Shown here: positions 1 through 64,000 of the stretch, in pieces
Layout of the letters: every line of letters starts with the position of its first letter
How positions within the stretch are numbered: the first letter of the stretch is position 1
Assembly (NCBI GenBank): GCA_019787685.1
Contig: JAHNUO010000007.1
Coordinates: 1,798,001 to 1,862,000 of the forward strand
Source of the DNA: Chiua virens
Lineage: Eukaryota > Basidiomycota > Agaricomycetes > Boletales > Boletaceae
DNA: 64,000 bases
Direction: 5' to 3'
Program-made: the position numbers and the translations under genes
Notes under the pieces: model-generated
The model's input: the letters and a program-made list of their open reading frames with translations, nothing else
What the model was told of the DNA's origin: nothing
Databases searched by the model: none

Positions 1-99
1 TGTTTTGTTACCCTTCTAATCCTTGTTTTCGTACTTAGGGATCTCACTCGGACATGGGCACGGACACGGACATGGATACGGATATCAACTATACACTAT
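1..99. repeat. Dispersed repeat end, inverted copy at 31383-31476
   Basis: These bases match the reverse complement of 31383-31476 almost base for base. The shared block includes a tract of GGACAC/GGATAC hexamers. At the other locus it is the 3' flank of gypsy B1 and the distal 3' end of B2, so it probably is the end of a B2-like element. The GHGHGH-type reading frame through it is a by-product of the hexamers, not a gene. Confidence 0.6.
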
Positions 100-128
100 C
101 ATACAAGTAGGGACGGGCTGGAAACGAC

Positions 129-1504
129 TCAAGACATTCCAAACGCCAGCTTTACCCTATCCAGTTCCCCCTGCTGCGAAGCGATGTACGATTCCATGGC
201 CGAAGCACGGGCCTGAAGCTCCTTGAAGAAGGACCTGGTCGACAGGAACTTCACCTCTAGAGAGAGAATAGCGCATCGGATATCGTCCGCCCCATCGTAA
301 GGCTCAGACGGCGAGCCAGTCTTAGACTTCTTCTTGGGTGACTCTACTTCTTCCCCCCCATCTTGAAAAGGGAGTGGAGACATGGGCTTGGACTTGTAGA
401 AGAGCAGCTCGGGTGCATCCGGTGTCGGAGGAGATGCGGGTGAAGGATCGACCATGGCCTTGCGAGCTGGGATGGTAACCGTGATAACGGGTAACGCTAC
501 AAAAAAAAGATCAGCCGAGTTGATGCGATCTGAGGAGAGAGGTCCTACCTGCAGCCTTGGCCTTCGGATCCGCTAGTTTCCACTTCTCAACCGACGGCCC
601 ACTCTTAGCGCCCCGACCACTTGACTTGTTGACCGGGCCTTGGCTTTGAAGCAAGGATCACAAGTGCGACCCGGAATCCCCGCACACAACTTACTAGTCT
701 GAGCGCACATCTTGCACGCCGGGTCATGAACCATACGATCTGGAATTTTAAGCAGACCCTCGACTACCACCACCTCCTCCTCGTCACATGGGCTCTCGTC
801 CACAGCGGCCTTACGAGCGGACCGCTGAAAAGAACCATTAACAGAGCAAAACATCTGAGGTAACAGCAGTCTCACCTTGCGCTTCCTGCCAGCCTCGACC
901 TCGACGGTCTTGCCTGTCCCCGTGACCGAATCACCCAGAAGCGAAGCGGATCCGAATGACCCACCCCCCATTGCCTTGCCTGAGGTGGTTTGTTGTCTCT
1001 GAGCGTCCGCGCGTTGAGCTACTTCCCCCTGCCATCTACGAAAAAACATGGTTGCTTCGCGCATCGTCTTCACCGTCTCGTTGCTGAGGTGGCAGGAAAC
1101 ACCGTGCGATTTAGCCTGGTTAAGGGCAGTATTTAGATGCTCCTACAAGTCCGGTTAATACCCGACCAACCCTAAGAAATTCGAGCCAGTACCAAAGCCC
1201 GTTGCCACTCCTGGCACCATCCCTCCTGTTCTTCTTGCAGCTCCTCCTTGTCATCCGGCACCGCCAGCACCACAGCTGCAATCCGATCCTTTCCTTGTGC
1301 GAGGTCCTTCTCAACCTTGACAGTCGCCTCATTGACGGGAGAGTCTGCGAATGCAAGGATGGAGTCGAGGGACATAAGAGACATGGTGACGAGTAGCGAA
1401 TCGGGAGGAGAGTAAACTTGTCGAAAGAACGGACGGCCAACGCGAGGCTTTAATGCGCGGCTGATCCCAGTCACCGGTTCAAGGTCAGCGTTCGCAGGTG
1501 TCAC
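129..1504 (-). pseudogene. Antisense cysteine-cluster (CxxC) protein gene, locus 1
   Basis: Transposon-linked hypothetical protein; molecular function unknown. The minus strand reads from about 1504 (or an internal Met at 1384) through an acidic N-terminal part. A 51-bp GT-AG intron lies at 825-875. The next exon has the cysteine cluster PACKMC, CAGIPG, TCDPCFKAKA at about 630-720. A second intron (about 499-548) leads into a proline-rich, then coiled-coil C-terminus ending at 129. The pattern C-x2-C ... C-x6-C-x2-C resembles a zinc-binding cluster in fungal proteins of this kind. A one-base frameshift near 630, between the cluster and the next exon frame, suggests decay. The gene points away from an LTR that starts at 1531, the same arrangement as the CxxC genes at 41.5-42.4 and 45.0-45.9 kb. 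Confidence 0.6.
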
Positions 1505-1530
1505 GTGACTGACTGAGGACAGTCAGTATT

Positions 1531-2263
1531 CAAGTCCTTGTCGGGTGTAGGAGTCAATGACCCCTTGAGGTGATAAACCCGTATTCCCGCTTTGTTTACA
1601 GGATGCCCGGATTGCCCATATTGAATGTCCTACCCGTCCGTCGTGGACCCATGTCCATCCGAGTGGATCTAACCCATATTCATATGTTTTGTCCTTCGTT
1701 CCTACACGTTTTCACGCGAGGTGACTGAATTGGGTTGCTCAATCGGGATCGCACGACGTACACTAATCAACTCTCTTTTTGTCCAATTTCTATTTTATTT
1801 TGTACCTTCTTAGATTTTTTTTTAGACGGTTCCATGTTATCGACATGTATCTGATTGGTTATAAGGAACGGATAGTCGGGTCATACGACGTTTTAAAGGT
1901 AGTCCATTGATTCACGGATCAAACCTTATCCCATCTTGACAGAACATTGTTTTCCTTTTCACAGGTCGATCTCCATGAGAGTCGGCTCCGTATATGTACG
2001 CTTTCCTTATTTATTTGATACTTTATCCGCTGTAACAGTCCCGGGGAATACCTGAGACTATAAAATTTGTGTTCGTAAATAAAAATTTTATCTTTCGATC
2101 CCCGTTTTCTCTTGCGTTCTAAGTCACCTCGTCCGTTTAACTATCTGATCTATCCGCCCTTACTCGTACTCGATCACCGTTGTGCTTGAGTCTCTGCCTT
2201 GTCGCCAAACTATCCGACTGTCCGTGTTTCGGCCGGTTTTGTTGACCTTTGTACGGTTTCACC
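1531..2263 (+). mobile_element. LTR, family F (right end replaced)
   Basis: Begins TGTAGGAGT like the LTR at 46010. It shares the TATA region (GAGACTATAAAA) and a downstream CACCTCGTCC block with that copy. The 3' end is replaced near 2264 by another repeat. The 25-30 bp upstream (TGACTGACTGAGGACAGT) also match the flank of the 46010 copy, so the homology extends into the element body. Confidence 0.6.
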
Positions 2264-2443
2264 CAGGAACGTGTCCGGATTGCTCTCAAAGCTCTTGTCA
2301 ACGCCTTGACACTTTGTCTCCAACCTCAGAACCCCTTGGGACGAGTCATACTCGCACCCATCCCTTTTCTTTCTATCTGACAGTTCTACTAATTCTGTTC
2401 CTGTCACACCAGCCTGTTCTATATTTCTTCAACGACTTCCCCA
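2264..2443. repeat. Dispersed repeat K, inverted copy at 44130-44309
   Basis: Matches the reverse complement of 44130-44309 with scattered transitions. At the other site it lies just upstream of the B2 gag, so it may be leader sequence of that gypsy family. No coding function is supported. Confidence 0.55.
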
Positions 2444-2505
2444 CCTTACGTCCTAGAAACACTCTCAGGATTCCTTCTCGCTACCTATAAATAGAAATAC
2501 CTTTT

Positions 2506-2751
2506 ATGTCTTGGGAACTCGTCGCAATCGTACTTATCATCTCCTGCACTCTCACTACCTACTTTTTTGGCTACATCACATTCTACCTTACAAACAAGGT
2601 ACAAGAATCGCAACGCCCAATCTACGTCTCTATCAAACGATGAGACTACCCTTTTGCAGTAACCTTTGGTCTTTTCTCACCCTATGAAGAATACGGAACA
2701 GCCACCACTAACGCTTGGGGAGCACCTGAATCTGCAACCGACGCTTGGTAA
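2506..2751 (+). pseudogene. ORFb membrane microprotein, copy A1
   Basis: Same frame and layout as the intact 81-aa ORFb at 58993-59238. A hydrophobic segment at residues 5-28 is followed by a polar tail rich in Tyr, Ala and Trp. A TGA at 2641-2643 replaces a CGA arginine codon present in A3. The gag ATG follows the stop after 2 nt (2754). Function unknown. Confidence 0.65.
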
Positions 2752-2753
2752 AT

Positions 2754-3923
2754 ATGTCAGGATACACCTACGCCACCGCCCTAAAGGACCTTAACAACCA
2801 ATCATTGAATGATGGAGATTGCCTCACGGCCTTGGCTTGGCTGGTCCAAGAACTCACCAATGTAGTCGCCACTCTAGAAAATAAGATAAACGCTTCCGCG
2901 GCTGCACCAGCAGCTACTTCATCTAAAGTCGAAATATTCGCAGACCCCGGTCTCTATGACAGAGATCAAACCAAATTCGAAGAATGGTGGGCAAAGATGA
3001 AAGGATGGCTCGACATCAATCAGAGGGCAATCGCTCCTGATTCTCACCATGCAGTATTGGCGGTACTCTCACGCCTAAAAGGAGCAAAAAGCTCCCAATT
3101 CGCTGAAACAAGATTAGCACAAGAATCTAAGCTCACATGGGCACAACTAGTTGTGGACATAGAAGGAATGTTCCGACAAAACAACAAGGTGAACTGGGCT
3201 CGCACCCAATTGGAAAACCTCAAGCAGGGTAACATGAGGGTCGAAGACTTCATAGTCCGCTGGGAAAATCTGTGGCAACAAGCCCAGGTCGATCCCACAC
3301 ATGCCATAAGGCTTCTGGAAACAAAAACCGCCAGAAGCATAATATTCCAAATCTTCAAAGACGGGCAATGGCAAGACCCAAATGACCCGATCTACACTAA
3401 CTCTTCACACCCCGCCTACATTTCCGACCGCAACCAAGCAGTCACCAAATACCTCGCTGCAATTCGCACGGCAGGTAACTCCTTCGAGTCAATCAATTAC
3501 GTCTGAGGAGAAAGAAACTGGAAATCAAAGGACCCCAATGCAATGGACATAGGGGCTGTGACATATGAACAAGATGAAGATGGCTGGTTCACCGGCAAAC
3601 AAGTCAGGGCAGCAGGACAAAATAAGTCCAACAACAAATGCTACAACTGCGGAGGCACAGGACATTTCCCAAGAGATTGTCCCAAACCCAAAGTGCAATG
3701 CCCTGATTGCAAATACTATGCTGGCAATCACAAAGCCAACTGTGGGAAGTCTCGAAAAGCGAGATCCACCACAAAACAAAAAGAAGCCCCTAAAGCTTCA
3801 ACTTCTTCAGTCCCAGAAAAGGACCCTTTCGCGGCCATCCGAGGAATGAACCCTGAAGAAGTACAGGCATATTATTACAACAAGTATGAAACCAAAAAGA
3901 AGGGAAAAGGCAAGGCGAACTGA
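2754..3923 (+). pseudogene. gag: Gag, family A copy A1
   Basis: Retrotransposon capsid/nucleocapsid. The capsid part (residues 1-250) has the retrotransposon-gag signature FEEWWAKMKGWL and EGMFRQNNKVNWA. The C-terminal nucleocapsid carries a CCHC zinc knuckle CYNCGGTGHFPRDC followed by CPDCKYY. An in-frame TGA at 3504-3506 splits it where A3 has CGT. A GGGAAAA heptamer lies 12 nt before the terminal TGA. The capsid half is clearly diverged from A2 and A3, while the last 50 residues are nearly the same. Confidence 0.85.
3902..3908 (+). promoter_or_regulatory. Putative -1 ribosomal frameshift heptamer GGGAAAA (A1)
   Basis: In gag frame this reads G GGA AAA, the X XXY YYZ form. Slipping back one base enters the protease frame, which stays open past the gag stop at 3921-3923. 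The same heptamer is at the same place in A2 (54273-54279, minus) and A3 (61015-61021). Confidence 0.6.
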
Positions 3924-4021
3924 GTAAACTGGGATCTCATGTTCGCACTACCCTTCCAAAGTACTATGAAAACTCTGTTTCTTTAAAGTTTGATTTCAAA
4001 TACTCGGAAACACCTCCCCAG

Positions 4022-4726
4022 TGTAGAAAAGTAATAATAGGTGATAAGAAGAAAGGTGGGGCGATAGGTTCATCCCAAGGGGGGTTATGTTTGAAGGAAT
4101 GATGGATTCAGGTTAGTCTAAGAGTCCTAGAGGCTGCTGGATGATCCGGAATGAAAAGCGGTCAATGTAAAAGTATCCGGGTGGAGGCGAGGCGATGAGA
4201 GTATTGATTCGAGTAGATGAGACGCAGAGGAATGATAGGACGAGGTAACAGAGAAACTATCCAGCTCACTCACGCATGGGAGAGTAAACAAGAGATCTCC
4301 TGAACGCAGAAAGACAATATTTTTGTGTTAGAAACATGGTTTTATAGTCCTGGGCATAACCCAGGACTGTTAAAGGTAATCCGACCCTAAGTAAGTGTAC
4401 AGGATTGACGTAGGGTGAGTATGGAAAGAAGGAGTGTCAAACCTTGTAGATGACAAAGAAAGGAAAGGTGTTAGGATAGTAATGACCTTAATAAGGCCAA
4501 ATCGAGTAGGACAAGTCAAATCGGATGAAGCGGAATACGTACGAAAGAACCGGATTGGATCGCATTGACTTGGATTGGACTTGGATTGGATTCAGATGAT
4601 CTGTAAACGCTAGGAATGAAACCGGGCTGGCACGAAGTTGATGGCGGATGAGACGGGAGATGATATGACATGATGAAGAGTGAGGAAAATGTATCCTACA
4701 ACCATAGGGAGTATCTAACTCCTACA
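4022..4726 (-). mobile_element. Solo LTR, family F, inserted in A1
   Basis: Runs TGTAGAAAA to CTCCTACA, the reverse complement of the LTR at 46010-46710. It separates A1 sequence that is continuous in A3 at 61125-61140. No clean 5-bp duplication is visible (CCCAG left, CTGGC right). A palindrome AGTCCTGGG/CCCAGGACT abuts the TATA box. Confidence 0.8.
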
Positions 4727-4740
4727 CTGGCAAGAGGATA

Positions 4741-5912
4741 AACTACCTAAATCACCAAAAACAACAGAAAACGAAAGCATTCACAGCGTCTCTGCAGAGC
4801 GTGGCGGACACGATAGTTCCGTGCTTAATTCTGTCCCAAAACAAATACCAGATGGGTCTTTCATTGGATCTACATCAGTAGAAAAAGAAATAGTATCACC
4901 AATTTTGGTATCCCCAGTAAACCAAATTGGTTATGTTGGAGCAAAAGTGCTTAGTGGAGCTAATGCGATCTTCATACACAAGGATTATGTTGCTAAACAC
5001 AAACTCCCAACTCACGCGCTTCCCTATGCCATTCAAGTCTTCAACGTTGACGGAACCAAGAATCAAGCAGGTTCCATTACCCACGCCACACAGATCCTGA
5101 TCGATTACAAAGGTCACAGGGAAATAGTGGATGCCGAAATTACCAACCTTGGAAAGAATGACCTTATCCTTGGATATACATGGTTAAAGCACCACAATCC
5201 CCATATAGACTGGACAACTGGATCAGTTGTAATGCGGAGATGCCCAGAATCATGTCATACACAAGATGAAGACAACTTCTTGGATTCCATAATCGCAGAA
5301 GAACTTAAATATGCAAACTCTATTGTGGAATCACGTATTTTTACCGCAAACATGGAAACTCCACCTTCTCCTCCTAAGGAACGCACTCTTGAAGAGATGG
5401 TCCCACGAGAATATATGAAATATGCTAAAGTATTTGGGAAAACGGAATCTGAAAGAATACCATTATGAAAACCATGGGATCACAACATTGACCTAAAAGA
5501 GTCTTTCATTCCAAAGAAGGGTCGCTTAATACCCCTCTCTGTCACAGAACAAGAGGAGATCTCCGCTTTCATTGATGACCAATTAAAGAAAGGATACATC
5601 AGACCTTCTAAGTCCGAACAAACATCTCTGGTCTTCTTCGTTCCCAAGAAAGATGGAAAGAAGCGCATGGTCCAGGATTACCGATACCTAAATGAACATA
5701 CAAGCAAAAACAACTACCCCTTGCCGCTTATATCACAGCTTGTGGATAAATTAAAAGACGCTAAGCTATGTACGAAAATGGATCTACGATGGGGATACAA
5801 TAATGTACGCATCAAAGAAGGCGACGAATGGAAAGCAGCATTTGTCTGTCACCGAGGCTCTTTCGAACCCATCATCATGTACTTCGGATTATGCAATTCT
5901 CCAGCAACGTTT
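4741..5912 (+). pseudogene. pol: Pol N-terminal part: protease and RT start, copy A1
   Basis: Aspartic protease followed by the first half of the reverse transcriptase. The protease lacks the Leu-Asp of LLDSGAN: A3 has it at 61355-61375, but A1 has lost 6 nt, so the catalytic Asp is gone. A TGA at 5466-5468 stands where A3 has CGT. RT motifs [16 protein letters not shown] and [13 protein letters not shown] are visible. The reading is cut at 5913 by solo LTR E, and the RT continues at 6564. Confidence 0.85.
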
Positions 5913-5917
5913 CAAAC

Positions 5918-6558
5918 TGTTACAATCACGTTTTCACATTATTCTTTCGCCTTCCTACTCAACGCTCTCAAACCACTATACAAGATACACAATATCTATT
6001 ACGGCATATATTGCCTCATGCCAAGGCTATACTCAGGACCTTATCCTATTGGCCATTCCATTATGACTCACTATGATTCATTATTAGACACGTGTTATCA
6101 CACGATGTCATAACCCATGCACAACACACGTGTATTCACACGTTATCTCTTATCTATGATTCCCTATGACTCATATCTATTAATAAAGCAGTGCTTATCT
6201 CACAACATGCTTATACCGCATTGTTACAGCATTGTTTCCTCATGTCTTTATCTATGACTCACATACATGCATAAACCTCATGTTATCTCACCTTATCTAC
6301 CAATCAGGACACTCATACTTATCTATGTATTCATACTCCGATTGTAGCTCCGATTGTACTTTTAGTATATAAAGACTTGAATACAGCACCAGGGAACTCT
6401 AACAAAGTTCACCTCTGGTTTTCCCCCATTCTCCTCATAGACGGATTACCTCTGTAGTTCTCGCCTCACTCGTTAGACTCACTTGCATTCAACCTTACAC
6501 TGATCACTACAACCACTCGCAAGTAACTCATAGTCTACGTTTGTTCTAGGTTGTTACA
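5918..6558 (+). mobile_element. Solo LTR, family E, TSD CAAAC
   Basis: TGTTACAATC ... GGTTGTTACA, flanked by CAAAC at 5913-5917 and 6559-6563. Removing one repeat plus the LTR restores the RT reading seen in A2 and A3. A TATATAAAG box is followed about 35 nt later by AACAAAGTTC, the same start motif as in LTR A. A second copy is at 59630-60269. Confidence 0.95.
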
Positions 6559-6563
6559 CAAAC

Positions 6564-8619
6564 CATGATGAATGAAATCTTTGCTGACATGAACGGCATT
6601 GTTGTTGTCTACATCAACGACCTTATGATATTCACAAACACCGATGATTATGAAACTCATGACAAAATCATACTTGAAGTGCTTAAACACCTTGAAGAGA
6701 ACGATCTCTACGTAAAACCAGAAAAATGCTTCTTTCGCATAAAAGAAGTGGACTTCCTCAGAATGATCGTGGGAACTGATGGAATTAAAATGGATAATGA
6801 AAAGACCAAAGCTGTAGCAGAATGGCCAACTCCCACATCAGTCAAACACATCAGAAGTTTCCTCAGACTTGCCAACTTCTATCACAGATTCATTAAAGAT
6901 TATGGAAAAATAGCACGACCTTTACATGATCTTACTAAAAAGGATCAAAAATTTGAATGGACCTTCGCTTGTGATGAAGCATTCACTATGCTTAAAAAGG
7001 CATTTACGACAGCCCCTATTCTAGCCTATCTGGATCAGAATGCCAAATATTGCCTAGAAAGCGATTCATTGGATTTCGCAACAGGAGCAGTTCTATCTTT
7101 AGAAAAAGAAGGACTTTGGCACCCTGTCGCCTATAATAGTCACTCTATGACACCAGAAGAACAGAACTACCCAATTGCTGATAAAGAAATGCTATCAGTT
7201 ATCCGCTCTCTAGAACTATGGCGCCACTATCTTGAGGGTGCAAAACATGAATTTGAAATATGGAATGACCACCAGAACCTTACATGGTTTATGACACGCC
7301 AAGATCTTAATCGAAGACAAGCAAGATGGGCACAATATCTCTCACGCTTTAACTTCACTTGGCACCACAAGGCTGGACTCACTATGGGAAAAGCTGACGC
7401 TTTAAGTAGGAGAGAAAACCACATGATTGGAATTGAAGATGATAACAAAGGAATCCTTCTCATGGATCCATCTAAAATCAGATCAGCCGTCACTCTTCTT
7501 TACAATGGTGATCAATTCTTATCAGACATACAACATGAAACTATGAAACTATCACCTAATGCCATGAAACACCTATTATCTATCGGATATAAAGTTGAGG
7601 ACGCCTTCCTTAGAAAGGGGGATAGGATCTTCATTCCGGATGCTTTACGCACCAAATCCATAACTATGTTTCATGACACACCAGAGGCAGGACACCCTGG
7701 TTACGACAAAACTTTAGAACTTCTCTCACAAACCTATATTTGGCCTCACATGAACGAAGAAGTCAAAAATTATGTCTCACATTGTGAAAGATGTGCTCGT
7801 TTCAAAGGTTCTAATCAGAAAACAGCAGGACTCCTGCAACCCTTAGAAACACCATCATTACCATGGGAAGATATCTCAGCAGATTTCATCACAGATCTCC
7901 CACTTTCACACTCCTATGATTCCATTCTCACGGTTGTGGATCGCTTCTCCAAAGAAGTTGAATTCATTCCCTGCCACAAAACGTGTTCATCTATGGATCT
8001 CGCTAAACTATACCTCTCACACATATGGAAACATCATGGCCTCCCTAAAACCATCATATCAGATAGAGGACCACAATTCGCTTCTCAACTTATGAAAGAT
8101 ATATGTTCAGGGTTAAAAATAACACCGAAATTAAGCACCGCACATCATCCACAAATGGACGGACAATCAGAACGAATGAATCGAGAAGTACAACAGTATC
8201 TTCGCATGTTCTGTGCCGAGAAAGATAACACTTGGGCCGATTGGCTCCCTCTCGCACAATTCTCTTACAACAGCAAGAAACACACTGCCACTAAATTCTC
8301 TCCATTCGAAATCACACGTTCCTATGTCCCCAGGATGGGAATTATGCCACAATCTATGAAAAACCCGGCTGCTCAAAACTACATCACGGACTTTTCCGAA
8401 GTTCTAGAGCAAACCAAATCTAATATAGATAAAGCCGCAGAACATATGAAAAATGTTGCAGATAAAACGAGATCAGAACTGCCTTCTTACTCAATCGGTG
8501 ATAAAGTTTGGCTCTCTACTGCAAACTTAAAAATAAAACAACATCCCAAATTCACTGACAAGTGGATTGGACCCTATGACATAATATCCATGCACGGTCC
8601 GAATGCTATAAAGCTTTGA
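6564..8619 (+). pseudogene. pol: Pol: RT C-terminal half, RNase H, integrase, copy A1
   Basis: Continues the RT after the solo LTR. The catalytic box reads YINDL instead of YIDDL, so one catalytic Asp is replaced. RNase H follows (residues about 170-290). The integrase has an HHCC zinc finger (HPGYDKTLELL, CERCARFK) and a DDE core with ADFITDL, ISDRGPQF and SERMNRE. The long uninterrupted frame (684 codons) ends at a TGA at 8617-8619, where A2 has CGA; the chromodomain lies downstream. Confidence 0.9.
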
Positions 8620-9114
8620 CTCCCACGCACTATGCGAATACACCCAGTTGTAAATATTTCTCAGGTCAAACCTTATAAAGAACATCTCCCAGAACAGCCG
8701 GTTTATAAACCACGACCTATCGTAATCGGCGATGACCGAGAAGAAGAATTCGAAGCAGACTATATTGTCGATTCCAGAATGAAGGGATGCCGCTTAGAAT
8801 ATCTCATACACTGGAAAGGTTATGATGATGATGAAAGAACTTGGGAACCACTAAAGAATCTCAAAAACACACCAGATCTCATATCTGACTTCCACGAAGC
8901 ACATCCAGATGCCCCAAGAAAATTAAAAGTCACACAAACCGAATTTAACTCCATGTTTCGCACTTATGACAATAAAACCAAACATGAAGATGAGGATAGT
9001 CTCCATTGTCTCAATTATGAAATAGATCATTCGGAGTCTGATCAACAGAAGGGGGATAGTGTTACGATATCAACTTTTCCTCACTTAACAACTCCAACGT
9101 TCGACTTGTTCTAA
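8620..9114 (+). pseudogene. Integrase C-terminus with chromodomain, copy A1
   Basis: In frame with the upstream integrase after the TGA at 8617. It contains a chromodomain: EADYIVDSRMKG, YLIHWKGYDDDERTWEP. This is the chromovirus hallmark, thought to direct integration to modified histones. The frame ends at 9114, inside the start of the 3' LTR. Confidence 0.9.
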
Positions 9115-9491
9115 AAACATTTGCCTCATGTCAAGGCTGTCCAAAGGATCATATCCGATTGGCTGCCACACTATCACAGCATCCATCACCTCATGCCCTT
9201 ATCTATTTCATTTCCCTTATCACTGACTCATCACGAGCAGTGCAAGGCTATGCTCTTATCTATGACTCATACCAATTCACACCTTATTGTCCAATGAGAT
9301 ACATTATCCTTATCTATGAAATTCATACTCAGATTAGAACTCCGATATCCATGTAGTATATAAACCCCATGAATCAAAGCCAGAGAGCTCTAACAAAGTT
9401 CTCTTGGAGTTTTCACCTCTTCACTGGACTAAACCTCCCCCCTTATCTCAATCACTACACTTTACAGTCTAGTATTGTTCTAGGTTGTTTC
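9060..9491 (+). mobile_element. 3' LTR of A1 (family A)
   Basis: 432 bp, TGTTACGATATC to TTGTTTCA, preceded by the polypurine tract GAAGGGGGATAG. TATATAAA at 9357-9364 lies 35 bp before AACAAAGTTCT (9392-9402), the predicted transcript start. That 11-mer is complementary to the primer site in A2 and A3. Confidence 0.9.
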
Positions 9492-9905
9492 AAATCCAGA
9501 TTGAGAAAATATGATGAGAGTGAGAGAAAATGAATGTCGACCGAAAATGTGAGAGACAGATGCACATGGGCAAAAGCTACTGTATTTTGTCAATACAGTG
9601 AATTTATAGTCCTCGGGAATACCCTCAGACTCATCCTAAGTAAGGATAATAATAAAAAGAAGGTTTTCGTACAGTATAAAGTTCGAGAGGCACCCAAACG
9701 TCCCTGCAAGGGCTACATGACGTGGTCTAACCAATGCTAAGTATGAATAAGGAGCATCAAAAATAAAATAAAAGGGTCCAAGGCAAAACGGGCATGAATA
9801 CAGCAATCCGGATGAGTTTGCACAAGCAGACAGATCAGGATCAGGATCGGGTGATGACGGGGTGCAGAAACATGCTATGCGAGCACAGGGAATACCTATT
9901 CCCTA
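9492..9905 (-). mobile_element. LTR fragment, family C
   Basis: On the minus strand begins TGTAGGGAATAGG and matches 46712-47452 and 49156-49551. It shares the promoter block ACTATAAA with LTR F, so C and F are related. The distal end is lost at the LTR-A boundary. It truncates the C-terminus of gene M1. Confidence 0.75.
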
Positions 9906-11171
9906 CAATGCTTCGCCAGCTCCACCTGGCACTGCAGGGTTTGGAGCTGTAGTTCAGCCATCTTGAGCTTGAACTCTTGCTGGTGTTGTGCTTTTTTGGC
10001 ATTGAGCTTCAGCATCAGCGCTTTGTGTTCATGCTCAGCGGCCTTGCGTTGGTAGTGTGTGAGATGGCGGCTTTGACTCAATTCTTGTTGGTGGCATTCC
10101 TGTAGGAGTTGGGTCCCCTTGGCGATTAACTTGTTGGCCTCTTTGGCAAGCTTCTGGTTAACATCGAGTGGGGCCAGGGCATGCTTATGACAGTGTGTGC
10201 TGCCACTACTCTCCCCAGGCCATGTCTCCCCTATTGAGGTGGGAGGGGTGGATTTGATACCAGGAGGGCCTGACGACAAGTACAAGTTGGATTTGACTCC
10301 TGTGCCATGATGGTGACTAGGGAGAAGGGGTGGCCTGCATGAGTTTACGGGTTCGTCGTCCAAGAAGATCAGCCCAGAGTCCACATTGTGATCGGGCAAC
10401 ATTCTGCCCTTTCCCTTTCCCTTTGCTGACATATGCGAGACAGGGACAAGACACAATGCACCCCCTCGGAAGGAGAGAGGGGCGGGGGTGCAAGATCAGC
10501 TCGCTCTCAACAGACTTGGATGTAGAGACTTGAGGGGTAACATACTGATAGCCATGGACTCAGAGGGAGTCAGTGTGGAGGGTAGTGGTATGGGGATGGG
10601 TGGCACAGAGGTGGGTGGTGCAGAGGCAGATGGTGTGGAGGCGGACAGTGCGGAGGCAGTCACAAATTGCATGGTGGCAGTGAATGGTGTTGAGGTGGAC
10701 AACGGTGTGGATATGGATGCTATGTATGGACTTGGATGTGGATGTTAACTGCGCAGCACTGAATGGCATAGAGGCAGCGGAGGTGGATGCAAGTTGTGTG
10801 GCAATGAACAGTGTGGAGGTGGGTGATACAGACATAAACACTGTGGACATGAATGGCATGGAGGTGAATGGCATGGAGGCAGGCATCAACAAGTCAAATG
10901 TTGACTCAGATGATGTGTGAGGACTGAAGGTGGTGCCAGTGGGTGGCACAGAGCTAGAGGGGGGCAGATCCCGAGCCTGGGATGCCCATCAATCTGGTCA
11001 AGTAGTTCACTGCAGGTGAAGACGATGGGTCCATGTCCATCATGAACATAGCATTGAAGTCAGTGGTGTTGAAATTGAATGGTACATTGTAAGGTGGTGG
11101 CATTGCAGACATGTCAGTGTTGTAGTGGTGAGGGGGCGAAGCCATTGTGGCGTTGGGGGCTTCAAGTGCTG
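9906..11171 (-). pseudogene. Gene M1 fragment: repeat-rich middle and coiled-coil C-terminus
   Basis: C-terminal part of the SANT/trihelix-like gene whose N-terminus is at 19228-19637. Near 9900-10150 the minus strand encodes a long charged helix (AKEANKLIAKGTQLLQE, HEHKALMLKLNAKKAQ) typical of a coiled coil. Bases 10500-10950 are a degenerate Ser/Thr/Pro repeat with the frame shifting between units. At 10954-11145 a Pro/Asn/Met-rich stretch reads toward solo LTR D. The end is cut by LTR C. Not functional as it stands. Confidence 0.5.
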
Positions 11172-11176
11172 GGGGA

Positions 11177-11807
11177 TGTTACAATCACACAATATACTAT
11201 CCTAATCCCTCTATTTTTTGCCTATTTTTCCATATTTTTCCCTTTGCATTTGAGCTTGCTATAAGCATTCCATTCCTTCCAAGTTTCTGAGTTTCCAGAG
11301 TTTCCGAAATTCCCACACTCTCGGAAACTCCAGAACTGAACACTTAGCAAATACAAAGTGATATATGATTGAAATACATTGACCCATGCCTTGCTATGGT
11401 CTAGAACCACTAACCCTTGACCAGTCTAGACCATACAAGCCCTCAGACACCCTCTAGACTCATAGTATGTCATTCCATTCTACACATGCTCACCTCATGC
11501 CTACCTTACCTCATGCCTACCCTCATATCCATTCTCCCTCATGTCTATGATGCAATTACATTCTATGGCTATGTATTCTACATCCATATACCCTATACCC
11601 ATTCAAACCCTTGTCCCATAGCATAACATATCTGTAGATTTAGTTTACACTTGTACAAACAGTAGAATAGTATAAAAGGGACATTCCTAACTCACTGAAG
11701 GACCCAGTCTTGTCCTTCTGGAGTTTCCCCAAGCCTCTCTAGTCACAGACTCGCTTTCATTGTTCTTCCAGCAAATAACTTAAGCCTGTAAAGGTTTGGT
11801 TGTTTCA
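11177..11807 (+). mobile_element. Solo LTR, family D, TSD GGGGA
   Basis: TGTTACAATC ... TTGTTTCA, flanked by GGGGA at 11172-11176 and 11808-11812. A TATAAAAGGG promoter is near 11671. A second D copy is at 48545-49155. It is inserted inside gene M1. Confidence 0.95.
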
Positions 11808-11812
11808 GGGGA

Positions 11813-12229
11813 TGTGAGGAGGATATAAATTGGGAAAAATTGAACATGTCCTCATATGGGCTGCTTTCACTCCTGTGACATCCAGGTTCAACACCAGACA
11901 AACTCCCACCTTCTGTCTCGGGCTTATTTGCTGAGCTAGTGCCACTTGCAGGGTTGTCAAACTTGAACAGCTTGAGGGCAGCACCTTCTAGATCTTGCCC
12001 TATGTCTGCTGTTGAGGTGACTGTGTTGAAACCAGGGTTGGTCCTCCAGAAGCCATGCAGATCTGTCCACCATGGAAAGGAATCAATGATGGTGTCTGCA
12101 AAATATTAGGCATGTCTGACGAAGGTATGTTGGTACTTTCTTACCTATGATAGTCTTCTTCATCAGGTCCTCCTGCAACTCCTCATAGGTTCTTCCTGCA
12201 CCAGTTTGGCCAAGTTGTTTATTGGCCTC
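11813..12229 (-). pseudogene. Gene M1 fragment: SANT/trihelix-like core, exons 2-3
   Basis: The minus strand reads KANKQLGQTGAGRTYEELQ, then a GT-AG intron (about 12099-12146), then FPWWTDLHGFWRTNPGFN and STADIGQDLEGAALKLF. Exon 2 begins at 12815 on the far side of solo LTR G; the split codon restores DLWKVYNKANK. I recognise this as a transposon-associated Agaricomycete family with a helical DNA-binding-like N-terminus; the exact domain name is an inference. The fragment lies between solo LTRs D and G. Confidence 0.6.
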
Positions 12230-12791
12230 TGTCATATACTGCTCCGTTCTCCGTTCTCCATTCCTCTGGATATAACTCCAGTTCTCTTAGACCATAACTC
12301 TGGGTCGATCACCCTCAGGATGCAACTCCGTGATCCTGGACCTCTGTTATGTATATATGTTTTCTCTTTTATTTTAGTACATAACCTGTGTCTTGCTTAC
12401 AAACACAGCTCTGGCTTTCTCAGTACCTGACTTACCTCCAGCTATGTAGTTTCCCAATCTTCCGTCTTACTCAGTTCTTACCAACTCCGTTACTAATCTC
12501 CATTCCACTCTGAGTATATAAACTATAGTACCCCGACTGTGTACCCTTAGTCTGAATATTAGTTTATTTGTATGACTCACTCCAAACACTCCATAAGACC
12601 TTGATGGTCTTTACTCCACTCGACTCCACTTTATGTGTTGAGTCATATATCTACCTCCGTTCTCTGCACGTCCAAAATATAGGGACAGACTGTGACAAGG
12701 GCGCACCACATACAGTGAAGCCAAGTCCTGTCCGACGCTACAACTCCAGAGATCCAGAGTTGGCTACCTCTGAGTCGCATGGTCTTTAACA
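12230..12791 (+). mobile_element. Solo LTR, family G, imperfect TSD GCCTC/GCCTT
   Basis: 562 bp, TGTCATATACTG to CTTTAACA, nearly identical to the LTRs of element G (38864-43178). Flanks GCCTC and GCCTT differ at one base. It splits exon 2 of gene M1. Confidence 0.9.
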
Positions 12792-12815
12792 GCCTTGTTG
12801 TAAACCTTCCATAGA

Positions 12816-12862
12816 CTGTAATCTCATTAGTACACATAAATATAAGTTGTAAAATCACTTAC
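12816..12862 (-). other. Intron 1 of gene M1
   Basis: 47-bp intron on the minus strand: GTAAGTG ... TGTACTAATGAG ... TTACAG. The copia element inserted exactly at its 5' splice site, so the CTTAC duplication copies the donor GTAAG on both sides (12858-12862 and 19228-19232). Confidence 0.75.
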
Positions 12863-13230
12863 TGTTGGAATATGTACAATCTGTTCCAACTGTTCCGGGT
12901 AGTTCCCGCAAACCCGAGGCTTCCGCTTCCGGAAGTTCCGAGGTTCCCACGCTCTGGAAGTACCGGAACGACTATAGACTTATTGTAGTACCTTAGGCAC
13001 TACAATACAATTAGTTACAATCATCAATGCAGTACCATTACTCCTCACTACAGGTACAGCATAGCATTACAGTAGATATATAAACATGTTCTACTGTATA
13101 TACAGAACAACAACCTTCTCTCTCTCCATCCTCCACAATATTGTCTTGAGCTTCACCATCAGGTAAGTCACCAGAGCAGTGACTCTGCCCTTGGGACAAC
13201 CAGGTCCTTTGGAACTGGTCTGTTCTAACA
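12863..13230 (+). mobile_element. 5' LTR of copia H
   Basis: TGTTGGAATA to TGTTCTAACA. It contains a self-complementary stretch CTTCCGCTTCCGGAAG. It is highly similar to the 3' LTR, with scattered C/T and G/A differences. Confidence 0.92.
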
Positions 13231-13242
13231 GGTTATGAGCCC
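13231..13242 (+). promoter_or_regulatory. Primer binding site, initiator-Met tRNA anticodon half
   Basis: GGTTATGAGCCC directly follows the 5' LTR. It is complementary to GGGCTCATAACC, the anticodon stem-loop of initiator methionine tRNA. That is the half-tRNA priming known for Drosophila copia and yeast Ty5. Confidence 0.75.
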
Positions 13243-13654
13243 CGAGTGGCTAGCTGTGCGATATACCTGCCGCTGACTGCTCTTGGTAGACGCATGGTCG
13301 AATTGACAGTTGCTCGATTCATATGTTGCCCCTCTATTGATAGTGCTGGGTTGAAATTCTGGGATAGCTGGAATCCTGATAATTCACCATCCAATGCAAT
13401 TGAATATTAATATTCTTGCTGGATGTGCTGAATAAAGCCCATCCTGTGCGATTGAGAATTCTCACTGGACACTCCCTTTTGATGCGAATACGCTCAGGGA
13501 AATAGGCTTTTAGACCTGCAGTGTAGGGGGAGACTATGTCACCCCAATCTGAGGGTCACTGAATGTTCAGCAGATGCAATTGATTTCTCCTTGCTCCCTT
13601 CTTCTCTGTGAATAAGGTTTACTGACATTCATACCATCAGATTACCTACCTGTT

Positions 13655-15382
13655 ATGTCATCTAACATGCTCAACAACATTTCTAAGCTCAACAGATCAA
13701 ACTATTGTCACTGGGCTGATGACATGAAGAATTATCTTCAGTCAGTCAGTGTCTGGAATGCTTGCATGAAATGGACACGCCCCACGGATGATGACTTGGA
13801 AAAGCAGAATAACTGGGATCACAATGACGACAAAGCCATGGGTTTCATGAAGCTCCGCATTGAGCATCACTTGCTCAGTCATCATGCTGATTGTGCTACA
13901 GCTCTTTCCCTCTGGAATTCACTAAAGCAACAGTATGATGGCCACACCATCTCTTCCACTTATTCTGAATTCAAGTCCATGATGTCCCTTTTCTTCTCAG
14001 AAAATCAGCATCCTGCCCAGACTTTTGCCAAATTCAATACCCATTTTGCCCAGCTCGAGTCTTTTGAATACAAGGTTGATGACAAGATCAAGCTGATGAT
14101 TGTCCTGTCCTGGCTACCCAAATATGCCGACTTCTACACCAATTTACTCAATACTGCTGCAAATGAGAAACCCTCTGCCAATACCAAAACCCCTACTATG
14201 GCAGATGTAGAACAGGCCATCACAGCTGCTTGGCAACAACATGTTGCTCGCCATCCAACTCAGACCAGATCTCAGGCTAAGCCTGAACAGCAAGCGAACA
14301 AGGTTTCCGCTGTTAAGCGGAAAGGGAAGGAACCGAAGTTTGGTGCCCAGCAGAAACAACAGGGAAATTCTGGTTCTGGTGGTTCCAGTCTGGAAGGCTT
14401 CAGAAGGAAAAAGAGACGTGGCAAACACTCTGACTATAGCAAGAACCCCCAGCAACATCGCCACAAAGCCAACATTGTAGCTGAGGAGGTCCCCTCATTT
14501 GCTTTTGTCAATTTTGATCAAGAACCTGTCATCATTGATCCTGCCTCATCCACTTTCACCTCTCCGACCATTGACCCATGTCTGCTCTCCCATAAACCAG
14601 CTTCGACTCACTATGGTCCTCCTGCATTCCCTCATGTTCAGAATGCAATATTCCTTCTCCACCGTATTGGGGAAACTCCTTCTATTCAATCTGTTCACAA
14701 TGTGGACATGATAGTCAACAAGCACTTGGATTGGTCAGAAGAAATTCCCACTTCATCCAAGTGTCTTTTGGAACATGTTGAACAAGACACTTCCATGGCT
14801 GTTATTGAGGATGAAGATGCTGTCTCCCTTGGTGATGATGAAGACGACTGGCTTGGACGTTACTATGATTGTGGATCCACTCCCAAGTACATCTCTCATT
14901 CCAGACAATCCTACTCTGACACTAACGCACATCTTGTGTTGCAGCAAAGTCATTTACTAATGTCTAATATAGTAGATAGTCTGAGAATATCATCTGCTAC
15001 CCAGCCTCTCACTATGTGTGATGACTGTAACAAGTACATGGGCAAGGGAAAGCAAAGAGAGATAACTCATGAAGAAGATATCCTGGACATGTGGTTACTT
15101 GACTCCAGAGCATCATCACACTTTACTTCAAATATTGATGACTTCGTTGAGTATAAGCCATATACCACACCACACTATATGCAAACTGCAAATGGAAAAG
15201 CTCCTGTATTAGGTTCAGGAACTGTCATCATTGAGTATGAGAGCAGACCTGTGCATTTATCGCCAGTCATTTATATGCCTGCTTGTAAAATCAAGCTAAT
15301 TTCCATAGGCACTCTCCTCAAAGACTGTACACTATCTGTGCGCACACGTCCTGGACACATAGACTTTCACCATTCACAGTAG
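13655..15382 (+). CDS. gag: Copia H Gag and protease
   Basis: Starts MSSNMLNNISKLNRSNYCHW, the N-terminal gag motif of copia elements (LNxxNYxxW). A helical capsid region (residues about 20-190) and a basic linker (KVSAVKRKGKEPK, RRKKRRGKHS) follow. The usual CCHC knuckle is degenerate. The protease is near residues 475-560: WLLDSRASSHFTSN, where the normal DSGAS has Gly changed to Arg (GGA to AGA). The frame ends in TAG at 15380-15382, and the polyprotein continues in sense below. Probably a dead protease. Confidence 0.85.
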   Translation: MSSNMLNNISKLNRSNYCHWADDMKNYLQSVSVWNACMKWTRPTDDDLEKQNNWDHNDDKAMGFMKLRIEHHLLSHHADCATALSLWNSLKQQYDGHTISSTYSEFKSMMSLFFSENQHPAQTFAKFNTHFAQLESFEYKVDDKIKLMIVLSWLPKYADFYTNLLNTAANEKPSANTKTPTMADVEQAITAAWQQHVARHPTQTRSQAKPEQQANKVSAVKRKGKEPKFGAQQKQQGNSGSGGSSLEGFRRKKRRGKHSDYSKNPQQHRHKANIVAEEVPSFAFVNFDQEPVIIDPASSTFTSPTIDPCLLSHKPASTHYGPPAFPHVQNAIFLLHRIGETPSIQSVHNVDMIVNKHLDWSEEIPTSSKCLLEHVEQDTSMAVIEDEDAVSLGDDEDDWLGRYYDCGSTPKYISHSRQSYSDTNAHLVLQQSHLLMSNIVDSLRISSATQPLTMCDDCNKYMGKGKQREITHEEDILDMWLLDSRASSHFTSNIDDFVEYKPYTTPHYMQTANGKAPVLGSGTVIIEYESRPVHLSPVIYMPACKIKLISIGTLLKDCTLSVRTRPGHIDFHHSQ

Positions 15383-16980
15383 AAGCGTACTGTGTTGTCA
15401 TTCCATTCACATGGTACAGACACAATGTACTGGCTGCATGCTAAGAGCATCAAACCTGCTCCAATCACTTCAGATCACTTCCAAAACACTTCCGATTGCT
15501 TCCGAGACTGTTCCAAAGCAGTTCCGAGCAGTTTTATACCTACCTTGATCACTACTGACACTTCCAACCCAGAAGCGCTTGGAACCACTTTTCTCAATCA
15601 AAGTCATTGTAGGAAACTTCATTCCGGTTCGGAACATTCGGAACCACTCGGAACCACTTATACACACTTAAAATCAACTCGGAAGACCAGTTCCAGTCTG
15701 GAACGACACCCAGAACACTCAGAACAACTTAAAAGAAGTGAAACACACCCAGAAACACTAAAAAGTGTTAAAACTCATTCAATGTCACTCAATACTATTG
15801 ATTTTGAGTTGATACATCATCGTCTTGGCCATCCTTCGCGTGATGTGCTTAAAGCTGCATGCAAACACACCAAAGACTTTCCGGAAGTAGACATTCCATT
15901 GAAAGCACCCATCTGTCCTGGATGTGAACTTGGAAAACAACCAAACTGATCATTCCCTCATACTGAGAAGAGAGCCTCTGCTCCCTTTGAGTTAATACAC
16001 TCAGATCTCAAGTATTTTGAGGTTGAATCATATCATAAGCATAAATATGCGATCATGTTTTATGATGACTATACATCTATGTATGTCATGGATTGTATGT
16101 CTCAAATCCAAGGATCAAGCCTTAAAGGCTACAAAGCAATTCTTTACCTATGTCTGCAACCAATATAATGCTCAAATTAAAGGTTGGCATTCTGATGCTG
16201 GAGGTGAATTCACTTCTAAAGCCTTTACTGAGTATATGCAAGACCAAGGTATACACATACTCCAATCAGCCCCATATGCTCATCAGCAAAATGGACTGTG
16301 CAGAACGGTTAATCTGTACTCTCATGGATAAGGCACAGGCAATGTGACTTCAAACTTGTCTCCCTAATTCCTACTGGGAATTTGCATATTTACATGCTTC
16401 CCATGTGTACAACCACACTCCATTGGCCTGATTGAATTGGAAAACTCCTTATGAATTGCTCACTGGACAGAAACCTTCAATCTCACACTTACGTGTTTTT
16501 GGATGTGGTGCCTATGTGTATCTTCCCAATGAGATTCAAACAGGCAAACTACAGCCTAAATCACAGTTGATGATCTACCTTGGTGTATCAGCAGGAAGTG
16601 AATCCAATTGGATTTTCATGTGTCCTAACAATGCAATATTCACTTCTGCTCATGCCATCTTTGATGAGAACCTGTTCCCTCGTTGTCCAGGGGCTCGGCC
16701 TCACAGGCTGGTAAGCAGTGTACCACGCAACCCACCTCCTCATCATAACCATCACTCTGAACTAGAGGATTTCTCCTCTGATGAGTCTGATGCACCTCAA
16801 CGTGCTCCTCATCATCCTGTCATACGACCAGAAACACCAATGCAACCGGAAGCACCGGAACACTTGCAAAAAACACCACCACCTCCAGTGACCCCTCCTC
16901 GTGCTCCTAGACTACCTCTAGCAGCTCCTCCAGCTTTACCATGTTGCAGTGAAAGGATTAAAAACCCTCCCAGATGACCT
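15383..16980 (+). pseudogene. Copia H integrase
   Basis: GAG-pre-integrase zinc finger HHRLGHPS ... CPGCELGK at about 15800-15940, with a repeat-rich insert (TCGGAACCACT units) before it. The integrase core has SDLKYFEVE, HSDAGGEFTSKAFTEYM and APYAHQQNG. The catalytic Glu region (normally NGxxER) is disrupted by a frameshift near 16300. Stops at 15947, 16343 and 16430 are TGA in arginine contexts. A Pro/His-rich linker follows. Confidence 0.8.
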
Positions 16981-17010
16981 GGGAATGTCTATGGAGAACA
17001 GAGATACCCT

Positions 17011-18277
17011 TTGAAACAACTCAAAGAAATTGAGAGGGAATCATGCTGGAAGGAGATGATTGGTGAATCATTGAGCACTCCACATGAACCTGCCATACCA
17101 GACATCCCTGGTGGCCTCCCACCCTCACCAACTCTGTCAGAAGATGATGTAGAATGCCTGACCAGGGAAGGGGGAGATGCTTTATTGCATTATCTATGTG
17201 CTCATGCAGTTTTGCTCGGAAACTCTGGAATGACCAAAGTCAACTATAGAGACTGGTCATACTGTGACATACTTAAGCTCCCTCACCAAGAGCAAAAGCT
17301 CTGGCATAAAGCTTGTGAGGAAGAGCTACAAATTATGAAAGATCGCAAAGTCTTTGAAGTCACAGACCATCCACCCAACCGAAAGGTTATAAAAAATAGA
17401 TGGGTGTTTGATGTCAAAACAGATGGTCACAAGAAAGCCTGCCTAGTTGCCAAAGGCTTCTCACAGGTGAAAGGGCTTGACTTTGATGAGATCTTCAGCC
17501 CAGTTGTACGCTTTGAGATAGTGTGATGCATGCTTGCTCTATCTGCTCTCAATGATTGGCACATATCAGGACTTGATGTCTGATCTGCCTTCCTATATGG
17601 AATACTGGAAGAGGAACTCTACATGGAGTTTCCTGAAGGGTTTGTGCCTCCTAACTCAAAAGGCAAAGTCCTCTAACTACTCCGAGCCATCTATGGCTTA
17701 AAACAGGCAGGTTTAGCCTGGTGGAGATCTTTAGATCAGTCAATGCAGGCACTAGGCTTCAAGTGACTTAGAACAGATGCTGGCCTCTTCATCTATTGCA
17801 ATGGAAAAGATATCGTCCTAGTGATTATCTACTGTAGACAACACCCTCTTCTGCAGACCCAGTAAAGCTTTAGTAGATAAGCTAAAGGCTGCATTCATGA
17901 AGAAGTGGGAATGCTGTGATCTGGGTGAAATGCATGAATTCCTCAGAATGAATATACATTGAGAAGGTCATAGGATCCTCATAGACCAAGTCTCATACCT
18001 TGACAAAGTGCTTAAGCGCTTTAGCATGACGAATGCCAAGCCTGCTCGTACTCTCTTACTGCAGGGATATTACCCAGCAAAGAATGATGCCTCTGTCAAT
18101 TTAGAGTTGCAGACGCACTTCCAGATAGTGATAGGCTCATTAATATATCTTATGATTGGCACACGACCAGATATTGCCTATGCTGTAACACAACTGGCTA
18201 GACAATCTGCAAATCCCTCACAGGAGCACCTTGATAAGGCCCTGTATATATGCTGTTACTTAGCCTGGCACTCGTGA
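17011..18277 (+). pseudogene. Copia H reverse transcriptase
   Basis: RT motifs NRWVFDVKTDGHKKACLVAK and FDEIFSPVVRFEIV, then FLYGILEEELYMEFPEGF, LLRAIYGLKQAG and GTRPDIAYAV. The YVDD box near 17835 is damaged: a one-base shift and a reading of YVDN. Stops at 17524, 17580, 17674, 17764 and 17959; at least 17524, 17764 and 17959 are TGA in arginine positions of the family. Confidence 0.8.
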
Positions 18278-18287
18278 TTATTCACTT

Positions 18288-18791
18288 GTGTTTGATGGAT
18301 CTTCTGGCAAAGGAATTATTGCCTTCACTGATTCTGACTGGGGTCAAGATAAGATTACTGGTCACTCCCAGACTGGCTTTTATATGAAGCTAGCTAATGG
18401 TGTTTTCCTATGGAATTCACACCTGCAAAAAACCACAGCCCTCTCTTCTACAGAAGCTGAGTACATGGCTCTGAGTGATTGTTCTCGCCAGGCTGTATGG
18501 ATTTTTCAAATGATGGAAGAACTTGGATACCATCTAAAACCAATCCTGATCTGTGGTGACAATCAGGGATCGCTATTCATAGCTCAGAACCCAGTAACTG
18601 AAAAGCATTCCAAACACATCCACATCTGCTACCATTTTGTACAAGATGCTGTGATGGTTTACAAACAAGTAGAGCTACTTTATGTCCCTGGAGATGACAG
18701 TCCAGTGGATATGTTCACTAAGAACCTTGGACATGTCAAGTTCAAGAAGTTTTGCTCCTTGCTTGGTTTGGAGTTTTACTCGCCAGCCTAA
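18288..18791 (+). CDS. Copia H RNase H
   Basis: Intact 167-codon terminal domain. Catalytic acidic residues are visible: FTDSDWGQD, STEAEYMALSD, GDNQGSLFI, KHIHICYHFVQD. A frameshift just upstream (near 18277) separates it from the RT. It ends 62 bp before the 3' LTR. Confidence 0.85.
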   Translation: MFDGSSGKGIIAFTDSDWGQDKITGHSQTGFYMKLANGVFLWNSHLQKTTALSSTEAEYMALSDCSRQAVWIFQMMEELGYHLKPILICGDNQGSLFIAQNPVTEKHSKHIHICYHFVQDAVMVYKQVELLYVPGDDSPVDMFTKNLGHVKFKKFCSLLGLEFYSPA

Positions 18792-18853
18792 CAGCTTAGT
18801 GCGAAAGTCCTTTCTTATGCCTGAAGTGTCTATGTACACAAGGCAAGGGGAAG

Positions 18854-19227
18854 TGTTGGAATATGTACAATCTGTTCTGACCATTCCAGGTAGTTCCCAC
18901 GAACCTGAGGCTTCCGCTTCCGGAAGTTCCGAGGGTCCCTGCACTCCAGAAGTACTGGAATGACTATAGACTTATTGTAGTACCTTAGGCACTACAATAC
19001 AATTAGTTACAATCATCAATGCAGTACCATTACTCCTCACTACAGGTACAGCATAGCATTACAGTAGATATACATATAAACATGTTCTACTGTATATACA
19101 GAACAACAATATTCTCTCTCTCCATCCTCCACAATATTGTCTTGAGCTTCACCATCAGGTAAGTCATCAGAGCAGTGACTCTTGCCCTTGGGACAACCGG
19201 GTCCTTTGGAACTGGTCTGTTCTAACA
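18854..19227 (+). mobile_element. 3' LTR of copia H
   Basis: TGTTGGAATA to TGTTCTAACA, preceded by a purine-rich tract. Followed by the CTTAC duplication. Confidence 0.92.
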
Positions 19228-19637
19228 CTTACTCCTTTAAACAACGCTCGACTTTACCAGCAAAGATGTCAGGACATGTGAGGGCAAGGTGGCACACATC
19301 AGGATCTTTGTCATCCTGGAAGATGGCTGCTCCAGCCGCTACATAGTAGTCCGATTTCTGCCTACCTGGAACCTCCTTCTTGTGGTTACCTTTCTTAGCA
19401 TCTTGTGTTTGAGTCCAAGAAAAGCTTGAGTCTTGCCTCCTCATTCTCCCTGAGCCATGTGATGAGGTGTGTTGTGCAGTAGGCACATTCTTTGTCCCAG
19501 CAGATGAGCGGAGTCTTGACCTGATCGCTGGGGAGAGAGGGACCAGGCAGGGAGGAAGGTGACTGTGAGAGAGGACTTGTATTTATTGGATTTCGCTTCC
19601 TCTGTCGAACACTCTTGGGCATCGTTGGAGAGAGGGT
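19228..19637 (-). pseudogene. Gene M1 exon 1 (SANT/trihelix-like N-terminus)
   Basis: Starts MPKSVRQRKRNPINTSPLSQ at 19637, basic and Ser/Pro-rich. The helical core is CYCTTHLITWLRENEEARLK-like, then KSDYYVAAGAAIFQDDKDPD and FAGKVERCLKE, ending at the intron donor GTAAG. A 2-base deletion near 19402 shifts the frame between LDSNT and DAKKGNHKK. The other exons lie at 12815 and below, about 6.4 kb away, because copia H sits in the intron donor. Likely DNA-binding; function inferred only from family resemblance. Confidence 0.6.
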
Positions 19638-19797
19638 CGTTTGGGGTAGAGGGGAATGTTCAGTTGGAGATTGATTTTCAGCATGTGTCCCATGATGGGC
19701 AACACCCACTAGTGGGCCATTTTCACTCTGATTTGAGACCTGCTATTATAAGGTTCCCTTTTCCCCACGTAGGATGATAATGGGGAATGACAGCATC

Positions 19798-20252
19798 GGG
19801 GTTTCCAACATTTTGAGGATGTTTTTATGTGATTGAAAATGTATTTCAACATATTATATATTACAATTCCATTATGGGGCTTGCAATATATTTTACTTTC
19901 GGGCATGTCAAAATATTTCTCACAAGTATAACTTTTGTAGGAAATTCTAAGGGGGACAGAAGATAATCTTTTGATGGTGCAGAACATATTACATTTTGTG
20001 GATTTATTATGGCATAAATCCTCAAATATAATATATTGCTGTAATAAATCCACAAAATGTAATATGTTCTGCACCACCAAAAGATTATCTTCTGTCCCCC
20101 TTAGAATTTCCCACAAAAGTTATACTTGTGAGAAATATTTTGACATGCCTGAAAATAAAATATATTGCAAGCCCCATAATGGAATTGTAATATATAATAT
20201 GTTGAAATACATTTTCAATCACATAAAAACATCCTCAAAATGTTGGAAACCC
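19798..20252. repeat. Foldback element, 212-bp near-perfect inverted arms
   Basis: Left arm 19798-20009 and right arm 20042-20252 are inverted copies with only a few transitions. They are separated by a 32-nt loop. AT-rich, no coding content. No clear target duplication. Confidence 0.9.
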
Positions 20253-20280
20253 TGGTGTGTGAGTAGAATGCCTAGTAATA

Positions 20281-20882
20281 CCCCTGGGATGATCAGATAG
20301 GTCCTTGTAACATAGCTACAAACACATTCTGCCTAGGTTTTTCAACATTTTGTCTTAAAATAGTTTGCTATATATCAAAAATAAATACCATGAAATGTTT
20401 TTATGAAACAGTAAACAATAGATTTAGAATACATACTCCACAAATGCTTAAAATATACATCAGAGCTTATGTTTACATTGCATTTTAATCATAAATATTA
20501 TTAAAATTACATAACAAAATATTCTAATATATATTTTGAATTTGTTAATTGATCCTGGCCAATTAGAAAAGAGCATTCTGGGTATGCCCAGCTTACATAT
20601 TCCACAACATGCTTGAAATATGATAAGGTACTATATATTAAAATATATTCTCTATTGTTCTCAAATTAGCTTACAAAACAAAAGCTTCACTTCTATTTTG
20701 TCTAAACTTAGACATAATATTTTACCTTTTTCCCAAGCCTAATTCCCATCAACAGAACTAGTGACATTTTGTGAGTTTGTTCTTAATTATGTTCAACCAC
20801 ATTAGTAGTTAGCTAGGTGGAATGTGTTTGCAACTATGCACAGCTATGTATGTTAAAAGGACTTATCCAATCATCCCAGGGG
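20281..20882. mobile_element. TA-flanked MITE with about 60-bp terminal inverted repeats
   Basis: Ends CCCCTGGGATGAT and ATCATCCCAGGGG, each flanked by TA (20279-20280, 20883-20884). The inverted repeats extend with mismatches through CACATTC and CCTAG. The AT-rich interior has no transposase. A non-autonomous Tc1/mariner-type element is the likely class. Confidence 0.75.
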
Positions 20883-20884
20883 TA

Positions 20885-22684
20885 TGATGTGGACCTGGTC
20901 CTCACAATAAAAATTACCTAACCAGTATGTCAGACCTACCCTTTATGTCATTTCCCTTAGAATGTAACCTTGACACTTGCAATAACACTAGGAATAATGA
21001 GGAATTATTACCAATTAAGAAGTCTATCTGCAAGACAGCTGAAATGAAAGTTATGAAACTAATGGTTAGTAGGGACTTAGTGACTTACAGCAGCTTACAT
21101 GCAGTAGGCAAACACCCCTCATTGGTGGGAGATGCATTAAAATGTCTGTCAAGTGGCTCAGGAACAATGTGACCTAGATAGCTACAATATCTCATCTGGA
21201 TTTGGAGATTATCAAGAAGATTACCACAAATTATCAACTTTGTTATCAGCATGAAGCAAACATGTTTGACAAGATAAATCTACAAATAATCCTGAGAGAT
21301 CATATGATACCATTCCTTGTCAGATTAGTTATTGAGATAAAATTCATTGTACATCTCCAAAGAAACATTTACTGTAGCCTCATGATTGTGTCAATGACTG
21401 TAAATTGGGATCAGTTCCACAGTGTACATCAATACTGTGATGGGAATCACATGATTTATACCTCTGGAATGGTGAGAAAGACCATTGGACCCAAGATATT
21501 GTTTGTGCCACAACTGTACATCTTTGTGATGTCATCAGGATTCACAAATACAGTGACACTGTGACCTTGAAAAATTGAACATAGAGGAGAGGTTGCTTCT
21601 GGCAGAGGTTTAGAGAGGGGACTTTTCTTTGCCTCAGAGAAAGAAAAAAATGAGTCAATGCAGGCCTGTGCTACCATAGGTACCTCTGAGGAACATGTTA
21701 TAAGATCCTCAACTTACCATTCTGACAGGTGGGATAAAGTAGAATGGTATCACATTTGCCAAACAGAAACTCTGTAGATGGTGCCAAGTCCTATAACTAT
21801 TGACTAGGCATAACTTTGAATCCATAGAATCTAGAAAGTAGCTAAAGTTGGAATGCATTCTAGACATTCAACAGATTTGGAGAGAAGGTCTGAAGATTGA
21901 GATGTAATAGATAAAGGTTGAGTGCTGAACTGAAGTCAGACAGCTGAGATGTCAGGATAGGGAACTGTGGATATCAGAAGACAGCCAAAGTTCATATAGT
22001 GGGTACTCATAGGTGTCTGAATGTCACACTTGAAGTTAAGTGGAAAATTTAAATACAGAGTTCTTTGTGACTAATATAAATATCAATATTTTAAATCCTA
22101 GTCCTTAAATGTATCTTCATCCTAACCCTAACCCTTTGAACCTAATTCTTGAATTTTCTAATCCTGATCCAGAACTTTTATTTCTAGCCTAATTAGAACT
22201 ATGATCCAATCACTCCATACTCTACAAATACATATAGAGATTGAAGGCCATCAGATGTCTCATTGTGACCCATACATCTTCCATTCTCTACTTAAAAGTT
22301 GAAACAATCATGTGGTACTGATGTGTTTAGGTCCATAGATGATACTAGACCATGACCATAAGAAGCACAAGATGATGAGTGGGACCTTATCAAGGTCTTT
22401 TTGTGGACAAGTTGTACCCCAACAATCCCCTCATTCAGTGGTAGTTCCTGTAATTCTTTCAGAATTTTATGTACATATTTGATGTGATTTTTTAGGATCA
22501 AATGCAAATTGTGTTGAAGATAAGGCCTATGGCCCTATCTCTAAGGGGCCAAGGATGTTCTGAGTCTACTCACCAAGGGTGGTTGTTAGGGATAATGTGG
22601 TAGTTCAAGTTTAAAAGGTATTGAAACTCCTATAATCAGTCCTATTAGATCTTAGCTATCCAGGTGAGTTTAATATACATGGAA
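20885..22684. other. AT-rich stretch without recognisable genes
   Basis: Only short frames with no motif I can place. A 120-codon frame at 21202-21564 shows no recognisable domain. Probably decayed transposon sequence. Confidence 0.4.
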
Positions 22685-22905
22685 GTCATACAGTGGCTCA
22701 AACAACTGTCCCAATGTTTGGATGTTTTTCACTAAATGCAATAAAACGCGGTAACCACTAAACCTTACCCAAACCTGTGGGAATATGAAATATAGTACCT
22801 ACTCCTGGCTTTCTATTGGACCAAGGGTCAAAGGATTTGAATAAGATTTGATGACATGGCAATCATTTCAAAATGATCACTCATTGGGACAGTTTTTTGA
22901 CTTTA
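22685..22905. repeat. Long terminal repeat unit of decayed Tc1 element
   Basis: Starts CAGTGGCTCAAACAACTG and ends with the inverted CATTGGGACAGTTTTTTGAC, so the unit has binding-site-like repeats at both of its ends. It lies directly beyond the 3' end of the transposase relic. The same architecture is seen in the better preserved Tc1 at 24737-26329. Confidence 0.6.
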
Positions 22906-22934
22906 TATAAATGTAAGTATTATTATTTGGTATG

Positions 22935-23950
22935 ACCTCCTTTGGCCTTGGTAACAGCTTCAAGCCTTCTATGCATGCTTTTAATCCATTTCTGATGCTA
23001 TTCTGCACACATATTCCCCCACTCCTCTACTAACCTCTCCTATAAATGATAAACTCCTTTAGGGGCACCTTTATAAGCTGAAAGTCATTTTTTGAGATGA
23101 TTTCAGGTATGTTCAAAGGAAGTAAGGTCTAGAGACTGTACAGGCCAATCTAAAGATCCAATCTCTTGATCTTTGACCCAGGTCTGAACTCTTTTAGAGG
23201 TATGTTCAGGATCATTATCTTATTGCAAAATGATATCACCTTCTGAAATTCAAAATTCTTCAATGTTTTCCAGCAACCCCTGCTGTGAAATTGTCACATA
23301 CTGCTCAGCACCCATCCTTCTGTACATCTCACTCTAAACTCCCACTCCATTCCATCCTATATAGCCCCATAGCCTCCTCTATGCTTGACTATATCTATAG
23401 TAATCAACTACTCTCCTGCCTTTTTCCACACATACTCTTGTTTATATGACCCAATCCTATTGACTTTAGTCTCATTTAACTATACAACCATTTTCCCACC
23501 CTCAACACCCCAATGCTAGTATTTGAAAGCATAGACCAACCATCCTTTCTTGTGACTCTTGAAGAGAAGAGGTTTTTGTTCTCTACCATAGCTTTCAAAG
23601 AGGCTTCCTTGAGGGTATTTCTGACTGTCTGAGGTAGAGAGGAGTATCAATAATGGTATTGATAAGTATAGTGAGCTGAACAGCATTTTTGGCCTTGCCA
23701 GTAATGATCTATAGTACAATAGCCCTTTTGCTGGTAAATGAAAACTTTGAAGGGTGACCACCAAGATGTTTAATCTTGTCTAGCTGGATTTCCTGAAGGA
23801 CCCTAGACACTGTAGACTTGCCCAGACCAGTTTTAGAGGTTATTTTCCTTGAAGAAAGCTTAAGAAAAGGAAAGGAGGCAGTATTGTCCCTTAAGAGCTG
23901 GAAATAGGTTTCATAATGATGATAGGAAAGTTACTATGAAATGGTGGGAT
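22935..23950 (-). pseudogene. Decayed Tc1-family transposase
   Basis: On the minus strand, recognisable DDE_3 fragments: FQQDNDPEHTSKRVQTW, LDWPVQSLDLTSFEH and the C-terminal SMHRRLEAVTKAKGGHTK. They match the order of the intact transposase at 25080-26096 (QQDNDPKHTS, WPAQSPDLNPIEH, KAKGGYTSY). Many stops and frameshifts. The 5' end meets the palindromic MITE at 23954. Confidence 0.75.
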
Positions 23951-23953
23951 TTA

Positions 23954-24176
23954 CAGTGAGCAACAAAACTGATGCAATGTTTGTAGCATTTTGATTGAAG
24001 CATGAATATTGAGAGCCCTGTTGATGCTAGACCCCCTAACCTAGGTACCATTGGAAAGCCCTTGATCAGGGCTTTCCAATGGTACCTAGGTTAGGGGGTC
24101 TAGCATCAACAGGGCTCTCAATATTCATGCTTCAATCAAAATGCTACAAACATTGCATCAGTTTTGTTGCTCACTG
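23954..24176. mobile_element. Palindromic MITE derived from the Tc1 terminal repeat, TSD TA
   Basis: 223 bp, flanked by TA on both sides. It is an almost perfect palindrome centred on TGATCA at about 24064. Each half matches the outer 110 bp of the long terminal repeats of the Tc1 element at 24737-26329. Confidence 0.92.
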
Positions 24177-24244
24177 TATATGGTGCTAGCTGATGATAGT
24201 TACATAAATATAACATAATAGAACCATTATCAAATGTAAACTGA

Positions 24245-24733
24245 GACTATCGCCGTTTCTGTCCCATTGCCATCTGGCTTGTTGATCAGAAGAAGATCTC
24301 TGTCAATGAACGGGATCGCTATTTTTGGACTGGATTGCTGCTTTCTGTCCACCGCACTATTGACCGACGCCTTGAGTTGAAAGACTCACAGTATTCTCGC
24401 GATGAACCAACCCATTACGAGAAGGTGATGGAGGCTGGACGTTTCATCCTTTCTGATGACGCGTTTGACGCAGACCTCAATGACCCGATAGCCGCACGTA
24501 TGAAGTCCCTGTGCGACAGACGAGGCAGCTCAGCTGATAAGAAGGATCAGTCACGAACAAGTCGAATTGCACAGATCAAAGACTCTGACGACGAATCAGA
24601 TGATGAAAATAGTCGCAAGAAAGAAGCCCCTCGTGATATACAGACCAAGTGAGTCATGTTCGATTCAAGCGCAATCTCCAAGGCGCATATTGACGAAGCC
24701 GAAGAGATCAGCTGTAAGTTACATATGCTCAAC
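24245..24733 (+). pseudogene. gag: B1 Gag, upstream part
   Basis: Reads ERDRYFWTGLLLSVHRTIDR and ILSDDAFDADLND, a gag segment typical of this gypsy type, followed by an acidic stretch SDDESDDENSRKK. It opens without a start codon because the 5' end is lost. A TGA at 24650-24652 interrupts it before the Tc1 insertion at 24737. Confidence 0.65.
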
Positions 24734-24736
24734 TTA

Positions 24737-26329
24737 CAGTGAGCAACAAAACTGATGCAATGTTTGTAGCATTTTGATTGAAGCATGAATATTGAGAGCC
24801 TTGTTGATGCTAGACCCCCTAACCTAGGTACCATTGGAAAGCCCTTATCAAGGGCTTTCCAATGGTATATGGTATTATTATGTAATCCTTACTATATCTG
24901 GAAATATTTCGAAATTAATGTAAGGTACTCATTGCATCAGTTTTGTTGCTGACACTCTAAAGTATTCAAAATGCATATTGCAAGTGGTTATTACATAAGC
25001 AATGGATCATGTGACATGCAATAAGTTCAACATGATACAAACAAACACACACACTATCACTTTGTCCACAACCATCATCATGAAATCTCTCTCAGTTGAC
25101 CAAACTCATCATATTATCTCTCTCTTGGAATTGGAACAATCAACCCATCAAATTGCTCAATCTACTGGTCTCAACCAATCTACTATTAGTAGACTCAGGT
25201 CCAAACATCTTCCCAACCTACCCAAGGCCTCTGGTGGTCGTCCTTCCATCATTTCTCCTACCGATATACGTCATGCTATTCATCTTATTGGATCTGGGAA
25301 GGCTGAGAATGCAGTTCAGGTGACCAAAATACTTCAAGAAGTGAAGAACCATTCTATCTCCCCCCAGACCATCCGCCGCCACTTGAAGAAAGCTGGTATG
25401 AAGGCTGTAGTGAAGCAAAAATGCCCTCTTCTTGCCCAGCGTCATAGGAGAGCAAGGATGGACTTTGCTCTAAGCCATCAGCATTGGACTGTTGAGGACT
25501 GGAAGTGAGTTATATGGTCAGATGAGACCAAAATCAATCGCATTGGGTCAGATGGCAGGAAATGGGCATGGAAAAGGGCAGGAGAGGGTCTTAGTGACAG
25601 GATTGTAGAGGGAACAGTTAAGTTTGGGGGAGGATCAGTGATGCTATGGGGCTGTATGACCTGGGAAGGTGTTGGAATGGCTTGCAAGATTGATGGTAAG
25701 ATGGATGCTGATCTCTATGTGCTGATTTTGGAGGATGAACTTCAACAAACTCTGGTGGATTATGGATTTTCCCCAGAAGACATTATCTTCCAGCAGGATA
25801 ATGACCCCAAGCACACCAGTAGGAAGGCTAGGGAGTGGCTTGATGACCATGAATTTGAGGTCATGGTATGGCCTGCTCAGTCTCCAGACCTTAATCCCAT
25901 AGAACACCTATGGTTTCTTCTCAAAAGAAGACTTGCAGAGTATCCTGAGCCAGCTAAGGAGATATTGGAACTTTGGGAGAGGATTAAAGTGGAATGGTAT
26001 AAGATTGGGGTGGAGGAGTGTCAGAGATTGATTGAGAGCATGCCTAGAAGAGTTCAGGAGGTCATCAAGGCCAAAGGAGGATACACTTCATACTAATCTG
26101 TGATACCCTTATACCAGCAACAAAACTGATGCAATGAGTACCTCATACCAATTTCGAAATATTTCCCGATATAGTAAGAAGTACATAATAAACCCATATA
26201 CCATTGGAAAGCCCTTGATCAGGGCTTTCCAATGGTACCTAGGTTGGGGGGTCTAGCATCAACAGGGCTCTCAATATTCATGCTTCAATCAAAATGCTAC
26301 AAACATTGCATCAGTTTTGTTGCTCACTG
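24737..26329 (+). mobile_element. Tc1/mariner (DD34E) transposon, TSD TA
   Basis: 1593 bp, ends CAGTGAGCAAC and GTTGCTCACTG, flanked by TA at 24735-24736 and 26330-26331. Long terminal repeats of about 220 bp each begin and end with copies of the CAGCAACAAAACTGATGC motif in inverted orientation. They frame a single transposase gene. It interrupts B1 gag. Confidence 0.93.
25080..26096 (+). pseudogene. Tc1 DD34E transposase with one premature stop
   Basis: Cut-and-paste DDE transposase. The N-terminal helix-turn-helix (QIAQSTGLNQSTISRLRSKH) binds the terminal repeats. The second HTH ends in RRHLKKAGMKAVVKQK. Catalytic residues: first Asp in IWSDETKI, second in FQQDNDPKH, Glu in NPIEHLW, with 34 residues between the last two. 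The frame is broken only by TGA at 25506-25508 (WK-stop-VIWSDE), which fits a CGA or similar arginine/lysine position. It ends KAKGGYTSY at 26096. I chose the ATG at 25080 because it starts MKSLSVDQ just before the HTH; the frame is open from 25002. Confidence 0.9.
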
Positions 26330-26332
26330 TAG

Positions 26333-27546
26333 CAGACATCTCCTACTTGGCTCTCTACACTCACCTCGCATGTCTCGCTCCAGCCACAGCACAGGCCTGG
26401 GCTTCCCCATCTTCCCATCAGTCACAGACCCCACACCAGAGTTGCCCACAAAGCACTACCATCGCCAACTCCTCATGCTATATGTGTGGCGGAGGTCATT
26501 TTCTTCGTGATTGCATATGCATACTCAAGTATATCCGAGCAGGCCACATCATCCGCAAAAATGGTTATCTCAACTTTCCCGATGGAGGACATATCAAACG
26601 TCATGCGACAACCAATTTATTCAAGGACACAATTGACGAGTACTATCAGAACCACACAATCCCACCTGCTCGCACTCCATCCGAATTTGTCAGAGAATCT
26701 CCACCGCATCTTCAGCAAGCCACTATGAATATGTTTGTTGCACCAGAACCATCTGCGGTTCTCTTCGAATGCAACCGCGTCGAAGATGCTATCACAGACA
26801 CCCGAGCATCCATCGAGGAAGTACCTGATGAGGAGGATGCTGATGTTTTAGCCCTCACGAGATCCAAGGCACGTGTGGCTGCTCACACTGATACAGAGAT
26901 CCCACCTCTGGAACCCACTCGCTCAGCTAAACAAACACCAGAGACACCCGAACTACCCATTTCCATGCCTGCACAATCCGTACCAGCGTCCAGAGACTCT
27001 GCACCACTCAAGCACGTTCTGGCATATATGTATGAATCGAAAGCTGCATCCCCTGACGCTGCCAAATGGGTCTACGAATTGCTTCTTCATATGACGATTC
27101 CGAACCTTTCCATCGCAGATTTATTAGCCATCAGCCCCGACTTACGAAAGGAAGCAGTTGAATATTGCAAAACACATTGGATTCCCACTCCGTTGACGAC
27201 CGCAGTCACTACTTTGCTGCCAGTCCAGATCGAGCATGCCACACCCCTCCATGAAATCAAAGTTGTCTTAAACAGAACAATTGACGAGCTTGTGCTACTC
27301 GATGAAGGATCCGAAATCGTAGTCATCTGCCAGGATGTTTGGGAGCATCTTGGAACACCAATCTCGAATCACACAGGAATGACAATGCAAACAGCAAACA
27401 GCAACTCACAACTGATGATGGGATGTATCGAGATGCTGGAAATTACAGTTGACGGTCTCAAGACTTGGGCTCATGCGTATGTCGTCCCAAATGCCCCATA
27501 TCATCTCCTTCTTGGCCGCCCATGGCAGCGCCTCGTCTGCCTCTAG
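26333..27546 (+). CDS. B1 Gag C-terminus and protease
   Basis: Continues gag after the Tc1 insertion. A CCHC-like knuckle CYMCGGGHFLRDC is at about 26478-26516, then an acidic and Pro/Thr-rich linker. The retroviral-type protease is at about 27290-27530: LLDEGSEIVVICQDVWEHLG and YHLLLGRPW. The active site has DEG in place of DSG. The frame ends in TAG at 27544-27546; pol is in a different frame downstream. Confidence 0.8.
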
Positions 27547-27819
27547 AAACACGAAACTGCATGCAACGTTAGCATTACCATTGCAGATCTGCTCGACCCA
27601 TCCAACGTCTGGATGATCCCTATGCATGCATGACCATTCCCTCACAAGCCGCACAGTGCACATGCATTAGCACAGACCGAATAGCAGGGAGCGATCTTGT
27701 CGCTTTCCATGTCCTCGCTCGCAGAATACCAGCTTCAACAGACCTTCGACATAGATCCAATCCGCCATGTGCTTGCATACAAGAAAGTTGCAAACTGAGT
27801 CAAGCCAGTTGCTACCACC

Positions 27820-28947
27820 ATGCCCCACCATGCTTGTATTGTCTGTCGTTTTCCAGAAGACCCACTCGACTCACTTCCACATCTATCCCCTAATCCACCA
27901 CCATTCTCACCCAGAAAGTGCATCACACATGAACGGATGACCGATCTCAGCATCTTTTCCAACAAATTCTTACTACCGGAGGAACAGAAACTCACTGCGC
28001 ATGTTTTACAAAACAATGAATTGGGTCTCGCATGGGATGAAACCGAGAAAGGATGCTTCCATGACGACTATTTCCCACCCGTAGTCATCTCAATCATTGA
28101 GCACACACCATGGGTCCAACGTCAGCCACCAATCCCACCCGGAATCCGTGACGAAGTCATCCAGCTCATTAAATCAAAGATCGCATCTGGAGTCTATGAG
28201 CCTTCAAACAGCTCATACCAGTCAAAATGGTTTTGTGTCACGAAGAAGAACGGATCTGTCCGCATTGTTCACAACCTACAGCCGCTCAATGCTGTGACTG
28301 TTAAAGACGCCGCCACTCTCCCATACATTGAGATGTTTGCTGAGCAATCCGCAGGCTGTGCAATCTACACCATGATGGATTTATTCGTCAGATTCGACCA
28401 CCATGCTCTTGCTGAAGATTCCCGTGACCTCACAACATTCCAGACACCTCTCAGGACCTTCCGTCTCACATCGCTTCCTATGGGATGGATGGATTCACCT
28501 GCTGTTTTCCAGAACGATGTCGCATTCATTCTCCAAGCTGAAATCAACATTGCCCTGAATTTCCAAGATGATATCAATGTTCTCGGCCCACATACACACT
28601 ATGAACTTCCCGATGGTACCTACAAAACCATAGCCGACAACCCAGGTATCCGCCGCTTCGTATGGGAGCATTGTGTTGATGTCAACCGTGTTTTACATCG
28701 TTTGAAGCACGCCGGAGCTACTGTATCTGTGAAGAAGCTTTTTCTTTGCCAACCCGAAGTCGTTGTTGTTGGACAGTCCTGCAATTACAATGGGCGTGTC
28801 CCAGACCAGTCGAAAGTTGCAAAAATCACAAAATGGCCCAGCCCATGCCAGTCTCACACAGAAGTCCACAGATTCTTAGGGACAACAGGAACTGTCCGGA
28901 ATTGGATCAAGGATTATGTGAAGATTGCTCAACACTTGTTGACCTAA
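27820..28947 (+). CDS. pol: B1 reverse transcriptase
   Basis: RT palm and fingers: KWFCVTKKNGSVRIVHNLQ, YTMMDLFVRFDHHAL, LTSLPMGWMDSPAVFQND. The catalytic box reads FQDDINV rather than YIDDI. It is followed by a long insert including ADNPGIRRFVWEH before the thumb region KWPSPCQSHTEVHRFLG. The start codon is not certain; upstream sequence to 27547 holds no other motif. A frameshift near 28930 joins it to RNase H. Confidence 0.85.
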   Translation: MPHHACIVCRFPEDPLDSLPHLSPNPPPFSPRKCITHERMTDLSIFSNKFLLPEEQKLTAHVLQNNELGLAWDETEKGCFHDDYFPPVVISIIEHTPWVQRQPPIPPGIRDEVIQLIKSKIASGVYEPSNSSYQSKWFCVTKKNGSVRIVHNLQPLNAVTVKDAATLPYIEMFAEQSAGCAIYTMMDLFVRFDHHALAEDSRDLTTFQTPLRTFRLTSLPMGWMDSPAVFQNDVAFILQAEINIALNFQDDINVLGPHTHYELPDGTYKTIADNPGIRRFVWEHCVDVNRVLHRLKHAGATVSVKKLFLCQPEVVVVGQSCNYNGRVPDQSKVAKITKWPSPCQSHTEVHRFLGTTGTVRNWIKDYVKIAQHLLT

Positions 28948-30920
28948 CCCGCAATGCCATTCCCTTCACTTGGACTGATGAGCACTGGAACACAATGAAC
29001 TACCTCAAAGCGGCTGTAGTTAGCTTGCCCGCAATCTGCCTGATCAATTACACCTCCGCATGCCCTGTCATCCTTGCCATCAACTCATCCTGCATCGCAG
29101 TCGGATATATTCTCTACCAAGAAGATGAAAACCAAGCATGTCGCCCCTCTCGTTTCGGATCCATCACATGGAACGATCGCAAATCTCGCTACTTGCAGGC
29201 CAAAATCGAATTATACGGTCTATTTCGTGCGCTCCGATCTGTTAAAGTCTGGATCATCAGCATCAAGAAACTCAATGTCGAAGTCGACACGAAGTATATT
29301 AAAGGCATGCTGAACAATCCGGACATCCAGCCGAACGCCGCAATGAACTGCTGGATCACGGGTATTCTCATGTTTGATTTCGAGCTCAAACATGTTCCCA
29401 CATCACGCCACCAAGGCCCAGATGGCCTTTCACGCCAAAGAAAAGGAGAAGATGAGGAGAATGACAAGGAAGAAGAAGAAGCAGAGGTTGAGAAATGGCT
29501 TGATGAAGCATTAGGATTAGGAATCTGGATTTCAAAGGTGATTGAGGACGAAATTTTTCAGAATCCCCAGGGAGGAGGAGGACCACTAGTCCTCTCAGCA
29601 ACAAATGGATCAGACGATGAAGACATTACCCTACCGATGAGTGAAGCAATGAAGCAACATGATTGTGAACTCAAGGACATTTTTCAGTTTCTCTCCACTC
29701 TCTCGATCCCATCCAACATTGCAGACAATCAACGCAGCCATTTTATCAAACACGCAACCGAGTTCTTCATATCCGCGGATCATCTCTGGTGCAAAGAATC
29801 CACTGGACGACATCAGAAAGTCTTATTTGGATTGGATCGCATTTGCTTTCTCAAGGAAACACACGACAAGCTCGGCCACAAGGGAATTTATGCTACCCAC
29901 CGCACCATCGCTGACCACTTCTGGTGGCCATCACTTACAGCAGACGTTGCCTGGTACATCAAGACATGTCATCAGTGCCAGATCCACTCAGTCGAGAAGG
30001 TTGTCATTCCGCCTGTCGTCGCTACACCAGCACCACTCTTCCACAAAGCGTACGTCGATTCCATGCACATGCTGACCGCACAGGGATACTTGTACATCGT
30101 CCAAGCTCACTGCTCACTCACCGGATGGCCGGAATGGTGGAAACTCAAGAATGAGACCGCACACACTGTTGGATCCTTTATATTTGAAGAGATTTTATGC
30201 AGATGGGGAGGTCTTGAGGAGATTGTCACAGATAACGGAACCCCGTTTGTCGCTGCACTCAACTGGCTCACTGAGAAGTATCACATCCACCACATTTGCA
30301 TTTTCGCATACAACTCAAAAGCAAATGGCATTGTTGAACACTCGCACCGTACCATCCACGACTCACTCGTCAAAGCATGTAACGGGGATATCACGCAATG
30401 GCCATCACTCGCCCTGCATGTCTTTTGGGCCGATCGCATCACAACCTGCAAAGCAACCGGACACACACCGTACTACATGGCTCACAGCACCGAGCCGCTC
30501 CTTCCATTTGACATCACTGAGGCCACGTTCCTCATTCCACACATAACCTTATCCGTAATCCACGACCAGATCTTGTGCAGCCGCTTCTCATCTGTCACCG
30601 ACTTCGAACGTCGCCTGGCGCATGCGATTCACGATCACGATTTCTGCCCCGGATCGCTCGTCCTCATCTTGAACAAAAAGATCGAACCCACATCCAACGC
30701 GAAGTGTCGCCCATGCTACTTCAGTCCCGTGGTCGTCATCTCTCATTCCCACAATAACAGCTCCTACTGTCTCGCCGAAGTCGACGGAACCGTTTTGAAG
30801 CTTCGTTTTGCTGCATTCCACCTCATTCCGTACTATCCCCGTTCACCCACTCATGTCGATGTCACTCGCTTTGTTGATCCATCAGATCTTGCTGGTCTCG
30901 CTGCCGAAGAAGAACCTTAG
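28921..30920 (+). CDS. pol: B1 RNase H and integrase
   Basis: RNase H at about 28930-29440 (FTWTDEHWNTMNYLK, VILAINSSCIAVGYILYQED, EVDTKYIKGML). An acidic tether (EDEENDKEEEEAEVEKW) follows. The integrase zinc finger is HDKLGHKGIYATH ... CHQCQIHS. The DDE core has YVDSMHML, IVTDNGTPFVAALN and NSKANGIVEHSH. The C-terminal domain ends FRLIPYYPRS-like at 30840. Uninterrupted to the TAG at 30918-30920. The frame is open from 28746, but the first 180 bases overlap RT in another frame and are a shadow. Confidence 0.88.
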
Positions 30921-30969
30921 GTGTTTGCAGAGCAACTGGGACAGTCACTATTCAAAGTGAAAGGGAGGT

Positions 30970-31382
30970 GTAAGAATTGCTACGCATCCGGCTACAGATC
31001 TGGTCTGAGCGACCACTGCCTTTTCATTTTATTTGTCAGCGTTATTCAGCACTATTCAGTCGTTTCTAAGCTCTCTGTTTACCATACACTTCATAGCCTT
31101 TTCACTTTCATATATAAGCCTCCTTGTACATTTGTCTCCAGAATATAATAATCAGTCTTAGAGTCCAATCCCGATTGTTTCAGCTCAATCTGAAGTATTC
31201 CGATGTTCCGCATGCCTTCCGAGTCTCCCGATTCCGCACATTCTCCGACTCTCTCTCTACACACGGACGCATTCACTGTTTCTCATACACTCAACAAACC
31301 ATCTATTGGCTCAGTCACCTTCCCCTTTCGCACTCGCACTCACCTTCCACATTTCGCCAACACAGTGGAGCATGCCGCTACA
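30970..31382 (+). mobile_element. 3' LTR of B1
   Basis: TGTAAGAATTGC ... GCCGCTACA, preceded by the purine tract GAAAGGGAGG. TATATAAGC is near 31109. No second copy is present in the window, so the right edge rests on the TG...CA rule and the match of the next bases to the repeat at 1-99. Confidence 0.7.
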
Positions 31383-31969
31383 GATAGCGTATAGTCGATA
31401 TCTGTATCCATATCCGTGTCCATGTCTGAGTGAGATCCCTAAGTATGAAAACAAGGATTAGAAGGGTAACAAAATGATATAAATGAAAAGAGATCTGAAT
31501 GAATGACACCAGAGCACGGGGTCCACCTGTCTTGTTTTCTTCAGTCATCTATTGCATCTTTGCCTACTTTTGTAGCCTTTATCATCTATATTGGTCGAAA
31601 GCAGATTGGTAAAACTATCACCGGGTCAAAACATGTATGTGCCCCATCATGCATTCAAAAATGAAAATCTAGGTATTAGTTCATTGGGGCAAGAGGGGAA
31701 ATGGATAGATGTCTGTGTTTCTGTGTTTCTGTTTTTCTTTTGTTTACGGTTTTTTAGATCTTTTTGGTCTGAATGAGCGAGAAAGCAGAGGATGTGAGTG
31801 AGTGCAGTTCTATGGGGTATCATAAGACTTTTTATTTGCTTGGATATCGTTTTTCTTCGAAATCAAGTACACCAGACAAAACCTGGGGTGAAATAGAGAG
31901 CACTGGACTAAACCCAGGATAGAATAAATATGTATCAGGCGGTATAAGGGAGGCGGTAACGATGGAAGG
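31383..31969. other. 3' flank of B2 with inverted copy of window-start repeat
   Basis: 31383-31476 is the reverse complement of 1-99. 31477-31969 follows the stop of the B2 integrase on the minus strand and has no coding motif. It is probably untranslated or LTR-like sequence of B2. Confidence 0.5.
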
Positions 31970-33530
31970 CTAGTCTTGCAAGACATCGTCCTCACCTTCA
32001 TCTTCGTACTCGACATCTTCCTCAGCATCAGAGTGGTTGTATTCCTCATTGCCTATTCCAGTCAGTTCAGTAACTGGAATAGTGATTTTTGTCCATGGAA
32101 AGTAAGGTAGCAAGCGGAACACCACATACCTCAGTTTTGAAATGGCGCTGTCCAACTCGGCCAGCAGATACAATCCTCCAGTAGTCCTGCGAAGGACCAC
32201 CATTGGACCGAGGTAACATGGCTTTGTTTTCTGGTTCAGCTCCTTCTCAATCCATGTATTTCGAACCAAGACAAGGTCACCCAGACTAAACTCTTTCGTC
32301 CGTATCCAGTTCTTGAATCACGCCTCAAAATCTTTAAGGGACACAAACTGTGATGCCAAGACGCGTTCTCGGATAGAATCAATATCTGTTTGACGCTTTT
32401 GGAGCTGACAAGCTCTCCAAGCTATCAAGCTTTCGCTAGAAACTGGGTCAGCATTAGGAATGGGAACGAGAAATGTTGCCTCTGATAAATTGAATGGAAA
32501 AAGCGGCCCAACACCATGTATTATAAAGTATGGCGAAAGACCAGTTGCTTTGAGTATAGTGACACGTTCAGCCCAGAAAACGGAGTGAGCGATCATTGGC
32601 CAGTGAACTTCCCCTCCCAGGGTACTTTTGACAATGGCCTCCTGGACATCGAGATGATGCCGTTCAACGATGTCGTTTGCCTGAGAGTTGTAAGGGGAAA
32701 TCCAGATATGGTGGATACCATATCAGGTAGCCAAGTTGTCGAGTGCCTGTACAAATGCCAGACCGTTGTCTGTAATGAGCTCAGAGACGGCTCCCCAACG
32801 ACATAGGATATCTTCAAAAATAAAAGATGTGATGGAGGATGCATTCTCAGATTGCAACATGCGCCATTCAGGATACACAGTAAGAGCGCATTGGGCCTGA
32901 ACAATATACCGGTATCCACCTGATTGAGGCATTACCATCGTGTCAATGTGGACTTTGTGAAATAGCCCACCCATGACTGGTACGGTAGGAGGGATATGAA
33001 ACTTCTGCGTCTGTCGAATTTGACACTCGTGGCAGGTACAGGTATACCATTTGACGTCATCGATGAGCAGGGGCCACCAGAAACGTAGCAGTAACCGTGT
33101 CCAAACCGAGAAGACACCTTTGTGTCCAAGGTCATCATGCACCTCCTTAATGAGTCCGTAATGATGTTCTCTTGGCATGACTAACTGGTGTCAGCCGTGC
33201 AGTTCTTGACGATAGAGAGATCGGTTTAGAAGGAAGAACCGGGTCGTGGAATTAATGAAGGAGGTGAAGTTGTGATCTGTCAAATCCGGAGGACAGACAT
33301 GGTCGTCAAGGAATAGGCGAATCTGATCAATGCGTGCTTCTTTTGCCAGAGCTTTGGGGGAACAGGGAATAACCGGTTCTGGTTCTGCCGGTTCTGCCAT
33401 AGGAGAAATGAATATGGATATGGATTGGAAGGAATGTGTGATGGAATGTCTGTTAATGTGAGCAAACCGACCTGGTGGTGACAACTGGTCGTTTAACAAT
33501 GCCATAGAGAAGGAATATGCTTGGTCCAAC
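31970..33530 (-). pseudogene. pol: B2 integrase
   Basis: Zinc finger HDDLGHKGVFSVW ... CHECQIRQ. The DDE core has VHIDTMVMP, LITDNGLAFVQALDN and, after stops near 32723, a NSQAND-IVERHH Glu motif. The C-terminal domain has KPCYLGPMVVLRRT and an acidic tail DAEEDVEYEDEGEDD ending at 31970. Broken by stops near 33190, 32720 and 32318. An N-terminal part at 33191-33529 precedes the zinc finger. Confidence 0.8.
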
Positions 33531-34660
33531 CAATCCTCGAAATCATCCTCTTCGGGAGGGTTATTCTCAGATGGTGGACGACGAGAGAGTCCGTCTGTGC
33601 CAGTATGTCAGGTAGCAGGAATGTGAACAAGGTGAAAATTGAATAACAAAATGCCCGTGATCCACCTATTAATGGTCGTGTTGGGCTGGAGGTCCGGGTT
33701 ATTGATCATACCCTTAATGTATTTCGCATCGACTTCCACTGTGAAATTGGCAACACCGAACATGAATATCTGGACTGCTCGCAAAGCACAGAACAATCTG
33801 TACAGCTCCTGTTACGATATCAACTTTTCCTCACTTCATAACTCCAACATTCGATTTATTCTAAAAGATACATGCCTCATGTCAAGGCTGTCCAAAGGAT
33901 CATATCCGATTGGCTGCCACAACAACACAGCATCCATCACCTTATGCCCTTATCTATTCATTTCCCTTATCACTGACTCATCATCGGCAGTGCAAGGCTA
34001 TGCTCTTATCTATGACTCATATCTATTCACACCTTATCATCCAATAGGATACATTATGCTTATCTATGTAGTTCATACTCAGATTAGAACTCCGACATCC
34101 ATGTAGTATATAAACCCCATGAATTGAAGCCAGAGAGCTCTAACAAAGTTCTCTTGGAGTTTTCGCCTCTTCACTGGACTGAACCCCCTCTTCACTCAAT
34201 CACTACACTTTAACAGTCTAGTCTTGTTCTAGGTTGTTTCAGCTCCAGTTTGGCCTGAGAGTAGCAGCTATTGACCTCTGTGAGACTAATTGAACTGAAG
34301 CAGTTCAGGTACCTCTTGCCATCATCTCCTTCCTGCGATAAGATATAGCCAATCGCGATGTATGACGTATCCACTGCAAGGATAACCTCATTCCTGGATT
34401 CATAATCCAGGCGATGAAGAGCAGGGGAGTGACAGATCGCATCCTTGAGATGCAGCATAGCAATTTGTTGGGGTTCTCCCCATTTGAATGAGATGCTCTT
34501 TCAGGTCAAGTTGACCAACAGTCGAGCAATTGTAGCAAAATTTTTGATGAAAATTCAAAGAACACCGCATACACCTAAGAGTCCGTGTACATGCATAAGG
34601 TTCTGACACTTGGGCCAGTTGCAGATTTTTTGTACCTTCTTTTCGTGAGGGATATGGCCA
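33531..34660 (-). pseudogene. B2 RNase H, split by solo LTR-A
   Basis: The upstream half reads DYESRNEVILAVDTSYIAIG and YILSQEGDDGKRYLN (34460-34245). The downstream half reads FCALRAVQIF, TVEVDAKYIKGMINN and INRWITGILL (33805-33608). The halves join when the LTR and one GCTCC are removed. Equivalent to B1 RNase H. Confidence 0.8.
33810..34241 (+). mobile_element. Solo LTR, family A, TSD GCTCC
   Basis: 432 bp, TGTTACGATATC to TTGTTTCA, flanked by GCTCC at 33805-33809 and 34242-34246. Its promoter and the AACAAAGTTCT start motif are intact. Inserted in B2 RNase H. Confidence 0.96.
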
Positions 34661-35260
34661 TCAGCCATACACTTGTCTGACTATGGTCACGTCTGGTGCT
34701 GCGAGTACAAATTTCTTAGTGGATACTGTTACTCCGACGTTTTGTAGTTGTTGTAGGATGCGATGGACTACAAGGAGGTGCTCCCAGATGAAGTGACAAA
34801 TACCTGGGTTTTCTGTGATGGTTTTGTAAGAGCCATCTAGATTTTGGTAGCAGGTTGAGACTGTTTTGACCGCCAGATCATCTATGAATGGATAGGTATA
34901 ACGAGGTATCTCATCCTGCAAAATAAATGACATGTCGGCCTGATAGATTTGTACCATGTGTGTGTACCCCATAGGTACTGTAGTGAGCTGGTGTGGACCC
35001 ATTGGACTGTTGAAAGTGATGAGGTTGCGTGAATCCGGGTGTAATGGACGTTGGTTGTATCCGGCAAACAAGTCCATCATCCCGTATACTGCATATCTGG
35101 CAAAAGATTCCATGAAGTGTTCAATGAGGGGTGGGGTAGAAGAGTCGCGGATTGTGACTGTGTTCAGCGGCTGCAAGTTGTGGACGAGTCATAGCGATTT
35201 ACCATCCTGTTTTAGGACGCAAAACCACCACGATTGATGGGCAGATGTCGAGGGTTCATA
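34661..35260 (-). pseudogene. pol: B2 reverse transcriptase
   Basis: MQPLNTVTIRDSSTPPLIEH, YGMMDLFAGYNQRPLHPDSR, LTTVPMGYTHMVQIYQ, and the catalytic box FIDDL with both Asp residues kept. The insert TENPGICHFIWEHLL resembles B1. Upstream fragments (SLRFVVLKQDG-like at about 35170-35240) are split by a stop. The thumb is partly lost between 34660 and 34460. Confidence 0.82.
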
Positions 35261-35577
35261 CATGCTGGATGCAATTCGGTCCTTGATAATCTGAATCGTA
35301 TCAGCCCACATTGCAGGGGGGACTGGGATGTTTCACAGTATCCAAGGCATATCAGGTATGGTAGGAATTTTGACAGGGGGGAAATATTGTTTGAGGAAAC
35401 AGCCCCACTCAGTCAGTATCCAAGCAAAGGCAGTTTCATGTTCGTGGACGATCCATCAGATTAATTTGACTTCTTCTGGCCATAGCCAGTTAGCCAGGTC
35501 GAGATCTAAAGCATCAGCATGTTCCTGTGTGAAACATTGTCCAGGGATAAAGTCGGGTGGATGAGTAGGTAAAGGTT

Positions 35578-36290
35578 TCAGTCCGGAGATACAATCATCC
35601 AGCAGAGATCACATGATATGAACTCCTCACTGGTAGGAACAACTACCAACCGAACTTTACGTGCTACCGGTTTATAAACCAGCACATGCAAAGTGGTATC
35701 ATACGAATAAACGGAAGTGATAGTGGAAAGAACGTCCAGATTAGGGTCTGTATGCGTGGATGATAAAAATAAGTAATCAGTTGAAGGCAGGACTGGTCCG
35801 ATCGAAAGAGGTGGAAGCCGTGTGTAAGAAGTTGGGAAATATGTGTTAGGGTCGCACAGCGTAATCATCTGTGCTCCATCCAGGTAATCATCAGTAGTTG
35901 CACTCATGAGGCAATGAAACAGTCATCTGAGCAATAGGTCAAAGTTTGCCCTGGCCAGAATCTGGACCTGAAGCATCACTCCACCCATACCAAAGTCTAT
36001 GGATAGGTTCTCCAGTACCCCCACTATTAGGTCAATGCTTGTGTTGGCGGATGACATATTCATCATGTGATCTGACCGAATTGGGATACCGAGTGTCTCC
36101 CAGATACGTTTGGGCATTGTGACAATCTCGGACCCAGAGTCCAAGGCGCATCGGATGGGTCATCTGGATTCTCCTATCTTGGCCTTGATTGACCGAAGGG
36201 GAAGACTGTGGTGCACCACTATGAGTCCATCGTCGTTTCTGTTTATCCGGTTGCCGTATTCGCATTCAATTGCAAACGGGTCAAGACCTG
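35578..36290 (-). pseudogene. B2 protease and linker
   Basis: Protease active site MDSGSEIVTMPKRIWETLG at 36144, followed by SANTSIDLIVGVLENLSIDF and the flap-like tail ending LLLR at 35923. A second frame (35907-35578) carries the linker toward RT (MITLCDPNTYFPTSYTRLPP). The DSG motif is intact, unlike B1 (DEG). Confidence 0.75.
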
Positions 36291-37238
36291 CAAGCTCGTT
36301 TACCTGCACAGCATGAGTGAATAGGTTAGTCATAACTCGTTTAGTGGTAGTAAGGTCCCAAAATTGTTTTTGGAACTCTGGTGTGACCATGAATAAATCT
36401 TTAATGGGCACGGGTATACTCGTATCCAGGACTCAGTCCAACACTCATTGTGGAGCTGAGTCATCCTCAAGCAGAAACAAGTACCTATATTGCGTTGTAG
36501 GGTTAAACGAAGGGTTAGTTTGTGCTGCGCGGAAAGGAGGATTACTTTTGTCGTTGGCATGACTAGAAGAGGAAGAACCAGATGGTCTGGCTATTGTGGA
36601 TGTGGGTGTGGGTGACGAGGCTGGTGGGGAGCATGATGGCATAGATGATGATGATGATTGGGGGTTAGCTTCTTTGGCGGTCTGTAACTCTGGCAAGATG
36701 ATCTCCTCAGACACCATGGCCGACCAATTGTTTAGTTTCTGAGGTGGCATATACATATATGCTGTCAAACTGAACATGTTTACCCTTGTCCTTGGTTGCC
36801 TTATCTGCCTGGAACGTAGCCCAAGCCTGTGCAATGTATGGCTGGAAATCCAGGTCGGCTACTACAGATAGAGGTTCACTTTCCTTGTCCGTTTCCGTGA
36901 GTGCAAAGGTGGCCGGTTCAATGTCTAGGACTGCTGGTGTTCCCGGATGCATGGATGATAGAATGCCTGCCGTGATATGTGGGGGTAAGTCCCTGGTAGT
37001 ACTGCTGGATGACATGGATGTGACAGGGGGGTGAACTGGTTGGTTATTGGCCCATGCGTAGTCAACACCGTCCTTGAAACATTGTCCACCCAGCACTCAA
37101 GAGATGTTAGAGCTGTCCGGCATGTAGAGCTTGTTATCTGACCCTCTGACCACCTTTGCCATATTGAGGTATTCAATGCAGATGGGGCAAGAACGCATAT
37201 AATGGCCAGGTCCACCGCAGAACTTGCAAGTAGTGATT
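36291..37238 (-). pseudogene. gag: B2 Gag C-terminal part with zinc knuckle
   Basis: CCHC knuckle CKFCGGPGHYMRSC at about 37170-37230, then YLNMAKVVRGSDNKLYMPDS and a Ser/Pro-rich linker (about 36560-36650). Stops break it near 37096 and 36445. The upstream side is cut by the GC-rich element. Confidence 0.75.
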
Positions 37239-38703
37239 CCGCGGCCCGGCCCGGCCCAAAAGCCCCGGCTTGGGCTTGGCTTTGGGGGCCAGCGGCCTGA
37301 CAAAATCGCAGGCCAGGCCTTGGGCCCCCAAAGCCCCTAAAGACGGCCCAGCCCGGCTTGGAAGCCCCAGCTTAGGGCCAGGCCATGGCTTGACGCAGGG
37401 AAGCGCGCAATCACGGTTGTCGTGTCATTGCCATTGTCGCGTCGTCGTCGGGTATTACCTAAAATGGAAATCGATGAGCCGTTGTGACGAGACGACAATG
37501 CGACAACGTACGTGTCCCTCGACCTTTCCGTGCCACCCCGGAATCTGACGACGACATACAATGACGGCAACCATGACAAGGCCGCGACACAACGTGACGA
37601 ACACCTCGTCCCCACCCTTCATGCTGCCTGGACACGAGGACGATGCCACAACGTGCCACAACGACAACGACGATGCAGCATGTTGTTGCATTGTCAACGC
37701 GACTCACCCTCCCTGGATTCACCCACCCACCTTCCTTTGTGCCACCACACCCAACGCGATGGATGACACGATGACCTCCCGGCCTCCCTCCTTCTCCTCT
37801 CACCCCGGACATGATGCGGACGGATGACGCGACATGCCATGACGACATGGTGCGGCGTGCCACCCCTCTCTGAGTCCCTGACAACGACAGCGATGACGAC
37901 GACGACACGACCACCACGTTATCGTGGTGCTCGTGTCGTCCTTGTCGTCCTCGCTCACCTGACTCGGAGTCACCCCCGTCATCCTCGTCCTGGTCCTCAC
38001 CCTCACCAGACAACGATGACGACAACAACAACAACACAAGCACCATATGGTGCTCGTGTTGCCATTGTTGTCGTTGTCGTCCCTTGTCGTCCCTCACCTC
38101 TGTCGTCCTCTCGCTCACCCTCACCCGACAACGATGATGACAACAACAACAACAACACGAACACCACGTATCGTGGTGCTCGTGTCGTCATCGTCGTCTC
38201 TCACCTCTGTCGTCCTCTTGCTCACCCTCACCTGACAACGATGATGATGATGACGACACGAGCGCCACGATAACACAGTGCTATTGCCGTCGTCGCCCTC
38301 GCCCTCACTCACCCTCGTTGTCCTCACCCTCACCCTCACCCTCGCCTTGCCCCACCTCACCTCGCCTGACAATGACGACAACGACGTGACAACCGCAATA
38401 TCGCAGTCGTCACGTTGTTGTCGTTGTTGTCGCTCGCGCTCGTCACCCTCATTGTCACCCTCGCCTGAAAACGACAACGACGACACGACAACTGCTATAA
38501 CGCAGTTGTCACGTCGTCGTTGTCATCCTCGTCTTAACAATCTCATGGCTTCTGGGCTTCTGGGGCCTGGCTCGGCTCGGCTTGCGGCCTGTCAAGATTG
38601 CAGGCCAGGCTCTAAGCTCCCCCAAGCCCTAAGCAGGGCCCGGCCTGGCCCAGCTTTTGGGGGCTCGGCTTGGCCGGCTCAGGGCTTTTGGGCCGGGCCG
38701 CGG
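37239..38703. mobile_element. GC-rich foldback element with tandem hairpin array
   Basis: Ends CCGCGGCCCGGCCCGGCCC and GGGCCGGGCCGCGG in inverted orientation. Terminal modules of about 150 bp each contain a GGCCTG...CAGGCC hairpin. The GGCCTGACAAAATCGCAGG block recurs in direct orientation near 38599. The interior (about 37880-38530) is a tandem series of palindromes with arms built of GACGACAAC/GTTGTCGTC triplets. Long frames here on both strands are low-complexity artefacts. It is inserted in B2 gag; I see no clear target duplication. Confidence 0.75.
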
Positions 38704-38858
38704 AAACACTATGTAGAGGTGAACAGGGGGGGACTGAGCGTGGGGGTGAATGTCGGGTGGAATGTAGAACCCATTAGGAGGAAAGTGGCTGCCTTTGTGG
38801 AATCATCCATGGAATACAGGTCATTAGGGTGGTGATCTGTTAGTATGATGTGTAACCG
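38704..38858 (-). pseudogene. gag: B2 Gag middle fragment
   Basis: Reads DRLHIILTDHHPNDLYSMDD and STKAATFLLMGSTFHPTF. It continues from the gag part at 43184 once element G and one GTCAC are removed, and is cut on its other side by the GC-rich element. Confidence 0.8.
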
Positions 38859-38863
38859 GTCAC

Positions 38864-39418
38864 TGTCATATACTGCTCTGTTCTCCGTTCCTCCGGATAT
38901 AACTCCGTTTCTCTTAGACAATAACTCCGGGTTGATCTCCCTCAGGATGCAACTCCGCGACCCCGGACCTCCGTTACGTACATATGTCTCCTCTTTTATT
39001 TTAGTACATAACCTGTGTCTCGCTTACGAGCACAGCTCCAGCTTTCTCAGTACCCGACTTACCTCCGGCTATGTAGTTTCCCAATCTTCCGTCTTACTCA
39101 GTTCTTACCAACTCCATTACTAATCTCCATTCCACTCCGAGTATATAAACTGTAGTACCCTGACTGTGTACCCTTAGTCTGAATATTAGTTTATTTGTAC
39201 GACTCACTCCGAACACTCCGTAAGACCTTGACAGTCTTTACTCCGCTTGACTCCACCTTATGTGTTGAGTCATATATCTACCTCCATTCTCTGCACATCC
39301 GAAATATAGGGACAGACTGTGACAAGGGCGCACCACATACGGTGAAGCCAAGTCCCGCCTGATGTTACAACTCCGGAGATCCGGAGTTGGCTACCTCCGA
39401 GTCGCACGGTCTCTAACA
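38864..39418 (+). mobile_element. 5' LTR of element G
   Basis: TGTCATATACTG to CTCTAACA. TATATAAA at 39142-39149; predicted transcript start TAGTCTGAATAT at 39175-39186. Confidence 0.93.
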
Positions 39419-39420
39419 GT

Positions 39421-39432
39421 ATATTCAGACTA
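39421..39432 (+). promoter_or_regulatory. Self-priming site of element G
   Basis: ATATTCAGACTA begins 2 nt after the 5' LTR. It is the exact reverse complement of TAGTCTGAATAT at 39175-39186 inside the LTR, 33 bp past the TATA box. That is the geometry of Tf1-type self-priming, in which the 5' end of the RNA folds back as primer. Confidence 0.75.
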
Positions 39433-39460
39433 CTTCTTGTCATCAGTCACCTCACGACCT

Positions 39461-40705
39461 ATGTCCTCTCACACCCGCCCTCAGACCAGTACTACTGGTA
39501 TCTCTACCTTGAACCTATCTGACACTACCCACATCCAATCCCTCAGAAACCTCCTCAGTCGCCGACAAACTCCTGAAGTCATCGAAGATTTCTGAGGTTT
39601 CTCCACTCAACTTATCGCATCCTCCGCCTCTCGAGCACCCGTATTCCTGGGTGCACGAACTCCGTCTTCCCATAATCAATCTCCAAGTATTCCGGGCTCC
39701 TCCAGGGGACATCCCTCTGATGAACCCAACTCCGGAGATGACTTCTCTGACCCCGAAACTGAACTTGCCTCTGATGATACCTATGGGCGATTGACAAATG
39801 CAATACAAAGTCTCACTTGCGCCTCTCATCACCCCTCCTCTAGCTCCTCCCCTCGCACTAAAGTCAGAGAACCTGATCAGTTTGATGGGACAAGCCCCCG
39901 CAAACTCCGAGTCTTTCTCGTTCAATGTGAGTTGAACTTCCAGGACCGTCCCAAGGCTTTCCGCTCAGACCGTGCCAAAGTCACATTTGCACTGTCTTAT
40001 CTGAAAGGAATTGCCCTTGAATGGTTTGAACCCAACCTCCTCGAATCTGACCCCTTCGTCTCCCGTCCCCTCTGGAAAGATCACTACACCGACTTCGTTC
40101 TGGAACTCCAGATGAACTTTGGTCCGCACGATCTGGTTGGAGACACGGAGTATGAACTCCGAGATCTGTCCATGAGTGATGGACAAAGGATCAACAAATA
40201 TGTAGTTGAGTTTAACCACTTAGCTGCTCAAGTCCGTGGTTATGGAGAAGGTGCTCTCCGTACCCATTTCTACAATGGTCTGCCAAACCGCATCAAAGAC
40301 GAAATCTCTCGCGTAGGCAAACCCCCAAGGCTCTCTGAAATGCGTTACATGGCGCAAGCTATCGATGCTCGCCATTGGGAGCGCAACTCCGAGATTAATC
40401 ACTCCTCCGTGCAATCCTCCAGAAACTCTGCATCCGCATCACATCCTATCTCCGAATCCGACCAAGAATATGACTCCGACGACTCTGACGAGTCTACCTC
40501 CGCACCCCAAGAACCTGAATCACCACTCGGTGAAGATGGTAAACTCACCTCCATCGAACGTCAGAGACGTTTCGACCTCTTCTTATGTATGTTCTGTGGC
40601 CTCCCAGGACATAAGGCTAAGGACTGCCCCAAGTCCACTTCTCGCTCTGCAAAGCCCCGTGCTACGCGAGCAACTCCAGCATCCTCCTCTGAGGACACCG
40701 ACTAA
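39461..40705 (+). CDS. gag: Element G Gag
   Basis: 415 codons from ATG 39461, interrupted once by TGA at 39593-39595. The capsid domain is at residues about 140-310: REPDQFDGTSPRKLRVFLVQ, LKGIALEWFEPNLL and the Ty3-type gag signature YVVEFNHLAAQVRGYGEGAL. An acidic Ser-rich linker follows, then the zinc knuckle CMFCGLPGHKAKDC. It ends SSSEDTD. The gag is otherwise intact. Confidence 0.85.
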
Positions 40706-41487
40706 GCCTCCGACCCCCGACTCCATGTATTCTGAAGGAGCGTTACCTTCTACTGCACAACAAGGAGTATATTCAGAACCAACGCATCCAGTCTTTTCGA
40801 CACCCTGGACCTCATGAACTTCAGTTTATGTCGTCACCTCCCTTCTTCTTTTCACCCTGAGAGAGTTCGAGGACATGATTCTTCACCTCGATACTCCCTA
40901 CCCCTCCACTCCTCAGAACTCTGTTTACCCCGAGCCTCAACTCCGTTTACCCTGACTCTCATCTCTGACCTCCTCATAACTCCTCCGACCTTACCCTATG
41001 ATCACTCCGACCACACTCCGTGCACCTCCGTTGGGTCCCCCTGTTCTCTTGATTCTTGGATACTACTGATCCGCTCGCTAACACTCCGTTGAGTGACGAG
41101 TTATGGACAGTAACTTTTTCTGTTCACCTGAACATGGACGCCAACACATATGAGCTTGACTCTGCGCCTTTGGGTGTTCCCTCTGGCAACTCCGGCTATT
41201 ACTCCGATCCTCTAGGTTACTCCGGTCATCCCTCCTTGCTCGACATTGAAAACTCCATGGAACCTCAGCGATGTATACCGTTCTTTCCTGGATTACTTTG
41301 AAAGGCACTCACATCCCTCCTCCTTCGTACCCCGAACTCCCTCCGTCCACCTCCGCTGCTAGACGCTGGGACGTCTAGCCTAAGAGGGGGATATGGACCT
41401 CCCGTTCCCCACACTTCCATCTCCGCTCACTCCGTTTTCCTCCGAGAATCGTATCTTGTTGCTTTTGCAACTTCATAGGTACAGGTT
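40706..41487 (+). other. Element G interior without coding motifs, internal purine tract
   Basis: Only short frames. AGAGGGGGATAT at 41381-41392 resembles the polypurine tract before the 3' LTR (AAAAGGGGGATAC). This suggests that the antisense gene was inserted or captured next to a duplicated element 3' end. Confidence 0.5.
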
Positions 41488-42434
41488 CTACTCTACTTCT
41501 CCCTCCACATCCACCGAGTCACCCATCTCTACCTCCGTGCCCATCTCTGTGAGCTCCTTTTCGCCCACCTCCGCATTGACATCCTCATCATCCGACTCCT
41601 CTGACTTCGCTCCGTACACCTCCTCCACCTTCAGCTCCACGAGCCTCGATAACAGAGCGTTCTGGTAATCCAGACGCCTGTTTTGCGACCTCATCGCCGC
41701 TTGGAGATCCCTTATGGCCTCCGTCATCTGCTTCGCAACTCCCACCCACGACTCCACTGCCTGCACGAATGTCTCCGGAAGAGACGAGCCCTGAGCCCCG
41801 CTCGGACCAGCGGACGACGACTCGGTCCTCACCTTCTTCTTCGACTTCGGCACCTCCTCCAATTCCTCCACCCGTTTCCTCCGGCGCACCCTCTTCTCCA
41901 TCACCTCTTCTCCGGGCCTCTCGCACTTCACCTTGGCGTCTCGACAAGGCTCGCAAGCCGTCGACTTCCTCCCCACGCCCAGTACGCACTCCAGGCCTCA
42001 GTCCTTGCACCTAGTGCATGCCTCCCACTCTGACCCACGCGCCTTCTCCTTCTCCTTGCCCTTCTCCTTGGGAGCACTCTGCTCCGCATGGACCTCCTTG
42101 GCCTAGTAACTCCGTCAGCTCCAGAAGCCAGACATTGTGAACCACTCACCCTTTTCTTGGCCTCCTTGACCTCTTGCGCCTCGCGCTCCTCCGCTTTCCT
42201 CCGCTCCTCCGCAGCCCTCCTCGCTTTCTCTGCCTCCTCTGCCTTGCGCCTCGCCTCTTCAGCCTTGCACGCCTCCTCAGCTTCCTCCACCTTCCTCCGT
42301 TCCTCCGCTTCTCTCCGAACCTTCATCCGTCGTCGCCGCTCCATCACCTTCGTGTCGAACAGCTCATCACTGTCATTGTCGCACTCCTTGAGACGCGCGT
42401 CATCCCACTCCTTGATGTTGCTGATATCGGACAT
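41488..42434 (-). CDS. Antisense CxxC/coiled-coil protein gene carried by element G
   Basis: Starts MSDISNIKEWDDARLKECDN at 42434, then a long Glu/Arg/Ala helix (AEEARRKAEEAEKARRAAEE) predicted as a coiled coil. A 47-bp intron (42103-42149, GTGAGT ... CTAG) joins exon 2, AKEVHAEQSAPKEKGKEKEK. The cysteine cluster is ACTRCKD ... GLEC ... ACEPCRDAKVKC, followed by a basic patch KRVRRRKRVEEL and a second helix to an acidic C-terminus at 41488. The only defect is a TGA at 41998-42000 inside the cluster linker. The pattern suggests a zinc-binding, possibly DNA-binding protein; function unknown. The start lies about 190 bp from the 3' LTR and transcription would oppose the element RNA. Confidence 0.75.
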
Positions 42435-42623
42435 GGTTGGAATTAATGGTTAAGGAATGAAACAACCATCCACCAGACTTATATACAGAACACATCACCC
42501 ACACTCCGAATTCAAACTCCGCACATCCGTCACCTCCACTCGCACTTTGTTCGCGCTTTGACTCCACTTGACTATTGTTCCTCGCTAAAGGCCTTCAAGG
42601 GTTCAGGCCTAAAAGGGGGATAC

Positions 42624-43178
42624 TGTCATATACCGCTCTGTTCTCCGTTCCTCCGGATATAACTCCGTTTCTCTTAGACAATAACTCCGGGTTGATCTCC
42701 CTCAGGATGCAACTCCGCGACCCCGGACCTCCGTTACGTACATATGTCTCCTCTTTTATTTTAGTACATAACCTGTGTCTCGCTTACGAGCACAGCTCCG
42801 GCTTTCTCAGTACCCGACTTACCTCCGGCTATGTAGTTTCCCAATCTTCCGTCTTACTCAGTTCTTACCAACTCCATTACTAATCTCCATTCCACTCCGA
42901 GTATATAAACTGTAGTACCCTGACTGTGTACCCTTAGTCTGAATATTAGTTTATTTGTACGACTCACTCCGAACACTCCGTAAGACCTTGACAGTCTTTA
43001 CTCCGCTTGACTCCACCTTATGTGTTGAGTCATATATCTACCTCCGTTCTCCGCACGTCCGAAATATAGGGACAGACTGTGACAAGGGCGCACCACATAC
43101 AGTGAAGCCAAGTCCCGCCCGACGTTACAACTCCAGAGATCCGGAGTTGGCTACCTCCGAGTCGCACAGTCTCTAACA
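42624..43178 (+). mobile_element. 3' LTR of element G
   Basis: 555 bp, nearly identical to the 5' LTR, preceded by AAAAGGGGGATAC. Followed by GTCAC. Confidence 0.93.
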
Positions 43179-43183
43179 GTCAC

Positions 43184-44090
43184 AGATCTCCTGCTATAGC
43201 TCAGGTGGGAACCTATTTAGGTATAGGCCATTACGGTTGATGTCTGAGATTTTTTGGTTAGCAATTAGTATGGAAGAGACCTTACGAAATGCTTGAGTAT
43301 ATTCCCCGAGCTCATCCTGGTTATGCATCTGCCCACTGTGACACTTCTGAGCCAAGTACTCAAGGTCTGCACGACCATATCGGTTCGTACCCTCACATCT
43401 GGGGTATAGTTTTTTAACCACTGACACGAATGTGTCCCAATCCATTGGGTTGGCCATTGTTTCTGGCAGGGTTTGCCAGACCTTGGCTTCATCTAGGGCC
43501 GTGTAGCATAATGCAGCTTTTACCTTGTTCATCAGGGTGATACCAGCTGCATCACCAAGAAATTCTATGTCCTCCAGGTAATGCGGTAACTTGGACGGTG
43601 TTTTTCCATCAAATTTAGGGGCATTGGGTGTGCCTTGTAAAGGCATTTGGAAGGGTTGTTGTTCCATCTGGTTCTGTGGAGGTGGGGTAGAACAAGATGG
43701 TTGCAAAGGTGATGATACGGTTTGAGAAGGGGATGTAGGGGACGGATTAAGTAGAGAAGATACAGAAATGGACGAAGAGGATTTAGAAGATGGTTTAGAA
43801 GGGGTAGAGGAATGCGAGGACGGTAACAAAGGAAGAGTTGTTAGAGGAGATAGATCAGGGTCGGGTGAACGGTATCAAGTAAAAGAGGCTTCCAGTTCAG
43901 AAGGAAAATTAGTAAAACTGCCTGGGACAACAGGTGAATTGGGTGAATGTAGTGTGAAGGAGTCAATGCGGTTATGCTGCACTCTATCCAGGGTAACCAA
44001 AGTAAAAAGCTTGGTGTCAGCAGAGATATCTGGATTTCTAAGACTTGAGAGTAGCTTGTCTACCTCTAGTTGCTCTGGTGTAGGCCTGAG
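43184..44090 (-). pseudogene. gag: B2 Gag N-terminal part
   Basis: N-terminal helix DISADTKLFTLVTLDRVQ and a Ser/Pro-rich stretch. The capsid domain is PKFDGKTPSKLPHYLEDIEF, WQTLPETMANPMDWDTFVSV and YGRADLEYLAQKC, ending LNRFPPEL-stop-QEICD. It joins DRLHIIL at 38858. Stops (TGA near 43880, TAG near 43195) show decay. The start codon is not certain. Confidence 0.75.
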
Positions 44091-44129
44091 CGATCTTGTC
44101 CTGACAACCTAAAAAGAACCCCTCGCGGT

Positions 44130-44309
44130 GGGCTCCAGTTGAAGAAGTAAAAAATGGGCTGGTGTGACAGGACCAGGATTAGTGGAACAGTCAGATAGAG
44201 AGAAAAGGGATGGGTGCAAGTATGACTCATCCCAAGGGGTTCTGAGGTTGGAGATGAAGTGTCAAGGCATTGACAAAAGCTTTGAAAGCAATCCAGATAC
44301 ATTCCCAGG
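44130..44309. repeat. Dispersed repeat K, inverted copy at 2264-2443
   Basis: See 2264-2443. Lies on the 5' side of B2 gag in B2 orientation, abutting the LTR at 44310. Confidence 0.55.
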
Positions 44310-44877
44310 TGAATATCCCATATATCTCATCGATCCAACTCCGAGATCTCCGGGTTTACTCCTTCATAACTCTGGTATGATCTCTCTCCGGACACAACTC
44401 CTGATCTCCGGACTTCACTTAGAACCTTCTCGATTTCCTCTTGTCTCTTTTTGTACTAGTGTTACATTAGTAATAACCTGTGTCTCGCTTAACAGCACAG
44501 CTCCGGCCTCTGTACATACTCAGCTCCACTCCGGTTACATACTATCCCGATTTCCATCTTACTCAGTTTCTTACCAACCCCGTTACTAATCTCCATTCTA
44601 CTCCGAGTATATAAACTGTAGTACTCCGACTTTGTACCCTTAGTCTGAATATTAGTTTTACCTTCTATTCCCTCCGAACTCCATAAGACCTCGACGGTCT
44701 TATCTCTGCTTGACTTCACTTCGGTGTTAAGTCTCACCTCCAACCTCCATTCTCCGTTCTCCAAAATAAAGGACAGACTCGTGACAAGGGCACACCACAC
44801 ACAGTGAAGCCAAGTCCCTCCACAAGAATAACTCTGGAGTTCCGGAGTTCATACCCCGAGTAGACCCGGTCTTAACA
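44310..44877 (+). mobile_element. Solo LTR, diverged family G variant
   Basis: TGAATATCCC ... CGGTCTTAACA. It keeps the G-type TATATAAACTG promoter and the TAGTCTGAATAT start motif but is clearly diverged. No target duplication is visible (CCAGG left, TTAGC right). A reverse fragment of the same variant is at 57493-57786. Confidence 0.75.
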
Positions 44878-44929
44878 TTAGCCTTAGGTTACAGCTTCAG
44901 CCTTGCCTTGTGCATATCTGGAACCAGAT

Positions 44930-45900
44930 TGGATGGTTCCACGAAGAGTTGGTGTGATGATATGAATACCACCAGTTTTTGCAAAGCTAAACTGTGTATT
45001 AATACACGCAGACTGATGAGCAACATGTTATTACTCACCTGGGACCCTTATCATTTCTGCTTTCCCATCTGCCTTCACCCTCTTGCCGCCACACCTGCTT
45101 GAATACATGCAGCTCTGGCAGTCCTTCCCAGTGTCTGCATACATGACTGGGGACCCCAAAGCAGGGGTACCCTGCGCTTTCGCACTGCTTGCACGGCACC
45201 TTGTGGTCGATGTCACCTTCCTCCTGCAGCGAATCAGTATGGGTCAGCAGTGTGCTCTTGGCCATGCTGCTCTCAATGATAACCAGCTCATCCTCATCAT
45301 CTGACTTGTTCTCCATCATGATGGGGTGCTGTACACATAACCCAGTCAGCATCACACGTACCAGATATGTATCCAGACACACACCTTCCATTTCTCTCTC
45401 CCCTCTGGTGCTTTCCCCTTCTCCTCATGCCTTCCTCGCACCTTCTCGTCTCCTGCATCCTCTCTTTCCTCACTCTCATGCACTGCTGCCGTTGCCTTTG
45501 CCACATCATCAGCCGCCTTTCATAGCTTCTTAGCCGCATCCCACCTCTCCATTGCCTTCTGCGACTCTTGAATTGCAAGAGTGACTGCGTTGTCAACCTG
45601 AGCCTCAATGCCAGCATCCCAGGCCTGTCGAAGGCAGTCACTGAGATGTTTCTGTAAAAATGAATTGTTCGTGGTTAGTACACGACAAGACATGATTGGT
45701 TAACTACATACCAGGATCTCATCCCATTCCTCTCGCAACATTGTCTGCTCCTCAGCCAGGTCCTCCCTATCGTCCAGGATCGTCTTCATGAAGTCCCTGG
45801 TGCGTCCGTTTGCATGCTTCAGCTCTGTCTTGGCGAAGATGTGTGGTTTGTATGGATCGACTCAGCGTACAACATAAAGGAACGGAAGAGCAGTGTGGAC
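44930..45900 (-). pseudogene. Antisense CxxC protein gene, locus 2
   Basis: The minus strand reads VDPYKPHIFAKTELKHANGR, TRDFMKTILDDREDLAEEQT and REEWDEIL, then a GTATGT...ACAG intron (about 45655-45712). It continues KHLSDCLRQAWDAGIEAQVD and IQESQKAMERWDAAKK (helical), and the cysteine cluster KVPCKQCESAGYPCFGVPSH, CRHWEGLPE at about 45100-45190. Stops are TGA (near 45870 in VVR-stop-VD, and after WDAAKKL). It starts about 110-170 bp from the LTR at 46010, in opposite orientation, as at loci 1 and G. Confidence 0.6.
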
Positions 45901-46009
45901 GCAATGTGTTCAAGTAATGTCCAGTGGCGCATTGTTCAGTTTTCAAACCCAGCTCACGTGTACATCATGTGACTGACTGAGGACAGTTGGCATCCAAATT
46001 CCCCTTGGG

Positions 46010-46710
46010 TGTAGGAGTTGGATACTCCTTACAGTTATAGGATACCTTTTCCTTGCTCTTCATCATGTTCTATCACCTCCCATCTCATCCACCATCGACT
46101 TTGTGCCAGGCCAGTTTCATTCCTAGTGTTTACAGATCATCCAAATCCAATCCAAGTCTAATCCGAGTCAATACAATACAATCCAGTTTCATCATATGTA
46201 TTCCACTTCATCTGATTTGACTTGTTCTATTTGATTTGGCCTTATTAAGGTCATTACTATCCTAACACCTCCTTTTCCTTTGTTATCTACAAGGTTTGAC
46301 ATTCCTTAAATACTCACCCTACATCAATCCTGTACACTTACCTAGGGTTGGATTGCCTTTAACAGTCCTGGGTTGTGCCCAGGACTATAAAACCATGTTT
46401 TATAACATAAAATATCATCTTTCTGCATTCAGGAGATCTCCTGTTTACTCTCCCGTTTGTGAGTGAGCTGGATAGCTTTCCTTTCACCTCGTCCTATCAT
46501 TCCTCTGCATCTCATCTACTTGAATCAATTCTCTTATTGCCTTGACTCCACCTGGATACTTTTTCATCAACTGCTTTTCATTCCAGATCATTCAGCAGCC
46601 TCTAGGACTCCTAGACAAACCCAAATCCTTCATTCCTTCGAGTATAACCCCCCTTGGGACAAACTTATCACCTCACCTTTCTTCATTTCACCTATTATTT
46701 GTTTTCTACA
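46010..46710 (+). mobile_element. LTR, family F
   Basis: 701 bp, TGTAGGAGTT ... GTTTTCTACA. Palindrome AGTCCTGGG (46364-46372) and CCCAGGACT (46378-46386) abuts TATAAAA. The upstream block TGACTGACTGAGGACAGT matches 1508-1525, so this is probably a 3' LTR with a short piece of element body. Confidence 0.85.
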
Positions 46711-46711
46711 C

Positions 46712-47452
46712 TGGTCAATGCAATAGACACAGTAGATTGTGGGAAATGGGAAAGGTATGAAAACAGTGTTGATGGGTGGATGGAGTTTGGAACTGAAAAT
46801 ACAATCGATAGTGCTAGAGCAGGCCCAGGGGGGATTGAACCTGCTAAAGATAGTAAATCCTGGCTGAAGTGCAATACTCAGGGGGATTGAAAGAGAAAAG
46901 AGGGTGAAAGAAATGCACTTCCATTTGACCCAGGGACAACACTGAGTTGGTGAATGACGAGAAATGGTTTTTGAGTAGTCTGAGATAAATATGAGGCAAA
47001 TCTGGATTGAAACAGATGAAAAGTGGACATAGCAGTCCAAATCCAGATTGATAAAACACAAGGAAAAGAGGAAAAATGAATGTCGACTGAAAACAATGTG
47101 AGACAGATGTGCATGGGCAAAAGCTACTGTATTTTGTCAATACAGTGTGTTTTATAGTCCTCAGGAATACCCTCAGACTCATCCTAAGTAAGGATAATTA
47201 AACTAAAAATCTCAGAACCAGAATCACTAACTCTGCAAGGGTTGTGAGTGCTAAGTACAGATAAACTGAAATATAACAAAAGAAAATAAGGCAGAATAAA
47301 AGAGATGTGAAAAACATAGATCTGGGTAAGCATGAGCATGCGGATGGGTGATATCAATGGGTCCAGGCAAGCAGACAGATCAGGATCAGAATTGGGTGAT
47401 GACAGGGTGTGGAAAAGTGCTATGTAAGCACAGGGAATGCCTATTCCCTACA
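46712..47452 (-). mobile_element. LTR, family C
   Basis: Minus strand TGTAGGGAATAGG ... TTGACCA. CTACA occurs on both sides (46706-46710, 47453-47457) with one extra base, suggesting insertion at the end of LTR F. The left edge is inferred. It truncates gene M2. Confidence 0.7.
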
Positions 47453-48248
47453 CTACATTATGGACAGTCATCTTGGCCAATCGGTTCATGGTGCCACTTG
47501 CAGCAATGCCAGTGGTGTCTGTGGAGAATCTGGGTTGTTTTTGCTTTGACTTGGCCATTGCAGGACAGTAAATGTGGGCTTTCTTGGGGACAGCAGAGAT
47601 GAGGGGAGACACATCAGCCCAATAGGGCCATGGATTGTCCTCATACTTTGCTGCACCTGGATGTGACTGAAAAAAATGAATAGGCTGAAAAAAACAGTTT
47701 GATGTCAAGCATTTTACTTACCTTGCAAAAGCCGTCCCATGCAGCCTGGGTATGCTCATCAACCATGATCCCCTGGTCATTGTTGTAGTGAAAGCCAGAC
47801 ACTCCTCTGATCTCTTTGATAAGAGTATGTTCACTCTTGAGCTTCAATACAATGCGAGTCAGAATTGGATCTACAATCCTCAGGCTGAGATGCAGTGAAA
47901 ACATACATTGCTCCACTTTGCTCAGCAAGACTTGGATGTCTTTGGCACCTATTGAGAGGGGAATTTTTTGTTGAGTTCTGATGTGATCTTGTTGAATGTC
48001 TCCTCCTTGAAGCTGTCCTGGGCAGATACATGGTGGAGTGCAAGTAGCTTGACAAATTCATCAAGTTCAGCTGTGGTCCATAATGTTCAGCTTGCGCTTG
48101 AAGGGTATGGTTTACTTTTCCCCTTCTCCTTCCCTTTCCCACCTGAGTCCACAGGCTGATTACTTCTTGTAGAATGGTGAGACCTTCCTGATGACTGTGA
48201 TCTAGTTGATCTGTTGGATGCTGGTATGTTGCTTCCTGTGCTGGACAT
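47453..48248 (-). pseudogene. MYB/SANT-like DNA-binding protein gene M2 (truncated)
   Basis: Starts MSSTGSNIPASNRSTRSQSS at 48248, a Ser-rich and Lys/Gly-rich leader. The Myb/SANT-like domain (as in PF12776 proteins) reads LWTTAELDEFVKLLALHHVS, FNKITSELNKKFPSQ, KTSKSC-stop-AKWSN, then intron 47842-47906. It continues LKSEHTLIKEIRGVSGFHYN and QAAWDGFCK, intron 47667-47721, then SHPGAAKYEDNPWPYWADVS. TGA stops at the SSAS/TLW and KSC/AKW junctions fit arginine codons, and one frameshift lies near 47960. The C-terminus is removed by LTR C. Such genes often accompany transposons in Agaricomycetes. Confidence 0.75.
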
Positions 48249-48419
48249 AGTTGAAATGACAAAATATGTGGGGGACAGTTGTTCTTCTCTCACTGTCTGT
48301 CTGTCTGTCATTGTCAACTGTCCAGTCATGTATGCTACACTGAGTCCAAGTCCCAAGGTGCTCTTGCAAAAAATCATATCAATTCAGCATCTGGGTCATT
48401 GTAGTTAAATATATCCCCA

Positions 48420-48544
48420 TTCTCTTGACTCCCTAATATAATTCTCCCACATGAGTTCTGTGATCATGTCCTGCCACACCACTGCCCTCCACCACTCAGC
48501 CACAGTAACAGGACCATCTGCAAGGACCCTGTTAGCATTGTTGT
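48420..48544 (-). pseudogene. Short coding fragment of unknown family
   Basis: The minus strand is open for NANRVLADGPVTVAEWWRAV and DMITELMWENYIRESREWG, then stops. It looks like real protein sequence by composition, but I cannot name the family. Cut by LTR D2 at 48545. Confidence 0.35.
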
Positions 48545-49155
48545 CGTTACAATCACACAATATACTATCCTAATCCCTCTATTTTTCGCCTATTTTTCCA
48601 TATTTTCCCTTTGCATTTGAGCTTGCTATAAGCATTCCATTCCTTCCGAGTTTCCAAGTTTCCGAAATTCCCATGCTCTCAGAAACTCTGGAACTGAACA
48701 CTTAGCAAATACAAAGTGATATATGATTGAATACATTGACTCATGCCTTGCTATGGTCTAGAACCACTAACCCTTGACCAGACTAGACCATACAAGCCCT
48801 CAGACACCCTCTAGACTCATAGTATGTCATTCCATTCTACACATGCTCACCTCATGCCTACCTCACCTCATGCCTACCCTCATATCCATTCCCCCTCATG
48901 TCTATGATGCAATTACATTCCATGGCTATGTATTCTAGATCCATATACCCTATACCCATTCAAACCCTTGTCCCATAGCATAGCATATCTGTAGATTTAG
49001 TTTACACTTGTACAAACAGTAGAATAGTATAAAAGGGACATCCCCAACTCACAGTCTTGTCCTTCTGGAGTTTCCCCAAGCCTCTCTAGTCTCTTGACTT
49101 GCTTTCATTGTTCTTCCAGCAAATAACTTAAGCCTGTAAAGGTTTGGTCGTTTCA
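48545..49155 (+). mobile_element. LTR, family D, second copy
   Basis: Closely similar to 11177-11807, with a changed first base (CGTTACAATC) and a small deletion near 49050. Flanks differ (GTTGT left, CAGTC right), so recombination or deletion followed insertion. Confidence 0.85.
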
Positions 49156-49551
49156 CAGTCCAAATCCAGATCAATAAAACACAAGGAAAAGAAGAAAAAT
49201 GAATGTCAACCAAAAATGATGTGAGACAGATGTGCACAGGCAAAGCTACTGTATTTTGCCAATACAGTGTGTTTTATAGTCCTCAGGAATACCCTCAGAC
49301 TCATCTTAAGTAAGTATGATTAAACTAAAAATCTCAGAACTGGAATCACTAACCCTGCAAGGGTTGTGAGTGCTAAGTACAGATAAAGCAAAACATAACA
49401 AAATAAAATAAAATGGAATAAAAGAAATGTGAAAAATGTAGCTCCAGGTGAGCATGAGCATGTGGATGGGTGATATTAATAAGTCTGGGCAAGCAGACAG
49501 ATCAGGATCAGAAAAGTGCTATGCAAGCACAGGAAATACCTATTCCCTACA
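49156..49551 (-). mobile_element. LTR fragment, family C
   Basis: Matches 47035-47452 and 9492-9905; minus strand TGTAGGGAATAGG. With the copy at 46712-47452 in the same orientation it brackets gene M2. Confidence 0.75.
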
Positions 49552-50098
49552 ACAGTCTCTGACAGTGATGATCACTGAAGTGAGCAAGAGGGTCAGTGAT
49601 TCAGATGCCAATGGTAACACAGCTGCACATTGGTTGCCAAAAGCAAACTTGCCACAATATCAGCCACCAAGGTAGGTATCCACATACTCCATCACATCAA
49701 ACATGTTACTTCTTACTGAATCCACACTATTTTTCATGAACCTATTGATTACTGACTATGAGTCCACTAACAGGCTATCCATTGGTGACACAGTCAAGGA
49801 TTGGGCCATGCTTGTCAATGAGAAAATGTCACCATGGCTGTCTATGTCTACAAAGGCTTCAAGTGCAGACATGGATATATTGTCTACACTTGATAGTCAG
49901 CCCAGCCAAGCAACAACAAAGAGTACTCAAGCCACTACTCAGTATTCAGAGTCAGTCACAGGCATTACAACCAAGTTTGGGGATTTCAATGTCAATTGTG
50001 ATAATGACAATGAAGAGCAAGAGACAATGCTTCTTCAGAAAGGAAAGAAAACCTCAAACAAGAATGTTGCTTTGGTGAATGCTTGATATGCTGAGAAG
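49552..50098 (+). pseudogene. Hypothetical gene fragment, target of A2
   Basis: The plus strand reads VSKRVSDSDANGNTAAHWLP and ANLPQYQPP, then an apparent GTAGGT intron start (about 49673), then VKDWAMLVNEKMSPWLSMST and TTKFGDFNVNCDNDNEEQET to a TGA at 50086. Ser/Thr/Gln-rich, no recognised domain. The A2 insertion (TSD CTGTC) follows, and 56955 resumes the same sequence. Confidence 0.4.
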
Positions 50099-50103
50099 CT
50101 GTC

Positions 50104-50532
50104 TGAAACAACCTAGAACAATACTAGACTGTAAAGTGTAATGGTTGAGTGAAGAGGTGGTTCAGTCCAGCAAAGAGGCGAAAACTCCAAGAGAACTTTG
50201 TTAGAGCTCTCTGGCTTAGATTCATGGGGTTTATATACTACATGGATGTTGGAGTTCTAATCTGAGTATGAACTACGTAGATAAGCATAATGTATCCTAT
50301 TGGATGATAAGGTATGAATAGATATGAGTCATAGATAAGAACATAGCCTTGCACTGCCAGTGATGAGTCAGTGATAAGGGAAATGAATAGATAAGGACAT
50401 GAGGTAATGGATGCTGTGTTATTGTGGCAGCCAATCGGATATGATCCTTTGGACAGCCTTGACATGAGGTGTTATCTTTAGAATAGATCGAATGTTGAAG
50501 TCGTTAAGGGAGGAAAAGTGGATATCGTAACA
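50104..50532 (-). mobile_element. 3' LTR of A2
   Basis: 429 bp, preceded on the minus strand by the purine tract GAAGGGGGATAG. Confidence 0.95.
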
Positions 50533-51926
50533 CTATCCCCCTTCTGTTGATCAAACTCCACATGATCTATTTCATAATTGAGATGATGGAGACTATCCTC
50601 ATCTTCGACTTTAGTTTTATCGTCATAGGTCCTAAACATGGAGTTAAATTCAGTTTGTGTGACTTTTAATTTTCTTGGGGCATCTGGATGTGCTTCATAG
50701 AAATCAGATATGAGATCCGGTGCATTCTTTAGGTTCGTTAGTGGTTCCCAAGTTCTTTCGTCATCATCATAACCCTTCCAGTGTATGAGATATTCTAAGC
50801 GGTGTCCCTTCATGCAGGAATCAACGATATAGTCTGCTTCAAATTCTTCTTCTCAGTCATCTCTGATTATGACAGGTCATGGTTTGTAAACTGGCTGTTC
50901 TGGGAGGTGTTCCTTATAAGGTTTGACCTGAGAGATATTTACAACTGGGTATATTCACATAGTGCGTGGGAGTCGAAGCTTTAGAGCATTCAGACCGTGC
51001 ATGGATATTATGTCATAGGGTCCAATCCACTTGTCTGTGAATTTGGGGTGTTGTTTTATTTTTAGGTTTGCTGTAGAGAGCCAGACCTTATCGCCAATGG
51101 AGTAAGTGGGTGGTTCTGATCTCGATCTATTTGCAACGTTTTTCATATGTTCCGCGGCTTTATCTATATTTGATTTGGTTTGCTCTAGAACTTCGGAAAA
51201 GTCCGTAATGAAATTCTGAGCAGCCGGGTTTTTCATAGAATGTGGCATAATTCCCATCCTAGGGACGTAAGAACATGTGACTTCGAATGGTGAGAATTTA
51301 GTGGCAGTGTGTTTCTTGCTATTGTATGAGAATTGTGCGAGAGGTAGCCAATAGGCCCAAGTGTTATCTTTCTCGGCACAGAACATGCGAAGATACTGCT
51401 GTACTTCTCAGTTCATTTGTTCTGATTGTCCGTCTGTTTGTGGATGATGTGTGGTGCTTAGTTTGGGTGTTATCTTTAACCCTGAGCATATATCTTTCAT
51501 AAGTTGGGAGGCGAATTGTGGTCCTCGATCTGATATAATGGTTTTAGGGAGGCCATGATGTTTCCATATGTGTGAGAGATATAATTTAGTGAGATCCATA
51601 GATGTGCATGTTTTGTGACATGGAATGAATTTGACTTCTGTAGAGAATCGATCCATGACTGTGAGAATGGAATCATAGGAGTGTGAAAGTGGGAGATCTG
51701 TGATGAAATCTGCTGAGATATCTTCCCATGGTAATGACGGTGTTTCTAAGGGTTGCAGGAGTCCTGCTGCTTTCTGATTAGAACCCTTGAATTGAACACA
51801 TCTTTCACAGTGTGAGACATAATTTTTGACTTCTTTGTTTAAGCGAGGCCAAATGTAGGTTCGTGAGAGAAGTTCTAAGGTTTTATCATAACTGGGGTGT
51901 CCGGCTTCAGGTGTGTCATGAAACAT
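50478..51926 (-). pseudogene. pol: A2 integrase and chromodomain
   Basis: Zinc finger HPSYDKTLELLSRTYIWP ... CERCVQFK. The DDE core has ADFITDL, ISDRGPQF and SEQMN. The C-terminus has IGPYDIISMHGLNALKLRL and the chromodomain HRLEYLIHWKGYDDDERTWE. Stops near 51405 (TGA where A1 has CGA in the NREV motif) and between 50955 and 50813 split it into three frames. Confidence 0.9.
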
Positions 51927-51941
51927 AGTGATGCATTTAGT

Positions 51942-54069
51942 TCATAGTGGATCGGGAATGAAGATCTTATCCCCCTTTCTAAGGAAGGCGTCCTCGACTG
52001 TATATCCAATAGATAGGAGATGTTTCATGGCATTAGGAGATAGTTTCATTGTTTCATGTTGTACATCATTGAGAAATTGATCTCCGTTATAGAGGAGAGT
52101 GACAGCTGATCTGATCTTAGATGGATCCATGAGTAGGATTCCCTTGTTATCATCTTCGATTCCGATCATGTGGTCCTCTCTCCTGCTTAAAGTGTCTGCT
52201 TTTCCCATAGTGACTCCAGCCTTGTGGTGCCAAGTGAAGTTAACACATGAGAGATATTGCGCCCATCTCGTTTGTCTTCGGTTAAGATCTTGGTGTGTCA
52301 TAAACCATGTAAGGTTCTGGTGGTCATTCCATATTTCAAATTCATGTTTTGCACCCTCAAGATAGTGGCACCATAGTTCTAGAGAGTGGATAACCGAAAG
52401 CATTTCTTTGTCAGCTATAGGGTAGTTCCGTTCTTCTGGTGTCATAGAGTGGCTATTGTAAGCGACAGGGTACCAAAGTCCTTCTTTTTCTAAAGATAGA
52501 ACTGCTTAGCGATATTTGGCATTCTGATCTGGATAAGCTAGGATAGGAGCTGTCGTAAATGCCTGTTTAAGTATAGTGAATGCTTTGTCACAAGCGAAGG
52601 TCCATTCAAATTTCTGATCCTTTTTAGTAAGGTCATGTAAAGGGCGTGCTATTTTTCCATAGTCCGAGGAAACTTCTGATGTGTTTGACTGATGTGGGTG
52701 TTGGCCATTCGGCTACTGCTTTGGTCTTTTTGTTATCCATTTTAATTCCATCAGTTCCCACGATCATTCCAAGGAAGTCCACTTCTTTTACGCGAAAGAA
52801 GCATTTTTCTGGTTTTACATATAGGTTGTTATCTTGAAGGCGTTTGAGCACTTCGAGTATGATTTTGTCATGAGTTTCATAATCATTGGTGTTAGTGAAT
52901 ATCATAAGGTCATCAATGTAGACGACAACGACGCCATTCATGTCGGCAAAGATTTTGTTCATCATAGTTTGAAACATTGCTGGGGAGTTACATAATACGA
53001 AGTACATGATGATGGGTTTGAAAGACCCGTGGTGGCAGACAAATGCTGCTTTCCATTTGTCACCTTCTTTGATGCGTACATTATTGTATCCCCATCAGAG
53101 ATCCATTTTTGTAAATAGCTTAGCATCTTTTAATTTATCCACAAGCTGCAAGATAAGTGGCAAGGGGTAGTTGTTTTTGCTTGTATGTTCATTTAGGTAT
53201 CGGTAATCCTGGACCATGCGTTTCTTTCCATCTTTCTTTGGGACAAAGAAGACTGGAGATGTTTGTTCAGACTTAGAGGGTCTGATGTAACCTTTCTTTA
53301 ATTGGTCATCAATGAATGCAGAGACCTCCTCTTGTTCTGTGACAGAGAGGGGTATTAAGTAACCCTTCTTAGGAACGAAAGACTCTTTTAGGTCAATGCT
53401 GTGATCCCATGGTTTACGCAATGGTATCCTTTCAGATTCCGTTTTTCCAAATACTTTAGCATATTTCATATATTCCTTAGGCACTATCTCTTCAAGAGTG
53501 CGTTCCTTAGGAGGAGGAGGTGGAGTTTCCATGTGAGCAGAAAAAATATGGGATTCAGCAATAGAGTTTGCATAGGAGATTTCTTCTGCGATAATGGAAT
53601 CCAAGAAGTTGTCTTCATCCTGTGAATGACATGATTCTGGGCATCTTCTCATCATTACTATTCCTGTCGTCCAGTCTATATGGGGATTGTGGTGCTTTAA
53701 CCATGTGAATCCAAGGATAATATCATTCTTTCCAAGGTTGGTAATTTCAGCATCTACTATTTCCCTGTGACCTTTGAAATTGATTAAGATTTGTGTGGCG
53801 TGAGTAATTGAACCTGCTTGGTTCTTAGTGCCATCCATGTTGAAAACTTGGATTGGGTGAGGAAGTGCGTGACGTGGGAGTTTATGTTCAGCAACATAAT
53901 CCTTGTGAATGAAGATCACATTAGCTCCACTGTCTAAGAGCACCTTTGCTCCAACATAGCCAATTTGGTTTACTGGGGATACCAAAATTGGTAGTATAAT
54001 TTCTTTTTCTACCGATGTAGATCTAATGAAAGACCCATCGGGGATTTGTTTTGGGACAGAATTAAGCAC
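51942..54069 (-). pseudogene. pol: A2 protease, reverse transcriptase and RNase H
   Basis: Protease LLDSGANVIFIHKDYVAEHK with an intact Asp. [22 protein letters not shown]-stop-WGYNN (TGA at 53093-53095 where A1 has CGA), and catalytic VVVYIDDLMIF intact. RNase H at about 52445-51990 with HSMTPEERNYPIADKEML and KADTLSRRED. An internal frameshift or deletion near 52640 separates RT from RNase H. Reading enters from gag by the -1 frame at 54273-54279. Confidence 0.9.
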
Positions 54070-54257
54070 GGAACTATCATGTCTGCCGCGCTCCGCAGAG
54101 ACGCTGTCAACGCTTTTGTTTTCTGTTGTTTTTGGTGATTTAGGTAGTTTATCCTCTTGCCAGGGAGGTATTTCAGAGTATTTGAAATCGAACTTTAAAG
54201 AGACAGAGTTTTCATATTCTTTAGGAATGGAAGCGCGAACATGAGATCCCAGTTTAC

Positions 54258-55435
54258 TCAGTTCGCCTTGCCTTTTCCCTTTCCATTCTTGTTTTCATAC
54301 ATGTCGAAGTAGTATGCTTGAACTTCTTCAGGGGACATCCCTCGGATGGCGGCAAAGGGGTCTTTAGCCAGTACAGATGGGGAAGTGGTGGAAGTAGGAG
54401 ATATGGTTGTCTTCTTTTCTTCCTTCTTTGTTGTGCGGACTTTGCGCGAACATTGTGTCTTATGAGATCCACCATACCACTTGCATTCACTGCACTGGTT
54501 TTTAGGTTTGGTGCATTTGTTGGTTCTGTGACCTGCACTGCCGCAGTTGTAGCATTTATTGGAATTCTTATTTCCAATTGCTTTTATTTCTTTTCCTGTG
54601 AACCAGCCATGTTTGTCTCTTTCAGCGTAAGTGGCTTGGCCAATGTCCATAGCATTGGGATCCTTGTACTTTTTCCAGCGGTCTGGTCGCATGAAGTTTA
54701 GTGCTTCCATGGCATTTCCCATGGTTCGGATCCAGGAAAGGTATGTGATTACCGCGTGATTGCGGTCTGGTTCATATTCCACGTGTTTTGGATCTGGATA
54801 CATTGCATGAAATGGATCAACTCTGTGTCCATCACGGAAGATCTGATAGATGATGGAGTGGGCAGTGTTTGCCTCGAGGAGTCTTATCACGTGGGTAGGA
54901 TCTATTTGCGCTTGCAGCCAAAGAGCCTCTCATTGGATGATATAGTCTTCTACTCTCATCGTTCCTTGTTTTAGATTTTCTAATTGGGATCTAGCCCAAT
55001 CAACCTTGTTGTTTTGTCAGAACATCCCTTCAATGTCCTGAACTAATGTTGCCCATGTGAGAGCAGAGCCTTTAGCTAAGTGAGTTTCTGCAAACTGCGC
55101 CGCTTTCTTTCCTTTTAACCGTGAGAGTACAGCTTGTACAGCTTTGTATGAGCCCTTGGGGGTATGGCAAGGTTGTTTACTTCGAGCCATCCTTTTATTT
55201 TAGCCCACCATTCTTTGAATTTGGCCATTTCTCCATCAAATGACCCTGGGTCTGCAAAGATTTTGATTTTTGAAGAGGATGAGGTAGGGGGTATTACTGG
55301 TAAGGCATTTAATTGCCCTTCTAAAGCTGTGATTAAATTCGCTTGTTCCGCCACCAGAATGAACGCTGCTTGTAGCCAATCGCCATTGGTGAGGGAAGTG
55401 TTGTTAATAACACCTAGTGTGGTGTGGTAATCCAT
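54258..55435 (-). pseudogene. gag: A2 Gag
   Basis: Starts MDYHTTLGVINNTSLTNGDW at 55435, six nt after the ORFb stop. The capsid has KIFADPGSFDGEMAKFKEWW and later SIIYQIFRDGHRVDPFHAMY. The knuckle is CYNCGSAGHRTNKC, and the gag ends KGKGKAN. A frameshift near 55120 and stops to 54890 break the capsid. The protein is strongly diverged from A1 and A3 gag while pol is nearly the same. Confidence 0.85.
54273..54279 (-). promoter_or_regulatory. Putative -1 frameshift heptamer GGGAAAA (A2)
   Basis: In gag frame G GGA AAA, 12 nt before the gag TGA; identical position to A1 and A3. Confidence 0.6.
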
Positions 55436-55441
55436 ACTTGT

Positions 55442-55711
55442 CTAGTTGTTGGATTCATTATCCCAGTTGCCTGTGTTTACTGGAGCGTTCCAAGGACTGG
55501 CGGTGTTGTTAATAATGGGTGGAGCCTGGTACTGGTAGTCCTGTTGTTCGTAGGGGGCATAAAGTGCAAAGATGATGGTGTATTCGTTGAACTGGATTCT
55601 GAAGTTCAAGGATCTTTGGTAATCGATAAGGTTTCGAGAGATTTGATAGAGAATGAAGAACACAGTAAGGGTGATTACAAGGATTGCTGTGAAGATGAAG
55701 TAAGCGAGCAT
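55442..55711 (-). CDS. ORFb membrane microprotein, copy A2
   Basis: 89 aa, intact. A hydrophobic N-terminal segment MLAYFIFTAILVITLTVFFI (residues 2-24) predicts one membrane span. A polar domain with YTIIFALYAPYEQQD aligns to YPFAVTFSLFSPYEEYG of A3 ORFb, and an Asn/Trp-rich tail follows. The ATG comes 3 nt after the ORFa stop, and gag starts 6 nt after its own stop. No known family recognised. An Env-like or virion-membrane role is speculation. Confidence 0.7.
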   Translation of the reverse strand: MLAYFIFTAILVITLTVFFILYQISRNLIDYQRSLNFRIQFNEYTIIFALYAPYEQQDYQYQAPPIINNTASPWNAPVNTGNWDNESNN

Positions 55712-55714
55712 CTA

Positions 55715-56283
55715 CTAGATGTATCTCCTAGGGGTTCTAAGTGTGTTCCGAGGCCTTAGGTAAGGGAACTTGAAGTTATCGTACTGGGAGTAAGGGCAGA
55801 TGCGTGTAGGTACTAAGTTAGCCCTGTTGCATCTCAGGATTTTCCTCTGTTGTACAGCCGTTCTATTGGCTATCCTTTCAATCTCTCTGGGTGGGAGCCA
55901 ATCATTTGGGTCTCCTAAACTTTCCTCCGATGGATCTCTCAAAGGAGCTGGTGGGAAAGGTGATGGTTCTTGTTTGGGAATGGGAATGGGAAAGTATTCA
56001 CGCTTGACCTCTGGTTCCTCAGTTGGATACCGTAATTCCAGGCTGTCAGACCGGGTTAACTCTCTCTGACTGGAGTAGTTGGATAAGGCGCTAGAGTCGC
56101 CTATGAAGTGGCCTAATAAGGCGTGGAAGATTTTGGTGTCGGTACGATCTTCGGGATCAAGGTCCTTGAGAGCGACGACTTCAGCAAGGTATGCTGCGTC
56201 AAGGATATAGGGTTCTTCTTCGAGGCCAGGAAAGGCTTCCTGAGTGGCGGCAATGATAGAGAGTGAGAGTGATGAGTTAGACA
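55715..56283 (-). CDS. ORFa, spliced upstream ORF, copy A2
   Basis: About 189 aa, no recognised domain. There is no ATG in the open frame. Splicing from donor 56423 to acceptor 56284 joins the final A of exon 1 (56424) to TG (56283-56282), making the start codon, then SNSSLSLSIIAATQEAFPGL. Acidic middle VVALKDLDPEDRTDTKIFHA, then a Pro/Glu-rich linker. A basic C-terminus REIERIANRTAVQQRK ends RPRNTLRTPRRYI. The same design is seen in A3. Intact in this copy. Confidence 0.7.
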
Positions 56284-56423
56284 CTGATTGGGCAGGTCAG
56301 TTAAGATCTCCTTTCTGGTCAGGGGTGTGCTATCTGTTTCTGCGTATGCTAGACCTTGAGTCTTTTTGCAAATCGGCTTATTGGGAACAGATGTTTCAAC
56401 TACTTTTCAAGCTTGCGACTTAC
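56284..56423 (-). other. Leader intron of A2 (140 bp)
   Basis: Minus strand: GTAAGTCGC at 56423, branch-like TTAACTGAC about 15 nt before the acceptor AATCAG at 56284. The whole leader from the predicted RNA start through this intron contains no ATG. Confidence 0.65.
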
Positions 56424-56504
56424 TTGGGTGTGGCTCTGTTATTTTGTAGTAGAGGCTACGATGGGGTTGGGACTTGACAGTAGTTGTCAACAGCAAAGAT
56501 AAAC

Positions 56505-56515
56505 AACAAAGTTCT
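56505..56515 (-). promoter_or_regulatory. Self-priming site of A2
   Basis: Minus strand AGAACTTTGTT, 2 nt inside the 5' LTR. Reverse complement of AACAAAGTTCT at the predicted transcript start in the LTR. Confidence 0.75.
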
Positions 56516-56517
56516 AA

Positions 56518-56949
56518 TAAAACAACCTAGAACAATACTAGACTGTAAAGTGTAGTGGTTGAGTGAAGAGGTGGTTCAGTCCAGCAAAGAGGCAAAAACT
56601 CCAAGAGAACTTTGTTAGAGCTCTCTGGCTTACATAGATTCATGGGGTTTATTACTACATGGATGTTGGAGTTCTAATCTGAGTATGAACTACGTAGATA
56701 AGCATAATGTATCCTATTGGATGATAAGGTGTGAATAGATATGAGTCATAGATAAGAACATAGCCTTGCACTGCCAGTGATGAGTCAGTGATAAGGGAAA
56801 TGAATAGATAAGGACATGAGGTGATGGATGCTGTGTTATTGTGGCAGCCAATCGGATATGATCCTTTGAACAGCCTTGACATGAGATGTTATCTTTAGAA
56901 TAGATCGAATGTTGAAGTCATTAAGGGAGGAAAAGTTGATATCGTAACA
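56518..56949 (-). mobile_element. 5' LTR of A2
   Basis: 432 bp. The last bases on the minus strand read GTTGTTTTA in place of GTTGTTTCA, a single C-to-T change at the LTR end. Confidence 0.95.
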
Positions 56950-56954
56950 CTGTC

Positions 56955-57219
56955 CACTGAACTGACTATATTGAGTTATTTCCTCCACCTTGGAATACAA
57001 CTCTGAGATTGAAGCAAGCCAAAATCCCCCCATGGTATGATAACTATAAATGTACCCCTTCTCCAGCCCACTGGCAGCCCTGTCAGGTGACCTCAGGTGC
57101 AATGAAGAGAAAGATTGTGGAAACTCCAGACAGTGACCTTGAATGGGAGTTCAATGACATTGTGTCACATCCCAGAAATCCAACCAACAAGTCTGACTCT
57201 CCTATCTCAAAGTCCAACC
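56955..57219 (+). pseudogene. Hypothetical gene fragment resuming after A2
   Basis: Continuation of the sequence interrupted by A2 at 50098. The plus strand is open for KQAKIPPWYDNYKCTPSPAH and KRKIVETPDSDLEWEFNDIV, Ser/Pro-rich. No family recognised. Ends in LTR-G-like sequence. Confidence 0.35.
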
Positions 57220-57786
57220 CTTCAGACTTGAATTCCCTCAACTCCAGACCTCCAGACTTGTACTCCAAATATCTCTCAGATCTCCTTTGTCCCTTTTTGT
57301 CCTAGTGTACATTTTGTATTCCTGTGTCTTGCTTAGAAGCATAGCTCCAGCTTTCATACACATCTGACTCCTCCCAGTTACTTACTTTCCCATCATCTGT
57401 CTCACTCAGCTCTTTAGTCATTCTCCATTTCTTTAATTTACTCATCTCCTGAACTCCTTAGCAATATCCTTTGATCTCCAAGTATATAAACCTAGTGTTA
57501 AGACCAGGTCTACTCGGGGTATAAACTCTGGAACTCCAGAGTTATTCTTGTGGAGGGCTTCACCATGTGTGGTGCACCCTTGTCATGAGTCTGTTCTTTA
57601 TTTCAGAAAATGGGAAATGGAGGTCGGAGGTGAGACTTAACACTGAAGTGAAGTCAAGCAGAGGTAAGACCATTGAGGTCTTTATGGAGTTCGGAGGGAA
57701 TAGAAGGTAAAACTAATATTCAGACTAAGGGTACAAAGTCGGGGTACTACAGTTTATATACTCAGAGTTGAATGAAGATTAGTAAC
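57220..57786. repeat. Two LTR-G-like fragments in opposite orientation
   Basis: 57220-57492 resembles the first half of LTR G (plus) up to its TATATAAAC. 57493-57786 is the reverse complement of the 3' half of the 44310-44877 variant. The junction falls at the promoter. The A3 LTR begins at 57787. Confidence 0.55.
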
Positions 57787-58207
57787 TGTTACGATACCAA
57801 CTTTTCCTCACTTCACAACTCCAACATTCGATCTATTCTAAAGATACTCGCCTCATGTCAAGGCTGTCCAAAGAATCATACCCTATTGGCTACCACAATA
57901 TCACACACTTATGCTTCTATTTATTCATTTCCCTTATCACTGACTCATCACAGCAGTGCAAGGCTATGCTCTTATCTATGACTCATATCTATTCACACCT
58001 TATCATCCAATAGGATACATTATGCTTATCTACGTAGTTCATACTCAGATTAGAACTCCAACATCCATGTAGTATATAAACCCCATGAATTGAAGCCAGA
58101 GAGCTCTAACAAAGTTCTCTTGAAGTTTTCATCTCTTCACTGGACTGAACCCCCTCTTCACTCAACCACTACACCTTAACAGTCTAGTATTGTTCTAGGT
58201 TGTTTCA
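57787..58207 (+). mobile_element. 5' LTR of A3
   Basis: TGTTACGATACC to TTGTTTCA. The predicted RNA start AACAAAGTTCT is at 58108-58118, downstream of TATATAAA. Confidence 0.94.
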
Positions 58208-58209
58208 TT

Positions 58210-58220
58210 AGAACTTTGTT
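58210..58220 (+). promoter_or_regulatory. Self-priming site of A3
   Basis: AGAACTTTGTT, 2 nt after the LTR; exact complement of 58108-58118. Confidence 0.78.
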
Positions 58221-58302
58221 GCCTTTCTTCGCCGTCGACACTACTGTCAAGTCCCTCAACCTCGTCATAGCCGTCTTACCTCTATTAAGAGCAGCGCCCC
58301 AA

Positions 58303-58438
58303 GTAAGTTGCAGACTCTGAACGGAAGATTTTATCAGCTTCAAATAAGCTGCTCGAGACCCAAGGTCCATATAGTGCACCAGCCGATAGCGCACTTTTTG
58401 TCACTCATTGTCCTCTTTACTGAGACCACACAAAATAG
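58303..58438 (+). other. Leader intron of A3 (136 bp)
   Basis: GTAAGTTGC donor, branch-like TTTACTGAG, acceptor AAATAG. Exon 1 ends in A, exon 2 begins TG, so splicing builds an ATG in the ORFa frame. Confidence 0.65.
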
Positions 58439-58980
58439 TGACTTCCCTCCCTCTCTCCATTGTCGCTGCCGCCCAAGAAGCATTCCCGGGTCTAGAAGAC
58501 TCACCATACGTACTTGACACTGCCTATCTCACTGAGGTAGTTGCCTTAGAGGATCTTGATCCCGAGGACAGGACAGATACAGAGATATTCCACGCCTTAC
58601 TAGGCCATTTCATAGGAGATGACACGTCCCTATCCGACTACGAGTCAACCCGGTCTGACAGCCCAGAGCTTAGGTATCCAACTAAGGAAGTAGAGGTAAA
58701 GCGTGAATACTTTCCCGCACCCCTTCCCGAAAGAGAACTGTCACCTATCCCAAAAAGGGAACCCTCTGAGGAAAGTTTAGGAGACCCTAACGATTGGCTC
58801 CAACCCAGAGAAATTGAGAGATTAGCCAATAGAACGGCTTTGCAAAGAAAAAGGGCAGAAAGACGATACAGGGCCAATTTAGTACCCTCTCGCATCCGCC
58901 CATACTCACAATATGATATTCTCGAATTCCCTACCTTACGTCCTAGAAACACTCTCAGGATTCCTTCCAGATATCTCTAA
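58439..58980 (+). CDS. ORFa, spliced upstream ORF, copy A3
   Basis: About 180 aa. The start codon forms by joining A58302 to T58439-G58440, giving M-TSLPLSIVAAAQEAFPGL. It is followed by VVALEDLDPEDRTDTEIFHA and LLGHFIGDD, a Lys/Glu/Pro linker, and REIERLANRTALQRKRAERR; it ends RPRNTLRIPSRYL. It contains no internal methionine, so a plain ATG start is impossible. The acidic-then-basic layout matches A2, with many substitutions. Unknown function; a regulatory or accessory Gag-like role is possible. ORFb begins 12 nt downstream. Confidence 0.72.
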
Positions 58981-58992
58981 ATAAAATCTTTT

Positions 58993-59238
58993 ATGTCTTG
59001 GGAACTTGTTGCAATCGCACTCATAATCTCTTGCACTCTCACCACCTACTTTTTCAGCTATATCACATTCTACCTTACAAACAAGGTACAAGAATCCCAA
59101 AGGCCAATTTACGTCTCTATCAAACAACGAGACTACCCTTTCGCAGTAACCTTCAGTCTCTTCTCACCCTACGAAGAATATGGAACAGCCACCGCTAACG
59201 CTTGGGAAGCACCAGAACCAACTACTGAAGCTTGGTAA
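58993..59238 (+). CDS. ORFb membrane microprotein, copy A3
   Basis: 81 aa, intact: MSWELVAIALIISCTLTTYF then FSYITFYLTNKVQ. One membrane span is predicted at residues about 5-28. The C-terminal half is YPFAVTFSLFSPYEEYGTAT plus an Ala/Pro/Trp tail. The gag ATG (59241) follows the TAA after 2 nt. Kept in frame in A1 (one TGA) and A2 in spite of strong sequence divergence, so it is probably a real product. Confidence 0.72.
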   Translation: MSWELVAIALIISCTLTTYFFSYITFYLTNKVQESQRPIYVSIKQRDYPFAVTFSLFSPYEEYGTATANAWEAPEPTTEAW

Positions 59239-59629
59239 ATATGTCCACACAAGATATTGCTGATGCCACCGTGGTCATGAATGACCCGAAGGAATCCAAT
59301 AAGGATAGACTCCTGTCAGCTATATTTATAATCTCACAAATGAGTGGTGCTATTGCCGCACTACAAACCAAACCCCACTCCGCGGGAAAGGTCAAAATCT
59401 TCGCCGACCCCAGAACCTATGATGGAGAACCGGCCTGATTTGAAGAGTGGTGGGCTAAAATCAAAGGATGGATAGATATAAACCAAAACACTATCACACC
59501 CGGCTCATACACCGCCATACTTGCCGTGCTATCTCGCCTAAAAGGAAAATGAGCTTCGCAATTCGCTGAGACTCGCTTAGCACAAGGGACCAACCTCACA
59601 TGGGGACAATTGGTCATTGATGTAGAAGG

Positions 59630-60269
59630 TGTTACAATCACGATTTCACATTATTCTTTCACCTTCCTACTCAACACTCTCATCCACTATACAAGATACA
59701 CAATATCTATTACGGCATATATTGCCTCATGCCAAGGCTATACTCAGGATCTTATCCTATTGGCCATCCCTTTATAACTCACTATGATTCATTATTAGAC
59801 ACGTGTTATCACACGATGACATAACCCATGCACAACACACGTGTATTCACACGTTATCTCTTATCTATGATTCCCTATGACTCATATCTATTATTAAAGC
59901 AGTGCTTATCTCATAACATGCTTATACCGCATTGTTACAGCATTGTTTCCTCATGTCTTTATCTATGACTCACATACATGCATTTACCTCATGTATTCTC
60001 ACCTTATCTACCAATCAGGACTCTCATACTTATCTATGTATTCATACTCCGATTGTAGCTCCGATTGTACTTTTAGTATATAAAGACTTGAATGCAGCAC
60101 CAGGGAACTCTAACAAAGTTCACCTCTGGTTTTTCCCCATTCTCCTCATAGATGGATTACCTCTGTAGTTCTCGCCTCACTCATTAGACTCACTTGCATT
60201 CAACCTTACACTGACCACTACAACCACTCGCAAGTAACTCATAGTCTACGTTTGTTCTAGGTTGTTACA
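59630..60269 (+). mobile_element. Solo LTR, family E, TSD GAAGG
   Basis: 640 bp, TGTTACAATC to TTGTTACA, flanked by GAAGG at 59625-59629 and 60270-60274. Nearly identical to 5918-6558. Confidence 0.96.
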
Positions 60270-61014
60270 GAAGGGATGTTCTGTGAGAACAACAAGGTTG
60301 ACTGGGCTCGAACCGAGCTAGAACATCTCGAACAAGGAAACATGAGGGTTGAAGACTTTCTTATTCAATGGAAAGCACTATGGCACCAAGCCAAAATCGA
60401 CCCCTCCCATGCCATAAGACTTCTTGAGGCAAATACTGCATGAGGACTAATACACCAAATCTTCAGGGATCAAACAAGAATCACCCTGGAAGAACCAATG
60501 TGGAATGATCCTCTCACCCCTAAATATGAGAAGGATCGCAACAAGGCCATGACGGCATACCTAGCCTTGATAAGACAGGCAGGAAATTCATTGGAACAAC
60601 TCCAATATGTCCGTGGGGAATGAAATAAGAAAAGGACCCCAACACAATGGAGATCAGTTCCACGTCACAATATGAAGTTGACAATGATGGCTGGTTTACC
60701 GGCAAAGAAGTCAGGGCAGTTGGCCAAAAGAAGGTCAACCCCAATAACAAATGCTACAACTGTGGGAACACAGGGCACGTTCCAAAAGAATGCCCTAAAC
60801 CCAAAGTGCAGTGCCCCAACTGCAAATATTATGCCAGTAACCACAAAGCCACATGTGGGAGATCCCAAAAAGCAAGATCTACCACACAACAAAAAGAAGC
60901 CCCTAAAGCTTCAACTTCTTCAGTACCTGAAAAGGACCCCTTTGTGGCCATTTGTGGAATGAACCCTGAAGAAGTACAAGCATATTATTACGACAAATAT
61001 GAAACTGAAAAGAA

Positions 61015-61021
61015 GGGAAAA
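61015..61021 (+). promoter_or_regulatory. Putative -1 frameshift heptamer GGGAAAA (A3)
   Basis: G GGA AAA in gag frame; the gag TGA is at 61034-61036 and the protease frame is open from here. Confidence 0.62.
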
Positions 61022-61036
61022 GGCAAGGCGAACTGA

Positions 61037-64000
61037 GTAAACTGGGATCTCATGTTTGCACTACCCTTCCAAAGGACTATGAAAACTCTGTTTCTTTAAA
61101 GTTTGATTTCCAATACTCCAAAACACCTCCCCAGCAAGAGGATAAACTACCTAAATCACCAAAAACAACAGAAAACAAAAGCGTTGACAGCGTCTCTGCG
61201 GAGCGTGGCGGACACAATAGTTCTGTGCTTAATTCTGTCACAAAACAAATACCTGATGGGTCTTTCATTAGATCTACATCAGTAGAAAAAGAAATTATCT
61301 TACCAATTTTGGTATCCCCAGTAAACCAAATTGGTTATGTTGGAGCAAAAGCGCTTTTAGATAGTGGAGCTAATGTGATCTTCATACATGAGGATTACGT
61401 CGCGAGGCACAAACTTCCCACACATGCGCTTCCTCACCCAATCCAAGTTTTCAACGTGGATGGCACTAAGAACCAAGCAGGCTCAATTACTCACGCCACA
61501 CAAATCTTGATCGATTTCAAAGGTCACAGGGAGATAGTGGATGCTGAAATTACCAACCTTGGAAAGAATGATCTTATCCTCGGATTCACATGGTTAAAGC
61601 ACCACAATCCCCATATAGACTGGATGACAGGAATAGTAATGATGAGAAGATGCCCAGAATCATGTCATTCACAGGATGAAGACAACTTCCTGGATTCCAT
61701 TATTGCAGACGAAATCTCCTATGCAAACTCTATAGTGAAAGCCCGTATTTTTTCCGCTCACATGGAAACTCCACCTTCTCCTCCTAAGGAACGCACTCTT
61801 GAAGAGATGGTGCCTAAGGAATATATGAAATATTCTAAAGTATTTGGAAAAACAGAATCCGAAAGGATACCATTACGTAAACCATGGGACCACAGCATTT
61901 ACCTAAAAGAGTCTTTTGTTCCTAAAAAGGGTCGCTTAATACCCCTCTCTGTCACAGAACAAGAGGAGGTTTCTGCATTTATTGATGACCAATTAAAGAA
62001 AGGTTACATCAGACCCTCTAAATCAGAACAGACATCTCCAGTCTTCTTCGTTCCCAAGAAAGATGGAAAGCAATGTATGGTCCAGCATTACCAATACCTA
62101 AACGAACATACAAGCAAAAACAACTACCCCTTGCCGCTTATCTCGCAGCTTGTGGATAAATCAAAAGACACTAAACTATTTACCAAAATGGATCTCTGAT
62201 GGGGATACAATAATGTACGCATCAAAGAAGGCGACAAATGGAAAGCAGCTTTTGTCTGCCACCAAGGGTCATTCGAACCCATCGTCATGTACTTTGGATT
62301 ATATAACTCACCAGCCATGTTTCAAACTATGATGAACGAAATCTTTGCCAATATGAATGGCATTGTTGTCGTTTACATCACTGACCTTATGATATTCACT
62401 AACACTGACGATTATGAAACTCATGACAAAATTGTACTTGAAGTACTCAAATGTCTTCAAGATAACGACCTATACGTTAAACCAGAAAAATGCTTCTTTC
62501 ACATAAAAGAAGTGATCATGGGAACTGATGGGATTAAAATGGATAACGAAAAGACCAAAGCAGTAGCCGAATGGCCAACTCCCACATCAGTCAAACACAT
62601 CAGAACTTTTCTCAGACTTGCCAACTTCTATCACAGATTCATTAAAGATTATGGGAAAATAGCATGACCTCTTCATGACCTTACTAAAAAGGATCAGAAA
62701 TTTGAATGGACCTTCACTTGTGACGAAGCATTCACTATGCTTAAAAAGGTATTTATGACAGCCCCTATCCTTGCTTATCCAGATCAAGATGCCAAATATT
62801 GCTTAGAATGTGATTCATCGGATTTCGCAACAGGAGCAGTTCTATCTTTAGAAAAAGAAGGACTTTGGCACCCTGTCGCTTACAATAGCCATTCTATGAC
62901 ACCAGAAGAACGAAACTACCCCATAGCTGATAAAGAAATGCTCTCGGTTATTCACTCTTTGGAATTATGGCGCCACTATCTTGAGGGTGCAAAACATGAA
63001 TTTGAAATATGGAATGACCACCAGAACCTTACATGGTTTATGACACACCAAGATCTTAACTGAAGACAAGCGAGATGGGCACAATATCTCTCATGTTTTA
63101 ACTTCACTTGGCACCACAAGGCTGTAGTCACTATGGGAAAAGCTGACACTTTAAGCAGGAGGGAGGACCACATGATCGGAATCGAAGATCATAACAAAGG
63201 AATCCTTCTCATGGATCCATCTAAGATCAGATCAGCCATCACTCTCCTATACAATGGCAATCAATTTCTATCTGATATTCAACATGAAACTATGAAATTA
63301 TCACCTAATGCCATGAAACACCTATTATTTATCGGATATACAGTCGAGGACACCTTCCTTAGAAAGGGGGGTAGGATCTTCATTCCTGACGCCTTACGAA
63401 CAAAATCTATTACTATGTTTCATGACACACCTGAAGCCGGACATCCCAGTTATGACAAAACTTTAGAACTTCTCTCTCGAACCTATATCTGGCCTCAAAT
63501 GAATGAAGAAGTCAAAAATTATGTCTCACATTGTGAAAGATACGCTCATTTCAAGGGTTCCAACCAGAAAACAGCAAGACTCCTGCAACCCCTAGAAACA
63601 CCGTCATTACCATGGGAAGATATCTCAGCAGATTTCATCACAGATCTCCCACTTTCACACTCCTATGATTCTATTCTCACGGTTGTGGATCGCTTCTCTA
63701 AAGAAGTCGAATGCATTCCATGTCACAAAATGTGTTCATCTATGGATCTCACTAAATTATATCTCTCACACATATGGAAACATCATGGCCTCCCTAAAAC
63801 TATCATATCAGACCGAGGACCACAATTCGCTTCCCAACTTATGAAAGATATCTGCTCAGGGTTAAAAATAACACCCAAATTAAGTACTGCATATCATCCA
63901 CAAACAGACGGACAATCGGAACGAATGAACCGAGAAGTGCAACAGTATCTTCACATGTTCTGTGCAGAGAAGGATAATACATGGGCTGATTGGCTTCCTC
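61037..64000 (+). pseudogene. pol: A3 Pol: protease, RT, RNase H, integrase (partial)
   Basis: Open in the -1 frame through KFDFQYSKTPPQQEDKLPK. Protease LLDSGANVIFIHEDY is intact. [24 protein letters not shown]-stop-WGYNN (TGA 62197-62199), catalytic box VVVYITDLMIF with Asp replaced by Thr, and a 15-bp deletion near 62513. RNase H from about 62670; TGA stops at 62665 and 63061 match CGA in A1. The integrase from about 63430 has HPSYDKTLELL, CERYAHFK (a zinc Cys lost), ISDRGPQF and SERMNREV to the window end. Confidence 0.9.

Follow-up and report, generated by a model that had tools for sequence, protein, structure and literature searches.

Our analysis indicates that a self-priming chromovirus family in the genome of Chiua virens assembles the start codon of its first protein, ORFa, by splicing. 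The leader of these elements would hold a spliceosomal intron of ~130-152 nt, recognized by its sequence conservation, and removal of this intron would join the last A of exon 1 to a TG, giving ORFa its sole start codon, with exon 1, the intron, and ORFa otherwise held nearly free of AUG. The sequence speaks very strongly for a genuine intron within the ORFa start codon, and we have high confidence that splicing builds this codon, taken as a stand-alone claim. The best explanation overall is broader, namely that splicing gates ORFa and that unspliced RNA and leaky scanning give ORFb and Gag; we regard it as probable, at a clearly lower level of confidence.

The window, i.e., the whole stretch of 64,000 nt that was analyzed (G000:C7:1798001-1862000), comes from a 48.3-Mb assembly of 136 contigs, which was the genome searched. 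A2 (minus strand) and A3 (plus strand) are copies of one chromovirus family, and these two and a further copy, A1, are ~90% alike over the parts compared. The Pfam-type domains of A3 are zf-CCHC, RVP_2, RVT_1, and RNase H, and those of A1 are RNase H, integrase, and Chromo. Between them, A1 and A3 display the LTRs, zinc knuckle, protease, RT, RNase H, integrase, and C-terminal chromodomain of a chromovirus; A3 leaves the window before reaching its chromodomain. A 160-aa chromodomain piece of A1 had 27 relatives, mostly ENA proteins together with the fern Ceratopteris.

In A3, the 5' LTR (TGTTACG...TTTCA) spans 57787-58207, with its start located by motif and its end inferred from the sequence and from a comparison of the 5' and 3' LTRs of A2; that comparison and the sequence also place the 5' LTR of A2 at 56518-56949 (minus strand). 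Exon 1 of A3 (58108-58302) is AUG-free, and its last base is the predicted A of the ORFa start codon. The predicted intron (GTAAGT...TAG, 136 nt) occupies 58303-58438, and ORFa exon 2, from the TG of the start codon to the stop, occupies 58439-58980, all on the plus strand. An earlier note had proposed that a GTAAGT donor at 58303 and an AG acceptor at 58437-58438 join A58302 to TG58439-58440, that 58108-58438 contains no ATG, and that the ORFa frame of A3 has no internal methionine, and each of these readings was correct. The matching arrangement that it described in A2 also stands, with the donor reading from 56423, the intron ending at 56284, A56424 joined to TG, and the branch-like TTAACTGAC present. 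On the minus strand, exon 1 of A2 extends from the self-primer to the start-codon A (56424-56616), followed by the predicted intron (GTAAGT...CAG, 140 nt, 56284-56423) and ORFa exon 2 (55715-56283).

The conservation of this arrangement was assessed across the genome, where at least 153 ORFa matches were found. Our sample comprised 131 fetched pieces (including A3) and A2 from the window, which after removal of 22 repeats gave 110 distinct 5' regions. Five pieces from copies of a distant family, whose ORFa is 46-52% identical to that of the main family, were added; the leader is present in four of them and absent from L135. GTAAGT occurs 90-200 nt before ORFa in 108 of the 110 copies and is preceded by A in all 108, the A not being a search condition, and an AG/TG acceptor occurs in 109. 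Donor and acceptor together produce an ATG in frame with ORFa in 105 of the 110 copies; since in-frame joining was the entry condition for these 105, the informative figure is that only 3 of the 108 copies with both sites (L022, L025, and L128) have them out of the ORFa frame. The two remaining copies are L064, which has the acceptor and other sequence at the place of the donor, and L129, which lacks both. In the distant family, A/GT...CAG/TG is in frame in all four leaders, with introns of 134-152 nt and a GTTAAGT donor in L134; the introns of the 105 copies measure 130-148 nt.

These counts bear on several claims of the earlier note. The donor, acceptor, and A/TG split are widely kept in the family, a point that it had proposed to test in further members, and the ordinary ATG that it had named as contrary evidence occurs upstream and in frame in none of the 105 copies. 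Members without the donor, also named there, do exist as L064 and L129, against 108 of 110 copies that keep it. The argument that conservation exceeds chance holds for the family as a whole and its diverged subfamilies, but not in its original form, because A2 and A3 are homologous and therefore not two independent copies; independence is supplied by the diverged subfamilies.

In an alignment of 109 copies (the 105 and the 4 distant ones) that fall into 16 clusters with a mean identity of 0.56 between representatives, 94-100% of the 16 representatives retain the donor, the acceptor, and the flanking exonic A and TG. Column means over these representatives were 0.98 for the donor, 1.00 for the acceptor, and 0.71 for the middle of the intron, where 15 of 98 columns are invariant too. 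Upstream of the donor, the commonest base at positions -2 and -3 of exon 1 is found in only ~0.61 of copies, and the A at -1 is fixed. The alignment shows a variable base right after the exonic TG and then an invariant C, which is the middle base of codon 2. Splicing usually prefers G at exonic position -1. A fixed A that is not the base preferred by splicing, next to variable -2 and -3 positions, therefore points to the signature of a start codon rather than of splicing only. This pattern weighs on a reading in which the intron is real but acts mainly on what becomes of the RNA (its export, its nuclear retention, or silencing through poor splicing), with the split start codon as a side effect. 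Such a role has a precedent in Cryptococcus, where spliceosomes that stall on suboptimal transposon introns are reported to trigger silencing (PMC8892269), but the element preserves its donor and branch-like site, and the exonic A is fixed even though splicing does not need it. We consider this reading very improbable.

The intron also has the internal layout expected of a spliceosomal one. ACTGA lies 13-17 nt upstream of the intron end in 104 of the 105 copies (in A3 at 58419-58423, plus strand, 15 nt before the end), and in 103 of those 104 no other AG intervenes between it and the acceptor. On the other side, CTGAC is found near the intron end in only 46 of the 105 copies, the A3-like copies having CTGAG. 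Collectively, the introns show a GT donor, a branch-like site, use of the first AG after it, and variable length between fixed ends. By eye, the introns in tubulin-like genes of the same assembly are short and begin with GTACGT or GTAAGT, one of them also having CTGAC and CAG. An alternative explanation, that ORFa starts at a near-cognate codon on unspliced RNA and that the splice-like signals are fortuitous, cannot account for the retention of A/GTAAGT, ACTGA, and AG/TG over 16 clusters. Some ORFa frames do continue without a stop for a few codons on the 5' side of the acceptor, and AUU is reported as the start of rice tungro bacilliform virus ORF I (PMC3542737). The upstream open stretch is only 5-7 codons in 67 of the 105 copies, however, and we give this explanation hardly any weight.

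The predicted RNA start is independently backed by exact complementarity of the kind found in self-primed elements. Position 58108, taken as the RNA start in the earlier note, is the first base of the self-primer AACAAAGTTCT (58108-58118, plus strand), which is the exact complement of the PBS AGAACTTTGTT at 58210-58220, within exon 1 and 2 nt past the LTR end. In A2, the self-primer at 56606-56616 and the PBS at 56505-56515 (minus strand) are exactly complementary too. Exact matches to AACAAAGTTCT were found in 100 of the 105 copies, and likewise for AGAACTTTGTT. The self-priming arrangement is known from Tf1, whose RNA 5' end is complementary to its PBS, and the element is predicted from its sequence to belong to this type, with ~11 nt of its RNA start complementary to a PBS behind the 5' LTR. 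This element thus shares with Tf1 or fungal self-priming chromoviruses a chromodomain, RT-RNase H-integrase, and an RNA 5' end with 11 nt of complementarity to an LTR-adjacent PBS. To our knowledge, Tf1 has a single ORF and no leader intron, unlike this element, which has two ORFs before gag, the first apparently needing splicing for its start codon.

ORFa behaves as a protein-coding gene. In 80 of the 105 copies, its frame runs for 170 codons or more from the ATG that splicing would assemble, and 76 of these 80 intact frames lack an internal methionine. Over 820 pairs of 41 cluster representatives, the median dN was 0.12 and the median dS 1.10, with a median dN/dS of 0.117 and a maximum of 0.45, showing that ORFa is under purifying selection. 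A search for ORFa relatives among 5.8 billion proteins returned 91 candidates, none at E ≤ 0.001; Pfam gave no match above cut-off (DUF5491 fell below its own cut-off), and the 10 pattern matches in viral contigs included no relative. A single-sequence AlphaFold2 model had a mean pLDDT of 57, too poor for use. Since ORFa has no recognizable relative or domain, its function cannot corroborate the proposed regulation.

The region from the RNA start to the ORFa stop is strikingly poor in ATG. We counted ATGs in 75 of the 80 intact copies, i.e., those with the self-primer at its usual distance; the five left out were L023 and L081, which have intronic ATGs, L054 and L106, which have ATGs before the donor, and L036. 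Exon 1 is ATG-free in all 75 copies (and in 97 of 97 copies with an exon 1 of standard length), the intron in 70, ORFa in 34, and all three in 33. These 33 copies span 15 of the 41 ORFa clusters, and their stretch from RNA start to ORFa stop averages 896 nt; among the others, 33 have one or two ATGs and 9 have three to eight. Between 58108 and 58980, A3 has only two ATGs, at 58619 and 58913, both outside the ORFa frame. Per 900 nt of this stretch there are 1.17 ATG versus 10.75 CAT, and the gag part (8 copies) has 21.6 ATG. Compared with the expectation from dinucleotides, the observed ATGs per copy were 0.00 versus 0.61 in exon 1, 0.07 versus 1.44 in the intron, and 1.08 versus 3.11 in ORFa. 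When codons were shuffled synonymously in the 33 clean ORFa sequences, which had been picked for having no ATG, 12% of the shuffles were ATG-free (mean, 1.7 ATGs), so avoidance of out-of-frame ATGs is by itself a moderate signal per copy.

The first ATG of the unspliced RNA precedes the ORFa stop in 42 of the 75 copies, within ORFa in 37 and within the intron in 5. Of the 81 ATGs in ORFa, 51 stand at places where the majority of other copies have ACG and 30 stand elsewhere; the 51 resemble later C-to-T decay, and the early ATGs of these 42 copies look mostly like such decay. An AUG desert extending over the leader, the intron, and ORFa agrees with the switch that the earlier note proposed, in which spliced RNA would make ORFa and unspliced RNA would pass over it.

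The arrangement downstream of ORFa is that expected for leaky scanning. In the 33 clean copies, the first AUG of the unspliced RNA lies 3-20 nt beyond the ORFa stop and opens ORFb, and in 74 of the 75 copies the first ATG past that stop is at most 60 nt away. In A3, ORFb encodes 81 aa (58993-59238, plus strand), with one membrane helix by eye, and in A2 it encodes 89 aa (55442-55711, minus strand). Among copies with enough sequence, 16 have an ORFb of 81 aa and 6 have one of 89 aa; ORFb is shorter, broken, or not opened in 8, and its end is unreadable in 44. Judged by eye, ORFb is membrane-helix-like, and it is also ATG-poor (0.86 ATG versus 4.0 CAT per copy in 22 copies). In these 22 copies, the gag ATG starts 5 bases after the first base of the ORFb stop in 18, 9 bases after it in 3, and 18 bases after it in 1; in A3, gag starts at 59241 with A at -3, and its frame closes at 59438. 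The base at -3 is C in 68 of 75 copies for ORFa, T in 71 of 74 for ORFb, and A in 21 of 22 for gag. By the usual rule for this position, C and T are weak and A is strong. The element hence combines an upstream ORF that is AUG-free in 33 of the 75 copies with start contexts that are weak, weak, and strong.

On unspliced RNA, a scanning ribosome would first meet the weak AUG of ORFb and then the strong AUG of gag. On spliced RNA, it would meet the weak AUG of ORFa first, with leakage onward to ORFb and gag. Since ORFb and Gag would be reachable from both RNAs, splicing would gate ORFa without blocking Gag production. The weak contexts mean that the spliced RNA could feed ORFb and Gag as well, and the term switch may thus be too sharp. 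The same features suit a rival explanation, in which both the intron and the splice-built start codon exist, splicing is constitutive, all three proteins come from the spliced RNA by leaky scanning, and unspliced RNA is an untranslated genome. The weak -3 bases of ORFa and ORFb, the A of gag, and an AUG-poor ORFa are precisely what leaky scanning from the spliced RNA requires, and all four introns of the distant family contain ATGs (1-3 each). What constitutive splicing leaves unexplained is the absence of ATG from the introns of 70 of the 75 copies, given ~1.4 expected from dinucleotides and the 1.6 CAT per copy that these introns hold. We judge it unlikely, if by no means negligible. Our preference for a gate on ORFa, with unspliced RNA translated into ORFb and Gag, is tempered by the overlap with constitutive splicing and by the ATG that precedes the ORFa stop in 42 of 75 copies.

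With the PBS inside exon 1, the spliced RNA would retain both primer and PBS, and intron-less copies might be expected if it served as genome. No intron-less leader was present among the 110 distinct 5' regions. A genome-wide search with three junction patterns, allowing up to 3 mismatches and able to detect the junctions of 75 of the 105 copies, recognized no intron-less copy either. The patterns hit seven places, known by pattern match alone and all at the full 3 mismatches, versus three for reversed controls. Two of them (C28:273724 and C88:28172) have an ORFa match belonging to the same element ~1.26 kb upstream, and the other five have no adjoining ORFa match among the matches listed. Since no intron-less copy was recognized even though spliced RNA would retain the PBS, the spliced form probably does not serve as genome.

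Because the PBS and self-primer lie in exon 1, any feature that marks the genome probably lies in the intron. The intron would then also carry whatever makes unspliced RNA the genome, e.g., a packaging signal, a speculation prompted by the lack of recognized intron-less copies and by a conserved intron motif. This motif, AGACYnAAGGTC, occurs in 104 of the 105 introns (in A3 as AGACCCAAGGTC at 58356-58367, plus strand) and could form a small hairpin of GACY, loop, and GGTC. The hairpin was the only conserved RNA structure that we found in the intron; it is supported mostly by conserved sequence, one pair varying between C-G and U-G, and Rfam gave no match in 58000-59300. Speculatively, the motif is a candidate cause of the use of unspliced RNA alone as genome, and the hairpin is a possible packaging or dimer element. 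One intron might thereby do three jobs: its removal would build the ORFa start, its retention would open ORFb and Gag, and a mark within it, possibly the hairpin, would restrict the genome to unspliced RNA. We put this forward tentatively, as a possibility that we would not yet bet on. If true, the element would sort messenger from genome by means of its split start codon.

Splicing is already known to control retroelement expression, and a start codon assembled by splicing, as predicted here, is a new variant of such control. In Arabidopsis EVD, the intron is located at the gag-pol boundary. The intron described here departs from that Copia/EVD-type position behind gag and sits in the leader, upstream of ORFa, ORFb, and gag. 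EVD (Ty1/Copia) resembles our family in that splicing yields a separate messenger, a short GAG RNA, but the EVD intron is coupled to early polyadenylation and makes no start codon (PMC8892269). Human L1 SpIREs share a donor in the leader and an acceptor near the first ORF; in SpIRE97/976, the ORF1 start codon is lost with the intron and the genome contains spliced copies, whereas here the start codon would be created and no intron-less copy was recognized (PMC5860796).

Rice tungro bacilliform virus, with its upstream ORFs that have weak or non-AUG starts, offers the nearest parallel at the level of translation (PMC3542737, PMC4926197). Ribosomes are reported there to scan ~895 nt to the third ORF (PMC3542737), and the first two ORFs of this virus and of badnaviruses are described as having weak or non-AUG starts (PMC4926197). 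ORF I of that virus, however, is reported to start at AUU on unspliced RNA, whereas here the start codon is absent before splicing and the element is an LTR retrotransposon. Among fungal Gypsy elements, chromodomain elements like this family are described; they mostly have one or two ORFs, and the accessible part of that survey mentions no intron in an element, in contrast to the leader intron predicted here (PMC2864245). We found no description of a retrotransposon with a start codon made by splicing in the open-licence literature, queried mostly in narrow phrasing, which is weak evidence of absence.

Retroelements must split one transcript among genome, Gag, and accessory proteins. In this family, the decision appears to be encoded in a start codon that the RNA acquires only by splicing and to be backed by a maintained AUG desert, which makes it a clean and directly testable case of splicing-gated translation. 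A standard ORF finder would overlook the ORFa protein or give it a wrong start, and the arrangement offers a searchable genomic signature, i.e., an ATG-less ORF behind A/GT...AG/TG and upstream of gag.

Elsewhere in the window, a Pfam scan of the ORFs recognized no host gene and located other LTR retrotransposons at 13655-15946, 26317-30917, and 39791-40702 (copia-type gag and further gypsy-type genes). In addition, the window contains two near-perfect inverted repeats, one at 19794-20257 (221-nt arms, 22-nt spacer, 96%) and one at 23949-24181 (114-nt arms, 5-nt spacer, 99%).
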